DNA of 64,000 bases from Motilibacter rhizosphaerae (lineage in GTDB: Bacteria; Actinomycetota; Actinomycetes; Motilibacterales; Motilibacteraceae): contig NZ_SGXD01000001.1 in NCBI RefSeq assembly GCF_004216915.1, forward strand, positions 248,001-312,000, in the 5' to 3' direction. Of the stretch, positions 1-64,000 are shown in pieces. A model generated the notes under the pieces. It was given only the letters and a program-made list of their open reading frames with translations. It searched no databases and was not told the DNA's origin. Within the stretch, counting starts at the first letter, position 1. Each line of letters opens with the position of its first letter. The translations under genes and the position numbers were made by a program.

Positions 1-1
1 C

Positions 2-1630
2 ACGATGGTGCTGGAGACGAGCTGGGGCACCTCCAGCGGCTGGGTCATCGTGCGCGACGTGCTGCTCATCGGCCCCTGGCGCCACGACCGGGAGCGCTCG
101 GCGACGCACCGGCGCCCGCCGACGGACTACGACGCCGAGCACGTGCTGCTGCGGACCGTGCGCTGCGTCTCGGGCGAGGTGCAGGTCGTCCTCGACTGCG
201 AGCCGGTCGCGGACTACGGGCGCGAGCGCCTCAGCTGGGCCTACACCGAGGACGGCTACTACCAGGGCCGCGCGCAGACGGGCGACGGTGTCGAGCTCAC
301 GCTCTCGAGCGACATGCGGCTGGGGTTCGAGGGCGGGCGCGCCACCGCGCGCACGCTGCTCAAGGAGGGCGACCAGCGCTTCGTGGCGCTGTCGTGGGGC
401 GAGGTCGCGCCGCCGCGCACCTACGACGAGGCCTACGAGCGGCTGGTCTGGACGGCGCACCACTGGCAGCACTGGCTGGCGCGCGGGACCTTCCCCGACC
501 ACCCGTGGCGCAGCTTCCTCCAGCGCAGCGCGCTCACGCTCAAGGGCTTGATGTACGCGCCGACCGGCGCCGTCATGGCCGCCGCCACGACCTCCCTGCC
601 GGAGACGCCGGGCGGGGCGCGCAACTACGACTACCGCTACACGTGGATCCGCGACTCGACGTTCGCGCTGTGGGCGCTCTACACCCTCGGCTTCGACTGG
701 GAGGGCGTGGACTTCTTCTCCTTCATCACCGAGGTCGCCTCCGACGACGGCCTGCAGATCATGTACGGCATCGGTGGCGAGCGCGAGCTGCCCGAGCGCG
801 AGCTCGACTGGCTGCCGGGCTACGCCGGCGCCCGCCCCGTGCGCGTGGGCAACGCGGCGTACCAGCAGAACCAGCACGACGTGTGGGGCGCGCTGCTCGA
901 CTCGGTCTACCTGCACGGCAAGGTGCACGAGCACCTGGACGAGCGGATCTGGCCGCTGCTCGACCGGGTCACGCAGGAGGCGATGGACCACTGGCGGGAC
1001 CCGGACCGCGGCATCTGGGAGGTGCGCGGCGAACCGCAGCACTTCGTCTCCTCGAAGATCATGTGCTGGGTCGCGCTCGACCGCAGTGCGCGCATCGCGC
1101 GGATCTGGGGGCAGGACGAGGCGGCGCGGACCTGGGCGGCCGTCGCGGAGGAGATCCGGCAGGACGTGCTGGCGCACGGGGTCGACGAGCGGGGCGCGCT
1201 CGTCGCGCACTACGGCACCGACCAGCTGGACGCCTCCGTGCTGCTGGCGGTGCTCGTCCGCTTCCTGCCCAAGGGCGACCCCCGGCTGCGCGCCACCGTG
1301 CTCGCCATCGCCGACGAGCTGACCGTGGACGGGCTGGTGCTGCGCTACAAGCCAGAGTCCACCGACGACGGCTTCGAGGGCGAGGAGGGGACGTTCACCA
1401 TCTGCTCGTTCTGGCTCGTCTCGGCGCTCGTGGAGATCGGCGAGCTCGAGCGGGCGCGGTTCCTCTGCGAGAAGCTGCTCTCGCTCGCGGGCGACCTCCA
1501 GCTCTACGCCGAGGAGCTCGACCCGCGCACCGGCCAGCACCTGGGCAACTTCCCGCAGGCCTTCACCCACCTCGCGCTGGTCAACGCGGTGATGCACGTG
1601 ATCCGCGCCGAGACCCAGGAGGCGCCGTGA
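2..1630 (+). CDS. Glycoside hydrolase family 15 protein (glucoamylase/trehalase-like), 5' end outside window
   Basis: Cytosolic GH15 (alpha,alpha)6-barrel hydrolase acting on alpha-glucosides, perhaps trehalose or maltooligosaccharides. The visible part is about 542 residues; actinobacterial members are usually about 600-670, and the frame stays open to the window edge, so the start lies upstream. Family marks are RNYDYRYTWIRDS in the middle (substrate-pocket Trp-Arg-Asp) and, near the C-terminus, YAEELDP followed by GNFPQAFTH, where GH15 enzymes carry the catalytic base and a conserved loop. The N-terminal part matches the beta-sandwich typical of the family. The next gene, pat, starts 52 nt downstream. 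Substrate cannot be decided from sequence: bacterial GH15 trehalases and glucoamylases look alike at this level. Confidence 0.9.
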   Translation, partial: TMVLETSWGTSSGWVIVRDVLLIGPWRHDRERSATHRRPPTDYDAEHVLLRTVRCVSGEVQVVLDCEPVADYGRERLSWAYTEDGYYQGRAQTGDGVELTLSSDMRLGFEGGRATARTLLKEGDQRFVALSWGEVAPPRTYDEAYERLVWTAHHWQHWLARGTFPDHPWRSFLQRSALTLKGLMYAPTGAVMAAATTSLPETPGGARNYDYRYTWIRDSTFALWALYTLGFDWEGVDFFSFITEVASDDGLQIMYGIGGERELPERELDWLPGYAGARPVRVGNAAYQQNQHDVWGALLDSVYLHGKVHEHLDERIWPLLDRVTQEAMDHWRDPDRGIWEVRGEPQHFVSSKIMCWVALDRSARIARIWGQDEAARTWAAVAEEIRQDVLAHGVDERGALVAHYGTDQLDASVLLAVLVRFLPKGDPRLRATVLAIADELTVDGLVLRYKPESTDDGFEGEEGTFTICSFWLVSALVEIGELERARFLCEKLLSLAGDLQLYAEELDPRTGQHLGNFPQAFTHLALVNAVMHVIRAETQEAP

Positions 1631-1682
1631 GCGCCGGCACCGGAGCGTGAGGAGCGGCGTACCGGCTGGTTAGCATCAGAGG

Positions 1683-2768
1683 GTGACGGCGACCTCCCCC
1701 CGGCTGCGCGCGGTGCTCGGCGCGCTTCCGGCCTACGTGCCCGGCCGGTCGGTGATGCGGCCCGACGGGTCGCCGGCCTACAAGCTGTCCAGCAACGAGA
1801 ACCCCTACCCGCCGCTGCCCGCGGTGCAGAAGGTCCTCACGGACGCCCTCTCCGGCGTCAACCGCTACCCCGACCTCGCCGCCACCGGGCTCGTCACCGC
1901 CCTCGCCGCCGCGCACCAGGTCGAGCCGACGCAGATCGCGACGGGGACCGGCAGCGTGGGGGTGCTGCAGCAGATCGTCCAGGCCACCTGCGACGCCGAC
2001 GACGAGGTCGTCTACGCCTGGCGGTCGTTCGAGGCGTACCCCATCGTCACGGCGATCGCGGGTGCCCGCAGCGTCCAGGTGCCGCTGCTCCCCGACGAGC
2101 GCCACGACCTGCCCGCGATGGCGGCCGCCGTCACCGACCGGACCCGTCTGGTCCTGCTGTGCACCCCCAACAACCCGACGGGCCGCGCGATCCGGCAGGG
2201 CGAGCTCGACGAGCTCCTCGACGCCGTGCCCGGCGACGTCCTCGTCGTGCTCGACGAGGCCTACGTCGAGTTCGTGCGCGACCCCAAGGGAGCGGACGGG
2301 ATCGCGACGTTCCGGGCGCGGGAGAACGTCGCCGTGCTGCGGACGTTCTCCAAGGCGTACGGCCTGGCCGGCCTCCGCGTGGGCTACGCCGTGGCGCCCG
2401 AGCCCGTCGCCACGGCGCTGCGCGCGACCGCGGTGCCGTTCGGCGTCAACATCCTCGCCCAGGTCGCAGCGCTCGCCTCGCTGGAGGCGCGCGACGAGCT
2501 GCTCACCCGCGTCGACGACCTCGTGGCCGAGCGCGAGCAGGTGACGCGCGCGCTGCGCCAGCAGGGGTGGGGACTTCCGGACAGCGAGGCGAACTTCGTC
2601 TGGCTGCGGCTGGGTGAGCGGACCGCGGAGTTCGCGGCGGCCTGCGAGGCGGCGGGGGTCGTGGTCCGGGCGTACGGCACGGACGGCTGCCGGGTCACCA
2701 TCGGTGAACCCGCTGCCAATGACGCGTTCCTCACGGTCGCGGCGGAGTTCCTGGGGGTGGCGCGCTGA
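1683..2768 (+). CDS. pat: Aromatic-amino-acid / histidinol-phosphate aminotransferase (Pat type)
   Basis: Class I/II PLP-dependent aminotransferase of 361 residues. It transfers amino groups to aromatic 2-oxo acids (phenylpyruvate type) and belongs to the HisC-like subgroup. The PLP lysine is K224 in [24 protein letters not shown] near residue 38, CTPNNPTG near 160 and DEAYVEF near 190 line the cofactor pocket. The motif [10 protein letters not shown] and the ending YGTDGCRVT resemble mycobacterial Pat more than histidine-operon HisC, and no his genes are nearby. The GTG start at 1683 follows TTAGCATCAGAGG, a possible -10-like element and weak ribosome site. The stop overlaps the next gene by one base (TGATG), suggesting coupled translation with the amidase. 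HisC activity cannot be excluded. Confidence 0.85.
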
Positions 2769-3544
2769 TGCGCGCCGCCCTGCTCCAGCTCGACGGCGAC
2801 CTCTCCGGCACCGTCGCGGACCGGGTGGCGCACGCCGTCGGCCTCGTCGAGCAGGCCGCGCCCGACGCCGACCTCGTCGTGCTGCCCGAGCTGTGGGCGC
2901 ACGGGGCGTGGGACATCCGCGACTGGCAGGCGGTCGCCGAGCCCCTCGACGGCCCGACGGTGCGGGCGCTGCGGGAGGTCGCGGCGCGTACGTCCACGGT
3001 CGTGCACGCCGGGTCGGTGCTCGAGCGGGCCGCGGACGGCGAGCTCTACAACACCTCGGTGCTCATCGGGAGCGACGGCGCGGTCCTGCGCCACTACCGG
3101 AAGATCCACCGCTTCGGCTTCGACGAGGGCGAGGCTGCCGTGCTCGCGCCGGGCACCGAGCTCGTCACCGCCGAGCACGGGGACGCCGTCCTAGGGTTGG
3201 CGACCTGCTACGACCTGCGCTTCCCCGAGATGTTCCGGCTGCTGCTGGACTCCGGGGTCACCGTTCTCGTCCTCGTCGCCTCCTGGCCGGCGACCCGGGT
3301 GGAGCACTGGCGCACCCTGCTGCGCGCGCGCGCGATCGAGAACCAGATGTGGGTGCTGGGGTGCAACCAGTCCGGCACCCAGGGCAGGGTCGAGCTCGGC
3401 GGTGCGAGCGCGGTCGTCGACCCCGCCGGGGTGGTCGTCGCCGAGGCGGGGAGCGCTGAGCAGGTGCTCACGGCCATGCTCGACCCCGCGCAGGTCCCGC
3501 TGCTGCGCAAGGCGTTCCCCGTGCTGCGGGACCGCCGGCTCTAG
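2768..3544 (+). CDS. Carbon-nitrogen hydrolase (nitrilase-superfamily amidase)
   Basis: A 258-residue soluble C-N hydrolase hydrolysing an amide or related bond. The Glu-Lys-Cys triad is visible as E41 (VLPELW), K112 (HYRKIHRFGF) and C147 (ATCYDLRFPE), all in the expected order and spacing. YDLRFPE and the middle NTSVLIG are typical of the omega-amidase/Nit2-like branch. That branch deaminates 2-oxo acid amides formed by glutamine or asparagine transaminases, which fits its one-base overlap with the aminotransferase gene upstream: an aminotransferase-omega-amidase pair is a plausible functional unit. That pairing is inference. Alternatives are a deaminated-glutathione amidase or beta-ureidopropionase-like enzyme. 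The gene converges on the binding-protein gene, leaving 17 nt between stop codons. Confidence 0.85.
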   Translation: MRAALLQLDGDLSGTVADRVAHAVGLVEQAAPDADLVVLPELWAHGAWDIRDWQAVAEPLDGPTVRALREVAARTSTVVHAGSVLERAADGELYNTSVLIGSDGAVLRHYRKIHRFGFDEGEAAVLAPGTELVTAEHGDAVLGLATCYDLRFPEMFRLLLDSGVTVLVLVASWPATRVEHWRTLLRARAIENQMWVLGCNQSGTQGRVELGGASAVVDPAGVVVAEAGSAEQVLTAMLDPAQVPLLRKAFPVLRDRRL

Positions 3545-3561
3545 GCCGCCGGTGCCCGCGC

Positions 3562-4671
3562 TCAGCCGAGGTCGCTGGCCTTGTAGTAGCCGCCGCCGAT
3601 GAGCACCGTCTGCAGGTTGGCCTTGGTGACGAGGACCGGCTGCAGCAGGAACGTCGGCACGACCTTCACGCCGTTGTCGTAGGTCTTGGTGTCGTTGATG
3701 TCGGGCTTCTCGCCGTTGAGCAGCTTGTCGGTCATCTCGACGGCGACCTTCGCGAGCTCGCGGGTGTCCTTGTAGATCGTCGAGGACTGGCCGCCGGTGT
3801 TGACGAGCTTGACCGAGTCGAGCTCCGCGTCCTGGCCGGTGACGGCGGGGAGCGCCTTGCCGCCCTTGCCGTAGCCGTGGGCCTGCAGGCTGGTGAGGAT
3901 CGCCCTCGAGATGCCGTCGTACGGCGAGAGCACGCCGTCGAGAGTCACGGCCGCGTCCGGTCCCGCGAGCAGGGTCTCCATGCGGGCGCCGGCGACCTTG
4001 CCGTCCCACGCCTTGGTCGTGACGGGGAGGAACTCCATCTGGCCCGACGGCACGACGAGCGCACCCGAGTCGAGGTAGGGCTTGAGCACGCTCATCGCGC
4101 CGTTGAAGAAGAACGTCGCGTTGTTGTCGTCGGCGGAGCCCGCGAACAGCTCGATCCGCTTCGGCGCCGCCTTCGTCGCGCTCTTCAGCCCGATCGCGTC
4201 GGCGAGGGCGGTGCCCTGGAGCACGCCCACCTTGAAGTTGTCGAACGTCGCGTAGTAGTCGACGTCGCCGCTGCCGCGAATCAGCCGGTCGTACGCGATG
4301 ACGGGGATGCCCGCGGCCTTGGCCTGGGCGAGGTCCGCCTTGAGCGCAGTGCCGTCGATCGAGCCGATGACGAGCGCCCGCACGTGGTGCTGGATCATCG
4401 CGCCGACCTGCCCGACCTGCTTCTGCACGTCGTTCTGCGCGTACTCGAGGTCGGTCTTGTAGCCGAGCACCTGGAACTGCTTGACCATGTTCTGGCCGTC
4501 GGAGATCCAGCGCGCGGACTCCGTGGTGGGCAGGGCGAGCCCGATCGTCCCGGGGTCCGTCGGCGAGCCGCTGGCGACCTGGGCCTGGCCGGAGGCGCAG
4601 CCGGCCAGCGTCAGCGCCATGGCGGAGACGGCGGCGGTCGCGGCAGCGGCGCGGAGGGACGGACGGCGCAC
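3562..4671 (-). CDS. Sugar ABC transporter substrate-binding lipoprotein (XylF/ChvE-like), orphan
   Basis: Periplasmic-binding-protein type I lipoprotein of 369 residues. The GTG at 4671 is chosen because AGGAG lies about 6 nt upstream and the first residues form a lipoprotein signal: basic MRRPSLR, hydrophobic stretch, lipobox LAGC with C25 as acylation site. The rest follows the XylF/ChvE plan: LALPTTESARW near the mature N-terminus, VIAYDRLI, FDNFKVG and TGQDAE, ending with YKDTRELAKVAVEM and FLLQPVLVTKANL. This subfamily usually delivers xylose, galactose or multiple sugars to an ABC importer, but no permease or ATPase gene is adjacent. It may serve a distant importer or act in sensing. 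Upstream coding in this frame beyond 4671 is not used because it runs antisense through the thioredoxin-NHL gene. Confidence 0.87.
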   Translation of the reverse strand: MRRPSLRAAAATAAVSAMALTLAGCASGQAQVASGSPTDPGTIGLALPTTESARWISDGQNMVKQFQVLGYKTDLEYAQNDVQKQVGQVGAMIQHHVRALVIGSIDGTALKADLAQAKAAGIPVIAYDRLIRGSGDVDYYATFDNFKVGVLQGTALADAIGLKSATKAAPKRIELFAGSADDNNATFFFNGAMSVLKPYLDSGALVVPSGQMEFLPVTTKAWDGKVAGARMETLLAGPDAAVTLDGVLSPYDGISRAILTSLQAHGYGKGGKALPAVTGQDAELDSVKLVNTGGQSSTIYKDTRELAKVAVEMTDKLLNGEKPDINDTKTYDNGVKVVPTFLLQPVLVTKANLQTVLIGGGYYKASDLG

Positions 4672-4797
4672 GGGGACTCCTGGGGCGTGCAGGGGACGAG
4701 CAGTCCCGTCCCTCATCGGGCCGGCCTCCGGCACACCTGAGGAGTCCGCGATTAGTCCAGAGCATGGACGAGGAGGGCCGGCACGTACGGTGGCGCC

Positions 4798-6594
4798 ATG
4801 GCCGTGCGCGCACCTGAGCTGACCGGACGTTCGTGGCTCGGCACCGGCGGACGGGCGCTCTCCCTGCAGGACCTGCGCGGACGCTTCGTGCTGCTGGACT
4901 TCTGGACCTTCTGCTGCATCAACTGCCTGCACGTCCTCGACGAGCTGCGCCCGCTGGAGGAGGCGTACGCCGACGCCCTCGTCGTCGTCGGCGTGCACTC
5001 GCCGAAGTTCCGGCACGAGGCCGACCCCGAGGCCCTCGCCCAGGCCGTCGAGCGCTACGGCATCACCCACCCCGTGCTCGACGACGCGGCGCTGACGACC
5101 TGGCGCAGCTACGCCGTCCGCGCCTGGCCGACGCTCGTGCTCGTCGACCCGGAGGGCTACGTCGTCGCGCAGCTGGCCGGCGAGGGGCACGCGCTGGCCC
5201 TCGGCCGCATCCTCGAGGAGCAGGTGCCGCTGCACGAGGCGGGGGGCACGCTGCGGCGCGGCTCCGGCCCGTACGTCCCGGCGGAGGCGCCCGCGACCGA
5301 GCTGCGCTTCCCCGGCAAGCTGCTCGCCCTGCCGGGTGGCGACCTGCTCGTCTCCGACTCGGCCCGGCACTCCCTCGTGCGCCTCTCGCCCGAGCTCGAG
5401 GTGCTGCAGCGCCTCGGGAGCGGTGTGCGCGGACGCAGGGACTCCGCCTCGACGACCGTGCCGGAGTTCGCGGAGCCGCAGGGGCTCTGCCTGCTGCCAC
5501 CGGACGTCGCCGCCGAGGTGGGCTACGACGTCGTCGTGGCCGACACCGCCAACCACCTGCTGCGCGGGCTCCGGCTCGCCGACGGCAGGGTCACCACGGT
5601 CGCGGGGACCGGGAGGCAGTGGATGCCCGCACCCGACGGGAGCACCGCGCACGACCTGTCGTCCCCCTGGGACGTGGCCTGGTGGGACGACCGGGTCTGG
5701 GTCGCGATGGCCGGGATCCACCAGCTGTGGACCTTCGACCCGCGCACGGGCGAGGCGGTCGCTGCGGCAGGGACGCGCAACGAGGGCCTGGTCGACGGGC
5801 CGGCCGGGCGGGCGTGGTTCGCCCAGCCGTCGGGGCTGGCGGCGGCGGGCGACGCGCTGCTCGTCGCGGACAGCGAGACGTCCGCCGTGCGGCGCGTCGT
5901 GCGGACACCCGAGGGGTACGCAGTCGAGACCCTCGTGGGACAGGGGCTGTTCGACTTCGGCCACGTGGACGGACCCGCGGCCGAGGCGCTCCTGCAGCAC
6001 CCGCTCGGCGTCGCCGCGGACGGCGACGGCGTGCTGGTGGCCGACACGTACAACGGCGCGGTGCGGCGGTGGGACTCCCGCAGCGGCAGCGTCTCGACGG
6101 TCCTCGACGGGCTCGCCGAGCCCTCCGACGTCCTGCCGCTCGGCGACGGCACGGCGCTGATCGTCGAGTCCTCCGCGCACCGGGTGGTGCGGAGGTCCCT
6201 CAGCAGCAGCACGTCCGTCACCGGCGAGCGGTCGCGCACCCAGCGCCCGCCGACGGACCTTGCTCCCGGCGAGGTGCGCCTCGACGTGGTCTTCGCCCCT
6301 CCGCCCGGGCAGCACCTCGACGAGCGGTGGGGTCCGTCGACGCGGCTGCACGTCTCCTCGACGCCCGAAGCGCTGCTGCGCAGCGGGTCCGGCCGTGGCG
6401 CGGAGCTGAGCCGGGTGCTCGACCTCGACCCGTCCGTCGGCGACGGCGTGCTCCACATCGCGGCGACCGCGGCGTCCTGCGACGACGAGGGCGGCGAGTC
6501 GGCCGCCTGCCACGTGACGCAGCAGGACTGGGGTGTCCCCGTGCGCGTCACCGCCGGCGCCGCCGACGTCCTGCGCCTCCCGCTGCTCGGCTGA
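4798..6594 (+). CDS. Thioredoxin-fold/NHL-repeat protein
   Basis: A 598-residue protein with an N-terminal thioredoxin-like (TlpA/AhpC-type) domain, about residues 1-150, and a C-terminal NHL beta-propeller, about 170-470. The redox motif is WTFCCINCLHVL with C40 and C43 as the CxxC pair and an extra cysteine at 39. Propeller blades show as repeated GDLLVSDSARHSLVRL, VVVADTANHLLRGL, LLVADSETSAVRRV and VLVADTYNGAVRRW. The architecture equals NHLRC2-type proteins of animals and many bacteria, whose substrate is not settled. No signal peptide or transmembrane segment is seen, so it is probably cytosolic. It is divergent from the binding-protein gene (126 nt between starts) and converges on the DUF6458 gene across a strong hairpin. 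Confidence 0.88.
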   Translation: MAVRAPELTGRSWLGTGGRALSLQDLRGRFVLLDFWTFCCINCLHVLDELRPLEEAYADALVVVGVHSPKFRHEADPEALAQAVERYGITHPVLDDAALTTWRSYAVRAWPTLVLVDPEGYVVAQLAGEGHALALGRILEEQVPLHEAGGTLRRGSGPYVPAEAPATELRFPGKLLALPGGDLLVSDSARHSLVRLSPELEVLQRLGSGVRGRRDSASTTVPEFAEPQGLCLLPPDVAAEVGYDVVVADTANHLLRGLRLADGRVTTVAGTGRQWMPAPDGSTAHDLSSPWDVAWWDDRVWVAMAGIHQLWTFDPRTGEAVAAAGTRNEGLVDGPAGRAWFAQPSGLAAAGDALLVADSETSAVRRVVRTPEGYAVETLVGQGLFDFGHVDGPAAEALLQHPLGVAADGDGVLVADTYNGAVRRWDSRSGSVSTVLDGLAEPSDVLPLGDGTALIVESSAHRVVRRSLSSSTSVTGERSRTQRPPTDLAPGEVRLDVVFAPPPGQHLDERWGPSTRLHVSSTPEALLRSGSGRGAELSRVLDLDPSVGDGVLHIAATAASCDDEGGESAACHVTQQDWGVPVRVTAGAADVLRLPLLG

Positions 6595-6631
6595 GGCTCA
6601 GCCGCTCGACCGCACAGCACCAGGCCGCGCG

Positions 6632-6656
6632 GGCCGCGCCCTCGTGGGGCGCGGCC
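6632..6656. terminator. Hairpin between convergent genes
   Basis: A 10-bp perfect GC stem (GGCCGCGCCC / GGGCGCGGCC) with a 5-nt loop lies between the convergent stops at 6594 and 6683. It has no T-tract, as is common in actinomycetes, and probably ends transcription from both sides. Confidence 0.6.
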
Positions 6657-6682
6657 GGCACGGCCTGGGGAGGGACGCTGGA

Positions 6683-6958
6683 CTAGTAGCGGCCGTCGCC
6701 GTAGACGCGGCGCTCCTCGACCACCGGGCGGTCGTCGACGACGACGCGGTCGGCCGGACGGGCCACCTCGACGACATCGCGGGCTGGGTAGCGGCGGCGC
6801 GGCGCGAACAGCGCGATCTCGAGCACGAGGCCGAGCACGCCGGCCGCGACGAGGATCCACCCGACGACCTGGATGTCGAGGCCGCTGACCGTCGCCTCGA
6901 CGGCGAGCGCCAGGATGAGCCCTGCGGCGATGAGCAGGACGCTGATGCCGATACCCAT
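6683..6958 (-). CDS. Small two-helix membrane protein, DUF6458-like
   Basis: A 91-residue protein with two transmembrane helices (about residues 4-22 and 31-51) followed by an Arg-rich RRRYPARDVVE segment and a charged cytosolic tail ending RRVYGDGRY. The opening MGIGISVLLIAAGLILALAVE and the second helix VGWILVAAGVLGLVLEIALF are characteristic of the short actinobacterial proteins grouped as DUF6458; their function is unknown. The ATG at 6958 has GGAGAGGA about 8 nt upstream. It is transcribed divergently from the gene at 7182, with 223 nt between starts that contain an inverted repeat. It is a single gene rather than an operon member. Confidence 0.8.
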   Translation of the reverse strand: MGIGISVLLIAAGLILALAVEATVSGLDIQVVGWILVAAGVLGLVLEIALFAPRRRYPARDVVEVARPADRVVVDDRPVVEERRVYGDGRY

Positions 6959-7075
6959 GACGGGTCCTCTCCGTTCGGTGCGCGGTGACGCGATCACCCC
7001 CTGGCGTACCCCGGCAGGCCCGCCGCCACACGGGACCCCTCGACCTCCACCCTTCCGGTCGACGCCATGACGGAC

Positions 7076-7094
7076 GTCACGGGACAGTCGTGAC
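7076..7094. promoter_or_regulatory. Inverted repeat in divergent promoter region
   Basis: GTCACG-(7 nt)-CGTGAC is a perfect 6-bp inverted repeat, flanked by weaker complementary bases (GACGG to the left, CCCGTC to the right). It lies between the divergent starts at 6958 and 7182, so an operator is possible. No local regulator is paired with it. The rest of the 223-nt gap shows nothing else I can support. Confidence 0.35.
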
Positions 7095-7181
7095 ATCCCG
7101 TCCGGGGCCGGCCGCCCCCGCCGCACGACGCTGGTCCTGTCGCGCTCCCCACCCGGGGAGCCCCCTCCGGAAGGACCCGCC

Positions 7182-7655
7182 GTGGACCCGCGCACCGCCC
7201 TGCTCGTCGCCGCCCTCGTCGTCCTCGTCGTCGTGCGCGTCGTCCGCCGCCAGCTCGCGGTCTCCACGGTCGAGCCGCTGCGCGAGGGCGCGCGGCCCGG
7301 CGTCGTGCTCGCCGTCGTCGGCGTCGCGGTGCTGCCGCACGCCGCGCTGGACGGGACGACCGCGGAAGCCGCGCTCGCCCTCGGCGCCGTGCTCGGGGTC
7401 CTGGCGGGCGTCGCCCGCGGCGCGCTCGCGCCGCTGTGGCACGAGGCCGGGGCGTGGTGGACGCGCGGCACCGGCGCCACCCTCGCGGTCTGGGCCGCCG
7501 TGATCGCCGTGCGCGTCGCCACGGGCCTGCTCGTCACGCACCGTCCGCCCGCCGCCGGCGAGGTTCTGCTCTTCGTCGGCACCAGCCTCGCCGCTCAGGC
7601 CGCCGTGCTCGCCCGCCGGGCCTCCGCCGCCCCGCTCGTCGCAGCCGCGGCGTAG
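7182..7655 (+). CDS. Hypothetical membrane protein (DUF1453-like topology)
   Basis: A 157-residue integral membrane protein of unknown function. The GTG start at 7182 has GGAAGGA about 7 nt upstream. Four to five hydrophobic segments are visible: residues about 7-21, 42-56, 65-82, 100-115 and 125-142, separated by short Arg-containing loops such as RVVRRQLAVST. Composition is extremely Ala/Val/Leu-rich. The layout resembles small actinobacterial proteins related to DUF1453/CcdC-like families, but I see no diagnostic motif, so the assignment is weak. It ends before a 12-bp hairpin that separates it from the convergent hybrid kinase gene. Confidence 0.6.
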   Translation: MDPRTALLVAALVVLVVVRVVRRQLAVSTVEPLREGARPGVVLAVVGVAVLPHAALDGTTAEAALALGAVLGVLAGVARGALAPLWHEAGAWWTRGTGATLAVWAAVIAVRVATGLLVTHRPPAAGEVLLFVGTSLAAQAAVLARRASAAPLVAAAA

Positions 7656-7694
7656 GGGCCTGCTCCCGGACGCGCCTTCGGACCGGCGACACGC

Positions 7695-7744
7695 GCCGAG
7701 GGGAGCAGGACCGCGCGGGCGGGACCGCACCCGCTCCCCTCGGC
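7695..7744. terminator. Convergent-gene hairpin
   Basis: GCCGAGGGGAGC pairs perfectly with GCTCCCCTCGGC (12 bp, 26-nt loop) between the stop at 7655 and the convergent stop at 7824. This is probably a bidirectional terminator. The loop itself holds further GC-rich self-complementary sequence. Confidence 0.55.
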
Positions 7745-7823
7745 CCCGTCCTGCTGCCCGCGCGCGTCGCACACCGGGGAGGGACGGGCGGTCGGGAGCA
7801 CCGGCCCAGCGGACGTACGCCGC

Positions 7824-10800
7824 TCAGCCGCCCAGCGGCACCAGGCACCACACGGCCTTGCCCCCCGGCGTCGGCCGCGTCCCCCAGTGCGAGGCGAGCA
7901 GCGACACCAGCTGCATGCCGCGACCGTGCTCGTCCTCCGTCGTCGGGCGCAGCAGGCGGGGGTAGTACGCGGCGGAGTCCCGCACCTCGAGCACGACGTG
8001 CGACGGCGTGCGGCGCAGGCGCAGCTGGACCGGCGGCTGCCCGTGGACGATGGCGTTGGTGACGAGCTCGCTGGTGAGCAGGACGACGTCGGCAGTGGTG
8101 CCGGCGCCGACCCCCCAGCCGGAGAGCTGGCGCGCGGCGAACGAGCGGGCCGTGGACACCGCGGTGTCGGCGGGCTCGACGTGCAGGGCGGCGACGGGGG
8201 TGGCGTCCGCGGCGGCGCTGACCCGCGCGAGCAGCAGCGCCACGTCGTCGTCCGGGCCGTCGGGGAGCATCGCGTGCACCACGAGCTCGGGGAGGCCGTC
8301 GACGGTCCCACGACCGCGTACGGCCTCGGCGAGCACCGCGGTCAGCCGGGAGATCCCGTCGTCGAGGTCGCTGTCGCGGTGCTCGACCAGCCCGTCGGTG
8401 TAGAGCAGCAGCCGGGCGTCGGCCGGGACCGCGAGCCGCTGCTCCCTCATCCCGGGGCGACCCGCTCCGAGCGGCGGCCCGTTGACCCCGGGCAGCTGCT
8501 GGACCTCCCCGCCGGGCAGCACGAGGAGCGGCGGCAGGTGCCCGGCGTTGGCGTAGACCAGCGACTGCTCGCCCGGGTCGTAGACCGCGTAGACGCAGGT
8601 GACGATCTGGTCCTCGCCGAGGTCGCGGACGACGCCGTCGAGCAGCTCGAGCAGGTCCGCCGGCGGCAGGTCCAGGCGCGCGTAGGCCCGGATGGCGGTC
8701 CGCAGCTGCCCCATGACGGCGGCGGCGCGCACCCCGCGGCCCATGACGTCGCCGAGGACGAGCGCCGTGCGGCCGGCGCCGAGCTCGATGACGTCGTACC
8801 AGTCGCCGCCGACCTGCGTGCCCTCGACGCCCGCGCGGTAGTAGGTCGCGACCTCGAGGTGGTCGGGCTCGAAGGAGCGGGCGGGCAGCAGGCTGGCCTG
8901 CAGCTCGTCGGCGATGCGGTGCTCGCGGGCCGCGGCCTCCTGGGCGGCGGCGGCAGCGGCCCGCGCCTGCTCGGCAGCGGCCCGGCGCACCGAGTCGAGC
9001 TCGAGGTTGGCGCGCACGCGGGCGAGCAGCTCGGGCGCGGCGAACGGCTTGACGAGGTAGTCGTCGGCGCCCGCGTCGAGCCCCTCGACCGTGGCCTCCT
9101 CGCCCGCCCGCGCGGAGAGCAGCACGACCGGGACGTCGGCGGTGCGCTCGTCGGCGCGCAGGGCGGCGAGCAGCCCGAAGCCGTCGAGCCGCGGCATCAT
9201 GACGTCGCTCAGCACGAGGTCCGGCGGCGACTCCAGCGCCAGAGCGAGGCCGGCCTCGCCGTCCGCGGCCCACTCCACGGCGTAGTCGTGCTGGAGCAGC
9301 CCGACGACGTAGTCGCGCATGTCGGCGTTGTCCTCGACGACGAGCACCCGGGAGCCCGGGCGGCCCGCGGCGTCGGCTCCCGAGCGCCGGCTCTGCCAGC
9401 GCCCCGCCTCGGCGACGTACGCAGTGGCCCGCTCCGCCGCGGCGCGCGCCGCGGAGGGCTGCTCGGCGACCAGCGCCGCCGGGAGGTGCGCGCTGCCGTA
9501 CGGGAGCCGGACCGTGAACGCGCTGCCCCTGCCCGGCTCGCTGTCGAGCCCGACGCTGCCACCGTGCAGGGCCACGAGCTCGCCGACGAGCGCGAGGCCG
9601 ATGCCGGAGCCCTCGTGGGTGCGCGCGGCGACCCCCTCGACGCGGGCGAAGCGCTCGAACACCCGCTGCTGGTCGGCACGGGCGATGCCGATGCCCGTGT
9701 CGCTGACGACGAGCTCCACGGCGTCCCCGGCGGGCCGGACGGTGACGGTGATGCTGCCCTCGGCGGTGAACTTGAGCGCGTTGGAGAGCAGGTTGAGCAC
9801 GACCTTGGCCCACAGCTCGCGGTCGAGCCACACCGGCTGGTCCGCGGGGGTGCAGTCGACGACCAGCTCCAGCCCGGCGCGCGCCACGGCGTCGGCGAAC
9901 GCCTCGGCGAGCTCGCGCGTCTCGGCCGCGAGGTCGACCGGCTCGAAGCGCGCAGACAGCCGCCCCGACTCGAGCCGGGAGAAGTCGAGCAGGTCGTTGA
10001 CCAGCGTGAGCAGGCGCAGCCCGTTGCGCGAGATGAGCTCCATCCGCGAGCGCTGCTCGGCGTTGAGCGCGTGGTCCCTGTCGCGCAGCGCGTCCTGCGC
10101 CGGCCCGAGCAGCAGCGTGAGCGGCGTCCGGAACTCGTGGCTGACGTTGGTGAAGAACGCGGTCTTGGCCCGGTCGATCTCGGCGAGCCGCTCGGCGCGG
10201 TGCCGCTCCGCCTCGTACGCCGCGGCGCGCGACAGCCCGGCAGCCACCTGGCCGGCCACGAGGTCGACGAAGGCCGTGTAGCGCTCCTCGACGGGGCGCA
10301 CGGGGTTGAGGCCGGCGACGAGGAAGCCGACCGCCGTGCCGTCGGCCTCGCGGAAGGGGACGCAGCGAGCGGCGCGCGACGGCTCGTCCCAGGCGCCGGA
10401 GGGCAGGTCGGGCACGAGGTCGTCCAGCCCCTCGACGGTGACCGCCCGGCCGCCGCGCACCGCGTCGAGCGGCCAGAGCTCGTGCGAGGCGAGCAGCGGG
10501 GAGCCGGCCGGCACGCCGCTGCTGCCGGCGAGCCGCGGCACGCCGTCCTCGAGCAGCCACAGCAGGCTGAAGGGGAGCGAGCGCTGGTCGCGCTCGAGGC
10601 TCGCGGCCGCGGCGGCCGCCACCTCGTCCTGCGTGCGGACCCCGGTCAGCGCGGCACCGAGGTCGCTCAGCGTGCGCAGGTGCCGCTCGCCGATGACGCG
10701 GTCGGTGTCCTCGGTGACCACGCAGAGCATGCCGGCGACGCGGTCCTCGTCGTCCCACAGCGGGCTGTAGGAGAACGTGTGGTAGCTCTCCTCGCGGAAC

Positions 10801-11165
10801 CCGCTGCGCTGGAGGAAGAGCAGCAGCGCCTCGTCCCACGTCGCGTCGCCGGTCTGGAGGACGTGCTCGATGCGCGGCCCGATGTCGGGCCAGATCTCCG
10901 ACCACACCTCGCGCGCCGGGCGGCCGAGCGCCCACGGGTACTTCTGCCCGAGGGTGTCGCGGCGGTAGGCGTCGTTGCAGAAGAACGTGAGCTCCGGGCC
11001 CCACGCCATCCACATCGAGAAGCGGGAGTGCAGCACCGTGCGCACGACCGAGACGAGCTCGCGGGGCCACTTCTCCGGAGGACCGAGCGGCGTCGCCTCC
11101 CAGTCGACCTCGCCGAGGTGGCGGCCAACCGCTCCGCTGCTGCGGAGGAAGGGCAGGTCGGTCAC
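7824..11165 (-). CDS. Hybrid PAS-GAF histidine kinase / receiver / SpoIIE-type PP2C phosphatase / RsbW-like ATPase
   Basis: A single 1113-residue cytosolic signalling protein. In order it carries a PAS-like domain (about 20-155), a GAF-like domain (160-320), HisKA with H343 in NVSHEFRTP, HATPase (445-560; NLLSNALKF, DTGIGI, GSGIGLA), a receiver (606-720) with D654 in VLSDVMMPRLDG and K706, a short coiled coil (725-750), a SpoIIE/PP2C phosphatase (750-985; GGDWYD, GDVMGRG, AGHLPP, TDGLVE, DDDVALLL) and a second HATPase (1005-1110; LTSELVTNAIVHG, GRGMQL). Known families imply autophosphorylation, transfer to the receiver, and control of anti-anti-sigma phosphorylation. No STAS-domain partner lies next to it. 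All key residues are intact. Its start is only 12 nt beyond the stop of the upstream glycerophosphodiesterase gene, so the genes are probably cotranscribed. Confidence 0.92.
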   Translation of the reverse strand: MTDLPFLRSSGAVGRHLGEVDWEATPLGPPEKWPRELVSVVRTVLHSRFSMWMAWGPELTFFCNDAYRRDTLGQKYPWALGRPAREVWSEIWPDIGPRIEHVLQTGDATWDEALLLFLQRSGFREESYHTFSYSPLWDDEDRVAGMLCVVTEDTDRVIGERHLRTLSDLGAALTGVRTQDEVAAAAAASLERDQRSLPFSLLWLLEDGVPRLAGSSGVPAGSPLLASHELWPLDAVRGGRAVTVEGLDDLVPDLPSGAWDEPSRAARCVPFREADGTAVGFLVAGLNPVRPVEERYTAFVDLVAGQVAAGLSRAAAYEAERHRAERLAEIDRAKTAFFTNVSHEFRTPLTLLLGPAQDALRDRDHALNAEQRSRMELISRNGLRLLTLVNDLLDFSRLESGRLSARFEPVDLAAETRELAEAFADAVARAGLELVVDCTPADQPVWLDRELWAKVVLNLLSNALKFTAEGSITVTVRPAGDAVELVVSDTGIGIARADQQRVFERFARVEGVAARTHEGSGIGLALVGELVALHGGSVGLDSEPGRGSAFTVRLPYGSAHLPAALVAEQPSAARAAAERATAYVAEAGRWQSRRSGADAAGRPGSRVLVVEDNADMRDYVVGLLQHDYAVEWAADGEAGLALALESPPDLVLSDVMMPRLDGFGLLAALRADERTADVPVVLLSARAGEEATVEGLDAGADDYLVKPFAAPELLARVRANLELDSVRRAAAEQARAAAAAAQEAAAREHRIADELQASLLPARSFEPDHLEVATYYRAGVEGTQVGGDWYDVIELGAGRTALVLGDVMGRGVRAAAVMGQLRTAIRAYARLDLPPADLLELLDGVVRDLGEDQIVTCVYAVYDPGEQSLVYANAGHLPPLLVLPGGEVQQLPGVNGPPLGAGRPGMREQRLAVPADARLLLYTDGLVEHRDSDLDDGISRLTAVLAEAVRGRGTVDGLPELVVHAMLPDGPDDDVALLLARVSAAADATPVAALHVEPADTAVSTARSFAARQLSGWGVGAGTTADVVLLTSELVTNAIVHGQPPVQLRLRRTPSHVVLEVRDSAAYYPRLLRPTTEDEHGRGMQLVSLLASHWGTRPTPGGKAVWCLVPLGG

Positions 11166-11177
11166 GCGGTCATCCTG

Positions 11178-11840
11178 TCAGGGTTCGTGCAGGGCCACGA
11201 CTCGCCGCAGCACGGCTGCCGAGTCGGTGGTGACGCCGGTGACGCCCGCCGCGAGGACGCGGTCGCACTCCTCGAGGTCGTTCACGGTCCAGGCGACCTG
11301 GAGCTCCAGCAGCTCGCCGAGCTCCCGGACCAGGTCCGCGGTGACGTGCGCGGACGCGAGCGAGGCGCCGTACGCCGTCCCGTCGCCGATCCGCCCGCCA
11401 CCGGCGACCGCCGTGCGCAGCGCGGCCACCTCGCGCGCATCGCCCGCGGAGAGCAGCACCCGCACGCCGGGCGGGCCGGCGAGCTCGGCGAGCGAGGGCC
11501 AGTGCCGGCCGCAGACGAGCACCTCGCGGCGCGCTGCCGCCAGCAGCGGGGCGACCGCGCGCGCGAGCCGCACGTCCTCGCCCTTGAGGTCGACCATCAC
11601 CCGGTGCTCCCCGGGCAGGGCGTCGACCGCCTCGAGCACCTGCTCGAGCACGAGCTGCGCGCCCCAGCCGCGGCGTACGCGGCCCTCGTCCCAGAGCAGC
11701 GGGAGCGGCCCGATCCGGGAGGCGTGGCGCACCTCCACCCGGCCGCGGGGCCCGGGCTGCACGTCGAGCTCGAGCACGTCCGCGCCGGCGGCGACCGCCG
11801 CGCGCACCGCCGCGAGCGAGTTGCCGCCCCGGTGCGCCAC
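11178..11840 (-). CDS. Glycerophosphodiester phosphodiesterase
   Basis: GDPD-family TIM-barrel enzyme that hydrolyses glycerophosphodiesters to glycerol-3-phosphate and an alcohol. About 221 residues from the GTG at 11840. The catalytic HRGG motif comes right at the N-terminus, followed by LELDVQ (metal-binding Glu/Asp), then VMVDLK and the C-terminal VAWTVND and GVTGVTTD typical of the family. The GTG start leaves almost nothing before the histidine. A CTG at 11867, overlapping the stop of the upstream response regulator, would add nine residues (with RRPLAVAHRGG completing strand 1) and may be the true start. The gene is sandwiched between the OmpR-type regulator and the hybrid kinase on the same strand. 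It lacks a signal peptide, so it is cytosolic. Confidence 0.8.
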   Translation of the reverse strand: MAHRGGNSLAAVRAAVAAGADVLELDVQPGPRGRVEVRHASRIGPLPLLWDEGRVRRGWGAQLVLEQVLEAVDALPGEHRVMVDLKGEDVRLARAVAPLLAAARREVLVCGRHWPSLAELAGPPGVRVLLSAGDAREVAALRTAVAGGGRIGDGTAYGASLASAHVTADLVRELGELLELQVAWTVNDLEECDRVLAAGVTGVTTDSAAVLRRVVALHEP

Positions 11841-11863
11841 GGCGAGCGGCCGGCGGGTGCCGC

Positions 11864-12568
11864 TCAGGGCGCGCCGGTCCCGCCGCCCGCCGCGGGCTCC
11901 GAGGGCACGAGGCGGTAGCCCGCGCCGCGCACCGTCTGCAGGTCCTGGCGCCCGAAGGGCCGGTCGACCTTCTCCCGCAGGTAGCGGACGTAGACGTCGA
12001 CGACGTTGGAGTCGCCGTCGTAGGCGAAGTCCCACACCCGCTCGATGAGCTCCTGGCGGCTCAGCACCTGGCCCGCGTTGGCCATGAACTCCCGCAGCAG
12101 CGCGAACTCCTTGGCCGTCAGCTCGATGCCGGCGTCACCGCGGCGCACCTCCCGGCTGCCGGGGTCGAGGACGAGGTCGCCGACGGTGAGCACCGTCGGG
12201 CGCTCCTTCGCCTCGCGCCGCGTCACCGCGCGGAGCCGCGCCTGCAGCTCGGGCAGGGCGAAGGGCTTGGTCAGGTAGTCGTCCGCGCCGGCGTCGAGGC
12301 CCGCGACGCGGTCGTCGACGGACTGGCGGCCGGTGAGCATGAGCACGGGCATCCAGCGGCCCTCGTCGCGCAGCTGGCGGCAGACCGAGAACCCGTCCCG
12401 GTCGGGCAGCTGGCCGTCGAGGACCACGGCGTCGTACGCGTGCTCCCGCGCCATCCAGAGGCCCTCGTCCCCGGTCCCCGCCACGTCCACGGCCCAGCCC
12501 TGCCGCGTGAGGGCCGAGCGCAGCAGCGCGCTCACGTCCGTGTCGTCCTCGACCACCAGCACCCGCAT
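11864..12568 (-). CDS. OmpR-family response regulator
   Basis: DNA-binding two-component regulator of 234 residues. The receiver (1-115) has acidic pocket EDD (7-9), phospho-acceptor D51 in VVLDGQLPDRDG, T/S in LTG and K in TKPF. A C-terminal winged helix (about 130-225) shows LTAKEFALLREF, VLSRQELIERVWDF and SNVVDVYVRYLREKVD followed by VRGAGYRL, as in PhoB/OmpR proteins. No kinase gene is directly upstream. The 3' end may be translationally coupled to the glycerophosphodiesterase gene. The tail GGGTGAP is unusually Gly-rich. The start ATG at 12568 faces the CheY-like gene divergently (147 nt between starts). Targets cannot be inferred. Confidence 0.9.
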   Translation of the reverse strand: MRVLVVEDDTDVSALLRSALTRQGWAVDVAGTGDEGLWMAREHAYDAVVLDGQLPDRDGFSVCRQLRDEGRWMPVLMLTGRQSVDDRVAGLDAGADDYLTKPFALPELQARLRAVTRREAKERPTVLTVGDLVLDPGSREVRRGDAGIELTAKEFALLREFMANAGQVLSRQELIERVWDFAYDGDSNVVDVYVRYLREKVDRPFGRQDLQTVRGAGYRLVPSEPAAGGGTGAP

Positions 12569-12715
12569 GGGGTGAAGGATACGGACACCGACCACTGGTG
12601 ACGCGCCGTCACCCGCACGGAGCAGCGCGTGCCGGGGGTCCTGCTCATGTCCACCCCCGCGCGGGCCGATCAGGGGGGCGCAGCGAGGGCTGCGCAGGAG
12701 CAGGGAGGGGACACC

Positions 12716-13093
12716 ATGGCGCGCGTCCTGGTGGTCGACGACGACGACGACATCCGCGGGCTGGTCTCGATGCGGCTCAAGGCCGCCGGGCACCGCGTCG
12801 TCGCGGTCGGCGACGGCAACGAGGCGCTCGCCCTCGTCGAGGAGCGCGGCATGCCCGAGGTGGCCGTGCTCGACGTCAGCATGCCCGGGATGGACGGCTT
12901 CGAGCTGCTCCAGGCCCTGCGCGAGCTCGGCGGCGAGGACGTGCGCTGCGTGTTCCTCAGCGCCCGCGTGCAGGAGGCCGACGTGGCCCGCGGCCGCGAG
13001 GTCGGCGCGACGTACCTCACGAAGCCGTTCGTCGCCTCGGCGCTCATCAACGCGGTCGAGCGCTCCGGCGGCGCGGCCGAGGACAGCTGGTAG
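12716..13093 (+). CDS. Single-domain (CheY-like) response regulator
   Basis: A stand-alone receiver of 125 residues: acidic cluster DDDDD at 8-12, phospho-acceptor D53 in VLDVSMPGMDG, conserved Ser in FLSAR and K in LTKPF. It has no output domain, so it probably works by protein-protein contact, as an intermediate in a phosphorelay or as a sink. The ATG at 12716 is preceded by GGGAGGGGA, a good ribosome site; earlier in-frame starts lack one. It converges on the two-kinase operon (13224-16447) across a 17-bp hairpin, and those kinases lack receivers, so they are candidate partners by position. That is inference. Confidence 0.87.
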   Translation: MARVLVVDDDDDIRGLVSMRLKAAGHRVVAVGDGNEALALVEERGMPEVAVLDVSMPGMDGFELLQALRELGGEDVRCVFLSARVQEADVARGREVGATYLTKPFVASALINAVERSGGAAEDSW

Positions 13094-13124
13094 GCCGCTC
13101 CAGAGCGCAGCAGCACGACCCTCG

Positions 13125-13179
13125 AGCGAACGGGGGCACCCCGTGGGCTTCCCAGCCCCACCGGGTGCCCCCGTTCGCT
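13125..13179. terminator. 17-bp perfect hairpin between convergent signalling genes
   Basis: AGCGAACGGGGGCACCC pairs base-for-base with GGGTGCCCCCGTTCGCT, and the 21-nt centre holds a further GTGGG/CCCCAC pairing. It sits between the stops at 13093 and 13224 and is the most extended stem in this part of the window. It is very probably a bidirectional terminator. Confidence 0.75.
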
Positions 13180-13223
13180 GCTGCGGGAGGCTCCAGGCGG
13201 TCGTCCGCGGCTCGCGAGCCCGC

Positions 13224-14495
13224 TCAGCGCTGCGGCAGCGTGAAGGCGAGGGTGGCCCCGCCGCCCGGCGTCTCCTCGGCCCAGATCGTGCCGCCGTGGC
13301 GCTCCACGATGCGCTGGCAGGTCGCGAGCCCGATGCCGAACCCGCCCGGCGTCCGGCCGCCCGGCCGTCCCGAGCCCGCGGCCGTGGCGAACATGCCGAA
13401 GACGCGCTGGCGGTCGTCCGCGGGGATGCCCCGGCCGTTGTCGGCGACGCGGAAGGTCCACCCGGCCGGCGTGCGCTCGGCGGTGACCGCGATGCGGCAC
13501 GCGCCCTCCGGCCGCCGGTAGCGCAGCGCGTTGGCGACGAGGTTCTGGAGCAGCTGGCGCAGCAGCGTGGCATCGGCGTACGCGGTGGGGAGCTCCCCGG
13601 CGACGACCTCGGCCCCCGCCTCGCTCACGGCCAGCTCGAGGTCGCCGAGCACGTCGGCGAGGACCGCGCCGCAGTCGACCTGGCCGCGCCGCCCGGCGCC
13701 GCTGCCGGAGCCGGCCGAGGCGTACGACAGCAGGGCGGCGATGAGCCCCTGCATCCGCGAGACCCCGCGCCGGGCGGTCTGCACCCACGACAGGGCGTCC
13801 TCGTCGAGCTCGCCGCCGCGCAGGTCCTCGAGCAGCTCGAGGTAGCCCGAGACCGTGGTGAGCGGACTGCCGAGGTCGTGGCTCGCGACCGCGGCGAACT
13901 CCGCGAGCTCGCGGTTGCTGCGCTCGAGCTCGGCGCGCCGCGCCTGCAGCTCCTCCGCCAGCTCGTAGGTCCGGCGGGCCTGGCGGCGCCGCTCGAAGAG
14001 CGCCAGCACGAGGGCGGCGCAGTCCTCCAGGCGCAGCAGCTGGTCCGCACTCAGCGCCTTCACCGCGGAGTCGAACACGCACAGCGTCCCGAGGACGTGG
14101 CCCTGCGGGGTCACGAGGGGCACGGAGGCGTAGAACCGCACGTCGGCGAGGAGCCCGGTGACCCACGGGTTGTCGCGGTAGTCCGGGTGCTGCGAGGCGT
14201 CAAACACGTGCACGGTCCGGCCCTCGAGGAACTTCAGCGCGCACATGGAGTCCGAGCGCGGCGAGTCCGTGCCGGCGAAGCCGACCGTCGTCAGCTGGCA
14301 CTGGCGGTTCTCGTCGATGAGGTTGATCGTCGCGGTGGGGACGCCGGCGACGCTCGCCGCGACGCGGACGGCCGCCTCGAGCTCGTCATCGGCGGGCTGG
14401 TCGAGCAGCTCGTACTCGTGCAGCGCCTCCAGGCGCCGGAGCTCGAGGTCGTCCCTCGTGCTCGTGCTGGGGCTCGCTGCGCCGGCCTCGGTCAC
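13224..14495 (-). CDS. GAF-domain sensor histidine kinase
   Basis: Soluble histidine kinase of 423 residues. A GAF domain (about 25-165) shows RLEALHEYELLD and MCALKFLEGRT, the pattern of GAF modules that head many bacterial kinases and cyclases. A coiled coil (170-200) leads to HisKA with H206 in AVASHDLGSPLTT (Gly-Ser where Arg-Thr is usual) and HATPase (300-420; NLVANALRYRRP, DNGRGI, GGFGIGLA). The GTG start at 14495 has GGAGG 7 nt upstream and overlaps the upstream kinase stop by four bases (GTGA), implying coupled translation. The HDLGSP variant is common in phytochrome-like kinases. The ligand is unknown. It probably signals to the lone receiver encoded convergently. Confidence 0.9.
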   Translation of the reverse strand: MTEAGAASPSTSTRDDLELRRLEALHEYELLDQPADDELEAAVRVAASVAGVPTATINLIDENRQCQLTTVGFAGTDSPRSDSMCALKFLEGRTVHVFDASQHPDYRDNPWVTGLLADVRFYASVPLVTPQGHVLGTLCVFDSAVKALSADQLLRLEDCAALVLALFERRRQARRTYELAEELQARRAELERSNRELAEFAAVASHDLGSPLTTVSGYLELLEDLRGGELDEDALSWVQTARRGVSRMQGLIAALLSYASAGSGSGAGRRGQVDCGAVLADVLGDLELAVSEAGAEVVAGELPTAYADATLLRQLLQNLVANALRYRRPEGACRIAVTAERTPAGWTFRVADNGRGIPADDRQRVFGMFATAAGSGRPGGRTPGGFGIGLATCQRIVERHGGTIWAEETPGGGATLAFTLPQR

Positions 14496-16447
14496 GGTCC
14501 GACCTCCTCGTCGCCCCCGTCCGCGCCACCGGTCCCGCCGCTCGAGCGCGCGGGGACCGGCAGGCGCACCTCCACGTGCGTCCCGCTGCCGAGGGCCGAG
14601 CGCAGGGAGATCGCGCCGCCGTGCGCCTCGACGACCTCGCGGGCGACGGAGAGCCCGATGCCGCTGCCCTGGACGGCCTGCGCCTCGGCGTACCGCCCGC
14701 GGACGAAGCGGGAGAACACCGACTCCTGCTCCTCGGCGGGGATGCCGACGCCCGTGTCGCTGACGGAGAGGCAGACGTCGCTGCCCTCCATCCGGACGGT
14801 CACGTCGACCGACCCGCCCTCGCCGGTGAACTTCACGGCGTTGCTCAGCAGGTTGTCGACGACGCGCTCGAGAAGGGCCCGGTCGCCGGGGACGCGGGGC
14901 ACGGGCTGCAGGCGCAAGCGCACGGCGACGCCCTTCGCGCGGGCGGACACCGTGTGCTCCTCGGCGACGGTGCCGGTCAGGCCGGACAGGTCGACGGGCA
15001 CGAGCAGGCTGCTCCCCGTGCCCTCCTCGAAGCGGCTCAGCACGACGAGGTTGTCGATGAGGCGCTTGAGCCGGTACGTGTTGCGGTGGACCGCGGCGAG
15101 GGCCTGCTGGTGCAGCTCGTCGAGGCTCTCGCGGTCGTCCACGAGCAGCTCGAGGTAGCCGAGCATGCTCGTCAGCGGCGTGCGGAACTCGTGGGAGACG
15201 GTCGTCACGACGTCGCTCTTGGCCTGGTCGAGCTGGCGCAGCTGCTCGACCAGCTCCTCCTGGCGGCGCAGGTCCGCGCGGAGCAGCCGCTCGACCTCGT
15301 GACGGTGGCCGACGTCGCGGATGAAGGCGCTGACCTCGCGGGCGTCGCCCTCGCCCGTGCTCCAGAGGACGAGCTCGACGTCGAGCTCGTGGCCGTCGCG
15401 GTGCCGCACGGGGACCTCGACCGGCCGGTCGAGCATCGTGCCGACGCCCGTGTCGCGGAAGCGGGCGAACCCGCGCTGGTGGCCCTCGCGCGCCTCCTCG
15501 GGCACGAGCACCCCGGCGAAGTCGCGGCCGATCATCTCGGCGCGGGTCCAGCCGAGCAGGTCCTCCGCACGCCGGTTCCACTCCGTGACGCGGCCCTGCA
15601 TGTCGCTGGAGAGGAAGGCGTCGCCCGCGGAGTCGAGCAGGCGGCGCAGCCGCTCCTCGCGGTGGGCCAGCTCCTCCGTCCCGCGCTGGCGCTCGACCGC
15701 GCGCCCGAGGACGACGCCGACCTGCGTGAGCAGGCGGAGCAGCGGCTCGTCGACGGTGCGCACGCCCGCGTCGAGGAACTCGATGACGCCGACGACGGTG
15801 TCACCGGCGACGACGGGGAAGGCGAAGCCGGCCCGCAGCCCCGCGTCCACAGCCGCGCCCGCGCGCGGCACGAAGCCGCGGGCCAGGTCGTCGACCCACG
15901 CGGCGCGCCCGCTGGCGAGCACGGTGCCGGGGAGGCCGTCGCCGGGGGTGAAGACGAGCTCGCTCGTGCGGCGGGCGAAGGCGGCGAGCCCGGGCTGGTC
16001 GGCGTGGACGCCCGCGACGACGCGCAGCGCCTTGTCCTCGCGCAGGTACGCGGTGGCGAGCGGCGCCCCCACGAACGCGCAGAGCAGCTCGAGCGCGTCG
16101 TGCAGCGTGTCGGACATGCCGCGGACGTCGTTGGCGAGCGCGGCCACCTCGGCGAGGACGTCGGCGGCCCGCTCGCGGCGGGACGCCTCGAGCAGCACCT
16201 CGGTGTGGCGGGCGAGGACCTCGAGCTGCAGGGCGACCTGCGCGCGGTCCAGCGCGTCGGCGGGGGCGGCGGCCCAGAGCCGGCCCGTCCCCTCCGGCGA
16301 GGAGACGGGCACGGAGACGCGCTCGACGCCCTCGGCGGGGAGGGTGCCGTGCACCGGCAGCTCGCCCCGGCCCGGGAGCTCGAGGCCGGAGGCGCCCGTC
16401 AGCGCCGCGGCCAGGCGGACGACGTCGTCCAGCGGTGCGTCGCGCAC
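14492..16447 (-). CDS. GAF-PAS sensor histidine kinase
   Basis: Cytosolic kinase of 651 residues from a GTG at 16447. An N-terminal segment of unclear fold (1-95) is followed by GAF (about 100-250; DGLPGTVLASG and a following WVDD), PAS/PAC (262-378; LLDSAGDAFLSSD, EWNRRAEDLLGWTRAEMIG, FIRDVGHRHE), HisKA with H419 in TVSHEFRTPLTSMLGYLE and HATPase (about 520-635; LLSNAVKF, DTGVGIP, GSGIGLS). All catalytic motifs are intact and there is no transmembrane segment. The tail is Gly/Asp-rich. It overlaps the following GAF kinase gene by 4 nt, so the two are coexpressed and might heterodimerise. The GTG start is chosen because upstream coding is compositionally poor; a longer N-terminus cannot be ruled out. 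Confidence 0.85.
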   Translation of the reverse strand: MRDAPLDDVVRLAAALTGASGLELPGRGELPVHGTLPAEGVERVSVPVSSPEGTGRLWAAAPADALDRAQVALQLEVLARHTEVLLEASRRERAADVLAEVAALANDVRGMSDTLHDALELLCAFVGAPLATAYLREDKALRVVAGVHADQPGLAAFARRTSELVFTPGDGLPGTVLASGRAAWVDDLARGFVPRAGAAVDAGLRAGFAFPVVAGDTVVGVIEFLDAGVRTVDEPLLRLLTQVGVVLGRAVERQRGTEELAHREERLRRLLDSAGDAFLSSDMQGRVTEWNRRAEDLLGWTRAEMIGRDFAGVLVPEEAREGHQRGFARFRDTGVGTMLDRPVEVPVRHRDGHELDVELVLWSTGEGDAREVSAFIRDVGHRHEVERLLRADLRRQEELVEQLRQLDQAKSDVVTTVSHEFRTPLTSMLGYLELLVDDRESLDELHQQALAAVHRNTYRLKRLIDNLVVLSRFEEGTGSSLLVPVDLSGLTGTVAEEHTVSARAKGVAVRLRLQPVPRVPGDRALLERVVDNLLSNAVKFTGEGGSVDVTVRMEGSDVCLSVSDTGVGIPAEEQESVFSRFVRGRYAEAQAVQGSGIGLSVAREVVEAHGGAISLRSALGSGTHVEVRLPVPARSSGGTGGADGGDEEVGP

Positions 16448-16608
16448 GCAGGGACCCCCGTCCGGCTCGGAGCGCTCGAGGGGCGCCGACCGCCCCCCTT
16501 GCCCTTCGGCAGCGGGAGCGCGCGCCTGAGCCCCTGAACGGGACGAGCATGCTCCTTCCGGGCGTACGGCACACCAGCCGGGCGCCCCGCCGGCACCGGT
16601 CGGCAGCG

Positions 16609-16866
16609 TCAGCCGGTGCCGACGAGCAGGCGGCGCCACCAGGAGACCGGCTCCACGTGCCAGGCGGCGCTGCCCCCGGGCTGGAGGCAGACCGAGCACG
16701 GGTAGGCGCGGTGGGCCCTGCTGCGCGGGTGGGCGAGCTCCGCCTGGCGTGCGGCGATGACCGCGCCCGAGCGGCTGTAGCGGGTGCCGCCCCGGCGGCA
16801 GGTCGGCGCGGGCGGGGCGCTGGGAGTCGCCCGGTCGGCCCGGGCGGGCGTCGAGGTGCGCGTCAT
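16609..16866 (-). CDS. Small CxxC...WH protein, putative zinc-binding
   Basis: An 85-residue basic protein. After a Pro/Thr/Ala-rich N-terminus it contains CRRGGTRYSRSGAVIAAR, then YPCSVC, 12 residues later WHVE, and ends with WWRRLLVGTG. A single cysteine followed by a CxxC and a Trp-His resembles short actinobacterial proteins with a C-x-x-C...GxWH zinc-ribbon-like fold, whose function is unknown. The ATG at 16866 lacks a strong ribosome site. It lies between the mmpL stop (69 nt upstream) and the kinase start (161 nt downstream) on the same strand, so it may be a third gene of the tetR-mmpL operon. Confidence is limited by size. Confidence 0.55.
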   Translation of the reverse strand: MTRTSTPARADRATPSAPPAPTCRRGGTRYSRSGAVIAARQAELAHPRSRAHRAYPCSVCLQPGGSAAWHVEPVSWWRRLLVGTG

Positions 16867-16934
16867 GCGCGGGACCGTAGCGACGGTGCCTGGGAGCGGA
16901 CTGGGTGCTTCCTGGACGTCGGCTGAGAAGTGCG

Positions 16935-19118
16935 TCAGGCCAGGACGCGCTCCCGCTCCTCCGGCACGTACGGCTCGTCGGCCGGCTCGACCGACAGGTG
17001 CGGCAGGCGGCGGTCCAGCCACGCGGGGAGGTACCAGTTGGACGTGCCGAACAGGTGCATGACCGCCGGGACGAGCACGGTGCGGATGACGAACGCGTCG
17101 ATGAGCACGGCGGAGGCGAGGCCGACGCCGAACTCGGCGATGACGCGCTGCCCGCCGAACACGAACGACACGAACACGCAGATCATGATCGTCGCGGCTG
17201 CGGTGATGACACGGCCGGTGGTCGCCTGGCCCATGGTGACGGCGCGGGCGTTGTCCCGCGTGTGCACCCACTCCTCGTGCATGCGGCTGACGAGGAACAC
17301 CTGGTAGTCCATCGAGAGCCCGAACAGCAGCGACAGCATGATGACCGGCAGGAACGCCTCGACCGGACCGGAGCCTCCGAGACCGAGGGCGTCGGAGCCC
17401 CAGCCCCACTGGAAGAACGCCACGACGACACCGAAGGATGCCGCTGCTCCCAGCAGGTTCATGACCGCTGCGGTCGCTGGCACGAGCAGGCTGCGGAAGG
17501 CCACGAGCAGCAGCAGGAAGCCGAGCCCGACGATGACACCGACGAACAGCGGCAGCTTGCCGGTGAGCACACCGGCGAAGTCGTCGAAGATCGCGGTCAC
17601 GCCGCCGACGTAGACCTTGGCGCTCGTCCCCTCGACCGCTGCCGGGATGACATGGTGGCGCAGCCGCGAGATGAGCTGGCTCGTCGCCTCGGCCTGTGGC
17701 GCGGACGTCGGCACCACCGAGATGATCTCGGTCGTGGCACCGGGCTTCGAGGGCAGCAGCGCCGCGGCCGCGACGCCCTTCTCGGTGGTCAGCTGCTTCG
17801 CGAGGGAGGCGACCGCCTGGCGGTCCTGGTCGGTCCGCACCTGCGCGACGAGCTGGAGCGGGCCGTTGGAGCCCGGGCCGAAGCCCTCGGCCAGCAGGTC
17901 GTACGCCTTGCGCGTCGTCGTCCCCGAGGGGTCGTTCCCGGCGTCGGAGCTGCCGAGGCGCAGCGAGGCGAACGGCACGATCAGCACGGCCATGACGAGG
18001 ACGGCGAGCAGGGCGAGCGGCGCGGGCCGGCGCTGCACGCGGTCGGCCCAGCGGCGCCAGGCACCCGTCGAGCCCTCCGGGTGCGGACCCTCCGCCGCGA
18101 GGCGCCGCCGCTCGCGGCGCGACAGCACGCGCGTCCCGAGGAAGCCGAGCAGCGCCGGCAGCAGGGTGACGGAGGCCAGGACGGTGAAGAGCACCGCGAC
18201 CGCGGCCCCGATGCCCATGCCGTTGAGGAAGCTGACGCCCAGCACGAGCAGGCCGAGCAGGGCGATGCAGACGGTGGCGCCGGCGAAGAGCACCGCGCGC
18301 CCCGAGGTGTCGAGCGCCCGGACCACCGACTCCTCGACGGGGATGCCCTCCTTGAGCCCGTTGCGGTGCCGGGTCACGATGAACAGCGCGTAGTCGATGC
18401 CGACGCCGAGCCCGATGAGCGCGGCGAGCGTGGGCGCGATCGTGCCGATGGTGACCACGTGCGACGCGAGCCCGACGACCATGAGGCCGACGCCGAGGGC
18501 GACGACTGCGGTGAGCAGCGGCAGGAACATCGCGAACAGCGAGCCGAAGGCCACGAACAGCACGACCGCGGCGGCGAGCACGCCGATGGCCTCCGTGCTC
18601 GAGGTCGGCTGCTGGTTGAGCTGCTGCACCGCGTTGCCGCCGAGCTCGACCTGGAGGCCGCTGCCGCGAACCGACTGCGCGATGTCGACGACCTGGCGCA
18701 CATCGTCCAGCGGCAGGTCCGGCACCTGCTGGGCGAAGTCCACCGTCGCATACGCGGTGCGCCCGTCCCGGCTCACCTGCGCCGCGCCCTGCTCCGAGTA
18801 CGGGCTGGTGACGGACGCGACGCCGTCGCTCGTGGCGACGCGGTCGAGCATGGCGGTGGCCCGCTCGCGCACCCCTGGATCCGTCACCTTCCCGGACGCG
18901 ACGTGGAGGACGATCGTGTCGGACTCGCCGGCCTGCGCGGGGAGGCTGGCCTGCAGCAGGTCCAGCGCCTTGGTCGACTCGGTGCCGGGCAGGCTGAAGC
19001 TGTCGTTGTACGCGGTGCCGACCGTCTTGCTCAGCACGCCGAGCACGACGAGCGCGAGCACCCACGCCGACGCGACGACGAAGCGGTGCCGGTAGCACCA
19101 GCGGGCGAGGGGAGCCAC
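16935..19118 (-). CDS. MMPL/RND-family transporter
   Basis: Integral membrane exporter of 727 residues. It has two homologous halves, each with one transmembrane helix, a large extracytoplasmic loop (about 35-175 and 385-510) and five more helices, giving 12 segments. The functional Asp-Tyr pairs of the MMPL family appear as GVGIDYALFIVTRHR in the first half and GLSMDYQVFLVSRMHEEW in the second. Such proteins export lipids, siderophores or drugs using the proton gradient. The GTG start at 19118 has GGAGG 5 nt upstream. It directly follows the tetR gene on the same strand, so TetR probably represses it. Substrate is unknown; the size is typical of actinobacterial MMPL drug/lipid exporters. Confidence 0.92.
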   Translation of the reverse strand: MAPLARWCYRHRFVVASAWVLALVVLGVLSKTVGTAYNDSFSLPGTESTKALDLLQASLPAQAGESDTIVLHVASGKVTDPGVRERATAMLDRVATSDGVASVTSPYSEQGAAQVSRDGRTAYATVDFAQQVPDLPLDDVRQVVDIAQSVRGSGLQVELGGNAVQQLNQQPTSSTEAIGVLAAAVVLFVAFGSLFAMFLPLLTAVVALGVGLMVVGLASHVVTIGTIAPTLAALIGLGVGIDYALFIVTRHRNGLKEGIPVEESVVRALDTSGRAVLFAGATVCIALLGLLVLGVSFLNGMGIGAAVAVLFTVLASVTLLPALLGFLGTRVLSRRERRRLAAEGPHPEGSTGAWRRWADRVQRRPAPLALLAVLVMAVLIVPFASLRLGSSDAGNDPSGTTTRKAYDLLAEGFGPGSNGPLQLVAQVRTDQDRQAVASLAKQLTTEKGVAAAALLPSKPGATTEIISVVPTSAPQAEATSQLISRLRHHVIPAAVEGTSAKVYVGGVTAIFDDFAGVLTGKLPLFVGVIVGLGFLLLLVAFRSLLVPATAAVMNLLGAAASFGVVVAFFQWGWGSDALGLGGSGPVEAFLPVIMLSLLFGLSMDYQVFLVSRMHEEWVHTRDNARAVTMGQATTGRVITAAATIMICVFVSFVFGGQRVIAEFGVGLASAVLIDAFVIRTVLVPAVMHLFGTSNWYLPAWLDRRLPHLSVEPADEPYVPEERERVLA

Positions 19119-19188
19119 GGGACCTCCACGTGCAGCGGGAGCTCCGCGCCGGGCGGCGGGAGCGGGTGCTGCGGCGCTGCAGCGGGAC

Positions 19189-19222
19189 GAGCGGGTCTGG
19201 CGGTCGAGCGGGTCTGGCGGTC
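19189..19222. repeat. Two perfect 17-bp tandem copies
   Basis: GAGCGGGTCTGGCGGTC occurs twice back to back in the tetR-mmpL spacer; the second copy ends on the first base of the tetR stop codon. It is probably a slippage duplication, with no sign of function. Confidence 0.8.
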
Positions 19223-19848
19223 TAGCGGGTGTCGCGGTCGAGCAGTCCCTGCGCCAGCAGGTCGCACGCCTCGGTGACGACGGAGAGGAGCGGTTCTGAG
19301 CGGCGTGCCGCGTGCCAGTGCAGGACAGCGGTCGGCAGCGCGGCCATGAACGCCGCCGCGAGCAGCGCGGGCGCGAGGTCCGTGGGCTGCGCGCCGGTGC
19401 GGCGGGCGAGCTCGGCCACCACGCGGTCCTGGACGGCGACGAACGACGCCAGCTGCTCGCTGACGAGCCCCGGGACCTCGGCGGCGAGCAGCACCGCCTC
19501 CACCCACTCGGGGTCCGGGTCCGGGGTGCCGGGCTGGAGCACGGCCTCGCCGAAGGCCCCGAGCAGCGCCGCCCGGAGGGGCTCGCCCGCGGGCCGCGCG
19601 CGGAGGGCCTCGACGAAGCGCTCGGCCCGCTCGGGCAGCGGCGCGAGGACCGCCTGCTCCTTGCTCGCGAAGTAGTTGTGGAAGGTCCGCGCCGACACCC
19701 CCGCAGCCTCGGCGACCTCCTCGACGGTGAGGAGGACGGCGCCGCGCTCGCGGACGAGGCGCTGGGCAGCCGCGGTGATCGCCGCCCGCGTGGCCGCCTT
19801 CTTCTGCTCGCGCAGGCCCAGGAGGCCGGTGGCAGCAGGTGGGAGCAC
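19222..19848 (-). CDS. TetR-family transcriptional regulator
   Basis: A 208-residue repressor. The N-terminal helix-turn-helix is clear (about 13-60): KKAATRAAITAAAQRLV, LTVEEVAEAAGVSARTFHNYF, then ASKEQAVLAPL. The C-terminal ligand/dimer domain is variable, as usual. The GTG start at 19848 has no strong ribosome site but fits the domain. It lies immediately upstream of the MMPL gene on the same strand. A perfect palindrome (TTGCAG-AGC-CTGCAA) lies 22 nt before its start. Together these suggest an autoregulated repressor controlling the exporter. The inducer is unknown. Confidence 0.88.
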   Translation of the reverse strand: MLPPAATGLLGLREQKKAATRAAITAAAQRLVRERGAVLLTVEEVAEAAGVSARTFHNYFASKEQAVLAPLPERAERFVEALRARPAGEPLRAALLGAFGEAVLQPGTPDPDPEWVEAVLLAAEVPGLVSEQLASFVAVQDRVVAELARRTGAQPTDLAPALLAAAFMAALPTAVLHWHAARRSEPLLSVVTEACDLLAQGLLDRDTR

Positions 19849-19869
19849 CCGAGGAGCGTCGCAGAGATC

Positions 19870-19884
19870 TTGCAGAGCCTGCAA
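19870..19884. promoter_or_regulatory. Candidate TetR operator
   Basis: TTGCAG-AGC-CTGCAA is a perfect 15-bp palindrome 22 nt upstream of the tetR start. Size, symmetry and position match TetR-family operators and would give autoregulation of tetR-mmpL. Confidence 0.6.
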
Positions 19885-19932
19885 CTTTCCTGAGCGCCCG
19901 CTGAGCACCGGCTGATGGCGCACTGAGAGGAC

Positions 19933-19989
19933 CCCGACGTTGTGGGGCTCATTGGGGGTTATCACGCGAACCAGCCCCACGACGTCGGG
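19933..19989. repeat. 17-bp inverted repeat, divergent region
   Basis: CCCGACGTTGTGGGGCT and AGCCCCACGACGTCGGG are complementary at 16 of 17 positions and are separated by 23 nt. They lie between the divergent tetR and the gene at 20015, so a simple convergent terminator is not expected. The repeat could be a cruciform, a second operator, or a 5' leader hairpin of the small membrane gene. Confidence 0.6.
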
Positions 19990-20014
19990 AGCGGGGCTGG
20001 CTACGGTGGACCGC

Positions 20015-20317
20015 ATGCGCATCCCCACCGCTGCGATCACGGCAGGCTCCCTCGTCGGCGGCTGGCAGGCGGCGCGGCAGACCGGCGTACGGCCGCTCGG
20101 CGGCGTCGTGCTGGCCGCGGGCGGGGTGCTCGCCGGGCGGGAGTGGGCGCGCACGGTCGGCCCGGTGGCGACCGGCGCGCTGGTGGCGACCTACGTCGGG
20201 GCGTTCGGCCTCTCGCACCCGCTCGCGAAGCGCATCGGCGCCTGGCCCTCGGTGCTGGTCGTCGCCGGCATCACCGCCGGAGCGTCGTACGCGGTCGCGG
20301 ACCGCCGCGCCGCCTGA
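20015..20317 (+). CDS. Small glycine/alanine-rich membrane protein, unknown
   Basis: A 100-residue protein with three to four short hydrophobic segments (about 5-17, 27-40, 49-67, 78-94) separated by single Arg or Lys residues; little else is visible. I do not recognise the family. The ATG at 20015 is used; a GTG nine bases upstream (20006) is equally possible. Neither has a strong ribosome site. The 5' flank contains the long inverted repeat at 19933-19989. The gene is followed after 23 nt by the TRIC-type channel gene on the same strand, suggesting a two-gene unit. Confidence 0.55.
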   Translation: MRIPTAAITAGSLVGGWQAARQTGVRPLGGVVLAAGGVLAGREWARTVGPVATGALVATYVGAFGLSHPLAKRIGAWPSVLVVAGITAGASYAVADRRAA

Positions 20318-20340
20318 CGCTGCGCTGACCCCCTGCCGCC

Positions 20341-20976
20341 GTGTCGGGCACCGCGCTCACCGAGCTGTTCCGCGGGATCGACCTCACCGGCGTGCTCGCG
20401 AACGCCGTGCTCGGCGGCGTCATGGCGCGCGAGGAGCGGTTCGACCCCATCGGGTTCGCCGCGCTCGCCAGCCTGTCCGGGCTCGGCGGCGGGATCATCC
20501 GCGACACCCTCCTGCAGCACGGCACGCCGGTCGCGCTGACGGACTACGCCTACGTCCTCACGGCGCTGTGCGGCGCGGCGGTCGCGTACGTCGTGCGCGT
20601 GCGGGGTCGGCTCTGGGACATCGGCTTCCCCGTGCTCGACGCACTCGCCCTCGGCTGCTGGGCCGCGACCGGCGCCTCGAAGACACTGGGCGCCGGTCTC
20701 GGCTGGCTCCCCGCGGTGCTCCTCGGCACGATCACCGCGGTCGGGGGTGGGGCGCTGCGCGACGTCGTGCTGCGCCGCGTCCCGACGATCTTCGGCGACA
20801 ACACGCTGTACGCGACGCCGGCCGTGCTCACCGCGGCGGTGATGACGTGGTTCTTCTACGGCGGCCACCCGTCGCTGGGCCTCGTCGTCGCGACGCTGCT
20901 CGGGGCGGGGCTGACGCTGCTGGCCCGGTGGCAGAGGTGGAGCCTGCCGCACGCGAAGGACCCGCGCGCGAAGTGA
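20341..20976 (+). CDS. TRIC-type cation channel / UPF0126 membrane protein
   Basis: A 211-residue membrane protein with seven predicted helices arranged as two repeated three-helix units plus one. Each repeat carries the glycine motif of the family: GLGGGIIRDTLL (about 48-59) and VGGGALRDVVLRRVP (about 139-153). Prokaryotic trimeric intracellular cation channels (formerly UPF0126) form homotrimers conducting K+ or Na+. The GTG start at 20341 gives a first helix of normal length, though the ribosome site is poor. The C-terminus is basic (RAK). The tRNA-Gly gene follows on the opposite strand after 32 nt. Confidence 0.88.
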   Translation: MSGTALTELFRGIDLTGVLANAVLGGVMAREERFDPIGFAALASLSGLGGGIIRDTLLQHGTPVALTDYAYVLTALCGAAVAYVVRVRGRLWDIGFPVLDALALGCWAATGASKTLGAGLGWLPAVLLGTITAVGGGALRDVVLRRVPTIFGDNTLYATPAVLTAAVMTWFFYGGHPSLGLVVATLLGAGLTLLARWQRWSLPHAKDPRAK

Positions 20977-21008
20977 CGGGGCGTCCGCAGGACGGGAGCG
21001 GCGCTGGG

Positions 21009-21079
21009 AGCGGGTGACGGGAATCGAACCCGCACTGTCAGCTTGGGAAGCTGATGTTCTGCCATTGAACTACACCCGC
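21009..21079 (-). tRNA. tRNA-Gly (anticodon CCC)
   Basis: A 71-nt cloverleaf on the minus strand: acceptor stem GCGGGTG/CACCCGC, anticodon arm TCAGC-TTCCCAA-GCTGA reading codon GGG, and T arm with GGTTCGATTCC. The discriminator is T, and CCA is not encoded. A -10-like TAGCAT lies about 33 nt upstream (21112-21117, minus strand). Confidence 0.93.
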
Positions 21080-21152
21080 CGGCCGCCGGCGCAGGCCGGC
21101 GGACCGCGGCCATGCTAGCCCATCGCGTGAGCCGACCGGAGCACGAGCGGGC

Positions 21153-21974
21153 TCAGCTCGTGACGTCCTTGCGGAGGAAGCGCCACCAGGCGAGGGCGAG
21201 GAGGACCGCGGCGTACGCGATGCTGACGAACGCCCCGCGCACCATGCTGCCGGTCTGCGCGGTCTCCGACAGCAGCCCGAGGAACGCGACCGAGTAGTGC
21301 GTCGGCAGGCCCGCGCGCAGGTCCCCGAGCGCGCTGATCTGGTCGAGGATGTTCGACAGGATCGTGATGAGCACGGCGCCGCCGACCGCGCCGAGCGGGG
21401 CGTCGGTGCAGACCGAGAGCAGGAAGGCGAGCGCGCCGATGCTGAGCAGGCTCACCAGGACGTACGCGACGACGCCGAGCAGCCGGACCAGCCCCACGCC
21501 GGCGGGCAGCTGACCGCCCGCGGGCAGCGAGAGCGGGTGCCAGCCGTAGCGGGCGGTGCCGACGACGAGCGCGACGGTGAGCAGCAGGGCGGCGGTCGCG
21601 ACCGACCAGACGAGCGCGGCGACGAGCTTGACGCCGAGCAGGCGGGCGCGCGGGACGGGCGCGGCGAGCAGGTAGCGCAGCGAGCCCCAGCTCGCCTCGC
21701 TCGCCACCGTGTCGCCGCAGAACAGCGCCACCGCCACGACGAGCAGGAACCCCGAGGCGACGAACAGGGCGAAGAAGGCGAAGTCCGTCCCGGACGACGT
21801 CGCGAGCCGGGCGAGCTGGGCGAACTGGTCCGCCGCGCTGTCGCTCGGTCGGCCGCCGAGCTCGAGCGCGGCCATGAGCAGGACCGGCAGCAGCCCGAGC
21901 AGGCCGAGGGTGAGCTGGGTGCGCCGCCGCCCGGCCTGCCGGACGAACTCGGTGCGCAGCGTGAGCGACCTCAC
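21153..21974 (-). CDS. ABC transporter permease (ABC-2 type)
   Basis: A 273-residue membrane protein with six hydrophobic segments (about 20-36, 68-88, 112-135, 160-188, 195-215 and 245-262), the plan of ABC-2 exporters. The motif GDTVASEASWGSLRYLLAAPVPRARLL after helix 2 is the conserved coupling region that meets the ATPase. The GTG start at 21974 overlaps the stop of the upstream hydrolase-ATPase fusion by 3 nt in a GTGA context, so the two are translated together and probably form one exporter. The substrate is unknown. The protein ends FLRKDVTS. The tRNA gene follows after about 70 nt. Confidence 0.88.
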   Translation of the reverse strand: MRSLTLRTEFVRQAGRRRTQLTLGLLGLLPVLLMAALELGGRPSDSAADQFAQLARLATSSGTDFAFFALFVASGFLLVVAVALFCGDTVASEASWGSLRYLLAAPVPRARLLGVKLVAALVWSVATAALLLTVALVVGTARYGWHPLSLPAGGQLPAGVGLVRLLGVVAYVLVSLLSIGALAFLLSVCTDAPLGAVGGAVLITILSNILDQISALGDLRAGLPTHYSVAFLGLLSETAQTGSMVRGAFVSIAYAAVLLALAWWRFLRKDVTS

Positions 21975-24742
21975 CGGTCCCCGCTCCCCCGGGTGTCGCC
22001 GCCGACGAGCGCGAGGAACGCGTCCTCGAGCCGGCGGCGCGGCTGCACGCGGCGCACGCCGACGCCGGCCTCGACCAGCGCCGCCACGACCAGCGCCACA
22101 GGGCGGCCCGCCGTCTCGACCACCAGCTCGTCCTCCTCGTCGCTCCAGACCAGCCCCAGCCCGTCGAGCACCTGCCCGGCCCGCGCGCCGTCGTCGACGT
22201 CGAGCAGGACGGTCGGCGAGTCGCCGACGAGCTCCTCGACCGTCCCGGAGGCCACGACCTCGCCGCGGTTCATCACGACGACGTCGGTGCACATCTGCTC
22301 CACCTCCGCCAGCAGGTGGCTCGACACGAGGACGGCGCGGCCCTCCCGCGCGTAGTCGCGCAGCACCTGGCGCATGGCCGCGATCTGCGGCGGGTCGAGC
22401 CCGTCCGTCGGCTCGTCGAGGACGAGCAGCTCGGGCAGCCCGAGCATGGCCTGCGCGATCGCGAGGCGCTGGCGCATGCCGTGGGAGTACTTGCCCGTCC
22501 GCCGCTCGACCGCGGCGCCGAGGCCGGCGATGGCCAGCGCCTCCTCCATCCGGGCCTCCGCGGCGGGACGGCCGGTGGAGCGCCAGTAGAGCTCGAGGTT
22601 GCGCCGTCCCGACAGGTGCGGCAGGAAGCCCGGGCCCTCGACCAGCGCACCCACCCGCTCGAGGACCGGCGCGCCCGGCACCAGCCGCTGGCCGAAGACC
22701 AGCACCTCGCCGCGCGTCGGCCGGGTCAGCCCCATGAGCATGCGCAGCGTGGTCGTCTTGCCGGCGCCGTTGGGCCCGAGCAGCCCCACCACCCGCTCGC
22801 GGGGGACCGCGAAGTCGACGCGCGCGGCCGCGACGAAGCCGTCGGCGTACTCCTTGCGCAGCCCGCGGACCACGAGCGGCACGTCGCTGGCGGCCTCGTC
22901 GACCGGGCGCGCCGCGAGCCGCTGCCGGCGCCGGGCGAGCAGCACGGCGAGGGCGACGGCCAGCGCGAGGGCAGCGACGAGGACGAGCAGGGCGATCCGC
23001 CAGCCCCGGCCTCCGGCCGGCAGCGCGTGCGCGTCCACGGTCGGCAGGGCGACCGGCCCGTCGACCGCGACCGTGTAGGTGCGCGGGTCGGTCGGGCCGA
23101 GGTGCGCCTGGTCGGAGGTGGCGATGGTGAGCCGCAGGCGGTGCCCCGCCGCGAACCGGTACGCGACGGCCGGCAGCCGCACCTGCACCGGCCGCGCGTC
23201 GGCGAGCGAGCGCGGCAGGCCGGTGAGGCGCACGGGCGCGACCAGGCCCTGCGGCAGGACCGCCCGGCCGTTGACCTTCGAGGGGTCCACGTCGTACAGC
23301 GCGAGGTAGAGCACCGCGTCACCCGTCGGCGAGGCGACGCGCACGCGAACGGTCGGCGCGCCGACCGCGGTCACCGAGCGGGCGAGCGGCGCGGACTCGA
23401 CGTCAGCGTGCTGGCCGGGCACCGCGAGCGTGAAGCTGCCGGTGAACGCGCCGAGCCCGCCGGCGAGCGGGAGGCTGGTGATCGCCGACGGCGTGCCGCG
23501 CGGCGGGCTGGCGATCTGCGCGCTCCTCGTGGGCAGGGCGACGTCCACCCGGCCGGTGCCGTCGGTGCCCGGGTCCCCGGCCACGGCGTACGCGGTGGAG
23601 GCGTTGCCGCTCGCGGCGGTCTCGTCGATGCCGCTGACCCTCGAGAACGTGAAGCCCGTGGACGGCGTCGGACCCTCGCCGCGCAGGTAGTGGTCGAGCC
23701 ACCGGTCGGTGAGGCTGGTCACGCGCTCCTGGTCGTCGCGGGTCCCGTCGCCGGCGTCGTGGCCGCCCGTGAACCAGAAGACCTGCACCGGCGTACCGGT
23801 CGCGGCGATCTCCCGCGCGTTGGCCGCACCCTCGTCCAGCGGGAAGAGGCTGTCGCCCTCGCCCTGGATGACGAGCGTCGGGGCGGTGATGCGGGAGGTG
23901 ACCGTGCGCGGGCTGCTCCGCGCGAGGATCGCGTCGGTCGCCGCGGTGGCCCGGCCAGTGACGGCGAGCTCCTGGTACGCCGCGCAGACGTCGGCGGCGA
24001 AGCGGCCGCACCCCGGGCTCCCGGCCGGCGTGCCGCTGGGGAGGACCGGGCTGGGCGTCGGGGTCGAGCCCGTGGTCAGCCCCGAGGTCAGGTCGCCCGA
24101 CCCGGCGCCGAACAGCAGCCCCGCCCACTGCGACTTGAAGACGCCCGGCGCCGCGCCGTCCGCGTGGTTCGGCAGGAGCGCGCGGCCGAGGTCGTTCCAC
24201 GTGATCGACGGGACGATCGCGTCGATCCGGTGGTCGGTCCCGGCCGCGAGCAGGGAGACGGCACCGCCGTAGGACCCGCCGACGACCGCGACGACGGGGT
24301 CGCCGCCGCGCTTCGCGATGTCCGGGCGCGCCGCCAGCCGGTCGATGAGCCGGGAGACGTCCTTCGCCTCCCAGTCGATGCTGTCGAGGTGGATCTGGCC
24401 GCCGGACCGGCCGAAGCCCTCGGCGGTCCAGGTCAGCACGGCGTAGCCCCGCCGCACGAGGTGCCGGGCGTCGCCGGACTCGCTGAGCTTCGTGCCGCCG
24501 AAGCCGTGCGCGAGCAGCACCGCCGGGACGGGGGAGGCGGCCGAAGCGCCGTCCGGCAGGTAGAGCCGAGTGTCGAGGTCGACCGGCGTGCGCCCGTCCG
24601 GGCCGGTCAGCACGCGGACGGTCGCGTCCTGGGTGCGGTAGCCCGGGCCGCGGTGCCCGACGAGCACGAGGACGGCCGCGACCACGACGACCAGCACCAG
24701 GGCAGCGGCGAGCCACCGTCGTCGCCCGCGCAGCAGCCCCAT
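21971..24742 (-). CDS. Fusion: membrane-anchored alpha/beta hydrolase (X-Pro-peptidase/CocE type) with ABC-transporter ATPase
   Basis: A 923-residue two-enzyme polypeptide. An N-terminal transmembrane helix (9-28) precedes an alpha/beta hydrolase (40-355) with HGFGG, nucleophile S157 in GGSYGG, D297 in GEGDSLF and H328 in GGHDAGDG. A beta-sandwich like the C-terminal domain of X-Pro dipeptidyl peptidases and CocE esterases follows (400-565), then a second transmembrane helix (582-603) and a complete ABC ATPase (620-920). The ATPase has Walker A GPNGAGKT (656-663), signature YSHGMRQRL, Walker B LLVLDEPTDG and the switch His in VSSHLL. The helices imply that the hydrolase faces outside and the ATPase faces the cytosol. 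The permease is encoded directly downstream with overlap. Such fusions occur in some actinomycetes; the biological role is not known to me. Confidence 0.9.
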   Translation of the reverse strand: MGLLRGRRRWLAAALVLVVVVAAVLVLVGHRGPGYRTQDATVRVLTGPDGRTPVDLDTRLYLPDGASAASPVPAVLLAHGFGGTKLSESGDARHLVRRGYAVLTWTAEGFGRSGGQIHLDSIDWEAKDVSRLIDRLAARPDIAKRGGDPVVAVVGGSYGGAVSLLAAGTDHRIDAIVPSITWNDLGRALLPNHADGAAPGVFKSQWAGLLFGAGSGDLTSGLTTGSTPTPSPVLPSGTPAGSPGCGRFAADVCAAYQELAVTGRATAATDAILARSSPRTVTSRITAPTLVIQGEGDSLFPLDEGAANAREIAATGTPVQVFWFTGGHDAGDGTRDDQERVTSLTDRWLDHYLRGEGPTPSTGFTFSRVSGIDETAASGNASTAYAVAGDPGTDGTGRVDVALPTRSAQIASPPRGTPSAITSLPLAGGLGAFTGSFTLAVPGQHADVESAPLARSVTAVGAPTVRVRVASPTGDAVLYLALYDVDPSKVNGRAVLPQGLVAPVRLTGLPRSLADARPVQVRLPAVAYRFAAGHRLRLTIATSDQAHLGPTDPRTYTVAVDGPVALPTVDAHALPAGGRGWRIALLVLVAALALAVALAVLLARRRQRLAARPVDEAASDVPLVVRGLRKEYADGFVAAARVDFAVPRERVVGLLGPNGAGKTTTLRMLMGLTRPTRGEVLVFGQRLVPGAPVLERVGALVEGPGFLPHLSGRRNLELYWRSTGRPAAEARMEEALAIAGLGAAVERRTGKYSHGMRQRLAIAQAMLGLPELLVLDEPTDGLDPPQIAAMRQVLRDYAREGRAVLVSSHLLAEVEQMCTDVVVMNRGEVVASGTVEELVGDSPTVLLDVDDGARAGQVLDGLGLVWSDEEDELVVETAGRPVALVVAALVEAGVGVRRVQPRRRLEDAFLALVGGDTRGSGDR

Positions 24743-24805
24743 GGCCCGACACGCTACGGGCCGCCACCGACACGGCAAGCGGGCGCTCAGCGCGCTCTCA
24801 ACCGC

Positions 24806-25237
24806 TCAGCGCCGCACGTCAGCGGGTCCGTCGTGGAGCGGGAGGCCGGCGCGTACCCAGGCCTCGACGCCGCCGGCGAGGTCCGTCGCCCGGTGCAGGC
24901 CCATCGCCCGGAGGGTCGCGGCGGCCACGGACGAGCTGTAGCCCTGTCGGCAGACGACGACGACCTGGAGGTCCCAGTCGGCCTCCGGGATGCAGACCCC
25001 GCTCGAGGGGTCGAGCCGCCACTCCAGCACCGTGCGGTCGATGACGACGGCGCCGGGCAGCTCGCCCTGCTCGCGGCGCTGCGTCTCCGTACGGGTGTCG
25101 ACGAGCAGCGCACCCGCCTGCTGGGCGGCGCGGGCCTGCTCCGGCGTCAACCGCTCCAGGCCCGTACGCGCCGCCGCCAGCAGCGCGTCGACGCCCCGGC
25201 AGTCCACGCGCTCGATGGCGGCAGCGGTCTCCAGCAC
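24806..25237 (-). CDS. Rhodanese-like domain protein
   Basis: A 143-residue single-domain rhodanese. The first 25 residues are a leader helix without signal features. The core has LLVDTRTETQRREQGELPGAVVIDR, the family CH2A-like region, then VVVVCRQGYSSSVAAATLRAMGL, where the Cys of CRQGYSS is the catalytic thiol in a six-residue active loop, and finally DLAGGVEAWVRAGLP, the classic end motif. It probably handles sulfane sulfur or acts in thiol redox chemistry. The GTG start at 25237 is used. It is divergent from the DUF3291 gene, with a gap of 65 nt. Confidence 0.88.
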   Translation of the reverse strand: MLETAAAIERVDCRGVDALLAAARTGLERLTPEQARAAQQAGALLVDTRTETQRREQGELPGAVVIDRTVLEWRLDPSSGVCIPEADWDLQVVVVCRQGYSSSVAAATLRAMGLHRATDLAGGVEAWVRAGLPLHDGPADVRR

Positions 25238-25302
25238 GCCTCGCAGTCTGCCCCCGGCGAAACCTCCTGGCCTCCCGGGCCCGCGGCCGCTAGCGTCCGG
25301 CC

Positions 25303-25812
25303 ATGAGCGACGCCCGCGTGCCGACGTACCACCTGGCCCAGGTCAACATCGGGCGCACGCTTGCCCCGCTCACCTCCGAGCAGCTCGCGGGGTTCGTGGA
25401 GCTGCTCGAGCCGGTCAACGCGCTCGCCGACGCGTCCCCGGGGTTCGTCTGGCGGCTGCAGGGCGAGGCGGGCGACGCGACGGAGTTCAAGCTCCGCGGC
25501 GACGAGCTGCTCATCGTCAACATGAGCGTGTGGGAGTCGCTGGACGAGCTCGGCGACTTCGTCTTCCGCACCATGCACGCCGAGGTGATGCGCCGGCGGC
25601 GCGAGTGGTTCGAGCGGCTGCGCGAGGTCTACACCTGCCTGTGGTGGGTGCCCGAGGGGCACGTGCCGACGGTCGCGGAGGCCGAGGAGCGGCTCGCCGA
25701 GCTGGCCGCGGACGGCCCGTCTCCGGTCGCCTTCACGTTCCAGCGGCCGTTCCCCGCACCGGGGGTCGCTCTGCCAGCGCAGCGCTCCGACGACTGGCTC
25801 TGCCTGGTCTGA
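25303..25812 (+). CDS. DUF3291 family protein
   Basis: A 169-residue soluble protein of the DUF3291 family, related to ABM-type (ferredoxin-like) monooxygenase folds. Family features are HLAQVNIGRTLAPL at the N-terminus, PGFVWRLQGEAGDA, NMSVWESLDELGDFVF, and MRRRREWFERLREVYTCLWWVPEGH. The chemical function is unknown. The end is Trp-rich (SDDWLCLV). It is followed after 25 nt by the PPOX gene on the same strand, which suggests a two-gene unit. No catalytic residue can be assigned from sequence. Confidence 0.85.
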   Translation: MSDARVPTYHLAQVNIGRTLAPLTSEQLAGFVELLEPVNALADASPGFVWRLQGEAGDATEFKLRGDELLIVNMSVWESLDELGDFVFRTMHAEVMRRRREWFERLREVYTCLWWVPEGHVPTVAEAEERLAELAADGPSPVAFTFQRPFPAPGVALPAQRSDDWLCLV

Positions 25813-25837
25813 GGGCTCGACCACCGAGGAGGGGCGC

Positions 25838-26467
25838 GTGGACCGCAGCGGCTGGCAGGGCGTGCGCGACGAGGCCGAGCTCCGCGCCGTCGTCGGTGAG
25901 CCGGTCCCCCGCGTGGCGGAGAAGGTCCGGCGCTCGCTGCACCCGATCGACAGGGCGTGGCTGGCCGCCTCCCCGCTGTGCCTGCTCGCCACGACCGCGG
26001 CCGACGGCTCGGTCGACGTGAGCCCCAAGGGCGACCCGCCGGGCGTCGCGCACGTGCTGGACGAGCGGACCCTCGTGCTGCCCGACCGGCCCGGCAACAA
26101 GCGGGTCGACGGCTTCCGCAACGTCCTGCAGGACCCGAACGTGGGCATGATCTTCGTCATCCCCGGCCGCGGTGACTCGCTGCGCGTCAACGGCCGCGCG
26201 GAGCTCCTCCGCGACGCGCCGTTCTTCGACGACCTCGTCGTGCGCGGCAACCGCCCGGCGCTCGCCCTCGTCGTCCACGTGGACGAGGTGTTCTACCACT
26301 GCTCCAAGGCCTTCCTGCGGTCCCGTACGTGGGAGCCCGGGTCCTGGCAGCCGGGAGCGGCACCGAGCAGACCCGTCATCGCGAAGGCGCTGGAGCGGCC
26401 CGACACCCCGCTCGCCGAGCTCGAGGCCTACTACGGCCCGACCTACGCCGACCGGCTGTACGGGTGA
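25838..26467 (+). CDS. Pyridoxamine 5'-phosphate oxidase-family flavoprotein
   Basis: A 209-residue PPOX-like split-barrel protein that probably binds FMN or F420. Recognisable blocks are IDRAWLAASPLCLLATTAADGSVDVSPKGDPPG, LPDRPGNKRVDGFRNVLQDPNVGMIFVIPGRGDSLRVNGRA, VHVDEVFYHCSKAFLRS and the C-terminal LAELEAYYGPTYADRLYG, given here in pieces of the conserved order. The run DRPGNKR with nearby NV is the flavin-phosphate region of the MSMEG_1061-type subfamily. The GTG start at 25838 has GAGGAGG about 6 nt upstream. No cognate substrate is evident. Confidence 0.86.
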   Translation: MDRSGWQGVRDEAELRAVVGEPVPRVAEKVRRSLHPIDRAWLAASPLCLLATTAADGSVDVSPKGDPPGVAHVLDERTLVLPDRPGNKRVDGFRNVLQDPNVGMIFVIPGRGDSLRVNGRAELLRDAPFFDDLVVRGNRPALALVVHVDEVFYHCSKAFLRSRTWEPGSWQPGAAPSRPVIAKALERPDTPLAELEAYYGPTYADRLYG

Positions 26468-26537
26468 GCGCGGGGTAGTCGATCACGCAACAGGGGCACC
26501 CTCCGGTCCTGACGCCACGACTCCCGGAGGAGACCGC

Positions 26538-27401
26538 ATGAGCGGCCTGCTGCACGACCGCCTGACGAAGGGCGACCGCCTCGAGGTACTGCGCGGGCCT
26601 GGTACGCGGGGCTTCCCCCTCGTCCGCCACCGCGACACCTCGCCGCTGCTGCACCGCCACGCCTGGGTGGTCGCGCTCGCCGCCGGGGCGCTGCTCTACC
26701 TCATCGTCGAGCGCGCCCTCGTCGACACCGGCAACGTCAACTTCGTCCCGTCGCTGATCCTGCTCGGCGCGCTCGTCGTGCCCGTCGCGTTCGTGACCTT
26801 CGTGCACGGCCGGTCCGCGACGTGGTCGGTGTCGCTGCCGGTCCTGCTGGTGGCCGCGGTGTTCGGCGGGGTCGTGGGGACGGTCACGGCCGGCCTGTTC
26901 GAGTACGACACGGTCCGCAAGCTCGGCGTCCTGCCGACGCTCGGCATCGGGCTCATCGAGGAGTCCGCGAAGCTCGTGGTGCCGCTGCTGCTGCTCATGC
27001 TCGGCACGCGCATCGCCGGCCGCAGCAACGGGCTGATGGTCGGGGTCACGGTCGGCATGGCGTTCGCCGCGCTCGAGACCATGGGCTACGCCTTCACCGC
27101 GCTGCTCCAGACGCAGGGCGACCTCGGGGCGGTCGACCAGGTCCTGCTCCTCCGCGGCCTGCTCTCGCCGGCGGGGCACGCAGCATGGACGGGCCTCGCC
27201 TGTGCCGCGCTCTACCGGCGTCCCGTCGAGCCGCGCTACTCGCTGTGGCGGTTCGTCGCCACCTTCGCGCTCGTCGTCGTCCTGCACGGCCTGTGGGACA
27301 GCAGGTCCGACTGGTGGTGGTACCTCGGCGTCGGCGCCGTCAGCCTCGGCCTGCTGGCGCTCGAGGCCCGGCGCGGGCTGCGCGAGCCGGCGCGTACCTG
27401 A
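26538..27401 (+). CDS. PrsW-family intramembrane metalloprotease
   Basis: A 287-residue membrane protein with about eight helices. The PrsW/CPBP-like catalytic pattern is visible: GLIEESAKLVVPL (paired Glu), FAALETMGYAF (Glu-Thr) and VVLHGLWD (His near the C-terminus). Known PrsW cleaves an anti-sigma factor within the membrane, but no sigma/anti-sigma pair is adjacent here. The ATG at 26538 has GGAGGA 6 nt upstream. The gene is preceded by 70 nt without coding and followed by an ABC exporter operon with a 48-nt gap. The substrate is unknown. Confidence 0.87.
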   Translation: MSGLLHDRLTKGDRLEVLRGPGTRGFPLVRHRDTSPLLHRHAWVVALAAGALLYLIVERALVDTGNVNFVPSLILLGALVVPVAFVTFVHGRSATWSVSLPVLLVAAVFGGVVGTVTAGLFEYDTVRKLGVLPTLGIGLIEESAKLVVPLLLLMLGTRIAGRSNGLMVGVTVGMAFAALETMGYAFTALLQTQGDLGAVDQVLLLRGLLSPAGHAAWTGLACAALYRRPVEPRYSLWRFVATFALVVVLHGLWDSRSDWWWYLGVGAVSLGLLALEARRGLREPART

Positions 27402-27449
27402 CGGAACGCGCTTGCCGTCACGGGACTCCTCCGCGTTGGATGGCGTCCC

Positions 27450-28478
27450 GTGGCGCTGATCGAGGTACGCGACCTCACGAAGGAGTTCGTCCGGCCCAAG
27501 CGGGTCGAGGGGCGCTTCGGCACGCTGCGCACCCTGGTCACGCGCGAAGTCGTGCGCACGAGCGCTGTCTCCGGGGTGAGCTTCGACGTCGACGAGGGCG
27601 AGGTCGTGGGCTACCTCGGGCCCAACGGCGCCGGCAAGTCGACGACCATCAAGCTGCTGACCGGGATCCTCACTCCCACCTCCGGGACGGTCGCGGTGCA
27701 CGGTCCCCTCGGGACCGTCGTGCCGTGGCGCGACCGGGAGCGCAACGCGCGCCAGGTCGGCGTGGTCTTCGGGCAGCGCTCGCAGCTCTGGTGGGACCTG
27801 CCGCTCGTGGAGTCGCTCCGGCTGGTGGCCGCGCTCTACGACGTGCCGGACGAGCGCTACCGCCGCAACCGCGACCGGCTGGTCGACCTGCTCGACATGG
27901 GCTCGTTCCTCGACACCCCGGTGCGACAGCTCTCCCTGGGGCAGCGCATGCGCGGCGACCTGGCGGCGGCGCTGCTCTACGAGCCGCCGATCCTCTACCT
28001 CGACGAGCCGACGGTCGGACTCGACGTGCTGGCGAAGCAGACTGTGCGGCAGTTCGTGGCCGAGGCCAACGAGATCTCGCGCACCACCGTGATGCTCACG
28101 ACCCACGACCTCGAGGACGTCGAGCGGCTCTGCCGGCGGATCGTGCTCATCGACCGGGGCACGGTGCTCTACGACGGCAGCGTGGACGGCCTGATCGCGA
28201 GGTACGCGCCCTTCCGCGAGGTGCTCGTCACGCCCGACACCTCGTCCGCCAAGGCCGCGCTGCCCGGTGAGGTCTGGGAGCTCGGGGGTGCGGTCGGGAC
28301 CCGCGACGGGGATGCCTGGCGCTTCCGCATCGGCCGGGACGAACCGGTTCACGCGCTCATCACGGCGGTCACCGCCGCGTACCCGGTGCGGGACGTGCGC
28401 GTCGTCGACGCGAGCCTCGAGACCGTCATGACCGAGCTGTACGCGGAGCGCCGGGTCCCCTCCGAGGTCGCGACGTGA
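27450..28478 (+). CDS. ABC-2 exporter ATP-binding protein
   Basis: Cytosolic ATPase of 342 residues with Walker A GPNGAGKST, Q-loop region GVVFGQRSQLWWDLP, signature LSLGQRMRGDLAAALLY, Walker B ILYLDEPTVGLD and switch His in LTTHDLEDVE. Residues 1-40 form a longer-than-usual N-terminus including KRVEGRFGTLRTL, and the C-terminal 90 residues are the regulatory extension found in NatA/DrrA-like ATPases. QLWWDLP is characteristic of the subgroup that partners with two DUF990-type permeases, which are exactly the next two genes. The GTG start at 27450 follows a weak ribosome site. The end overlaps the permease start by 4 nt (GTGA). Confidence 0.92.
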   Translation: MALIEVRDLTKEFVRPKRVEGRFGTLRTLVTREVVRTSAVSGVSFDVDEGEVVGYLGPNGAGKSTTIKLLTGILTPTSGTVAVHGPLGTVVPWRDRERNARQVGVVFGQRSQLWWDLPLVESLRLVAALYDVPDERYRRNRDRLVDLLDMGSFLDTPVRQLSLGQRMRGDLAAALLYEPPILYLDEPTVGLDVLAKQTVRQFVAEANEISRTTVMLTTHDLEDVERLCRRIVLIDRGTVLYDGSVDGLIARYAPFREVLVTPDTSSAKAALPGEVWELGGAVGTRDGDAWRFRIGRDEPVHALITAVTAAYPVRDVRVVDASLETVMTELYAERRVPSEVAT

Positions 28479-29266
28479 GCGGCTACCTCGCCATGGTGCG
28501 CATCGGCGCGAAGCTCCTGCTGCAGTACCGCGTGATGGTCTTCGTCATGGTCGGGCTGTCACTCGTGCAGGTCCTCGTGCTGACCCGCGTGTGGCACGCG
28601 GTCTACAGCGGGCGCGCCGAGGTGGGCGGACTCCCGCTGCGCGAGACGATCGTCTACCTGACGCTGACGAACCTGCAGGCGGGGCTGCTCATGCCGTCGT
28701 CGGTGGACTTCCTCATCGGCCTGCGGATCCGTACGGGCCACGTCGTCTTCGACGTCTCCCGGCCCTACGGCTACGTCGGGCAGATGGTCGCGATGTCCGG
28801 GGGCCGCCAGCTCGCGGTCCTCGCCTTCATGCTGCTCGGCGCCCCTCTCGGCTTCTGGATCGGCGGGATCTCCGCCCCGCACTCCGCGGGGGCAGCTGTC
28901 GCGTACGCCGTGGCGCTCGCCGTCGCCTGGGCGATCTACGCGCAGGTCAGCGTCCTCGTCGGGCTCAGCGCCTTCTGGTTGACCGAAGCGCAGGGGATGG
29001 GCGTGATCGCGCACCTCGTCGGGACGTTCCTCGCCGGAACCGCTGTGCCGCTGGTGTTCTTCCCCGGGTGGCTGCGTGCCGTCGCGCACGCCTCGCCGTT
29101 CCCGTTCCTCGGCTACGTGCCGGCGTCGATCTACCTCGGGCGCATCTCGGGCCCCGCAGTGCTGGGCAACCTCGTGCTGGGCGCGGTCTGGGTCGCGGTC
29201 CTCGCCGGGATCCTCGCGCTCGCGTGGCGCCGGACGTTCTCCCGGGTGGTGTCGCAGGGTGGCTGA
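28475..29266 (+). CDS. ABC-2 exporter permease 1
   Basis: A 263-residue membrane protein with about six helices (positions about 15-35, 55-75, 105-125, 140-160, 170-195, 230-250). The GTG start at 28475 overlaps the ATPase stop. The sequence LRIRTGHVVFDVSRPYGY between helices 2 and 3 is the conserved coupling segment seen in ABC-2 permeases of the DUF990 group. VPLVFFPGWLRAVAHASPFPFLGYVPASIYLG near the C-terminus is the other hallmark, shared in part with the next gene. Works with permease 2 as a heterodimer. The substrate is unknown. Confidence 0.9.
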   Translation: MSGYLAMVRIGAKLLLQYRVMVFVMVGLSLVQVLVLTRVWHAVYSGRAEVGGLPLRETIVYLTLTNLQAGLLMPSSVDFLIGLRIRTGHVVFDVSRPYGYVGQMVAMSGGRQLAVLAFMLLGAPLGFWIGGISAPHSAGAAVAYAVALAVAWAIYAQVSVLVGLSAFWLTEAQGMGVIAHLVGTFLAGTAVPLVFFPGWLRAVAHASPFPFLGYVPASIYLGRISGPAVLGNLVLGAVWVAVLAGILALAWRRTFSRVVSQGG

Positions 29267-30101
29267 GGTCGCCGATCCCCCTGTCGGCAACCGCATCCGT
29301 CGCTGGCTCCGGCTCTACGTCGCCCTGCACGGCGCCTCCCTGCGTGGCGCACTGCAGTACCGCGCGAACACCTTCCTCATGATGCTCGTCGGGATCGTCT
29401 ACCAGGGCAGCGGTCTCGCGTCGCTGTGGGTCGTGCTGCACGCCTTCGACTCGCTCGGTGGTTGGACGATGTCGAGCGTCGCATTCCTCTACGGCATCAG
29501 GCTGCTCGCGCACGCGCTGTCGCTCGTCATCGTCGGTGGCAACGTCATGCTCGACGAGACTGTCCGCACGGGCGAGTTCGACCGCATCCTGCTGCGGCCG
29601 TGGAACCCGCTCATGCTGTCCATCACCTCCCGGCGCGGGCTCGAGTGGGTCGGCGACCTCTCCGTCGGCATCATCACGTTCGGTGCCGCTGCCGTCATCG
29701 CGCCGGTGGACTGGTCGTTGGTGCAGGCACTGTTCTGCGTGCTGGCGGTCGTCGGAGGCGCGTGCATCGAGGCCGCCTTCGGCGTGCTCGCGTCGTCGCT
29801 GGCCTTCCGCGTCGTCGACACGTGGGCCATCCGCTGGTTCGTCGACGACACGGTGACGACGCTCGCGACCTACCCGCAAGGGATCTTCAGCGCCGGAGCC
29901 CAGCGGGTGCTGACGTACGCCATCCCCGTGGCCTTCATCGCGTACCTGCCCTCGAGCGTGCTGCTGGACCGGGAAGGGCGGCTGGCGGTGCCGGCCACGC
30001 TCGCGTACCTCTCCCCGGTCGTGGGGGTCGGGCTCTTCGCGCTCGCGACCGCGGTGTGGCACCGCAGCGTGCGCTGGTACGCGAGCGCGGGCGGAGCCTG
30101 A
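29259..30101 (+). CDS. ABC-2 exporter permease 2
   Basis: A 280-residue membrane protein with about six helices, homologous in plan to the preceding permease. The GTG at 29259 overlaps the previous gene by 8 nt. The opening LRLYVALHGASLRGALQYRANTFLMMLVGIVY, here in part, is typical of the DUF990 family. The coupling loop is VRTGEFDRILLRPWNPLML and the end motif is IPVAFIAYLPSSVLLDRE. It closes the exporter unit begun at 27450. Its stop overlaps the DUF1992 gene by one base. The cargo cannot be guessed; homologous systems include daunorubicin-type and lipid exporters. Confidence 0.9.
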   Translation: MAEVADPPVGNRIRRWLRLYVALHGASLRGALQYRANTFLMMLVGIVYQGSGLASLWVVLHAFDSLGGWTMSSVAFLYGIRLLAHALSLVIVGGNVMLDETVRTGEFDRILLRPWNPLMLSITSRRGLEWVGDLSVGIITFGAAAVIAPVDWSLVQALFCVLAVVGGACIEAAFGVLASSLAFRVVDTWAIRWFVDDTVTTLATYPQGIFSAGAQRVLTYAIPVAFIAYLPSSVLLDREGRLAVPATLAYLSPVVGVGLFALATAVWHRSVRWYASAGGA

Positions 30102-30586
30102 TGGTGGAGGAGCGCCGCCTGACCCGCCGCGTCGTGGAGTCGCTGGTCGAGCAGCGCATCCGGGAAGCGCTGCAGCGCGGGGAGTTCGACGACCTGCCCG
30201 GGGCCGGCAAGCCCCTCGAGGGGCTCGACGGCCCGCACGACGACCTGTGGTGGGTGAAGCGGAAGATGCAGCGCGAGTGCCTCTCGCTGCTGCCGCCGGC
30301 GCTGGCGCTGCGCAGGGACGTCGAGGATGCGATGGCACAGGTGCCCGTCGCGCGTGACGAGGCGGAGGTGCGCCGCATCGTCGACGGCGTGAACGCGCGC
30401 ATCCGCGCCGCTCTCGCGACACCGCCGTCGGAGGGGCCGCCGGTGGACCTCGCGCCGTACGACGTGGAGCAGGTGCTCGCGCACTGGCGGTCTGCCGTTG
30501 AGGCAGGAGCCGGTCGTGCTGCTGTCGTCGACGACGTGGGAGTGGGACGTTCCCGTCGTACGCGGCACCGGGCCGCGCCGTCCTGA
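30101..30586 (+). CDS. DUF1992 (DnaJ-homologue subfamily C member 28-like) protein
   Basis: A 161-residue cytosolic protein. The DUF1992 core is clear: VESLVEQRIREALQRGEFDDLPGAGKPL at about residues 14-40 and VKRKMQRECLSLLPPALALRRDVE at about 51-75, the repeated helical block shared with DNAJC28 and bacterial YhdN-like proteins. The C-terminal part is less conserved and ends RSRRTRHRAAPS. No J-domain HPD is present. Molecular function is unknown. The ATG start overlaps the stop of the permease by one base, so it is cotranscribed with the exporter, but a functional link is not evident. Confidence 0.85.
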   Translation: MVEERRLTRRVVESLVEQRIREALQRGEFDDLPGAGKPLEGLDGPHDDLWWVKRKMQRECLSLLPPALALRRDVEDAMAQVPVARDEAEVRRIVDGVNARIRAALATPPSEGPPVDLAPYDVEQVLAHWRSAVEAGAGRAAVVDDVGVGRSRRTRHRAAPS

Positions 30587-30595
30587 GGACTCCCC

Positions 30596-31375
30596 ATGCA
30601 GCTCCCCCTCCGCGGTCGCCGGACCGCCCTCGCCGCTGGAGCAGTGGTGCTCGCCACGGCCTCCGTCGCCGGTGTGACGATCGCCCACGCGGACAGCGGC
30701 ACCACGACGTACGCCGCTTGCGTGGGGAACGGCAACGGCCGCGTCCGCATCGTCCCGCCCGGCACCACCTGCCTGCACTCCGAGTACGCGATCTCCTGGG
30801 GGGCGCAGGGTCCTGCGGGCCCGGCTGGTCCTTCCGGCGCTCCTGGTCCGTCGGGGGCTCCTGGTCCGGCGGGTCCGTCGGGTGCTCCTGGGCCGTCAGG
30901 GGCTCCCGGTCCGTCGGGCCCGGCCGGGCCCGCCGGTAGTGGCGTCCCGGCGGACATCGTCGCAGGGGACGCGGTCCTCCAGGGGATCAACGACGCCGAG
31001 GACTCGCCGACGACGCTCCTGTCGGTCAGCGAGCTGGGCACGGCGACGACGTCGGCCGGCAGTGGTGCGACCGCGCACCGGGTCACGGTCTCCAACCTCA
31101 CGCTCACCAAGCGCATCGACACGAGCAGCCCCAAGCTCTTCTCCGACCTGGTGAGCGGGCACAACGTGCCGACCGCGACGATCAACGTGTACGCGGTGGA
31201 TGGCACCCCCGCACTGCGCTACGACCTGCGCGACGTCCAGGTGATGCAGGACTCGGTCACCTCGGACAAGACGGGGAAGGGCGTGGAGACAGTGGCGCTC
31301 GCCTTCCGCATCGTGAAGGAGACGGTGGGCGACGTGAGCGTGGAGTACGACGCGCGGAGCGGCGGGGTTGGCTGA
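30596..31375 (+). CDS. Secreted collagen-like protein with Hcp-like beta-barrel domain
   Basis: A 259-residue exported protein. A signal peptide (1-32, cleavage after AHA) leads to a small N-terminal module (39-70) with CVGNGNGRVRIVPPGTTC and YAISWG, a cap commonly placed before collagen in actinomycete proteins. Fourteen Gly-X-Y triplets follow (G72-G114, mostly GPS/GAP/GPA). A C-terminal domain (about 118-250) resembles T6SS tube protein Hcp: LTLTKRIDTSSPKLF, ATINVYAVDGTP and VETVALAFRIVKE. Actinomycetes lack T6SS, so the Hcp fold here is probably structural. The gene starts 9 nt after DUF1992 (ATG at 30596). The 3' end overlaps a 45-bp direct repeat. Surface adhesion or matrix roles are inference. 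Confidence 0.8.
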   Translation: MQLPLRGRRTALAAGAVVLATASVAGVTIAHADSGTTTYAACVGNGNGRVRIVPPGTTCLHSEYAISWGAQGPAGPAGPSGAPGPSGAPGPAGPSGAPGPSGAPGPSGPAGPAGSGVPADIVAGDAVLQGINDAEDSPTTLLSVSELGTATTSAGSGATAHRVTVSNLTLTKRIDTSSPKLFSDLVSGHNVPTATINVYAVDGTPALRYDLRDVQVMQDSVTSDKTGKGVETVALAFRIVKETVGDVSVEYDARSGGVG

Positions 31376-31460
31376 CCCTCCTCGCTGCGGCGGCTCACGC
31401 CGCGGACGGCACGCAGCGGCGGGGTCGGCTCACCCTGCACGCCGCGGCGGCCCACGCCGC
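31359..31460. repeat. Two degenerate 45-bp direct repeats, 57 nt apart
   Basis: GCGGCGGGGTTGGCTGACCC... at 31359-31403 and GCGGCGGGGTCGGCTCACCC... at 31416-31460 are near-identical, each ending in CACGCCGC. The first copy covers the last codons and stop of the collagen-Hcp gene. Both copies contain self-complementary CGGCGG/CCGCCG-type bases and may serve as terminators before the convergent HNH gene. Confidence 0.7.
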
Positions 31461-31500
31461 TGTCCCGGTGGGGCCTGCCTGGGCACGGCTCTGCCGACCA

Positions 31501-32778
31501 TCACCAGATGGGGGTGGTGCTGCCGGGGTCGCGGTCGATCGTGTGGCACGCCTTGATGGGTGGCCGGTCGTCGGGTGGTCTCAGCCGGAAGAGGCCGGGT
31601 CGGTCGGGGTCGGGTTCGACGGTCCAGCCGTCCTCATGGGCCAGATGGTGGTGCCGCTTGCAGAACAACGCATAGCTGCCGACGTCGGAGAGCCCGCCCT
31701 TCGACCACGGGATCACGTGGTGGGCTTCGAGGCGGACCCGGTCGCAGCCGGGGACGATGCACCCACCGTCCCTCGCCTTGAGCGCTCTCAGCTGCGCGTT
31801 CGTCGCGAAGCGCTTGGCGCGGCCCTCGGCGAGCGGGACACCGAGCTCGCTGGTGAGCAGCGGGGTGATGACCGCGTCGCAGGTGAGCAGCTCCAGGGCC
31901 TGCGGACCCAGCGATCGCGTGAGGACCGACGCGAGCGGCGAGCGGGCAGCCCATGCGGGGTCGTCGCCGCGGAGCATGGCGATGTCGGCGACGAGGGTGA
32001 GCCGCGGGCGGGAGCCGTTGATCTCCGGCACGGTGTCGAGGTCCGCGACCAGGCCGATCGCGTCAGCGAGGGCGTCGTGCCGGCGCTGCGCCGCGGTGCG
32101 GTCGTCGGGAGCACCGTCGATCCCCGGCACCGGCGTAGCGAGGCCGGTGAGGACCTGCTCGAGCAGGTCCCCGAGCTCCGGGGCCAGCAGGCCCGTCACG
32201 TGCCGCCACCCGTCCAGGCTCGTCGTCGTGGTGAACGAGCGTTGCGCGAGGCGGCGCTGCTCCCGCTCCGCCGCGGACTCCCCCACCCCGGCGGCCTCGG
32301 CCGCTGCTTGGACGAGGCGGGTGAGGTCGTCGGGGGTGTTGTCCCGGGCGAAGTCCACGAGTGTCTTCTCCAGGCGCGGCAGCTCGGCCGGGGTGTCCTG
32401 CAGGTAGCCGACCACGGGCGCGATCCGGCGCACGTGCTGCCACGACACCTCGCCGTCCTGCAGCGCTGATGCCGCGAGTGGGAGCGAGCGGAGGGCGCGG
32501 GCGACGCGTACCCGCGCTCGGGCATCGGCCTCCGAGTCCCGGGTGTGGTGCCGCAGCCACGACGCCGCCGTCACCGCGAAGTCCGCGCGGTACGCCTGCC
32601 GAGAGTCGAACGCTTCCAGCACTCTCGCGTCCGCCGCGTCGAGCACCGACCTGGTCGCGTGCAGCTCCTTCAGCAGCGGCCCCAGCTCCGCCGCGGGCAC
32701 CTCCGCAAGGTCGAGCGCAGCGAGCTCGGTGAGGCAGGCACGGGCCCGGTCCACCAACTCCCTGCTGCTCGAACACAT
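31501..32778 (-). CDS. DUF222/HNH endonuclease domain protein (13E12 repeat type)
   Basis: A 425-residue protein of the 13E12/REP family, abundant in actinomycete genomes. The N-terminal DUF222 domain (about 10-320) shows SRQAYRADFAVTAASWLRHH, RVRVARALRSLP and DLDTVPEINGSRPRLTLV, in pieces. The C-terminal HNH nuclease (about 330-390) has LRALKARDGGCIVPGCDRV, LEAHHVIPWSKGG, and LFCKRHHHLAHEDGW, with HH as the metal/catalytic site. These genes are multicopy and of unknown role, possibly derived from mobile elements. The ATG at 32778 overlooks a 451-nt gap containing a repeat-bounded element. Confidence 0.9.
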   Translation of the reverse strand: MCSSSRELVDRARACLTELAALDLAEVPAAELGPLLKELHATRSVLDAADARVLEAFDSRQAYRADFAVTAASWLRHHTRDSEADARARVRVARALRSLPLAASALQDGEVSWQHVRRIAPVVGYLQDTPAELPRLEKTLVDFARDNTPDDLTRLVQAAAEAAGVGESAAEREQRRLAQRSFTTTTSLDGWRHVTGLLAPELGDLLEQVLTGLATPVPGIDGAPDDRTAAQRRHDALADAIGLVADLDTVPEINGSRPRLTLVADIAMLRGDDPAWAARSPLASVLTRSLGPQALELLTCDAVITPLLTSELGVPLAEGRAKRFATNAQLRALKARDGGCIVPGCDRVRLEAHHVIPWSKGGLSDVGSYALFCKRHHHLAHEDGWTVEPDPDRPGLFRLRPPDDRPPIKACHTIDRDPGSTTPIW

Positions 32779-32885
32779 GTTCGAAGTCTATCCGAGGGGA
32801 GTTCGCGGGAAAAGAGGAGAGTGCTGCTGTGCAGGAGAATCGGCAGAGTGGGACGCTCGAGGAGTGGCGCGTCGAGTCCCCTCCT

Positions 32886-32908
32886 CCCCGTGATCATGCA
32901 CGTCTTGG
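32886..32908 (+). repeat. GTGATCATGCA repeat, left arm of 230-bp element
   Basis: CCCCGTGATCATGCACGTCTTGG, a perfect reverse complement of 33093-33115. This is the forward form of the dispersed palindromic repeat. Confidence 0.85.
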
Positions 32909-33092
32909 TGGAACGGCATGGCCGCGGTGCAGTCGACGGGGCGCACCTCTCGTCACTGCCGTCTCCCGCATCTCGCGGCAGCTTGCTCCCGTGATCGAGC
33001 AGGGCGTCGATCGGCTCCAGCGGGGATCGCACTGGCCGATCGCTCGGCGGGCTGGCTCGTACGGGCCACAAGGAACGCACCAGGCTCCACCC

Positions 33093-33115
33093 CCAAGACG
33101 TGCATGATCACGGGG
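33093..33115 (-). repeat. GTGATCATGCA repeat, right arm of 230-bp element
   Basis: Perfect 23-bp reverse complement of 32886-32908. It lies 115 nt before the oxidoreductase start. Confidence 0.85.
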
Positions 33116-33229
33116 AAGGGGTTCCTGCACCCCTCGGCCGCGGGCTCTCATGTCGGCTCAGCCGGGCGGGATGACGGCGGCTCGTGGGAGCGTTCACGTC
33201 GGGGCGTCCGGAGCACCTGACGACGACGC

Positions 33230-34282
33230 ATGACGACGACCACGCAGAGCAGGACGAGGAGCAGCACGGTGGAGATCGGCCTCACGACGTTCGCGGAGAC
33301 CTACCCGGACCCGGAGACGGGCGAGACGGTCTCCCCCGGTGAGCGGCTGCGCCAGGTCGTCGCGGAGGCCGAGCTGGCCGAGCAGGTCGGGCTCGACGTC
33401 TACGGCGTGGGCGAGCACCACCGGGTGGACTTCGGGGCTTCCGCGCCCGCGGTCGCGCTCGCAGCGATCGCCTCGCGCACGCAGCGGATCCGGTTGACGA
33501 GCGCGGTCACGGTGCTCAGCTCCACCGACCCCGTACGCGCCTTCCAGGACTTCGCGACCCTCGACCTGCTCTCGCAGGGGTGGGCCGAGCTCATGGCCGG
33601 GCGCGGGTCGTTCATCGAGTCGTTCCCGCTGTTCGGCTACGACCTCAAGGACTACGACGACCTGTTCGCCGAGAAGCTCGACCTGCTGCTGGCGCTGCGG
33701 GACTCCGAGCGCGTCACGTGGTCCGGCCGATTCCGTCCGGCGCTGCACGACCAGGCGGTCTACCCGCGCCCCGGTCGGCCGCTGCCCGTGTGGGTCGCCG
33801 TGGGCGGCAACCCGGAGTCGGTCGTCCGCGCCGGGCTCCGCGGCCTGCCCATGGCCCTCGCCATCATCGGCGGCCAGCCGCGGCGCTTCGGCCCGCTCGC
33901 CGACCTGCACCGCAAGGCCGTGGAGCAGGGCGGGTTCGCGCCGCAGCCGGTCGCGGTGCACGCGCACGGCTACGTCGCCGGCTCCAGCGCCGAGGCGGAG
34001 GTCGACTTCTACCCGTCGTACGCCGTGGCCATGACCCGCCTCGGCGCCGAGCGCGGGTGGGGGGCGATGACGCCGGCGGCGTACCGGCAGATGGCGGGGC
34101 CCGAGGGCTCGCTCGTCATCGGCTCCCCGCAGCAGGTGGCGGAGAAGATCCTGCTGATGAAGGAGACCATCGGCATCGAGCGCTTCATGCTGCACATCAG
34201 CGTGGGCACGCTGCCGCACGCGAAAGTGCTCCGCGCGATCGAGCGGCTCGGCACCGAGGTCGCCCCGCTGGTCCGCGGCTAG
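33230..34282 (+). CDS. Luciferase-like (LLM-class) flavin-dependent oxidoreductase
   Basis: A 350-residue TIM-barrel enzyme of the bacterial luciferase-like family using FMN or F420. Family marks are GLTTFAETYPDPETG near the start, VYGVGEHHRVDFGASAPAVALAAIA with the conserved EHH, RIRLTSAVTVLSSTDPVRAFQDFATLDLLS, then GRGSFIESFPLFGYDLKDYDDLF, and the tail FMLHISVGTLPHAKVLRAIE. The glycine-rich WVAVGGNPESVVRAGLRGLPMALAI binds flavin phosphate. The ATG at 33230 is used; an in-frame site inside the Thr/Ser-rich leader (near 33270) could also serve. It is not in an operon. A repeat lies 31 nt after its stop. Confidence 0.88.
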   Translation: MTTTTQSRTRSSTVEIGLTTFAETYPDPETGETVSPGERLRQVVAEAELAEQVGLDVYGVGEHHRVDFGASAPAVALAAIASRTQRIRLTSAVTVLSSTDPVRAFQDFATLDLLSQGWAELMAGRGSFIESFPLFGYDLKDYDDLFAEKLDLLLALRDSERVTWSGRFRPALHDQAVYPRPGRPLPVWVAVGGNPESVVRAGLRGLPMALAIIGGQPRRFGPLADLHRKAVEQGGFAPQPVAVHAHGYVAGSSAEAEVDFYPSYAVAMTRLGAERGWGAMTPAAYRQMAGPEGSLVIGSPQQVAEKILLMKETIGIERFMLHISVGTLPHAKVLRAIERLGTEVAPLVRG

Positions 34283-34313
34283 ACGAACAGCGCGGCCCAG
34301 CGGTCCGCCGACG

Positions 34314-34340
34314 CCCAGGATGTGCATGATCACGGGAAGG
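34314..34340 (-). repeat. GTGATCATGCA repeat, single reverse copy
   Basis: CCCAGGATGTGCATGATCACGGGAAGG, one arm only. It begins 31 nt after the stop of the oxidoreductase gene and lies between it and the convergent membrane gene at 34361. Confidence 0.8.
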
Positions 34341-34360
34341 GTGTCGGGCGAGGCGAGCGG

Positions 34361-34774
34361 CTAGAGCAGGAGCGCGGCCAGCGCCCCCAGCACTGCGAAC
34401 GCGCAGCGGACCCGGTCCACCGCGAGCAGGCGGCGCACCAGGCCGTCCGAGCGGCCGTCGCGACCGAGCCGACTGTGCGCGGGGGCGGCGAGGAGTGCCG
34501 TCGTGCCAGCCGCTCCGGCCGCAGCGACGACGGAGACCCACGCCCCCGGCGAGTACGGGCCACCGACGATCACCCACAGGCACGCGGCGGCGAGCAGGAG
34601 GTAGACGGGCGCGACGACGGCGGTGATGCGGCGGGAGTGCCGCTCGTGCGCCGCGGCGAAGCGCTCCGGGGGCACCTCGGCCAGCGCCGGGTAGACGACA
34701 CCGGTGACGACCAGCTGGAACCCCGCGTGCAGCGCGCTGGCGGCGAGCAGGGCCTCGGAGCTGGAGAGGCTCAT
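34361..34774 (-). CDS. Hypothetical four-helix membrane protein
   Basis: A 137-residue integral membrane protein with four hydrophobic segments (about 8-28, 48-67, 73-96, 117-137). It ends directly in a helix (LGALAALLL). Between helices 1 and 2 is PALAEVPPERFAAAHERHSRRI, a positively charged cytosolic loop reminiscent of small actinobacterial membrane proteins (DUF1772-like), but not diagnostic. The ATG start overlaps the stop of the upstream marR gene by 4 nt, so it is the third gene of the MFS-marR operon. Function is unknown. Confidence 0.7.
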   Translation of the reverse strand: MSLSSSEALLAASALHAGFQLVVTGVVYPALAEVPPERFAAAHERHSRRITAVVAPVYLLLAAACLWVIVGGPYSPGAWVSVVAAAGAAGTTALLAAPAHSRLGRDGRSDGLVRRLLAVDRVRCAFAVLGALAALLL

Positions 34775-35190
34775 CCGTGCAGCTTGGCCAGGATCTTCGA
34801 CAGCGACGTGAGTTCTGCCGGGGACAGCCTGTCCAGCGCGGCGGGCGGCGTGTCGATCACCTCGCGGGCGTCGGAGACGGTCCGGCGCCCCTGCTCGGTC
34901 AGCGCGACGAGCTTGCGGCGCCGGTCGTCGGAGTCCGTACGCCGCTCGACGAGGCCCTGCTCCTCGAGCGCGTTGACGAGGACGGTCGTGTACGGCCGGT
35001 CGACGCCGAGCGCCTCCGCGACCTCTCCGTGGCTCAGGGCGCTGGACTCCAGCAGCAGCAGGAGCTTCACCTTGCCGCCACCGGTCCCCATCGCGGTGCC
35101 GAGCCGCTCGCGCAGCCGCTTGCGCACGGCGTGGGCCTCGACGAAGCCCTGCAGCTCGGCCCAGACCTGCTCAGGCGTCGGCGAGCTCAC
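34771..35190 (-). CDS. MarR-family transcriptional regulator
   Basis: A 139-residue repressor. The winged helix (about 45-110) shows KLLLLLESSALSHGEVAEALGVDRPYTTVLVNALEEQGLVERRTDSDDRRRKLV, here by its blocks: recognition helix PYTTVLVNALEEQG, wing with DSDDRRRK. The GTG start at 35190 overlaps the 3' end of the MFS gene by 20 nt and the stop overlaps the following gene, so MFS-marR-hypothetical form one transcript. Two candidate binding palindromes sit exactly at the MFS start (36591-36623). The ligand is presumably a substrate of the transporter. Confidence 0.9.
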   Translation of the reverse strand: MSSPTPEQVWAELQGFVEAHAVRKRLRERLGTAMGTGGGKVKLLLLLESSALSHGEVAEALGVDRPYTTVLVNALEEQGLVERRTDSDDRRRKLVALTEQGRRTVSDAREVIDTPPAALDRLSPAELTSLSKILAKLHG

Positions 35191-36601
35191 GGGCGGCTCC
35201 CTCCTGCTCGAACAGCGCGCGCGTGCGCTCCGCGGTGCCCAGCGCGCGGGCCCCGGTCGCGAGCAGCCCGAGCGCGACGACCACGATGCCGCACCCGGCG
35301 ACGAGGATCCAGACCACGTGGCTGGCCGAGGCGAAGCGCGCGCCCTCGGTGCCTGCCACCAGCGAGCCGCTGACCGCGACGCCGAGCGAGGCACCGACCT
35401 GCCGGCTCGTGGAGGCGACGGCTGCCGCGACGCCGGCCTGCGCCCGGGGCATGCCCGACGTCGCCGTGTTGGTGATCGGCGCGTTGACGAGGCCGAACCC
35501 CAGCCCGATCAGCGCGTACGCCGCGAACAGCTGCGCCTGCGGCGTCGTCGTCGAGACCCGCACGAGCAGCAGAGCACCAGCTGCCGTGGCGATCCCGGCG
35601 AGCACGAGGGGCACCCGGGCGCCGCGCGTCGCGACGAGCCGCCCCGAGAGCGGCGCGGTGATCCCTGCGAGCACGGCCATCGGCAGCGTCCGCAGCCCCG
35701 CCTCGACGGGCGAGAAGTGCCTCACCTGCTGGAGGTAGAGCGTGTTGACGAAGAGGAAGGTCCCGAGTGCCGCGAAGGCGGCGACGGCCGTCAGCGTCGC
35801 AGCGCTGAACGGCACCGAGCGGAAGAACCGCAGCTCCACCAGGGGTTCGCGGCGGCGCAGCTCGACGGCGAGCAGCGCGACGAGGGCGGCGGCGGCCACG
35901 GCGTACAGCACGACGGTGGAGAGCGAGAGCCAGCCGCGGTCGGGTGCCTCGATGATCGCGTACGTCAAGGATCCCAGCAGCACCACGACGAGCGCCTGCC
36001 CCGCAGGATCCACCGCGCGGGCCCGGGGAGCGCGGGACTCGGGCACCACGCGACCCGTGAGCACGAGCGCGAGGATCCCGATCGGCACGTTGACCCAGAA
36101 GATCGAGCGCCAGCCGAGCCCGTCGACGAGGACGCCACCCACGATGGGGCCGAGGGACATGCTCACGCCGACGACGGCGCCCCACACGCCGATGGCGCGG
36201 GCCCGCTCCGCAGGGTCGCGGAAGGTGTTGACGAGGATGGCCATCGCCACCGGGTTGAGCATCGAGCCACCGACCGCCTGCAGCATGCGGAAGGCGACGA
36301 GCCAGCCGAGCCCCGGGGCGATGCTGCAGAGCAGCGAGCCGAGCGTGAAGAGCACGAGCCCGACGCGGAAGACGCGCCGCCGGCCGAGCCGGTCCCCGAG
36401 GGAGCCGGAGAGCATGAGCAGCATCGCGAGCACGAGGGTGTACGCGTCCACCGTCCACTGCAGCCCGCTGAGGGAGGCGTAGAGGTCCGTGCGGATCGCG
36501 GGCAGCGCGATGTTGACGATGGTCACGTCCAGGCTGACGAGCAGCAGGCTCATGCAGCAGACGGCGAGGACCATCCAGCGGTTCGGCTCGGTTGTGCTCA
36601 C
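35171..36601 (-). CDS. MFS transporter, DHA2 (14-helix drug) family
   Basis: A 476-residue exporter with 14 predicted helices. Family marks are LDVTIVNIALPAI in helix 1, SGSLGDRLGRRRVFRVGLVLFTLGS between helices 2 and 3, the antiporter-motif-C region near GVVGVSMSLGPIVGGVL, and FLFVNTLYLQQVRHFSPVEAGLRTLP in the second half. The GTG at 36601 is favoured, giving VSTTEPNRW; an upstream ATG at 36622 would run through the operator-like palindromes. It is the first gene of the MFS-marR-hypothetical unit. Substrate is unknown; DHA2 exporters usually handle hydrophobic drugs or dyes. Confidence 0.92.
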   Translation of the reverse strand: MSTTEPNRWMVLAVCCMSLLLVSLDVTIVNIALPAIRTDLYASLSGLQWTVDAYTLVLAMLLMLSGSLGDRLGRRRVFRVGLVLFTLGSLLCSIAPGLGWLVAFRMLQAVGGSMLNPVAMAILVNTFRDPAERARAIGVWGAVVGVSMSLGPIVGGVLVDGLGWRSIFWVNVPIGILALVLTGRVVPESRAPRARAVDPAGQALVVVLLGSLTYAIIEAPDRGWLSLSTVVLYAVAAAALVALLAVELRRREPLVELRFFRSVPFSAATLTAVAAFAALGTFLFVNTLYLQQVRHFSPVEAGLRTLPMAVLAGITAPLSGRLVATRGARVPLVLAGIATAAGALLLVRVSTTTPQAQLFAAYALIGLGFGLVNAPITNTATSGMPRAQAGVAAAVASTSRQVGASLGVAVSGSLVAGTEGARFASASHVVWILVAGCGIVVVALGLLATGARALGTAERTRALFEQEGAARELADA

Positions 36602-36623
36602 ACAACGATTGTGACCCCACAAC
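36591..36623. promoter_or_regulatory. Tandem palindromic operators (MarR candidates)
   Basis: GTTGTG-CTCA-CACAAC (36591-36606) is perfect, and ATTGTG-ACCC-CACAAC (36608-36623) has one arm mismatch. Both have the form RTTGTG-N4-CACAAC and are spaced 17 bp centre to centre. They straddle the proposed MFS start codon, so repressor binding would block transcription of MFS-marR. MarR-type sites are of this size. Confidence 0.7.
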
Positions 36624-36678
36624 GGCTCGGGCGCAAGCCGGAGCGGCGGCCCGTCCGCGCTGCCCCTAGGCTGCGCGG

Positions 36679-38658
36679 GTGATCGGCGAGCTCGACCCCG
36701 CGCTGCTCGAGACCGTCCTGGTCGGGCATGACGAGGGCCTGTGCGTCTTCGACCGCGACTTCACCTTCGAGTGGTGCAACGAGACCGCCGCACGACTGCT
36801 CCAGCGCCCGGTCAGCGACCTGCTCGGCGAGCGCCTCTTCGAGCTCTACCCCGAGGGCCGCGACACGGTCGTGTGGACCGCGTACCAGCAGGCGCTCGCG
36901 ACGGGCGAGCCGCAGGAGCTCCGGCTCTGGTACGGCCCGCTGGAGGGCTGGTTCCGCGCCCGCGCCGTCCCCCTGCACGACCGTCTGGTCGTGTGGTTCC
37001 GCAGCATCGACCTCGAGCAGGCCGTCGAGCAGGAGCGGGCCGAGCTCGTCGTCAGCCGGGAGCGCTCGGGCCAGCGGGCGGAGCGACTGCTCGACGTCGT
37101 CGCCGAGCTGTCCCGCGCGCAGACGCTGCCCGAGGTCATCGACGTCGTGCTCGTGCGCGGCTTCGGCCTGCTCGGCGGCTACGGCGGTGGCGTGGGCTTC
37201 GTCACCGAGGACGGCCGCCACCTCGACGTCCTGGAGCTGCGGGAGTTCGGCGACGGGGTGGAGGAGCGCTGGACCGGGCTGCACCCCCTCGACGTCGACG
37301 TCCCGATGATGATCAGCGCGCGGACGGGAGAGCCCCTGCTCTACCCCACGCGCGCCGAGCTGCTCACGCGCCACCCGCACCTGGAGCGCGACGTCGATGA
37401 GCGCACCAAGGCGCTCGTCGCCCTGCCCCTGCTGGTCGAGCAGCGCGTCATCGGCTCCATCATCGTGCTGTTCGCCGAGGAGCAGCGCTTCGAGGCGGAC
37501 GAGCGCGAATTCATGCTGACGCTCGCCGGGCTCTGCGCGCAGGCCCTCGACCGGGCGCGGCTGAGCAGTCGCGAGCGGACGATCGCGGCGACCCTGCAGC
37601 GCTCGCTGCTCCCCGACGTCGTCGCGGTGCCGGACCTCGAGGTCGCGGTGCGCTACGTCCCCGGAGCCGAGGGCACGCAGGTCGGCGGCGACTGGTACGA
37701 CGTGGTGCAGCTCGGCGCCGGTCGCCTGGGCCTCGTCATGGGCGACGTCATGGGCCGGGGTGTCGGAGCGGCGGCGACGATGGGCCAGGTCCGCGCCGCG
37801 CTGCGGGCCTACGCCCGGCTCGACCTGCCGCCCGCGCAGGTGCTCGCCTCCCTCGACGCGGTCGTCGCGGACGTCGCCGAGGGGCGCTTCGTCACCTGCG
37901 CGTACGCCGTCTTCGACCCCGCGGACCGCACCCTCTCGGTCGCGAGCGCGGGCCACCTCCCACCCGTGATCGCAGGCCCCAGCGGGAGCGCACTCGCTCC
38001 CCTGGTCCCCGGGCCGCCCCTCGGCGTCGGGGCCGGCGGCTACGTCGAGCAGGTCGCGGTACTGCCCCCGGGCGCGTGCGTGGCCCTCTGCACCGACGGG
38101 CTCGTCGAGCGGCGCGACCGTGATGCGTCCGACGGCCTCGAGCGGATGCAGGAGGTCCTGGCCGCGGTCGCCGACCGGCCGCTGGAGCAGGCGGCGGACG
38201 CGCTCGTCGCCGACCTGCTGGACCCGGACTCCGTCGACGACGCCGCGCTGCTGCTCGTCCGCCCGCTCGGCGCGGCAGCCCGACCCGCGGAGTGGCTGCG
38301 GCTGCGGCGCGACCCCGAGGTCGTCGCGGACGCCCGTGCGTGGGTGCGCGAGCGGGCGGCGCAGGGGGAGCTCGAGGGCGGGCTCGTGGACTCGCTGACC
38401 CTCGTCGCGAGCGAGCTCGTCACCAACGCCGTACGCCACGGGCGCGGCGACCCCGCCCTCCGCGTACGCGTCTCCCCGCGGCGCGCCGTCATCGAGGTCG
38501 AGGACGGCAGCGGCCACCTGCCCATGCGCCGCTACGCCGCCGAGCAGGACGAGGGCGGGCGCGGGCTCGAGCTCATCGCGCTGCTGACCGAGCGCTGGGG
38601 GTGGCGCCCGACCGATGGCGGCAAGGTCGTCTGGGCCGAGCTCAGCGCCCGCAGCTAG
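36679..38658 (+). CDS. PAS-GAF-SpoIIE phosphatase with C-terminal RsbW-like ATPase
   Basis: A 659-residue cytosolic protein. PAS (about 10-115; GHDEGLCVFDRDFTFEWCNETAARLL), a coiled coil (115-150), GAF (about 150-300), SpoIIE/PP2C phosphatase (about 305-535; QRSLLPDVVAVPDLEVAVRYVPGAEGTQVGGDWYD in pieces, GDVMGRG, AGHLPP, TDGLVERR, DDAALLL) and a HATPase (about 545-655; LVASELVTNAVRHG, GRGLELI). The phosphatase metal ligands and ATPase N-box are intact. The two opposing activities, anti-anti-sigma dephosphorylation and serine kinase, are joined in one chain. No STAS or sigma gene is adjacent. It is divergent from the MFS operon (78 nt between starts). Confidence 0.9.
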   Translation: MIGELDPALLETVLVGHDEGLCVFDRDFTFEWCNETAARLLQRPVSDLLGERLFELYPEGRDTVVWTAYQQALATGEPQELRLWYGPLEGWFRARAVPLHDRLVVWFRSIDLEQAVEQERAELVVSRERSGQRAERLLDVVAELSRAQTLPEVIDVVLVRGFGLLGGYGGGVGFVTEDGRHLDVLELREFGDGVEERWTGLHPLDVDVPMMISARTGEPLLYPTRAELLTRHPHLERDVDERTKALVALPLLVEQRVIGSIIVLFAEEQRFEADEREFMLTLAGLCAQALDRARLSSRERTIAATLQRSLLPDVVAVPDLEVAVRYVPGAEGTQVGGDWYDVVQLGAGRLGLVMGDVMGRGVGAAATMGQVRAALRAYARLDLPPAQVLASLDAVVADVAEGRFVTCAYAVFDPADRTLSVASAGHLPPVIAGPSGSALAPLVPGPPLGVGAGGYVEQVAVLPPGACVALCTDGLVERRDRDASDGLERMQEVLAAVADRPLEQAADALVADLLDPDSVDDAALLLVRPLGAAARPAEWLRLRRDPEVVADARAWVRERAAQGELEGGLVDSLTLVASELVTNAVRHGRGDPALRVRVSPRRAVIEVEDGSGHLPMRRYAAEQDEGGRGLELIALLTERWGWRPTDGGKVVWAELSARS

Positions 38659-38667
38659 CCTGCGCGC

Positions 38668-39255
38668 ATGGCCTTCCTCGACCCGGTGACCCTGCAGGGC
38701 GAGCGCGTCGTGCTCGAGCCGATGACGCTCGAGGTCGTCGACGAGCTCGCCGCTGCGGTCCGCGACGGCGAGCTCTGGAGGCTCTGGTACGCCGCGGTGC
38801 CCGCCCCCGACCAGATGCGCGCCGCCGTGGAAGACCTGCTGGCCAAGCAGTCCGCGGGCGCGGTGCTGCCGTTCGTCCAGCGCCGCAGGGACACCGGCGA
38901 GGTCGTGGGGCAGACGACGTACCTCAACGCCGACCGGCCGAACCGCCGGCTGGAGATCGGCAGCACGTGGCTCGCCCGCTCCACGCAGGGCACCGGCATC
39001 AACGCCGAGGCGAAGTACCTGCTGCTGGGCAACGCGTTCGAGGCGTGGGACTGCATCGCCGTGGAGCTGCGCACCCACTGGATGAACGAGCAGTCGCGCG
39101 CCGCGATCGCCCGGCTCGGCGCGAAGCAGGACGGCGTGCTCCGCAGCCACCGGATCATGCCGGACGGCAGCCTGCGCGACACGGTGGTGTTCTCCGTGCT
39201 GCAGCACGAGTGGCCCGCCGTGCGCAACGGGCTGCTCGCCCGGCTGAGCCGCTAG
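38668..39255 (+). CDS. GNAT-family N-acetyltransferase
   Basis: A 195-residue acetyltransferase of the RimJ/RimL type: FLDPVTLQGERVVLEPMTLE at the start, VGQTTYLNADRPNRRLEIGSTWLARSTQGTGINAEAKYLLL (acetyl-CoA pocket, STQGTGINAE), then AVELRTHWMNEQSRAAIARLGAKQDGVLRSH with the conserved N and the C-terminal R. It probably acetylates an amino group of a small molecule or protein terminus. ATG 38668, 9 nt after the phosphatase stop. Its stop TAG is shared as the palindrome CTAG with the stop of the opposite gene. Confidence 0.88.
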   Translation: MAFLDPVTLQGERVVLEPMTLEVVDELAAAVRDGELWRLWYAAVPAPDQMRAAVEDLLAKQSAGAVLPFVQRRRDTGEVVGQTTYLNADRPNRRLEIGSTWLARSTQGTGINAEAKYLLLGNAFEAWDCIAVELRTHWMNEQSRAAIARLGAKQDGVLRSHRIMPDGSLRDTVVFSVLQHEWPAVRNGLLARLSR

Positions 39256-39713
39256 ATCGACACCCAGTCCGTCACCACGTCGACGCCGTCGGCCGCCAGC
39301 ACCTGCAGGCTGAACAGCCCGGTCGGCCGCGGCTCGACGCGGAAGCACCCCAGCTCGTCCAGCGCGACCTCGACGGGCTCCTCGTCGAGCCGGCGCACCG
39401 TCACGCTGCCCTGCCGCGCGGGGTAGACCTGGCCGGTCAGGCCGCCGTCGACCACGCTGAGCTCGATGACGAGCGAGCCGCCCTCGAAGGTGAGCGTGCG
39501 TACCTGCGCGGTCTCCGAGCGGACCCCCGCCAGCGCCTCGTCGACCACGGAGTCGTAGGTCAGCGCGGCGAGCTCCGCGTCGATCGTCCGCCAGGTGAAG
39601 ACCCCCTTGGCAGCGGTCACGACGTCATCGGGCACGGGCTCCGGCGTGCTGACGACGGCGCGCAGCTGCGCCACCAGCTCGTCGTCGTCCTCCGACCACC
39701 GCATCGCTTCCAC
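39252..39713 (-). CDS. Hypothetical partner of the subtilase gene
   Basis: A 153-residue soluble, acidic protein. I do not recognise a family. It has an acidic N-terminus (RWSEDDDELVAQLRAV), a helical middle (TWRTIDAELAALTYDSVVDEAL), then a beta-rich part (residues about 80-150: RTLTFEGGSLVIELSVVDGGLTGQVYPA, ELGCFRVEPRPTGLFSLQVL) like a small sandwich or regulatory domain. The GTG at 39713 has GGGAGCGGG just upstream; a GTG at 39740 would overlap the subtilase by 13 nt. It follows the S8 gene on the same strand and is tied to the GNAT gene by a shared CTAG stop. A role in controlling the protease is inference. Confidence 0.65.
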   Translation of the reverse strand: MEAMRWSEDDDELVAQLRAVVSTPEPVPDDVVTAAKGVFTWRTIDAELAALTYDSVVDEALAGVRSETAQVRTLTFEGGSLVIELSVVDGGLTGQVYPARQGSVTVRRLDEEPVEVALDELGCFRVEPRPTGLFSLQVLAADGVDVVTDWVSI

Positions 39714-39727
39714 GGTCCCGCTCCCGT

Positions 39728-40840
39728 CTACCCGAGCCACGCGACGCCGGCGCGCGTGGGCGCCCCGGCCACCAGCCGACGGTACGCGTCGGCCGGCGAC
39801 TCGTGCTCCCCGACCGCCGCGGCGATGCGTCCGGTCACGAGCGCGGCAGCGAACGAGGTCCCGCTCCAGCGGGCGAACCCGTCGAACTCCGCCTCACCGC
39901 CGCTGGTGCGCACCGCGCCCGAGAGGTACGTGCTCAGCAGGTCCACGCCCGGCGCGAGCACGTCGACCCAGGGGTTCAGGGCCGGGTCGGGGCTGAAGGG
40001 CGCCGACTGCCCGTCGGAGTCGACGGCCCCGACCGCCACGACGTCGTCGAGCGCGGCCGGCCACATGGGCCGCTTGGGGAACTGCTCGGCGTGGTTGCCG
40101 GCGGCCGCGACCACCAGCACGTGCGGGGGCAGCCGGTCGACCGCGGTCGCGAGGACCAGCGGGGGGCGGCCGTCGTCGGTGAAGCAGCCGAGCGAGAGGT
40201 TGAGGACGTCGACGCCGGTACGGCCCAGGCGCACGATCTCGCGCGCGACCGTCCAGCTGTCGGCCGTCCCGTCGTCGCCCAGGACGCGGTGGACGCGGAG
40301 GTCGGCGCCCGGCGCCTCGCGCAGCACGAGGCCGGCGACGAAGGTGGCGTGCCCCGCCGCGGCGTCGAGATCCTCCGGGGCCGTCGCGAGCAGGCTCCCC
40401 TCGCCCGCGAGGAAGCGGCCCGCGAGCACGGGGGCCGGCACGATCCCGGTGTCGCCGACGGCGACCCGCACCCCTGCGCCGACTGCGCCGCTGGGCCACG
40501 TGGACGCTGCCACCACCACGGGGTCGCCCTCGTCCCCGCCCCCCACCTTGTGGTGCGCGATGACGCGCTCGAGGACGCGGTTCTTGCCGATCGTCGGCAC
40601 CCAGCCGTACTGCTCGTCGAAGCGCGCGTAGAGGGCCTGGAGCACGGCATCGAGGCCGCCGAGGGCGTCGACCTGGACGCGCTCGAGGTCGACGAGGGTG
40701 AGACCGAGCTCGGGGGCGTCCTCGGTCCTGCCCGCCGGCGCACCTATCGCCTCGAGAGCGGCGGTCACGGCGGCGACGTGCCCGGTCGCCACGACCACCT
40801 GGTCGGGGGTTGCGTCGAGAGGGGGGGCGCCAGCGGGCAT
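39728..40840 (-). CDS. Cytosolic S8-family serine protease (subtilase)
   Basis: A 370-residue subtilase without signal peptide. The triad is D130 (VAVGDTGIV), H164 (AAGHATFVAG) and S329 (WSGTSFAAAL), with oxyanion N249 in AAAGNHAE. An N-terminal 95 residues (ALEAIGAPAGRTE and a following helical part) is not a standard prodomain. The ATG start at 40840 has AAAGGAG upstream. It is divergent from the TPR-CHAT gene (136 nt between starts) and followed by the hypothetical gene at 39252. Lack of export signal is unusual for subtilases; intracellular action, possibly activation by the CHAT protease, is inference. Confidence 0.88.
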   Translation of the reverse strand: MPAGAPPLDATPDQVVVATGHVAAVTAALEAIGAPAGRTEDAPELGLTLVDLERVQVDALGGLDAVLQALYARFDEQYGWVPTIGKNRVLERVIAHHKVGGGDEGDPVVVAASTWPSGAVGAGVRVAVGDTGIVPAPVLAGRFLAGEGSLLATAPEDLDAAAGHATFVAGLVLREAPGADLRVHRVLGDDGTADSWTVAREIVRLGRTGVDVLNLSLGCFTDDGRPPLVLATAVDRLPPHVLVVAAAGNHAEQFPKRPMWPAALDDVVAVGAVDSDGQSAPFSPDPALNPWVDVLAPGVDLLSTYLSGAVRTSGGEAEFDGFARWSGTSFAAALVTGRIAAAVGEHESPADAYRRLVAGAPTRAGVAWLG

Positions 40841-40976
40841 GGTGCTCTCCTTTCCACCCGCGGGACGCCGCGGGGATGCGGGATCAGGCCTGTCGAGACT
40901 CGGAGCAGCGAGCCCCCGGTTCTGATACAACCGTCTAGGAAGGCGTCTCGGAAGCCGTTCTCGCAGGGAGGTCGCC

Positions 40977-43667
40977 GTGGACGGCACCCTCCTGCCGCAG
41001 GCCGAGGAACTGCTGGCGCGGCTCGATCGCGACCCTCAGGGGGCAGGGCGCGCCGCGCGCGAGCTCGTCGCCCGCAGCCGGAGGGCCGGCGAGCTGGCGG
41101 CCTCGTCCGTCGCAGGCCGGGCCGCAGGGGTCGCGGCGATGCAGACGGGCGAGCTCACCGAGGCCGGCAGCCTGCTCGAGGGCGCCCGCCTCGACGGGAC
41201 CCGGGCGGGGCGCCCGGACCTCGCGGCGAAGGCGCAGATGAGCCTGGCCTTCGTGCTCGCGCGGCGCGGTGACGCCACCGGCTCGCTCTCCCTCGTCGAG
41301 CAGGCGCTCGCTGCGCTCACCGGGCACGACCGGTCGCAGGCGCTGGCGCAGCGGGGCGGCATCCACCACCAGTTCGACGTGCTGGACCGGGCCCTCGAGG
41401 ACTACGCGGCCGCTCTGCCCGTCCTGCGCCTGCACGAGGACTGGGTCTGGGTCCAGCGCGTCCTCTGCAACCGCGGGCTGCTGCACGTCTACCGCGGGGA
41501 CCTCCACGCCGCTGAGCTGGACCTGGTGTCGGCCGTGGCCATCTGCCGGGAGCACGGGCTCGACCTCCAGCTCGCCTTCGCCCTGGAGAACCTCGCCTTC
41601 CTCCATGCGCGAGCCGGCGACGTCCCGCAGGCCCTGCGCCGGCTGGAGGAGGCGGAGGACGCCCACGTGGCGCTCGGCGCCGACGCCAGCACCGTCCTGC
41701 TCGACCGGGCTGAACTCCTCCTGGCCGTGGGCGTGGCCGAGGAGGCGCGCCACGTCGCGGAGCGCGCGGTCGCCGGGCTCGCCCGCTCGCGCTGGTCGGG
41801 TTCCCGTGCCCAGGCCCAGCTCCTCCTCGCCGAGGCCTGCCTGCGCAGCGGCGACCTCCCCGCCGCCCAGCGCGCCGCCGCCGGAGCCGCCGCCGCCTTC
41901 CGGCGCCAGCAGCGGCCGGAGTGGGAGGCGGTCGCCCAGCAGCTCCAGCTGCGCTGCCGGCTCGCCGCGGGCGGCCGGGTGTCGGCGTACGTCCTCGGTG
42001 GCATCGCCGACCGGCTCGACGGCGCCGGGTGGCGCGTCCCGGCCCTCGACACCCGGCTGCTGGCGGCGCGCGTCGCGCTGGAGAAGGGCGATGCGAAGCA
42101 CGCCCGGGCGCTGCTGCGCGCTCCCGGGGGCGTCCGGCGTACGGGCCCGGTCGACCTGCGCGCCCGCGCCTGGCACGTCGAGGCGCTGCTCCGCCTCGCC
42201 GACGGCCGACCCGCGGCCGCGCTCGCCGCGCTGCGCGCCGGGGTGGCCCTCGTGGAGGAGCACCAGGCGACGATGGGGGCGGCCGACCTGCGCAGCTCGG
42301 TCTCGTCGCACCGGGCCGAGCTCGTCGACCTGGGCCTGGCCCTCTGCCTCGACGCCGGCCGTGCGCGCGAGGTGCTGCGCTGGGCCGAGCGCGGACGCGC
42401 GACCGCGCTGCTCACCCGCCCACTGCGCCCGCCCGCGGATGACGTCCTCGCCGCGCGCCTGGTCGAGCTGCGTGCCGCCGTCGCGGAGCTGGAGGAGGCG
42501 CGTGAGGCGGGGACCGACCTGGCCGCGCTGCAGCGGCGCCAGGCCGCATTGGAGCGCGAGGTCCGCGACCGCGCCCGGCTGGTGCCGGGATCGGCGGTCG
42601 CGGTGCAGCACCCGTCGGTCTCGGACCTCGCCAGCGCGCTGGGCGAGCGTGCGCTGGTGGAGTACGTCGAGTCCCGCGGCGAGCTGCACGCCGTCACGGT
42701 GGTCGGCGGCCGGGCACGGCTGACCGCGCTCGGCCCGGTGCAGCCCGTCCTCGACCTGCTCGCCCACGTCCCGCTCGCCCTCCAGCGGCTGACCCGCCGC
42801 TCGGCGTCCGAGCGGGCCAACGACGCCGCCCGCGCGCTGCTCGCCGACGTCGGGGCGCGGCTCGACGCGCTGCTCGTGGCGCCCCTCGCCGGCCAGGTCG
42901 GGGACCGCCCGCTCGTCGTCGTCCCGAGCGCTGCGCTGCACTGCCTGCCGTGGGCGCTGCTCCCCTCGTGCCTCGGGCGCCCGCTCACGGTCTCGCCGTC
43001 CGCGGCGCTGTGGTTCCGGGCGGCGCTGCGGCCACCGCGTACCGGCGGGGTGACGGTCGTCGCCGGACCCGGCCTGCCGGGCGCGGAGGACGAGGCGCGG
43101 CAGGTGGCCGCGCTGCACCCAGGGGCGCGGCTGCTCACGGGCGCCGAGGCCTCCGTCGCGTCCGTCAGCGAGGCCCTGCTGAGCTCGGGCACCCTGCACG
43201 TCGCGGCGCACGGGACCTTCCGCGGCGACAACGCGCTCTTCTCGCACCTGCGCCTCGCGGACGGCCCGCTCACGGTCTACGACCTCGAGGCGCTGCACAG
43301 CGCGCCCGGCCTCGTCGTGCTCGCGGCCTGCGACGCCGCCCGAGCCTGGGTGTGCCTCGGCGACGAGGTCCTCGGCCTCGCTGCGGCGTTCCTCGGCATG
43401 GGGACGGGCACGCTCATCGCGGCGCTCGTCCCGGTCGTCGACAGCGCAGTCGCCCCGCTCATGGTGGCCCTGCACCAGCTGCTGCGGGCGGGGGTCTCGC
43501 CCGCGAACGCCCTCGCGACCGTCCAGCGCGACGCGCTCGCCCGTGGAGACGCGGCGGAGATCGCCGCCGCGCTCGGGCTCGTCTGCCTCGGCGCCGATGT
43601 CGCTGCACTGCCGGCACAACGCGTGAGCCCGGAAGCAGGAGCGCCTGCGCTGCAGCGCATCTCGTAG
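40977..43667 (+). CDS. TPR-CHAT domain protein (caspase-like protease)
   Basis: An 896-residue cytosolic protein. The N-terminal two-thirds (about 1-560) is TPR-like alpha-helical repeat (AELDLVSAVAICREHGLDLQ, LQLAFALENLAFLHARAGDVPQALRRLEEAEDAH and similar). The C-terminal CHAT peptidase domain (about 580-880) has the clan CD dyad H745 (TLHVAAHGTF) and C785 (VVLAACDAAR), plus PLVVVPSAALHCLPWALLP and VVDSAVAPLMVALHQLL. CHAT proteases cleave effectors in some defence systems (gasdermins, Craspase). The GTG start at 40977 has GAGGTCGCC upstream and is divergent from the subtilase. A joint proteolytic switch is possible; specificity is unknown. Confidence 0.9.
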   Translation: MDGTLLPQAEELLARLDRDPQGAGRAARELVARSRRAGELAASSVAGRAAGVAAMQTGELTEAGSLLEGARLDGTRAGRPDLAAKAQMSLAFVLARRGDATGSLSLVEQALAALTGHDRSQALAQRGGIHHQFDVLDRALEDYAAALPVLRLHEDWVWVQRVLCNRGLLHVYRGDLHAAELDLVSAVAICREHGLDLQLAFALENLAFLHARAGDVPQALRRLEEAEDAHVALGADASTVLLDRAELLLAVGVAEEARHVAERAVAGLARSRWSGSRAQAQLLLAEACLRSGDLPAAQRAAAGAAAAFRRQQRPEWEAVAQQLQLRCRLAAGGRVSAYVLGGIADRLDGAGWRVPALDTRLLAARVALEKGDAKHARALLRAPGGVRRTGPVDLRARAWHVEALLRLADGRPAAALAALRAGVALVEEHQATMGAADLRSSVSSHRAELVDLGLALCLDAGRAREVLRWAERGRATALLTRPLRPPADDVLAARLVELRAAVAELEEAREAGTDLAALQRRQAALEREVRDRARLVPGSAVAVQHPSVSDLASALGERALVEYVESRGELHAVTVVGGRARLTALGPVQPVLDLLAHVPLALQRLTRRSASERANDAARALLADVGARLDALLVAPLAGQVGDRPLVVVPSAALHCLPWALLPSCLGRPLTVSPSAALWFRAALRPPRTGGVTVVAGPGLPGAEDEARQVAALHPGARLLTGAEASVASVSEALLSSGTLHVAAHGTFRGDNALFSHLRLADGPLTVYDLEALHSAPGLVVLAACDAARAWVCLGDEVLGLAAAFLGMGTGTLIAALVPVVDSAVAPLMVALHQLLRAGVSPANALATVQRDALARGDAAEIAAALGLVCLGADVAALPAQRVSPEAGAPALQRIS

Positions 43668-43693
43668 CCGCACCGCCCCACCGACGCGACCAA

Positions 43694-43743
43694 CCCCCGT
43701 GATCATGCACGTCCTGGGGCCCCCGAGATCTGCATGATCACGG
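43694..43743. repeat. GTGATCATGCA palindrome, complete
   Basis: Arms CCGTGATCATGCA (43697-43709) and TGCATGATCACGG (43731-43743), 13 bp perfect, 21-nt loop with GC-rich inner pairing. It begins 26 nt after the TPR-CHAT stop and may terminate that transcript. Confidence 0.85.
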
Positions 43744-43854
43744 CAGTGCGCGGGGGCGCGAGCCCCGACCAGGCCCACCCCGTGCGGTCGCCCGCTCACC
43801 AGGGTGGCGCGACCGCCGGCGCCCACCCCCTCCCCGACGCCCTCCTCCACCCCT

Positions 43855-43901
43855 CCCCGTGATCATGCACATCGTGGGGGCCCAGGATCTGCATGATCAC
43901 G
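43855..43901. repeat. GTGATCATGCA palindrome, complete
   Basis: Arms CGTGATCATGCA (43858-43869) and TGCATGATCACG (43890-43901), 12 bp perfect with a 20-nt loop. It is the second copy in the same intergenic region, about 160 nt after the first. Confidence 0.85.
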
Positions 43902-43942
43902 AGCTGGGGGGAGGGCGCCACGCTCCGCTCCGCCTCCCCGCT

Positions 43943-43996
43943 GTCAGGAACGCGTCAAGAACGCGGAGCCGGCCGTCAAGGATGCGTCAAGGACGG
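43943..43996. promoter_or_regulatory. Four 11-bp boxes, putative KdpE site upstream of kdp
   Basis: Copies of GTCARGRAYGC: GTCAGGAACGC (43943), GTCAAGAACGC (43954), GTCAAGGATGC (43975) and GTCAAGGACGG (43986). Spacings are 11, 21 and 11 nt: two abutting direct-repeat pairs 32 bp apart, each repeat on one helical turn. This is the usual layout for OmpR/PhoB-type dimers, and kdpE is encoded downstream. Box 4 ends 72 nt before the leader ORF. Confidence 0.65.
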
Positions 43997-44068
43997 CGCT
44001 CTGCCACTGAGCCGGGGGTTCGCTGGTCCTGTCGGACCGTCCGGCACCGTCGTCCAGCAGGAGCAGCC

Positions 44069-44152
44069 GTGGCTGATGCTGTGTTCGTCCTCGCCGTCCT
44101 CGCGTTCTTCGCGGTGTGCGGCCTGCTCGTGCGGGGGGTCGAGCGGCTGTGA
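44069..44152 (+). CDS. 27-residue kdp leader membrane peptide
   Basis: [27 protein letters not shown]: one hydrophobic helix (about 5-21) with a basic C-terminal RGVERL, 27 residues. The GTG at 44069 has AGGAG about 7 nt upstream, and its stop overlaps the KdpF start (GTGA), which argues that it is translated. Short single-helix ORFs before kdpF ending in an ExL motif are seen in other actinomycetes as I recall. Its function is unknown; it may be an extra small pump subunit. Confidence 0.6.
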   Translation: MADAVFVLAVLAFFAVCGLLVRGVERL

Positions 44153-44238
44153 CCGTCGCCGACACCGTCGGGCTCGTCGTCGCCGTCGGGCTGGTCGCGT
44201 ACCTCGTGGTCGCCCTGCTCTTCCCCGAACGGTTCTGA
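44149..44238 (+). CDS. kdpF: KdpF, small stabilising subunit of K+-transporting ATPase
   Basis: A 29-residue single-helix peptide: [19 protein letters not shown], then [10 protein letters not shown]. The ending LLFPERF is the classic KdpF tail. It stabilises the KdpFABC complex in the membrane. The GTG overlaps the preceding micropeptide stop by 4 nt. KdpA begins 1 nt after its TGA. It is too short for routine gene finding but clear by context and tail motif. Confidence 0.92.
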
Positions 44239-44239
44239 G

Positions 44240-45904
44240 ATGAGCGAGACGGTCCCCTTCCTCCTCACCGCGGGCTCGCTCGTGCTCGTGCTGGCCCTGG
44301 CGCACCGGCCCCTCGGCGACTACATGGCCCGGGTCTACTCCTCGCCGCGACACCTGCGCCTCGAGCGCGGCGTCTACCGCCTCGTCGGCGTGGACCCCGA
44401 CGGCGAGCAGCGCTGGCCGGTGTACCTGCGTGCCCTGCTTGCCTTCTCGGCCGTCAGCGTGCTCGCGCTCTACCTGCTCCAGCGCGTCCAGGAGCACCTC
44501 CCGCTCTCGCTGGGCTTCGCTGCCATCACCCCGGACCAGGCGTTCGATACCGCCGCGTCGTTCGTGACGAACACGAACTGGCAGTCGTACTCCGGTGAGG
44601 CCGCGATGGGCCACCTCACGCAGATGGCCGGCCTGGCCGTGCAGAACTTCGTCTCGGCTGCGGTGGGCATGGCCGTCGCCGTCGCGCTCATCCGCGGCTT
44701 CGCCCGGTCGCGTACGGACCGGCTGGGCAACTTCTGGGTCGACCTCACCCGCACCTGCCTGCGCATCCTGCTGCCCCTCTCGCTGGTCGCCGCGGTCGTG
44801 CTCGTCGCGCTCGGCGCGGTGCAGAACCTCCACGGCTTCACCGAAGCCCACACCCTGGCAGGAGCGACGCAGGCCGTCCCCGGCGGGCCGGTCGCGTCGC
44901 AGGAGGCCATCAAGGAGCTCGGCACCAACGGCGGCGGCTTCTACAACGCGAACTCCGCCCACCCCTTCGAGAACCCGACGGCCTTCAGCAACTGGTTCGA
45001 GATCCTGCTGCTGCTGGTGATCCCGTTCAGCCTGCCGCGCACCTTCGGCCGACTCGTCGGCGACCTCCGCCAGGGGTACGCCGTGGTCGCGACCATGGGC
45101 GCCATCTGGCTCGTCGCCGTCGCGGCGATGTTCACGGTGGAGTCGATGCACCACGGCGCGGTGCCGAGTGCGGTCGGCGCGAGCATGGAGGGCAAGGAGA
45201 CCCGCTTCGGCGTCGGCGCTTCGTCGCTCTTCGCGGTCAGCACGACGATGACCTCCACCGGCGCGGTCGACTCGTTCCACGACTCGTTCACGTCATTGGG
45301 CGGCGGCATCACGCTGTTCGACATGCAGCTGGGCGAGATCACGCCCGGAGGCACGGGTTCTGGCCTCTACGGCATCCTCGTGCTCGCGATCGTCGCGGTC
45401 TTCCTCGCCGGGCTGATGGTGGGCCGCACCCCGGAGTACCTCGGCAAGAAGCTCGCCCCGCGCGAGATGAAGCTCGCGTCGCTCTACATCCTCGTGACAC
45501 CCGCGGTCGCGCTCATCGGCACCGGGCTCGCCCTGGCCCTCACAGGTCCGCGCGGCTCGATCCTCAACCCGGGAGCGCACGGGCTGTCGGAAGTGCTCTA
45601 CGCCTTCACCTCCGCGGCCAACAACAACGGCAGCGCGTTCGGCGGCATCAGCGTCAACACGCACTTCTACAACACCGCGCTCGGCATCGCGATGCTCGCG
45701 GGCCGGTTCCTGCCGATCGTCTTCGTGCTGGCCCTCGCGGGTTCCCTCGCCCGGCAGGTCCCCGTCCCCGCGACGGAGGGGACGCTGCCGACGCACCGTC
45801 CGCTGTTCGTCGCGCTGCTCGGCGGGACCATCGTCATCGTCACCGGACTCACCTACCTCCCGGCCCTGGCCCTCGGCCCGCTCGCCGAGGGACTCCACCG
45901 GTGA
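44240..45904 (+). CDS. kdpA: KdpA, K+-binding and translocating subunit
   Basis: A 554-residue channel-like subunit with about 10 helices in four pore repeats. Selectivity-filter and K+-binding regions are [38 protein letters not shown] and [12 protein letters not shown]. It belongs to the superfamily of potassium transporters and forms the ion path in the KdpFABC pump. The ATG at 44240 is 1 nt beyond the KdpF stop. Length and motifs match the usual 550-600 residues. kdpB starts 28 nt after. Confidence 0.97.
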
Positions 45905-45932
45905 CCACCCACTCCTCCAAGGACCGGTCGTC

Positions 45933-48026
45933 ATGAGCACCACCACACCCGTACGCCCGACGACGGAGGGGACGCCGGAAGCGCCTCACCCGCAGCGGCT
46001 CGCCGCCGGGCTGCTCGACCCCGCCCTGCTGCTCACCTCGCTGCCGGACGCCCTGCGCAAGCTCGACCCGCGCGTCATGGCCCGCAACCCGGTCATGCTC
46101 GTCGTCGAGGTGGGCTCCGTCGTCACCACGGCGATCGCGCTCACGGACCCCAGTGTCTTCGCCTGGGTCATCACCGCCTGGCTCTGGCTCACGGTCGTCT
46201 TCGCCAACCTCGCCGAGGCCGTCGCCGAGGGGCGCGGCAAGGCGCAGGCGGACACCCTGCGCGCGGCGCGTACCGAGGCCGTCGCCCGGCGGCTCGCTCC
46301 GGACGGCACCAGCGAGGAGGTCGCCGGCACGGACCTGCGCGTGGGCGACCGCGTCGTCGTCGAGGCGGGGCAGGTCATCCCGGGTGACGGTGACGTCGTG
46401 GAGGGCGTGGCGAGCGTCGACGAGTCGGCCATCACCGGCGAGTCGGCCCCGGTCATCCGCGAGTCGGGCGGCGACCGCTCGGCCGTGACCGGCGGCACCC
46501 GCGTGCTGTCCGACCGCATCGTCGTGCGCATCACCAGCAAGCCGGGCGAGACCTTCCTCGACCGCATGATCGCGCTCGTCGAGGGCGCCGCGCGGCAGAA
46601 GACCCCGAACGAGATCGCGCTCAACATCCTGCTGGCCAGCCTCACGATCGTGTTCCTGCTGGCCGTCGTGACGCTGCAGCCGCTCGCGGCGTACTCCGGG
46701 GCGAAGCAGTCGCTCGTCATCCTCGTCGCCCTGCTCGTCTGCCTCATCCCGACGACCATCGGTGCGCTGCTCTCCGCCATCGGCATCGCGGGGATGGACC
46801 GGCTGGTGCAGCGCAACGTCCTCGCCATGTCGGGCCGCGCGGTCGAGGCCGCGGGTGACGTGAGCACCCTGCTGCTGGACAAGACCGGCACCATCACCCT
46901 CGGCGACCGGCAGGCGAGCGAGCTGCTCCCCGTCCACGGCGTACGCGGTGAGGAGCTCGCCGCCGCCGCGCTCCTCGCGAGCCTCGCGGACGAGACGCCG
47001 GAGGGACGCTCGATCGTCACGCTCGCGCGGCAGGCAGTCCAGCAGGAGGAAGCCCTCAGCAGCAGCACGTTCGTCCCCTTCACCGCGCAGACGCGCATGT
47101 CCGGCGTCGACCTCCCTGTCGCCGGAGGGACGCGCGAGGTGCGCAAGGGCGCCTCTGCCGCGGTCATCTCCTGGGCGCGCGAGCGGCACGCGGTCATCCC
47201 CGCCGAGGTCGGCGGGACGGTCGACGCCATCGCCGCCGCAGGAGGTACGCCGCTGGTCGTCGCCGAGTCCGGCCCCGCCGGGGCCCGCATCCTCGGCGTC
47301 GTCCACCTCAAGGACGTCGTCAAGCCCGGCATGCGCGCGCGCTTCGACGAGCTGCGGGCCATGGGGATCCGTACGGTGATGATCACGGGCGACAACCCGC
47401 TCACCGCGGCGTCCATCGCGGCTGAGGCCGGCGTCGACGACTTCCTCGCCGAGGCCACGCCCGAGGACAAGATGGCGCTCATCAAGCGCGAGCAGCAGGG
47501 CGGCAAGCTCGTCGCGATGACCGGTGACGGCACCAACGACGCCCCCGCGCTGGCCCAGGCCGACGTCGGGGTGGCGATGAACACCGGCACGTCGGCCGCG
47601 AAGGAGGCCGGCAACATGGTCGACCTCGACTCCGACCCGACGAAGCTCATCGAGATCGTCGAGATCGGCAAGCAGCTGCTCATCACCCGCGGGGCGCTGA
47701 CGACGTTCTCGCTGGCCAACGACATCGCGAAGTACTTCGCGATCCTGCCAGCGATGTTCGCGGCGAGGTTCCCCGGGCTCGACCGGCTCAACGTCATGCA
47801 GCTGCACAGCCCGGAGTCCGCCATCACCTCGGCGGTCGTCTTCAACGCCCTCGTCATCATCGCGCTGATCCCGCTCGCCCTGCGCGGCGTGCGCTACCGC
47901 CCGTCGTCCGCGTCGGCGCTGCTGCAGCGCAACCTGCTCGTCTTCGGCGTCGGCGGCGTCATCGCGCCGTTCGTCGGCATCAAGCTGCTCGACCTCCTCC
48001 TCCAGTACCTCCCCGGGATCGCCTGA
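45933..48026 (+). CDS. kdpB: KdpB, P-type ATPase subunit
   Basis: A 697-residue P-type ATPase. Phosphorylated D316 lies in DKTGTITLG. The actuator has SAITGESAP, the nucleotide domain has KGAS and the hinge is [21 protein letters not shown]. Membrane helices carry [19 protein letters not shown] and [21 protein letters not shown] hydrolysis drives K+ uptake with KdpA. Spacing to KdpA (28 nt) and KdpC (2 nt) fits one operon. All catalytic motifs are intact. Confidence 0.97.
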
Positions 48027-48027
48027 C

Positions 48028-48666
48028 ATGACCACGCTCATCGCCGCCCCAGCCGTCGCCCCCTCGGAGGGCACCACCCGGGCGAGCTGGGGGCCGCAGC
48101 TCCTCGCCGGGCTCCGCGCCCTGCTCGTGCTGACAGCCGTGCTCGGCATCGCCTACCCCCTGGCCATCACGGGGTTCGCCCAGCTCGCCTTCCACGACCG
48201 GGCGGACGGCTCGCTCGTGCACCGCGACGGGCAGGTCGTGGGATCCCGGCTGCTGGGCCAGGGCTTCACCGGCCCGCAGTGGTTCCACCCGCGCCCGTCC
48301 GCCGCCGGCAAGGACGGCTACGACGGCACCGCGAGCGGAGCCTCCAACCTCGGGCCCGAGAACCCGACGCTCCTGCAGCAGGTCCAGCAGCGCAGGACTG
48401 CAGCAGCAGCCGCCGACGGAGTCCCGGCCGCGTCCGTACCTCCTGACGCCCTCACCGCGAGCGGGTCGGGCCTCGACCCCGACATCTCCCCGGCCTACGC
48501 CCGCGAGCAGGTCGGCCGCGTCGCGGAGGCCCGCGGCCTCGACCCCGCCGTCGTGCGGCGCCTGGTCGAGCAGCACGTGCAGGGCCGCCAGCTCGGCTTC
48601 CTCGGCGAGCCCCACGTCAACGTGCTCGACCTGGACCTCGCCCTCGCGGCGCTCCCCCGGCAGTAG
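48028..48666 (+). CDS. kdpC: KdpC, K+-transporting ATPase subunit C
   Basis: A 212-residue subunit with one N-terminal transmembrane helix (about 28-48; LLVLTAVLGIAYPLAITGFAQL) and an extracytoplasmic domain. Family motifs are SRLLGQGFTGPQWFHPRPSA, ASGASNLGPENP, and DALTASGSGLDPDISPAYAREQVGRVAEARG with the tail FLGEPHVNVLDLNLA-like DLDLALA. KdpC stabilises nucleotide binding to KdpB. It starts 2 nt after kdpB and is followed after 4 nt by kdpD. Confidence 0.96.
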   Translation: MTTLIAAPAVAPSEGTTRASWGPQLLAGLRALLVLTAVLGIAYPLAITGFAQLAFHDRADGSLVHRDGQVVGSRLLGQGFTGPQWFHPRPSAAGKDGYDGTASGASNLGPENPTLLQQVQQRRTAAAAADGVPAASVPPDALTASGSGLDPDISPAYAREQVGRVAEARGLDPAVVRRLVEQHVQGRQLGFLGEPHVNVLDLDLALAALPRQ

Positions 48667-48670
48667 CACG

Positions 48671-51175
48671 ATGGGGTGCGTGCCACGCGGGAGCCTCCGG
48701 ATCTACCTCGGCGCCGCCCCCGGCGTCGGCAAGACGTACGCGATGCTCGGCGAGGCGCACCGACGCATCGAGCGCGGGACGCGCGTCGTCGTCGGGATCG
48801 TGGAGACGCACGGGCGGCCGCACACCGCGGCGATGCTGGACGGCCTGCCCACCGTGCCCCGCCGCGAGGTCCAGCACCGTGGCAGCACGTTCGAGGAGAT
48901 GGACCTCGCCGCGGTGCTGGCCGCCGAGCCCGAGCTCGTGCTGGTGGACGAGCTCGCGCACACGAACGTCCCCGGCTCGGGGCACGAGAAGCGCTGGCAG
49001 GACGTCGAGGAGCTCCTCGCCGCGGGCGTGGACGTCCTCACGACGGTCAACGTGCAGCACCTGGAGTCGCTCAACGACGTCGTCGCGAAGATCACGGGGG
49101 CGGTGCAGCGGGAGACCGTCCCCGACGCGGTCGTCCGGCGCGCGGACCAGGTGCAGCTCGTCGACTCGACCCCCGAGGCCCTGCGCAGACGCATGGCCCA
49201 CGGCAACATCTACCCGCCGGAGCGCGTCGATGCGGCGCTGTCGAACTACTTCCGCCCCAGCAACGTCGCGGCCCTGCGCGAGCTCGCCCTGCTCTGGCTG
49301 GCCGACGAGGTGGACGACGGGCTGCAGCAGCAGCGTACGGAGCTGGGCGTCACGCAGACCTGGGAGACGCGCGAGCGGATCGTCGTCGCGCTGAGCGGCG
49401 GACCCGAGGGCGAGACCCTGCTCCGGCGGGCCGCGCGCATCGCCTCGCGCACCCGCGGCGCCGAGCTCCTCGCGGTCTACGTCGCTCGTTCCGACGGCCT
49501 GGCAGCGGGTTCTCCCGCCGCGCTGGCTCGGCAGCGCGCGCTCGTCGAGTCGCTCGCCGGGACGTACCACGTCCTCGTGGGGGACGACGTCGCCCACTCG
49601 CTGCTGCAGTTCGCCCGCGCGGAGAACGCGACCCAGCTCGTCCTCGGGACCAGCCGGCGGTCCCGGCTGGGGCAGCTGCTCGGAGGGGTCGGCGTGAGCG
49701 CCGCCCTGCTCCGCCGCGCCGACGACATCGACGTGCACGTCGTGACCCACGAGCACACGGGAGGCCGGCTCCGCCTGCCGCGGCTCACCACGGGCGTGGA
49801 CCTGCGCCGCCGCGTGTGGGGTCTCGTGCTCTCCGTCGCCCTGCCCGCCCTGCTCACGCTCGCGCTCGTCCCGCTGCGCGGGTCGTTGAACCTCACGAGC
49901 GACGCCCTCGCGTACCTCCTCGCGGTGGTCGGCGTCGCGCTCGTCGGCGGTGCCGTCCCGGCGGCTGTCGCGGCGCTGCTGTCGACCGCGCTGCTCAACT
50001 GGGAGTTCACCCCGCCGCTGCACACCTTCACCATCGCCGAGCGCAACAACGTGCTGGCCGTGCTGGTCTTCCTCGTCGTCGGCGGTGCGGTCAGCGCCGT
50101 GGTGGACCTCGCGGCACGGCGGACCAGCCAGGCCGCGCGCGCCTCGGCGGAGGCCGCCACCCTGTCGGCCGTCGCCGGCAGCGTGCTGCGCGGCGAGAGC
50201 GCGCTGCCCGCCCTGCTCGACCGGCTGCGCGACACCTTCGGCATGAGCGCGGTCGCCCTGCTCGAGCGCGGCGAGGAGGGGTGGGGACGGGTCGCCGGCG
50301 AGGGCCCGGAGCGCCCGGAGGACGCCGACGTGTCCGTGCCCGCGGGCGACCGGGTCGTCCTCGCCCTGCGCGGCCGCCCGCTGCCCGCCGAGGACCGCCG
50401 CGTGCTCGGGGCGTTCGCCGCGCAGGCCGCCGTCGCGCTCGAGCGGGAGCGGCTGGCCGCGACCGCGGAGCAGGCCGAGACCGTGCGCGAGGCGGACCGG
50501 GTGCGCACCGCCCTGCTTGCCGCGGTCGGGCACGACCTGCGCACCCCGCTCGCGGCCGCGAAGGCCGCCGTCGCGACCCTGCGGGCGGCGGACCTCGAGC
50601 TCGACGCGGCGGACGAGGCCGAGCTGCTGGAGAGCGCCGAGGAGTCGCTCGACCGGCTCGCCCGCCTCGTCACGGGCCTGCTCGACCTCAGCCGGCTGCA
50701 GGCGGGCGCACTCAGCGTCCACCTCGCCGACGTCGCGCTCGACGAGGTCGTGCCGCTCGCGCTGGACAGCCTGGGCGCGGAGCCCGGTGCCGTGAGCGTC
50801 GACGTCCCCGCCACGCTTCCCGCCGTGCGCGCGGACGGGGCGCTGCTCGAGCGGGTGCTCGCCAACCTCGTCTCCAACGCCCTGCGGTACGCCCCGGCGG
50901 GCTCCCCGCCGCTGCTCACCGCGAGCGCGCACGCCGACCGGGTCGAGGTGCGCGTCGTCGACCGCGGCCCCGGCGTCCGCGCGGAGGACCGGGAGCGGAT
51001 CTTCGCGGCGTTCCAGCGACTCGGCGACACCGACAACACGACGGGCGTCGGGCTCGGGCTCGCGCTCTCCCGCGGGCTGGCCGAGGCCATGGGCGGGTCC
51101 CTGCTCCCCGAGGACACCCCCGGCGGCGGGCTCACGATGCTGCTGGTGCTGCGCGCCGTACCCTCGGCCCCGTGA
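48671..51175 (+). CDS. kdpD: KdpD, K+-responsive sensor histidine kinase
   Basis: An 834-residue membrane kinase. The N-terminal KdpD domain (1-205) has the P-loop GAAPGVGKTYAML and VDELAHTNVPGSGHEKRW. A USP domain (about 235-355) follows, then four transmembrane helices (about 375-490), a GAF-like region and HisKA with H621 in AVGHDLRTPLAAAK. HATPase: NLVSNALRYAP, DRGPGV, GVGLGLALSRG. The tail GLTMLLVLRAVPSAP overlaps the kdpE start (GTGA). It senses K+ limitation and turgor, phosphorylating KdpE. ATG 48671 has a weak site; coupling from kdpC probably aids initiation. Confidence 0.95.
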   Translation: MGCVPRGSLRIYLGAAPGVGKTYAMLGEAHRRIERGTRVVVGIVETHGRPHTAAMLDGLPTVPRREVQHRGSTFEEMDLAAVLAAEPELVLVDELAHTNVPGSGHEKRWQDVEELLAAGVDVLTTVNVQHLESLNDVVAKITGAVQRETVPDAVVRRADQVQLVDSTPEALRRRMAHGNIYPPERVDAALSNYFRPSNVAALRELALLWLADEVDDGLQQQRTELGVTQTWETRERIVVALSGGPEGETLLRRAARIASRTRGAELLAVYVARSDGLAAGSPAALARQRALVESLAGTYHVLVGDDVAHSLLQFARAENATQLVLGTSRRSRLGQLLGGVGVSAALLRRADDIDVHVVTHEHTGGRLRLPRLTTGVDLRRRVWGLVLSVALPALLTLALVPLRGSLNLTSDALAYLLAVVGVALVGGAVPAAVAALLSTALLNWEFTPPLHTFTIAERNNVLAVLVFLVVGGAVSAVVDLAARRTSQAARASAEAATLSAVAGSVLRGESALPALLDRLRDTFGMSAVALLERGEEGWGRVAGEGPERPEDADVSVPAGDRVVLALRGRPLPAEDRRVLGAFAAQAAVALERERLAATAEQAETVREADRVRTALLAAVGHDLRTPLAAAKAAVATLRAADLELDAADEAELLESAEESLDRLARLVTGLLDLSRLQAGALSVHLADVALDEVVPLALDSLGAEPGAVSVDVPATLPAVRADGALLERVLANLVSNALRYAPAGSPPLLTASAHADRVEVRVVDRGPGVRAEDRERIFAAFQRLGDTDNTTGVGLGLALSRGLAEAMGGSLLPEDTPGGGLTMLLVLRAVPSAP

Positions 51176-51846
51176 CGCGCATCCTCGTCGTCGACGACGA
51201 GCCGCAGATCCTGCGCTCGCTGCGGATCAACCTGCGCGCCCGCTCGTACGACGTCACGACGGCGGCGACCGGCGCGGAGGCGCTCGCGGCGGCAGCGCGC
51301 ACCCACCCCGAGGTCGTCCTGCTCGACCTCGGCCTGCCCGACATGGACGGCGTCGAGGTGCTGCGCGGGCTGCGCGGCTGGACCGACGTGCCCGTCATCG
51401 TGCTGTCGGGGCGCAGTGACTCCCTGGACAAGGTCGAGGCGCTCGACGCGGGGGCCGACGACTACGTCACCAAGCCCTTCGACGTCGACGAGCTCCTCGC
51501 CCGGGCGCGGGCGGTGACGCGCCGCGCGACCCCGAGCGGCGCCGAGCCCGTCGTGCAGGTCGGCGGAACCCAGGTCGACCTCGCGGCCCGCACCGCCGTA
51601 CGCGACGGCGAGGCCGTCCGGCTCACGCCCACCGAGTGGCGCCTGCTCGAGGCGCTGGTGCGCCACCCCGGCCGGCTCGTCGGCTCGCGCCAGCTGCTGC
51701 AGCAGGTGTGGGGACCGGCGTACGGCGAGGAGACCAACTACCTGCGCCAGTACATGGCCCAGCTGCGCCGCAAGCTCGAGCCCGACGCCGAGCGCCCGCG
51801 CCACCTCGTGACCGAGCCCGGGATGGGCTACCGCTTCGTGCCCTGA
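51172..51846 (+). CDS. kdpE: KdpE, OmpR-family response regulator
   Basis: A 224-residue DNA-binding regulator. Receiver with DDE (8-10), D52 in LLDLGLPDMDG and K in TKPF. Winged helix with LTPTEWRLLEALVRHPGRLV, RQLLQQVWGPAYGEETNYLRQYMAQLRRKLE and GMGYRFVP; the segment before NYLRQYMAQLR is the KdpE-specific recognition form. The GTG start at 51172 overlaps kdpD by 4 nt. It is the activator of the kdp promoter, probably through the boxes at 43943-43996. Confidence 0.95.
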   Translation: MTRILVVDDEPQILRSLRINLRARSYDVTTAATGAEALAAAARTHPEVVLLDLGLPDMDGVEVLRGLRGWTDVPVIVLSGRSDSLDKVEALDAGADDYVTKPFDVDELLARARAVTRRATPSGAEPVVQVGGTQVDLAARTAVRDGEAVRLTPTEWRLLEALVRHPGRLVGSRQLLQQVWGPAYGEETNYLRQYMAQLRRKLEPDAERPRHLVTEPGMGYRFVP

Positions 51847-51865
51847 GCGCCGCCTCCCCTTTTTT

Positions 51866-51918
51866 CCCCGTGATCATGCACGTCCTGAGGCACCCCCAAG
51901 ATCTGCATGATCACGGGG
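51866..51918. repeat. GTGATCATGCA palindrome, complete; likely kdp terminator
   Basis: Arms CCCCGTGATCATGCA (51866-51880) and TGCATGATCACGGGG (51904-51918), 15 bp perfect, 23-nt loop. It lies 19 nt after the kdpE stop, preceded by a T6 run (51860-51865). It may terminate kdp, or terminate in the reverse sense given the T run on its left. Confidence 0.85.
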
Positions 51919-52082
51919 AGTGGGGTGGCGGCGGCCTGAGCGGTCGTCCTGCTGCCGTCCGGGTGGTCCTCGGCCCGCGCCTGCTCCGGGCGGATGGTCC
52001 CAAGGTCCCGGTCCCCTTCCTCACCCCCGTCTCATGACCTACCACTGTGCGTACACACACAGACACGGAAGGTGTGGTCAAC

Positions 52083-53885
52083 GTGCGAGGAGCTTCATCC
52101 CGTCGCCACCGGGCGGCCGGAGCAGTGCTGGCAGCGGTCGCTGCGGCGGCCGGGGGCGCGACGGCCGCGCCCGCCCACGCCAGTACGCCCGTCAGCGCCC
52201 CGTCGGGCACCGAGGACGTCATCGTCAGCGGTCAGCCGGGCGCCCTGTCCCAGGTGGAGGCGGCGGTGCGGGCCGCGCACGGCACGGTCCGCTCCACCCT
52301 CCCCGTCATCGCCGGCGTCAGCGCCCGCGTCCCCGCCGCGGCGGTCGCGCAGCTGCGCCAGGCGCCCGGGGTGCGCGCCGTCACGGAGGACGCCCACGGC
52401 CACCTCATGGCCGTGGATCCGACCCTGGGCTACGACGTCCAGAAGGACCCGGGCTCGCTCTTCCTCGCGGCGCAGGTCGTCCACGCCAACACGGTCTGGG
52501 GCAAGGGCGTCACCGGCAAGGGCGTCGACGTCGCGCTCATCGACTCCGGCGTCGCGCCGGTCCAGGGCCTCACGAGCGGCAACGTCGTCGTGGGCCCCGA
52601 CCTCTCGTTCGAGTCGCAGTCGCCGGCCCTCGTCGGCAAGGACACCTTCGGGCACGGCACCCACATGGGCTCGATCATCGTCGGCCGCGACGCGGCCGCG
52701 ACGGGCTCGGTCTACGCCAAGGCGGACAGCCACCAGTTCGTCGGCATCGCGCCCGACGCGCGGCTCGTCAGCATCAAGGTCGCCGCGAGCGATGGCGCCG
52801 CGGACGTCTCGCAGGTCATCGCGGCGATCGGCTGGGTCGCTCAGCACGCGCACACCGACGGCTTCAACATCAAGGTGCTCAACCTGTCCTACGGCACCAA
52901 CAGCGCGCAGGACCCGTCGGTGGACCCGCTCGACTACGCCGTCGAGCAGGCCTGGAAGGCGGGCGTCACCGTCGTCGTCTCCGGCGGCAACGACGGCACG
53001 ACCCACCCGGCGCTCGCCGACCCCGCCAACGACCCGATGGTCGTCGCCGTCGGCGCGGACGACCCCAACGGCGACCCGGCGGTCGGCAACGACACCATCC
53101 CGGACTTCTCCCAGCACGGCACGGCGCTGCGCTCGGTCGACGTGGTCGCCCCCGGGGTGCACGTGCTCGGCCTGCGCCTGCCCAACGGCTCCATCGACCA
53201 GGACAACCCCGGCGCCCGCGTCGGCAGCCGCTTCTTCCGCGGCTCGGGCACCTCGCAGGCGGCGGCCGTCGTCTCCGGCATCGCGGCGCTGTACGCGTCG
53301 AAGTACCCGACCGCGACGCCGGACCAGATCAAGGACGCGCTGAAGAAGAACGCGGACTCGCCGACCTACACGAAGAAGCTCTTCACGGGCCTCGGCGTCC
53401 CCAACGCCGACAAGATGCTCGGCTACAAGCCCAACCCGCTGGCCGTCCAGGCCGGCGTGGCCAGCGGCCTCGGCAGCCTCGACGCGGCCCGCGGCGGCTC
53501 GTACGTCACCGACGGCGTCAGCACGCTGACCGGCGAGGTCGACATCTTCGGCCGGCCGTGGAACCCCGGCGCCTGGGCGCTCGCCACCGGCACCGGCACC
53601 GCCTGGTCGGGCGGCTCCTGGCTCGGCACGACGTTCACCGGAGGTGCCCTGGGCGCCGACGGGAACTGGACCCAGGCCGCGTGGACCGCGACCGACTGGA
53701 ACTCGCGCAGCTGGCGCGACAGCGGGTGGGACAGCCGCAGCTGGCGCGACAGCGGGTGGGACAGCAGGAGCTGGCGCGACAGCGACTGGACGAGCCTGAG
53801 CTGGCGCTCCGCCGGCTGGGACAGCGTCAGCTGGCGCACGGGCGGGTGGTCCGACGCGAGCTGGGCCGACGCCAGCTGGTCCTGA
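52083..53885 (+). CDS. Secreted S8 subtilase with tryptophan-pentapeptide C-terminal tail
   Basis: A 600-residue exported serine protease. Signal peptide (1-33), inhibitor-like propeptide (about 40-112), catalytic domain with D154 (ALIDSGVAP), H191 (FGHGTHMGS) and S391 (GSGTSQAAA), oxyanion N303 in SGGNDG. A linker (450-520) ends in a repetitive tail: from W529 to W599 a Trp occurs at exactly every fifth residue (15 tryptophans), e.g. SWRDSGWDSRSWRDSGWDS. GTG 52083 has GGAAGG at a spacing of about 10 nt; GTG 52074 and 52047 are less likely. Function is unknown; the tail may bind cell wall or be processed. It is followed by an 18-bp terminator. Confidence 0.88.
   Translation: MRGASSRRHRAAGAVLAAVAAAAGGATAAPAHASTPVSAPSGTEDVIVSGQPGALSQVEAAVRAAHGTVRSTLPVIAGVSARVPAAAVAQLRQAPGVRAVTEDAHGHLMAVDPTLGYDVQKDPGSLFLAAQVVHANTVWGKGVTGKGVDVALIDSGVAPVQGLTSGNVVVGPDLSFESQSPALVGKDTFGHGTHMGSIIVGRDAAATGSVYAKADSHQFVGIAPDARLVSIKVAASDGAADVSQVIAAIGWVAQHAHTDGFNIKVLNLSYGTNSAQDPSVDPLDYAVEQAWKAGVTVVVSGGNDGTTHPALADPANDPMVVAVGADDPNGDPAVGNDTIPDFSQHGTALRSVDVVAPGVHVLGLRLPNGSIDQDNPGARVGSRFFRGSGTSQAAAVVSGIAALYASKYPTATPDQIKDALKKNADSPTYTKKLFTGLGVPNADKMLGYKPNPLAVQAGVASGLGSLDAARGGSYVTDGVSTLTGEVDIFGRPWNPGAWALATGTGTAWSGGSWLGTTFTGGALGADGNWTQAAWTATDWNSRSWRDSGWDSRSWRDSGWDSRSWRDSDWTSLSWRSAGWDSVSWRTGGWSDASWADASWS
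53704..53790 (+). repeat. 30-bp tandem repeat coding for the W-x4 tail
   Basis: The 30-bp unit CGCAGCTGGCGCGACAGCGG + TGGGACAGC encodes SRSWRDSGWD-like decapeptides and is repeated almost identically at least twice, with a third degenerate copy. The divergent copies further on (to 53880) keep the Trp spacing. It suggests expansion by slippage or recombination. Confidence 0.7.
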
Positions 53886-53905
53886 TGCAGCTGGTCCGGT
53901 AGCAC

Positions 53906-53947
53906 CGAGCCGTCCCCCTCCCCGCACCCGGGGAGGGGGACGGCTCG
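53906..53947 (+). terminator. 18-bp GC-rich hairpin after the subtilase
   Basis: CGAGCCGTCCCCCTCCCC pairs perfectly with GGGGAGGGGGACGGCTCG, 6-nt loop, starting 20 nt after the stop at 53885. It is the strongest stem in the window, with no T-tract. Confidence 0.8.
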
Positions 53948-54019
53948 TCCCTGTCGGAGGGGTCCGGCTCAGACCGGGCGCCGCCCTGCCGACAGGGGTG
54001 ACGACGAGAGGGGGGGACC

Positions 54020-56566
54020 GTGGTCGCGACAGCCGAGCGGGGGCGGCGCCCCCGCCTGCCCTCGCGCGAGACGCAGCTCGTGCTGCTCCTCACCGTCCTG
54101 CTGGTCGCCGGCGCCGTCGCGGCGTTCCGGCTGGACCCCGCGCTGACGCCGCCGTCGCCGCACCTGCCGGTCCACCTGGAGTGGTGGTCGGTCGCCCCGC
54201 TCTTCCTCGTGACCGAGCTGACCCTGCTCCACATCCAGGTACGGCGCGAGGCCCTCGCCGTCTCCATGGGCGAGCTGCCGATGGTGCTCGCGCTGTTCTT
54301 CGCCACCCCGGGCGACCTGCTGGTCGGCCGCTGCGTGGGCTGCCTGGCCGGGTACCTCATCCAGCGCCGGCCCCCGCTGAAGTGCACCTTCAACCTCGCC
54401 ATGGTCGCCTCCGAGGCGGCGCTCGCCGAGGTGGTCTTCGTCGCGCTGGGCGGGACGCCGGGGGCCAAGGGGTTCACGGCCTCCCTCGCGACGTACGCCG
54501 CCGTCCTCGGCGCCAACGCCGTCAGCGCGCTGTCCCTCGGGCTCGTCATCGCGGTCTACGAGGGCGGCCTTCGTGTCCGCGCGCTCGTGCTCGACGCGGT
54601 GACCGGGCAGCCCGCCGCACCAGTCGTCATCACCCTCGCCCTCGTCGCGGTGGCGACGCTGCAGGCCGGCCTGCAGAACGTGTGGCTGCTCGTGGTCGCG
54701 GGCGCGCTGGTCGTCGTCGCGTACCGGGCGTACGCCGCGCTGTTCGACCGCCACCTCAGCCTCGAGCGGCTCTACCGCTTCAGCCAGCTGGTCACGAGCT
54801 CGCCGGAGATCGACGAGGTCCTCGTCAGCGTGCTCAGCGAGGCCAAGGACCTGCTCCACTGCGAGCACGTCGAGATCACCGTGACCGACGTCGGCGGCGA
54901 CGGCCGTACGGCCCGGATCACGCTCACCCCGAACGGCCGGCTGCGCCGCACCGAGCAGGACGACGAGGCCGCCCGCTGGGTGCTGCGCCGCGTGCTCGAG
55001 GAGGGCGACGCGCTGCTGCTGCCGCGCGGCACCCGCGAGACCGAGGAGCTCGCGTGGCTCCAGCGCCACGACCTCCGCGAGGCGGTCGCGGTGCCGCTGC
55101 GCGGGAGCGCCGGCACCGTTGGCGTGCTCGTCGTCGCGGACCGGCTCGGCGACGTCCGAACCTTCGACGAGCAGGACGTCCTGCTGCTCGAGACGGTCGC
55201 CAACCACGCGAGCGTCGCCCTGCAGAACGGCACGCTGGTCAACCAGCTGCGCCACGAGGCCAACCACGACGCCCTCACCGGGCTGCCGAACCGCGCGCAG
55301 TTCCAGCGACGGCTCGGCGCGGTGCTCGACGCCCTGCCCGACGATCCGGCGGGCGTCTCGCTGTCGGTCATGCTGCTCGACCTCGACGGCTTCAAGGACG
55401 TCAACGACACCCTCGGCCACCAGCAGGGCGACCGGCTCCTCGTCGAGGTCGGCCGGCGGCTGCTCACCGCCGCCGGGCCCGACGCGCTCGTCGCGCGCCT
55501 CGGCGGAGACGAGTTCGCCGTGCTGCTCGAGCCGTGCCCCTCGGAGGACCGTGCCGTCGGCGTCGCCGGCCGGCTGCTGTCCGCCCTGGAGCAGCCCATC
55601 GCGCTGGACGAGATGCAGGTCCAAGTCGGAGGGTCGATCGGCGTCTCCCTCGGCCCGCTGCACGGCAACGACCCCAGCGCGCTGCTCAAGCGCGCCGACC
55701 TCGCGATGTACGACGCGAAGGCCTCCGTCCGCGGCCTCAGCGTCTTCTCCGCCGACATGGACCGCGGGTCCTCCCGGCGGCTCACGCTCGTCGGCGAGCT
55801 CCGCGCCGCCCTCACCGCGGGCGATGTCTTCATGCACGTGCAGCCGAAGGGCCACCTGCGCACGGGTGACGTCGACACCGTTGAGGTGCTCGTCCGCTGG
55901 AAGCACCCCGAGCTCGGCATGGTGCCGCCCGACGAGTTCATCCCGGTCGCCGAGCGCAGCGGCCTCATCGGCCTGCTCACCGCCCAGGTGCTCGACGCCT
56001 CGCTGAAGGCCTGCGCGTCCTGGCTGGCCGAGGGCGTCGAGGTCGGCGTCGCGGTCAACCTCTCGACCCGCAGCCTGCTCGACGTCGAACTGGTCGACGA
56101 CGTGGCCCGGCGGCTCAAGCGCCACGGCGTACCGGCCCGGCTGCTGACCCTGGAGATCACCGAGGGCGGCGTCATGTCCGACCCCGAGCGCGCGATCGGC
56201 CTGCTGCGCCAGCTGCGCGAGCTCGGCGTGCGGCTCTCGGTCGACGACTTCGGCACGGGCTACTCGTCGCTGTCCTACCTCAAGCAGCTGCCGGTGCACG
56301 AGGTGAAGGTCGACAAGTCGTTCGTCACCAACGTGCTCACGAGCGACGACGACGCCGCGATCGTGCGGTCGGTCATCGACCTCGGCGGGAACCTCGGCCT
56401 CGAGATCGTCGCCGAGGGCATAGAGGACCAGGCGACGTGGGACTACCTCGCCTCGCTCGGGTGCACGTACGGGCAGGGCTGGCACCTCGGCCGCCCGATG
56501 CTGCCGCAGGACTTCCTGCCGTGGCTGCGTGCGCGGGAGGGCGCGGGGCTGCTGCCCAGCGGCTGA
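54020..56566 (+). CDS. Membrane GGDEF-EAL protein (c-di-GMP turnover)
   Basis: An 848-residue protein with 6-7 N-terminal helices (about 20-235), GAF (about 245-405), GGDEF (about 425-570) with intact GGDEF at 495-499 and LMLLDLDGFKDVND-type metal ligands, and EAL (about 590-840). The signature is EVL (E622) rather than EAL, in VEVLVRWKHPELG, but N in VAVNLS, E in LEITEG, DDFGTGYSS, VDKSF, AEGIED and QGWHLG are kept, so hydrolysis is likely. The RxxD inhibitory site before GGDEF is absent. GTG 54020 follows AGGGGGGA. It makes and/or breaks c-di-GMP. It converges on rhaB. Confidence 0.92.
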   Translation: MVATAERGRRPRLPSRETQLVLLLTVLLVAGAVAAFRLDPALTPPSPHLPVHLEWWSVAPLFLVTELTLLHIQVRREALAVSMGELPMVLALFFATPGDLLVGRCVGCLAGYLIQRRPPLKCTFNLAMVASEAALAEVVFVALGGTPGAKGFTASLATYAAVLGANAVSALSLGLVIAVYEGGLRVRALVLDAVTGQPAAPVVITLALVAVATLQAGLQNVWLLVVAGALVVVAYRAYAALFDRHLSLERLYRFSQLVTSSPEIDEVLVSVLSEAKDLLHCEHVEITVTDVGGDGRTARITLTPNGRLRRTEQDDEAARWVLRRVLEEGDALLLPRGTRETEELAWLQRHDLREAVAVPLRGSAGTVGVLVVADRLGDVRTFDEQDVLLLETVANHASVALQNGTLVNQLRHEANHDALTGLPNRAQFQRRLGAVLDALPDDPAGVSLSVMLLDLDGFKDVNDTLGHQQGDRLLVEVGRRLLTAAGPDALVARLGGDEFAVLLEPCPSEDRAVGVAGRLLSALEQPIALDEMQVQVGGSIGVSLGPLHGNDPSALLKRADLAMYDAKASVRGLSVFSADMDRGSSRRLTLVGELRAALTAGDVFMHVQPKGHLRTGDVDTVEVLVRWKHPELGMVPPDEFIPVAERSGLIGLLTAQVLDASLKACASWLAEGVEVGVAVNLSTRSLLDVELVDDVARRLKRHGVPARLLTLEITEGGVMSDPERAIGLLRQLRELGVRLSVDDFGTGYSSLSYLKQLPVHEVKVDKSFVTNVLTSDDDAAIVRSVIDLGGNLGLEIVAEGIEDQATWDYLASLGCTYGQGWHLGRPMLPQDFLPWLRAREGAGLLPSG

Positions 56567-56593
56567 CCGTGGGCTGACGGTCGGCTGACCCCA

Positions 56594-56630
56594 CCCCGTG
56601 ATCATGCACGTCCTGGGCGCGCAGGATCAC
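56594..56630 (+). repeat. GTGATCATGCA repeat, truncated copy
   Basis: CCCCGTGATCATGCACGTCC... with a partial right arm GGATCAC. It lies 27 nt after the GGDEF-EAL stop, and its right end supplies the TGA stop of rhaB (56627-56629) on the opposite strand. It has partly eroded into an asymmetric hairpin. Confidence 0.75.
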
Positions 56631-58096
56631 GCCCAGAGGAGGCGCTCGGCCGCGTCCCAGTCCGCACTGCTGCCGGCCGGTTCGTAGCGCCGGGTCGCCT
56701 GCGTCTCCAGCAGCAGCCGGCGCAGCGCGGGCAGGTCCCCGCCGACGGCGCCGAGCGCACGTGCCTGCACCAGGACGTTGCCGAGTGCCGCTGCCTCGAC
56801 CGGTCCCGCGACGACCGGCATCCCGCACGCATCCGCAGCGGCCTGGCACAGCAGGGAGTTCTGCGAGCCGCCCCCCACGATGTGCAGCACGTCGACCTCG
56901 CGGTCGGCGAGCGCCTGCACCGTACGCAGCACACGGCGGTACGCGAGGGCGAGGCTGTCGATGATGCAGCGCACGTGCTCGGCCGGCGTCCGAGGCGCAT
57001 CACCCGAGACGGCGAGGGACGCGGCACGGATCCGCGCGGGCATGTCCCCCGGCGGCAGGAACTCCGGCGCATCCGGGTCGACGACCCAGCGCAGCCGCGG
57101 GAGCGCCGCCGCCTCGGCCAGCAGGCTCGCCAGGTCAGGGGCGTGGCCCTCGTTCGTCCAGGTGCGCAGGCACTCCTGCAGCAGCCACAGGCCCATGACG
57201 TTGCGCAGGTAGCGCACGGTCCCGTCGACGCCGAGCTCGTTGGTGACGTTGGCCTCACGGCTGGCTGTCGTCAACACGGGTGCCTCGAGCTCGAGCCCCA
57301 CCAGCGACCACGTGCCGCACGAGACGTACGCCGTCCGCCCGTCCGCCATCGGCACACCGACGACGGCCGAGGCCGTGTCGTGGGAGGCGACTGCGATGAC
57401 CGGGACACCCGCCGGAGCGCCGGTCCCAGCGACCGCGTCCGGCATGACCGCGCCGAGCACGGCGCCGGGCTCGACGAGGTCGGGCAGCAGCGAGCGGCGG
57501 ATGCCCAGCTGGGCGACGAGCTCGTCGTCCCAGGCCCTGCGCGTGACGTCGAGCAGCTGCGTCGTCGACGCGTTGGTCACCTCGGCGACATGCGCGCCGG
57601 ACAGCCACGAAGCGAGCAGGTCCGGGATGAGCAGCAGCTGGTCGGCCGCGGCGAGGGCGGCGCTGCCCTGCGCCGCGACGAGCTGGTAGGCCGTGTTGAA
57701 CGGCAGGAACTGGATCCCGGTCGTCGCGTAGACGCGCTCGGCCCCGACGTCGGCGAGCACCTTCTCGAGCACCCCGTCGGTGCGGGAGTCGCGGTAGTGC
57801 ACGGGGTTCCCGAGCAGCGCGCCGTCTGCGTCGAGCAGCCCGTAGTCCACGGCCCAGGAGTCGATGCCGACGCCGTCGAGCCGACCGGCCGTCCCGGCGG
57901 CGCGGCGGAGTCCCTCCAGCATCCCGCGGTGGATCGCGAGGATGTCCCAGTGCAGGGTCCCGCCGACGCGTACGGGCTCGTTGGCGAAGCGGTGCGCCTC
58001 ATGGAGCTCCAACCGGTCCGCGCCGACGGTGCCGGCCATCACCCGGCCGCTGGAGGCACCGAGGTCGACGGCAGCGACCGTCACGTCCTGTGGCAC
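56627..58096 (-). CDS. rhaB: Rhamnulokinase
   Basis: A 489-residue FGGY-family sugar kinase phosphorylating L-rhamnulose to rhamnulose-1-phosphate. Marks are AVDLGASSGRVMAG (phosphate loop), IDSWAVDYGLLD with the catalytic-type Asp, QFLPFNTAYQLV, ASHDTASAVVGVP, SCGTWSLVG, and the C-terminal VLHIVGGGSQNSLLCQAAADACG. The GTG at 58096 has GAGGA 6 nt upstream; the Val-Pro-Gln-Asp start matches the FGGY N-terminus. It is the last gene of the rha operon, followed by a repeat that overlaps its stop. Confidence 0.94.
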   Translation of the reverse strand: MPQDVTVAAVDLGASSGRVMAGTVGADRLELHEAHRFANEPVRVGGTLHWDILAIHRGMLEGLRRAAGTAGRLDGVGIDSWAVDYGLLDADGALLGNPVHYRDSRTDGVLEKVLADVGAERVYATTGIQFLPFNTAYQLVAAQGSAALAAADQLLLIPDLLASWLSGAHVAEVTNASTTQLLDVTRRAWDDELVAQLGIRRSLLPDLVEPGAVLGAVMPDAVAGTGAPAGVPVIAVASHDTASAVVGVPMADGRTAYVSCGTWSLVGLELEAPVLTTASREANVTNELGVDGTVRYLRNVMGLWLLQECLRTWTNEGHAPDLASLLAEAAALPRLRWVVDPDAPEFLPPGDMPARIRAASLAVSGDAPRTPAEHVRCIIDSLALAYRRVLRTVQALADREVDVLHIVGGGSQNSLLCQAAADACGMPVVAGPVEAAALGNVLVQARALGAVGGDLPALRRLLLETQATRRYEPAGSSADWDAAERLLWA

Positions 58097-58178
58097 AGCA
58101 GGTCCTCGCTCTTCACGCGTCAGGGGAGCCGCCGCACGCGCCACCCGTTCCCAGGCCGGTGGCGCGCTGCGGCGGCGG

Positions 58179-60209
58179 CTAGCGGAGGAACGCGGCAGCG
58201 ACGCCCGCGTCGACGGGGATGTGCAGACCCGTGGTGTGGGTCAGCTCCCCGCCGGTGAGCGCGAAGACCGCGTTCGCCACGTGGTCCGGCAGGACCTCGC
58301 GCTTGAGCAGGGTGCGCTGCGCGTAGAACGCGCCCAGATCCTCCTCGGGGACACCGTAGACAGCGGCGCGCGAGGCGCCCCAGCCCCCGGCGAAGATGCC
58401 CGAGCCGCGGACGACCCCGTCGGGGTTGATCCCGTTGACGCGGATCTGGTGCTCCCCGAGCTCGGCCGCGAGCAGCCGGACCTGGTGCGCCTGGTCGGCC
58501 TTGGCCGCGCCGTACGCGACGTTGTTGGGTCCGGCGAACAGGCTGTTCTTGCTGGAGATGTAGACGATGTCGCCGCCCATCCCCTGCTGCACCATGATGC
58601 GGGCCGACTCCCGGGCCACGAGGAACGAGCCCTTCGCCATCACGTCGTGCTGCAGGTCCCAGTCGCGCTCGGTGGTCTCCAACAGCGGCTTCGAGATCGA
58701 GAGCCCGGCGTTGTTGACGACCAGATCGACTCCGCCGAACGCGAGGACGGTCGCGCGCAGCGCAGCCGCCACCTGCTCGGCGTCGGTGACGTCGGCGACG
58801 ACGGGCACGGCGACGTCCGGGCCGCCGATCTCCTCGGCGACAGCGGCTGCGTTCTCGGCGTTGAGGTCGGCGATGACGACGCAGGCGCCCTCGGCGGCGA
58901 GCCGCTGGGCGACCGCCTTGCCGATGCCCGAGCCGGCGCCCGTGACGAACGCGACCCGGGTGGCGAGCGGCTTCGGCTTGGGCATCCGCTGGAGCTTGGC
59001 CTCCTCCAGCGCCCAGTACTCGATGCGGAACTTCTCGCTCTCCTCGATCGGGGAGTAGCTCGACACCGCCTCGGCGCCGCGCATGACGTTGATGGCGTTG
59101 ACGTAGAACTCGCCGGCCACGCGGGCTGTCTGCTTGTTGGCACCGAAGGAGAACATGCCGACGCCCGGCACGAGCACGATCGCCGGGTCAGCCCCGCGCA
59201 TCGCGGGCGAGTCGGGGGTCGCGTGCCGCTGGTAGTAGGCCGCGTAGTCCGCGCGGTACGCCGCGTGCAGCTCGTGCAGCCGGCCGATGGCGTCCTCGGG
59301 TGAGGTCGTCGGAGGCAGGTCGAGGACCAGCGGGCGCACCTTGGTGCGGAGGAAGTGGTCCGGGCAGCTCGTGCCGAGCGCCGCGAGCCGGGGGTGCTCG
59401 GCGCGCCCCAGGAAGTCCAGCACCACGTCGCTGTCGGTGAAGTGCCCCACCTGCGGGCGGTCCGTCGACGCCAGCCCGCGGATGACCGGCGCCAGTGCGG
59501 CGGCGCGGAGGCGGCGCTCCTGCTCGGGGAGCGGCGCGTACCCCTCGAGGAGGGGGCCGAAGGGCTCCGCCTTGCCGTGCTCCTCCAGGTACGCCGCCGC
59601 CCGCGCGATGATCTCGCGGGAGCGCTGCTCGCACTCCTCGCTCGTGCTGCCCCAGGCGGTGATGCCGTGGCCGCCGAGGATGCAGCCGATCGCCTGTGGG
59701 TGCTGGCGCTGGATCGCCGCGATGTCGAGGCCGAGCTGGAAGCCCGGGCGGCGCCACGGCACCCAGACCACGCTGTCCCCGAAGCACTCCTTGGTCAGTG
59801 CCTCGCCGTCGGCAGCGGTGGCGAGCGCGATGCCGGCGTCGGGGTGGAGGTGGTCGACGTGCGCCGCCTCGACCAGGCCGTGCATGGCCGTGTCGATGCT
59901 CGGGGCCGCACCGCCCTTGCCGAACAGGCAGAAGTCGAAGGCCGCGACCATCTCGTCCTCGCGCTCGACGCCGGGGTAGACGCCGACGAGGGCACGCAGC
60001 CGGTCGAGCCGCAGGACGCTGAGCCCCTTCTCGGTCAGCGTGCCGAGGTCACCGCCGGACCCCTTGACCCACAGCAGCTCCATCGGCTCGCCGGTCACCG
60101 GGTCGCGCTCGCTGCCCTTGGCGGAGGTGTTGCCGCCGGCGTAGTTCGTGTTGCGCGGGTCGGCGCCGAGCCGGTTCGACCGGCCCAGCAGGTCGTCGAC
60201 CGTGCTCAT
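58179..60209 (-). CDS. rhaD: Bifunctional rhamnulose-1-phosphate aldolase/lactaldehyde dehydrogenase
   Basis: A 676-residue fusion. The N-terminal class II aldolase domain (about 1-400) has TNYAGGNTS, VDHLHPDAGIALA with metal His and ILGGHG, cleaving rhamnulose-1-P to DHAP and L-lactaldehyde. The C-terminal short-chain dehydrogenase (about 420-675) has nucleotide motif TGAGSGIGKAVA, NNAG, catalytic S in ISSKNS and YGAAK. It probably oxidises lactaldehyde. ATG 60209 overlaps the rhaI stop by 4 nt. This fused form (RhaD/RhaEW-type) is common in actinomycetes and Rhizobia. Confidence 0.93.
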   Translation of the reverse strand: MSTVDDLLGRSNRLGADPRNTNYAGGNTSAKGSERDPVTGEPMELLWVKGSGGDLGTLTEKGLSVLRLDRLRALVGVYPGVEREDEMVAAFDFCLFGKGGAAPSIDTAMHGLVEAAHVDHLHPDAGIALATAADGEALTKECFGDSVVWVPWRRPGFQLGLDIAAIQRQHPQAIGCILGGHGITAWGSTSEECEQRSREIIARAAAYLEEHGKAEPFGPLLEGYAPLPEQERRLRAAALAPVIRGLASTDRPQVGHFTDSDVVLDFLGRAEHPRLAALGTSCPDHFLRTKVRPLVLDLPPTTSPEDAIGRLHELHAAYRADYAAYYQRHATPDSPAMRGADPAIVLVPGVGMFSFGANKQTARVAGEFYVNAINVMRGAEAVSSYSPIEESEKFRIEYWALEEAKLQRMPKPKPLATRVAFVTGAGSGIGKAVAQRLAAEGACVVIADLNAENAAAVAEEIGGPDVAVPVVADVTDAEQVAAALRATVLAFGGVDLVVNNAGLSISKPLLETTERDWDLQHDVMAKGSFLVARESARIMVQQGMGGDIVYISSKNSLFAGPNNVAYGAAKADQAHQVRLLAAELGEHQIRVNGINPDGVVRGSGIFAGGWGASRAAVYGVPEEDLGAFYAQRTLLKREVLPDHVANAVFALTGGELTHTTGLHIPVDAGVAAAFLR

Positions 60210-61387
60210 GCTCCCCACCCCGCCTGGTGCCCGCCCACGCGCTCGGCGGCGATCCGCTCCTGGTAGCCCGACGCGCGGTACGCCGCGATCGGGTCGCGCT
60301 GCAGCCCCTTCTCCTCGCGCAGGTCGCCGAGGATGCCGCGCACGTCGGTGTTGTACGCGTCCATGAGCAGCCCGTTCGCGCCCAGCACGTCACCGGCGAG
60401 CTGCGCCTGGCGCAGCGCCTCCCTGTCGACGAGGAGCGCCTTCGCCACGGCCTCCTGGACGTTGAGCACCGAGCGGATCTGGCCCTGGACCTTCGGCTCG
60501 ATGTTGTGGCACTGGTCGAGCATGAAGTTCACCCTCGACGACGGCAGGTGCGCGTCGGCCTCGACGATCTCGTGCATGATCCGGAACAGCTGGAACGGGT
60601 CGGCCGCGCCGACCATGAGGTCGTCGTCGGCGTAGAAGCGCGAGTTGAAGTCGAACGCGCCCAGCCGCCCCTGGCGCAGCAGCTGCGCGACGATGAACTC
60701 GATGTTGGTGTTGGGCGCGTGGTGCCCGGTGTCGAGCACGACCGTTGCCCGCTCGCCGAGCGCGAGGCAGTGGAGCAGCGAGGTCCCCCAGTCGGGGATG
60801 TCCATCGCGTAGAAGTACGGCTCGAAGAACTTGTACTCCAGCAGCAACCGGTGGTCCTCGTCCATCGCGGCGTAGATCTGCTGCAGCGAGTCGGCGAGCC
60901 GCTCCTGCCGGTCACGCAGCGAGTCCTGCCCGGGGTAGTTCAGCCCGTCCGGCAGCCAGAGCTTGAGGTCCTTCGACCCCGTGGCGCGCATGACCTCGAT
61001 GCACTGCACGTGGTGCGCGACCGCCTTCGCGCGGATCGCCGGGTCCGCGTTGGTCAGCGACCCCAGCATGTACGCGTCGTCCTGGAAGACGTTCGAGTTG
61101 ATCGCGCCGATCGACACCCCGAGGTCAGCCGCATGGGCAGCGAGCTTGCCGAAGTCGTCCACCAGGTCCCAGGGGATGTGCAGGGACACGCGGGGAGCCG
61201 CGCCGGTGTAGGCGTTGACCTGCGCCGCGTCCGCGAGCTTCTCGTACGGGTCCCGCGGGACACCGGGCTGCGCGAAGACCTTGAACCGCGTACCCGAGTT
61301 GCCGTAGGCCCACGACGGCACCTCGACCGTGAACTCGGCGAGTCCCTCGCGCACCGCGGCGATCGGGTCCCGTGCTGTCGTCGTCAT
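60206..61387 (-). CDS. rhaI: L-rhamnose isomerase
   Basis: A 393-residue TIM-barrel isomerase converting L-rhamnose to L-rhamnulose, of the Pseudomonas stutzeri type rather than the E. coli RhaA. Features: WAYGNSGTRFKVFAQPGVPRDPYEKLADAAQV near the N-terminus (in part), LKLWLPDGLNYPGQDS, LLLEYKFFEPYFYAMDIPDWG with a metal-binding Glu, VVLDTGHHAPNTNIEFIV and FMLDQCHNIEPK. ATG 61387; TGA of rhaM lies 1 nt upstream. Followed by overlap with rhaD. Confidence 0.94.
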   Translation of the reverse strand: MTTTARDPIAAVREGLAEFTVEVPSWAYGNSGTRFKVFAQPGVPRDPYEKLADAAQVNAYTGAAPRVSLHIPWDLVDDFGKLAAHAADLGVSIGAINSNVFQDDAYMLGSLTNADPAIRAKAVAHHVQCIEVMRATGSKDLKLWLPDGLNYPGQDSLRDRQERLADSLQQIYAAMDEDHRLLLEYKFFEPYFYAMDIPDWGTSLLHCLALGERATVVLDTGHHAPNTNIEFIVAQLLRQGRLGAFDFNSRFYADDDLMVGAADPFQLFRIMHEIVEADAHLPSSRVNFMLDQCHNIEPKVQGQIRSVLNVQEAVAKALLVDREALRQAQLAGDVLGANGLLMDAYNTDVRGILGDLREEKGLQRDPIAAYRASGYQERIAAERVGGHQAGWGA

Positions 61388-61388
61388 G

Positions 61389-61757
61389 TCACTCCCCTGC
61401 TCCTGGTCGTGCAGTTGCTGGTCTGCCGGCACGGACCCGCGCCAGCTGCTCCTCGAGGTGGAAGACCTCCTCGAGGGGCTCCTTGCTCGCCGCGCTCTGG
61501 GCGACGAAGAACTCCGCCATGGACTCCTCCCAGCGCCGGCTGGCCTCGGTACGGGCCAGGCTGTCCTGCGCCGCAGCGAAGTCCTCGGCCTCCAGGTAGC
61601 CGACGAGGAGACCGTCCGCCCTCAGGAAGAGCGAGTAGTCCTGCCAGCCGGTCGCTGCGAGGGCCTCGAGCATGTCGGGCCACACGGCGGCGTGCCGCTC
61701 CTTGTACTCCTCCAGCCGGTCTGGCCGGACCTGCAGGGTGAAGCAGACACGCCGCAC
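61389..61757 (-). CDS. rhaM: L-rhamnose mutarotase
   Basis: A 122-residue dimeric ferredoxin-like enzyme that interconverts alpha and beta L-rhamnose anomers. Family motifs are LQVRPDRLEEYKERHAAVWPDML with the catalytic His and the WPDM, then YSLFLRADGLLVGYLEAEDF, and WEESMAEFF. The GTG at 61757 is the first in frame; no strong ribosome site. The stop lies 1 nt from the rhaI start. Its length is somewhat more than the usual 104, due to a tail rich in RAGRPATA. Confidence 0.93.
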   Translation of the reverse strand: MRRVCFTLQVRPDRLEEYKERHAAVWPDMLEALAATGWQDYSLFLRADGLLVGYLEAEDFAAAQDSLARTEASRRWEESMAEFFVAQSAASKEPLEEVFHLEEQLARVRAGRPATARPGAGE

Positions 61758-61781
61758 GTGCGTCTCCCGTGGTTGGCGGTA

Positions 61782-62978
61782 CTAGAACTTGAACTGGTCG
61801 ATGTTCGAGGCCTGGAACACCGTGGGCGGGCCGAGGATGACGACGCCGTCAGCGCCGATCGTGCGGCTGCCGAGCTTGCCGGCCGAGAACGACTCACCCT
61901 GCTTGCCGGTGATGGTGCCGGACGCGAGCGCCGCCCCCGCGTACGCCGCGAGGTAGCCGAGCTGCGCCGGGTCCCAGAGCGCGAACTCCTTGACCGTGCC
62001 GTCCTTGACGAACTGGCGCATCTGGTTCGGGGTGCCGAGGCCGGTCAGCTGGACCTTGCCCTTGTACTTGCTGCCCGACAGGTAGCGCGCGGCCGCAGCG
62101 ATGCCGACCGTGGTGGGCGAGATGATGCCCTTGAGGTCGGGGTAGGACTGCAGCAGTCCCTGGGTCTTCTGGAAGGACGTCTGGTCATCGTCGTTTCCGT
62201 AGGCCACGGTGACGAGCTGCATGCCGGAGTTCTCCGGCTTCTTCAGGTCGGCCTTCATGAGGGCGATCCAGGCGTTCTGGTTGGTCGCGTTGGGCGTCGC
62301 GGACAGGATCGCGATCTTGCCCTTGCCGCCGATCTCGTCCGACATCATCTTGATCTCGACGTCGGCGAGGCCCTGCGGCGTCGCCTGGTTGATGAAGACG
62401 TCGCGGCAGCTGGGCGTGGTGTCGGAGTCGTAGGTCACGATCTTCGCGCCCGCGGACTTGGCCTGCTTGAGCGCGCCGCAGATGGCGTTCGGGTCGTTCG
62501 CGGAGGTGGCGATGACGTTCTCGCCCTGCTGGCTGAGGGTGTTGATGTACGACACCTGCGACGAGGCGCTGGCGTCCGAGGGGCCCGTCTCCTTGTAGGT
62601 GCCCTTGAGCTCGGCGACCGCGGCCTTGCCGCCGCCGTCGGCGACGGTGAAGTACGGGTTGTTGACCTGCTTGGGCAGGAAGGCGATCTTCAGCCCGGTC
62701 TTGTAGTCCGCTGTCGTCCCCCCGGCGGCCGCGCTGCCCGAGGCGTCGCTGCCGGTCGAGGCGGCGGCACTGCTGCCGCCGCTGGACGCGGCGCTGCTGC
62801 CGGTGTCCGTGGACGCGGCAGCCGAGCCGGCCGGTGCCGCGGCGGCACTGCCGCCCGACCCGGACGAGGCGCTGGAGCCCGAGTCCGCGCGCGAGCCGCA
62901 GGCCGAGAGGCCGGCGACGCTGCACGACAGGGCCACGGCGGTGGTGATGACGCGCAGTCTCCTGCGGGAAGCGAGCAT
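61782..62978 (-). CDS. rhaS: Rhamnose ABC transporter substrate-binding lipoprotein
   Basis: A 398-residue binding lipoprotein. Signal and lipobox LSAC (C27), then a 60-residue Ser/Ala/Gly linker (about 28-90), unusually long. The binding fold begins at LKIAFLPKQVNNPYFTVADGGGKAAVAELKG and includes VIATSANDPNAICGAL, VTYDSDT, RDVFINQATPQGLADVEI, GISSPTTVG-like GIISPTTVGIAA and LTGLGTPNQMRQFVK, the RhaS family. The ATG at 62978 has AAGGAGG 8 nt upstream, the strongest ribosome site in the operon. A hairpin precedes it. Confidence 0.94.
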   Translation of the reverse strand: MLASRRRLRVITTAVALSCSVAGLSACGSRADSGSSASSGSGGSAAAAPAGSAAASTDTGSSAASSGGSSAAASTGSDASGSAAAGGTTADYKTGLKIAFLPKQVNNPYFTVADGGGKAAVAELKGTYKETGPSDASASSQVSYINTLSQQGENVIATSANDPNAICGALKQAKSAGAKIVTYDSDTTPSCRDVFINQATPQGLADVEIKMMSDEIGGKGKIAILSATPNATNQNAWIALMKADLKKPENSGMQLVTVAYGNDDDQTSFQKTQGLLQSYPDLKGIISPTTVGIAAAARYLSGSKYKGKVQLTGLGTPNQMRQFVKDGTVKEFALWDPAQLGYLAAYAGAALASGTITGKQGESFSAGKLGSRTIGADGVVILGPPTVFQASNIDQFKF

Positions 62979-63001
62979 GGGGTCGGACCTCCTTGGTCGG
63001 G

Positions 63002-63024
63002 CCGGCCGCCGCCGTGGCGGCCGG
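63002..63024 (-). promoter_or_regulatory. Intercistronic hairpin between permease and rhaS
   Basis: CCGGCCGCC-GCCGT-GGCGGCCGG is a perfect 9-bp stem with a 5-nt loop in the 66-nt spacer. Such hairpins protect mRNA 3' ends and allow more binding protein than permease. Confidence 0.55.
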
Positions 63025-63044
63025 GGTGCACGGGGACGAGCTGG

Positions 63045-64000
63045 TCAGGCGGGGTTCGCGCTGCTGGCCGGCGTGACCGGGTTGGCCCCCGCCCTCCGCG
63101 AGCGCTGGGCCGTCGTGCTCCGCAGCCAGGCGGCGGCGTTGGGCAGCAGGACGGAGACGATGAGCAGCCCTCCTGTGACCACCGTCAGCGCGTCGGCGGA
63201 GACGTTGTCGAGCTGCAGGGCGTTGCGCAGCGTCCCGAGGAGCAGGACCCCGGCGACGACGCCGAGCAGCCCACCCCTGCCGCCGAAGATCGAGACGCCG
63301 CCGAGCAGGACGCCGGCGACGACCTGGAGCTCGAGGCCGTTGCCGTTGTCGGCGCGGGCGCTGGCGTAGCGGAAGGTCCAGAAGACCCCGGCCACCCCGG
63401 AGACGGCGCCGATCACGACGTACAGCCACATCTTCGTCCGGGCGACGTCGATGCCCGCGAAGGTCGCGGCGTCGGTGCTGTTGCCCATGGCGTACAGCGC
63501 ACGCCCGACCGGCGTCGCGTGGAGCACGAGGGCGAACACCAGCACGAGCGCGAGGAGCGGGAGCACCACCCACGGGATGCGGGTGCCGGGCAGGAAGCCC
63601 ACGGCCCCGTCCGTCCAGCCGGTCGGGAAGTCGGCGACGGCGCGGTCCCCGAGCACGACGAACGCGAGCCCGCGGTAGAGCGCCAGCGTCCCGATCGTCA
63701 CGGCGAGGGACGGGAGGCCGAAGCGGGTGACGAAGACCCCGTTGACGGCCCCGAGCAGCGCGCCGAGCAGGACGCAGAGCACCACGATGAGGGTCAGGGG
63801 CAGCGTCGTGTCCGCCCACATCTTGCCGGCGGCCGCGCTGACGAGACCGAGCGTGCTGGCGACCGAGAGGTCGATCTCGCCGGTGATGACGACGAGCGTC
63901 ATCGGCAGGGCGATCAGCGCGATCGGGACCAGGTCGAGCAGCAGGAAGCCCCAGTTCCGCTGGCTGGCGAAGCTGTCCACGCTGCCCGAGGCGACGGCGA
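63045..64000 (-). CDS. Rhamnose ABC transporter permease, 5' end outside window
   Basis: Sugar permease of the BPD_transp_2 type (RbsC-like; RhaP or RhaQ). At least 318 residues are visible; the frame is open to the window edge and a normal start with first helix lies beyond. Eight or more helices are seen, with ITGEIDLSVASTLGLV near the start (EIDLSVAS family motif), FVTRFGLPSLAVTIGTLALYRGLA, GNSTDAATFAGIDVARTK (conserved coupling loop), and GVLLGGVSIFGGRGGLLG. It imports rhamnose with RhaS and an ATPase presumably encoded beyond the window. Ending rich in Ala/Asn/Ser. P or Q cannot be told apart here. Confidence 0.9.
   Translation of the reverse strand, partial: AVASGSVDSFASQRNWGFLLLDLVPIALIALPMTLVVITGEIDLSVASTLGLVSAAAGKMWADTTLPLTLIVVLCVLLGALLGAVNGVFVTRFGLPSLAVTIGTLALYRGLAFVVLGDRAVADFPTGWTDGAVGFLPGTRIPWVVLPLLALVLVFALVLHATPVGRALYAMGNSTDAATFAGIDVARTKMWLYVVIGAVSGVAGVFWTFRYASARADNGNGLELQVVAGVLLGGVSIFGGRGGLLGVVAGVLLLGTLRNALQLDNVSADALTVVTGGLLIVSVLLPNAAAWLRSTTAQRSRRAGANPVTPASSANPA

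Follow-up and report, generated by a model that had tools for sequence, protein, structure and literature searches.

The window, i.e. the whole stretch of 64,000 nucleotides that was analysed, contains on its minus strand a cassette of two genes. The first encodes a fused hydrolase-ABC ATPase of 923 amino acids (21971..24742), for which full-length homologues were found, and the second an ABC-2 permease of 273 amino acids (21153..21974), which matched the Pfam model ABC2_membrane_2 (PF12679) with 40.2 bits at a gathering score of 27.2. The fusion gene is a single open frame running from 24742 to 21971 with 923 codons and a stop codon, and the plus strand of the same stretch holds an antisense shadow frame. 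The preliminary description had placed the gene at these coordinates without naming the strand, which is supplied here, and had given an overlap with the permease gene of 3 nt, which has to be corrected to 4 nt (21971-21974, GTGA), the permease starting with GTG at 21974. Downstream of the permease, a tRNA-Gly and a Gly_transporter gene are found. A promoter and terminator scan returned 0 and 0 sites, such a scan being uninformative for high-GC actinobacteria.

The domain architecture of the fusion protein is well supported, comprising a transmembrane helix, a CocE/NonD-type alpha/beta hydrolase with a jelly roll, a further transmembrane helix and a complete ABC ATPase, and the Pfam matches to Peptidase_S15 (residues 50-300), PepX_C (449-555) and ABC_tran (641-779) all exceed their gathering scores. 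The first helix (residues 6-35; 24638..24727, minus strand) was located by hydropathy and corresponds to a helix at residues 3-29 of the structure model; in some homologues it is possibly a cleaved signal. The alpha/beta hydrolase domain (residues 35-360; 23663..24640, minus strand), assigned from Pfam, the structure model, structural matches and alignments, contains the triad S157/D297/H328 and the Cys pair C245/C253, and is followed by the PepX_C-like jelly-roll domain (residues 361-572; 23027..23662, minus strand), for which the matches to PaL and CocE extend to about residue 570 in addition to the Pfam PepX_C match. The second helix (residues 578-606; 22925..23011, minus strand), again from hydropathy and present as helix 579-610 in the model, leads into the ABC ATPase (residues 621-915; 21998..22882, minus strand), which was assigned from Pfam, motifs and structural matches. 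Pfam, hydropathy and motifs thereby agree with the earlier account of an alpha/beta hydrolase, a beta-sandwich, two helices and an ABC ATPase in one protein, and the catalytic residues S157 (in GGSYG), D297 and H328 are as given there.

The same account had put the hydrolase outside and the ATPase inside the cell. This topology is supported by a positively charged N-terminus and two strongly hydrophobic segments that are predicted to insert into the membrane, with peak 19-residue Kyte-Doolittle means of 3.22 (segment 6-35) and 3.18 (segment 578-606). Both Cys of the ectodomain pair are retained in 41 of 42 fused proteins, and the remaining one lacks both, which likewise argues for an extracytoplasmic hydrolase. 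As a hallmark of the fusion the Cys pair was rejected: an earlier regex pass had seemed to miss it in stand-alone hydrolases, but the alignment finds it in 20/20 of them, and it is therefore a feature of the hydrolase family at large. That the ATPase is expressed separately by means of an internal start, which the preliminary description had named as a finding that would speak against it, is not favoured, since no Shine-Dalgarno-like motif precedes the GTG codons 621 and 624 in the window at the usual spacing and a simple scan found such a start at the hydrolase/ATPase junction in only 4 of 29 aligned proteins. The 29 fused proteins of this structure alignment were picked by hit rank.

The triad is invariant in all 42 fused proteins, S-Y-G of the nucleophile elbow is present in 36/36 proteins (34 of these fused), and the PepX_C jelly roll lies C-terminal to the hydrolase in 29/29 members. 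The ectodomain scored 70.9 bits against the CocE/NonD model TIGR00976, above the NCBI cut-off of 66.3, and a Tsukamurella homologue reached 107.2 bits. The closest solved structure is the lipase PaL (8yzn; Z 32.9, 448 residues, 24% identity), and cocaine esterase structures match with Z values of up to 27.9. The common features with CocE/NonD hydrolases, PaL and the MEROPS S15 fold are the alpha/beta hydrolase with jelly roll, the S-D-H triad and GxSYG. However, CocE/NonD hydrolases and PaL are soluble or secreted enzymes, whereas the C-terminus of the fusion continues into the membrane helix and ABC ATPase. The loop HGFGG of the hydrolase, which may correspond to the site of CocE Tyr44, the residue whose side chain lies in the oxyanion hole of that enzyme, contains no Tyr. 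Of the "peptide or ester" hydrolysis claimed at the outset, the peptide part is weakly based, because a lipase is the best match among solved structures and NF003780, the model for Xaa-Pro dipeptidyl-peptidase, gave 30.1 bits, below its cut-off of 642. By sequence, an identity as a true X-Pro peptidase thus appears unsupported.

The ABC ATPase is complete, as had been claimed, with Walker A from residue 656, the signature YSHGM at 752-756, Walker B at 772-777, the D-loop and the H-loop H809, and the motif positions checked are invariant in 42/42 fused proteins. The best subfamily model is drrA TIGR01188 (9.8e-52, 176.1 bits, below the cut-off of 312.45), followed by the lantibiotic-protection LanF model TIGR03740 (3.7e-47, 160.9 bits, below the cut-off of 309.75); both models describe drug or peptide exporters. 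NosF of NosDFY is a further structural match of the ATPase (Z 28.6, 292 aligned residues), and the ATPase part of the profile matches the ATPases of ABCA phospholipid transporters, which are top among the matches listed. In LanFEG ATPases, a Glu replaces the Gln of the Q-loop ("E-loop"), and a Glu (E702) occupies this position in 41/42 fused proteins. It was rejected as a hallmark of the fusion, because unfused ATPases carry it too (21/21).

The search for the same domain order across actinomycetes, suggested in the preliminary description, showed that the fusion is widespread in actinobacteria. It is present in full length in 43 of 197 genomes of the class, far beyond chance, and a sample of 296 genomes from the phylum yielded 10 further genomes with it that belong to other classes. 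In family f19, which we take to be the Streptomycetaceae, 87 of 101 genomes contain it, three of them being recognised by fragments. The Motilibacter rhizosphaerae genome has the cassette and the other four genomes sampled in its family lack it. An additional contig scan used ATPase patterns, and in 77 of the 80 loci it found, the match is accordingly confined to the ATPase part; the fusion is carried by three Streptomyces loci. An ABC-2 permease gene adjoins 75/76 fused loci (65/66 in the main set of loci and 10/10 in other classes). The sole exception is L202, whose fusion frame has its 3' end at base 3 of the contig, so that the contig stops short of the place of the permease. Besides the permease, no neighbour is general across 66 loci, the next groups reaching at most 10/66 loci in a comparison of frames of at least 80 aa with a crude gene filter built on codon G+C. 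A further neighbour group shared by 18 loci was left aside, having been interpreted as the permease's antisense shadow. No regulatory gene is conserved beside the cassette, and genes for biosynthesis or precursors do not recur generally there (66 loci, frames of at least 80 aa). A cluster-specific substrate was rejected on these grounds, as the absence of another general neighbour fits a self-contained broad function better.

A quick tree of the hydrolases was calculated from 31 of 65 fetched fused loci and the window, 10/10 fused loci of other classes and 20/28 stand-alone loci, hand-chosen for spread; its 42 fused proteins are those used for the residue counts above. One branch separates the fused from the stand-alone hydrolases (SH-aLRT 99). 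All 28 loci of stand-alone relatives are without a related permease in the stretch fetched. Strict monophyly of the fused ATPases was rejected, because the unfused L240 and L241 nest inside them (local support 0.556). Each is accompanied by a permease of its own but has no match to the hydrolase, showing that the pump half can exist alone. Hydrolase, ATPase and permease diverged jointly, with pairwise correlations of 0.80 (hydrolase-ATPase), 0.73 (hydrolase-permease) and 0.76 (ATPase-permease) that are partly raised by shared species descent and were equalled in 0 of 999 permutations.

Among known systems, the DrrAB and LanFEG-type ABC-2 exporters are alike in their drrA/lantibiotic-protection-like ATPase and 273-aa ABC-2 permease. 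However, their known ATPase subunits are soluble cytosolic proteins, whereas that of the fusion is helix-tethered and carries an ectoenzyme. LanFEG also has two permeases, LanE and LanG, whereas the cassette has one; a second permease gene was found neither downstream in the window nor as a second neighbour family general in the 66 loci. PCAT (C39) ABC transporters combine protease and exporter in one chain, but their C39 peptidase is a cytosolic cysteine protease, in contrast to the serine hydrolase predicted outside here. The fold of the protease NSR differs from that of the fusion's hydrolase. In PMC5786555, NSR is described as a serine protease that is associated with the membrane, cleaves nisin and is paired with the ABC exporter NsrFP. 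This system likewise joins a serine hydrolase outside the cytoplasm with an ABC expeller, albeit as separate polypeptides; NsrFP is of the BceAB type (PMC5583591). Searches of the open PMC literature for the fusion and for PaL found no description of a hydrolase-ABC ATPase fusion, and PMC11878206, in its passages on S15, names none. In RefSeq, the annotation of at least one homologue reads simply "alpha/beta fold hydrolase", a label that can hide the pump function from gene-name searches.

We tentatively propose, at somewhat less than even confidence, that the cassette works on its own as an ABC-2 exporter of an "expel and cleave" type, with an esterase or lipase tethered at the outer face of the membrane, serving detoxification or self-protection, most likely against membrane-active esters or peptides. 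Both genes would encode one membrane complex, in which two fusion chains provide the two ATPase subunits and two permease copies the pore, a 2+2 stoichiometry that is usual for ABC-2 exporters, so that a CocE/NonD-type serine esterase/lipase would sit on each half of the pump, at the outer face of the membrane. Powered by ATP hydrolysis in the cytosol, the pump would drive out an ester, lipid or peptide that is hydrophobic or embedded in the membrane, and the tethered hydrolase would cut this compound on emergence, preventing re-insertion. The domain order, the conserved catalytic and ATPase residues, the permease partnership and the joint divergence support this proposal, as do the wide occurrence of the fusion, the drug and peptide exporter models matched by the ATPase, the lipase and esterase structures matched by the ectodomain, and the published precedent of NSR with NsrFP; the stoichiometry, the outward direction, the substrate identity and the action of the hydrolase on the exported molecule, which the preliminary description had suggested as processing or sensing, are inferred. 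Against it we count the ATPase scores below both subfamily cut-offs, the unfused pumps, the pump-less stand-alone hydrolases, the lack of a conserved regulatory gene beside the cassette and the near-universal presence in family f19, which would also suit a housekeeping role in the envelope.

It is rather unlikely, though worth weighing, that the pump instead exports an acylated or leader-bearing product, such as an envelope lipid or peptide, from which the hydrolase strips a protecting group outside. The lipase-like ectodomain and the ABCA matches of the ATPase are in line with this, and the near-universal presence in family f19 would suit a housekeeping product, but among frames of at least 80 aa at 66 loci a biosynthetic or precursor gene is not general beside the cassette, and the cassette is confined to one of the genomes sampled in the family of M. 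rhizosphaerae. An unlikely alternative is mechanotransmission with little or no transport, in which ATP cycles would pull the tethered helices and switch the outer hydrolase on and off in the manner of FtsEX. Helix 2 does tie the hydrolase covalently to the ATPase, and the latter resembles NosF, NosDFY being a system that couples ATP to an extracytoplasmic partner. However, conservation in the linker and helix 2 is among the lowest in the protein (mean identity 27-30%, whereas the hydrolase reaches 52% and the ATPase core 70%), the permease is of the ordinary ABC-2 type, and unfused pump relatives exist. FtsEX has other transporter and enzyme folds, and its hydrolase is not fused to the ATPase, unlike here. 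It nevertheless offers a precedent, as its inner ABC system controls cell-wall hydrolases outside (PMC10694151, PMC6705773), as may happen here.

It is improbable that a secreted scavenging esterase is merely anchored, by happenstance, to an unrelated pump with both activities independent. Stand-alone homologues do share the triad and the Cys pair (20/20), but the single branch that divides fused from stand-alone hydrolases and both active sites being intact in 42/42 fused proteins suggest selection keeping hydrolase and ATPase together. A frameshift or assembly error joining two genes has a negligible probability: no point in its support was found, and a chance or sequencing fusion is refuted by the 43/197 full-length copies, from many independent genomes, and by a homologue annotated in RefSeq as a single CDS with the same 4-nt permease overlap.

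It is conceivable, although on balance doubtful, that the "expel and cleave" cassettes represent a distinct, undescribed class of ABC exporters, in which each ATPase subunit would be a bifunctional enzyme tethered to the membrane, with its ATPase inside and a serine esterase outside, and the expulsion and destruction of a membrane-active compound would be coupled in one complex, and which would confer near-core intrinsic resistance in Streptomyces-like actinobacteria. The system is simple, consisting of two genes. If the proposal is true, a pump that is common in antibiotic-producing bacteria would unite efflux with enzymatic inactivation across the membrane in a single polypeptide, and this would bear on intrinsic drug resistance and on the use of tethered ectodomains by ABC-2 exporters.

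The fusion gene is a single frame of 923 codons on the minus strand (24742 to 21971), and its product matches Peptidase_S15 (residues 50-300), PepX_C (449-555) and ABC_tran (641-779), each above the Pfam gathering score. The triad residues named in the preliminary description (S157, D297, H328) are correct, the motifs of the ATPase, which it had called complete, are intact, and the two helices said to flank the hydrolase and beta-sandwich were recovered as strongly hydrophobic segments (6-35 and 578-606) bracketing hydrolase and jelly roll. An AlphaFold2 model of the fusion protein built from 29 fused homologues (mean pLDDT 86.6, pTM 0.65) gives the order helix (3-29), hydrolase, beta domain, helix (579-610) and ATPase, but does not fix how the domains sit with respect to one another. 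The permease gene (21974 to 21153, minus strand) begins in the GTGA that closes the fusion gene, making the overlap 4 nt rather than the 3 nt previously stated. Directly downstream of it lies a tRNA-Gly (ccc) gene (21005-21080, minus strand).

Both active sites are conserved: across 42 of 42 fused proteins there is no variation in the triad (S, D and H) or at the positions checked in Walker A, the signature, Walker B and the H-loop. Exactly two ectodomain cysteines (245 and 253) occur in 28 of the 29 aligned proteins and none in the other; across the 42 fused proteins the pair is kept in 41, and it is present in all 20 stand-alone relatives of the hydrolase tree. The only one of these 42 lacking it, having lost both residues, is encoded at locus L195 (6466-9108, minus strand). 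Joint retention or loss is the pattern that a disulphide would give, and disulphides as a rule form outside the cytoplasm. The N-terminal flank is positively charged in 29/29 aligned proteins, and helix 1 of some homologues may serve as a signal peptide and be cleaved off. Because the flank after helix 2 carries no consistent positive charge among these 29 proteins, the case for the second half of the topology is mostly that the ATPase must lie inside. Separate expression of the ATPase from an internal start, which had been named as a way to refute the fusion, is not favoured, since homologues show no conserved start at the junction.

Both halves are known kinds of protein. The ectodomain scores above the cut-off of the CocE/NonD subfamily model (70.9 bits against 66.3) and below that of the Xaa-Pro dipeptidyl-peptidase model (30.1 against 642). 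Its closest solved structure by both sequence profile and fold is the lipase PaL (E 4.8e-34; Z 32.9 over 448 residues), followed in fold by cocaine esterase (Z up to 27.9) and the X-prolyl dipeptidyl aminopeptidases (Z 26-27). Taking it for an esterase or lipase is thus safer than taking it for a peptidase. The ATPase is nearest to the drrA and lantibiotic-protection models, yet below both cut-offs, and structurally resembles TM0544, NosF and the ABCA ATPases.

At E <= 1e-200, 43 of the 197 genomes sampled from the class carry the full-length fusion; the matches listed come, by our count, from 13 families, and each of them starts at or before position 24 and ends at or after 806 of the 900-position profile. 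In the phylum sample 22 of 296 genomes match at E <= 1e-120, ten being fusions outside the class and two ATPase-only. One sampled family, f19, matches in 87 of 101 genomes at E <= 1e-150 (three by fragments only); we take it to be Streptomycetaceae, since three Streptomyces records (L061-L063) contain the fusion and one of these loci clusters with an f19 genome in the hydrolase tree. A family with genomes of 0.9-2.2 Mb carries the fusion in 12 of 61, two by fragments. In the family of Motilibacter rhizosphaerae it is present in one of five sampled genomes, that of the window, where a rhodanese gene precedes the cassette and the tRNA-Gly gene adjoins its end. The one same-genus genome (G001) has the rhodanese gene followed by a putative dihydropteroate synthase gene (identified by eye), without the cassette. 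Taken together, these observations indicate that the cassette is accessory in this family, and it may be an insertion acquired next to tRNA-Gly, since the G001 rhodanese gene has no cassette adjoining it.

Of 66 fused loci (65 fetched and the window), 65 are followed immediately, on the same strand, by a permease homologue. The sole miss, L202, has the place of the permease cut off, because its fusion frame has its 3' end at base 3 of a contig of 4,178 bases. The permease is also present in 10/10 further loci from other classes. A Tsukamurella record shows the same 4-nt overlap between its two CDS, which are annotated as 'alpha/beta fold hydrolase' and 'ABC transporter permease'. No other general neighbour family was found among the 66 loci, the next groups reaching at most 10/66. 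Pairwise distances correlate at 0.80 (hydrolase-ATPase), 0.73 (hydrolase-permease) and 0.76 (ATPase-permease), with 0 of 999 permutations as high, the pattern that joint inheritance of the parts should give, although shared species descent adds to the values.

Other transport genes occur in the window. A gene for an MMPL-family transporter (PF03176, 322 bits) with a TetR-type regulator gene ahead on the same strand (16935-20154, minus) is likely a regulated lipid or drug exporter pair. A second ABC-2 system, separate from the cassette (27450-30101, plus strand), comprises an ATPase (27450-28478), an ABC2_membrane_6 permease overlapping it by 4 nt (28475-29266) and a second permease frame, read by eye, ending at 30101; just ahead lies a PrsW-type intramembrane metalloprotease gene (PF13367, 92.4 bits; 26400-27401, plus).

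In a quick, unrooted tree built on 42 fused and 20 stand-alone hydrolase domains (62 in all), one branch (SH-aLRT 99) separates fused from stand-alone forms; being unrooted and quick, the tree allows both a single gain and a single loss of the fusion. Two unfused ATPases of the same phylum nest with weak support in the fused group of the ATPase tree; they share 57-59% identity with the fused ATPase core. Each adjoins a permease (L240, 1005-2749; L241, 5305-7289), with no hydrolase match beside them in the fetched stretches, and these pairs are possible progenitors or secondary losses.

Beyond the architecture, conservation and permease partnership observed, we infer export direction, substrate and coupling. 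The reading we tentatively favour, at somewhat less than even chances, is an exporter of two fusion chains and two permeases bearing two tethered ectoenzymes, in which the pump would expel a membrane-active ester or peptide outward and the ectoenzyme would cleave it. PMC5786555 describes a nisin-cutting, membrane-associated serine protease encoded together with the ABC exporter NsrFP in nisin resistance, and LanFEG exporters, by which lantibiotics are driven out of the membrane; these systems offer a precedent for the pairing of hydrolase and exporter, but not for their fusion. It is rather unlikely that the hydrolase instead matures an exported product, and a little more doubtful that the ATPase controls the hydrolase in an FtsEX-like manner; that the hydrolase is merely anchored to the pump appears improbable.

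Targeted searches of the open PMC literature found no description of a single polypeptide with the hydrolase and ATPase joined in this order across the membrane; anyone using Pfam can see the domain combination, and domain databases may list it. What makes the fusion interesting is its wide occurrence, its intactness and the fact that its function is directly testable.
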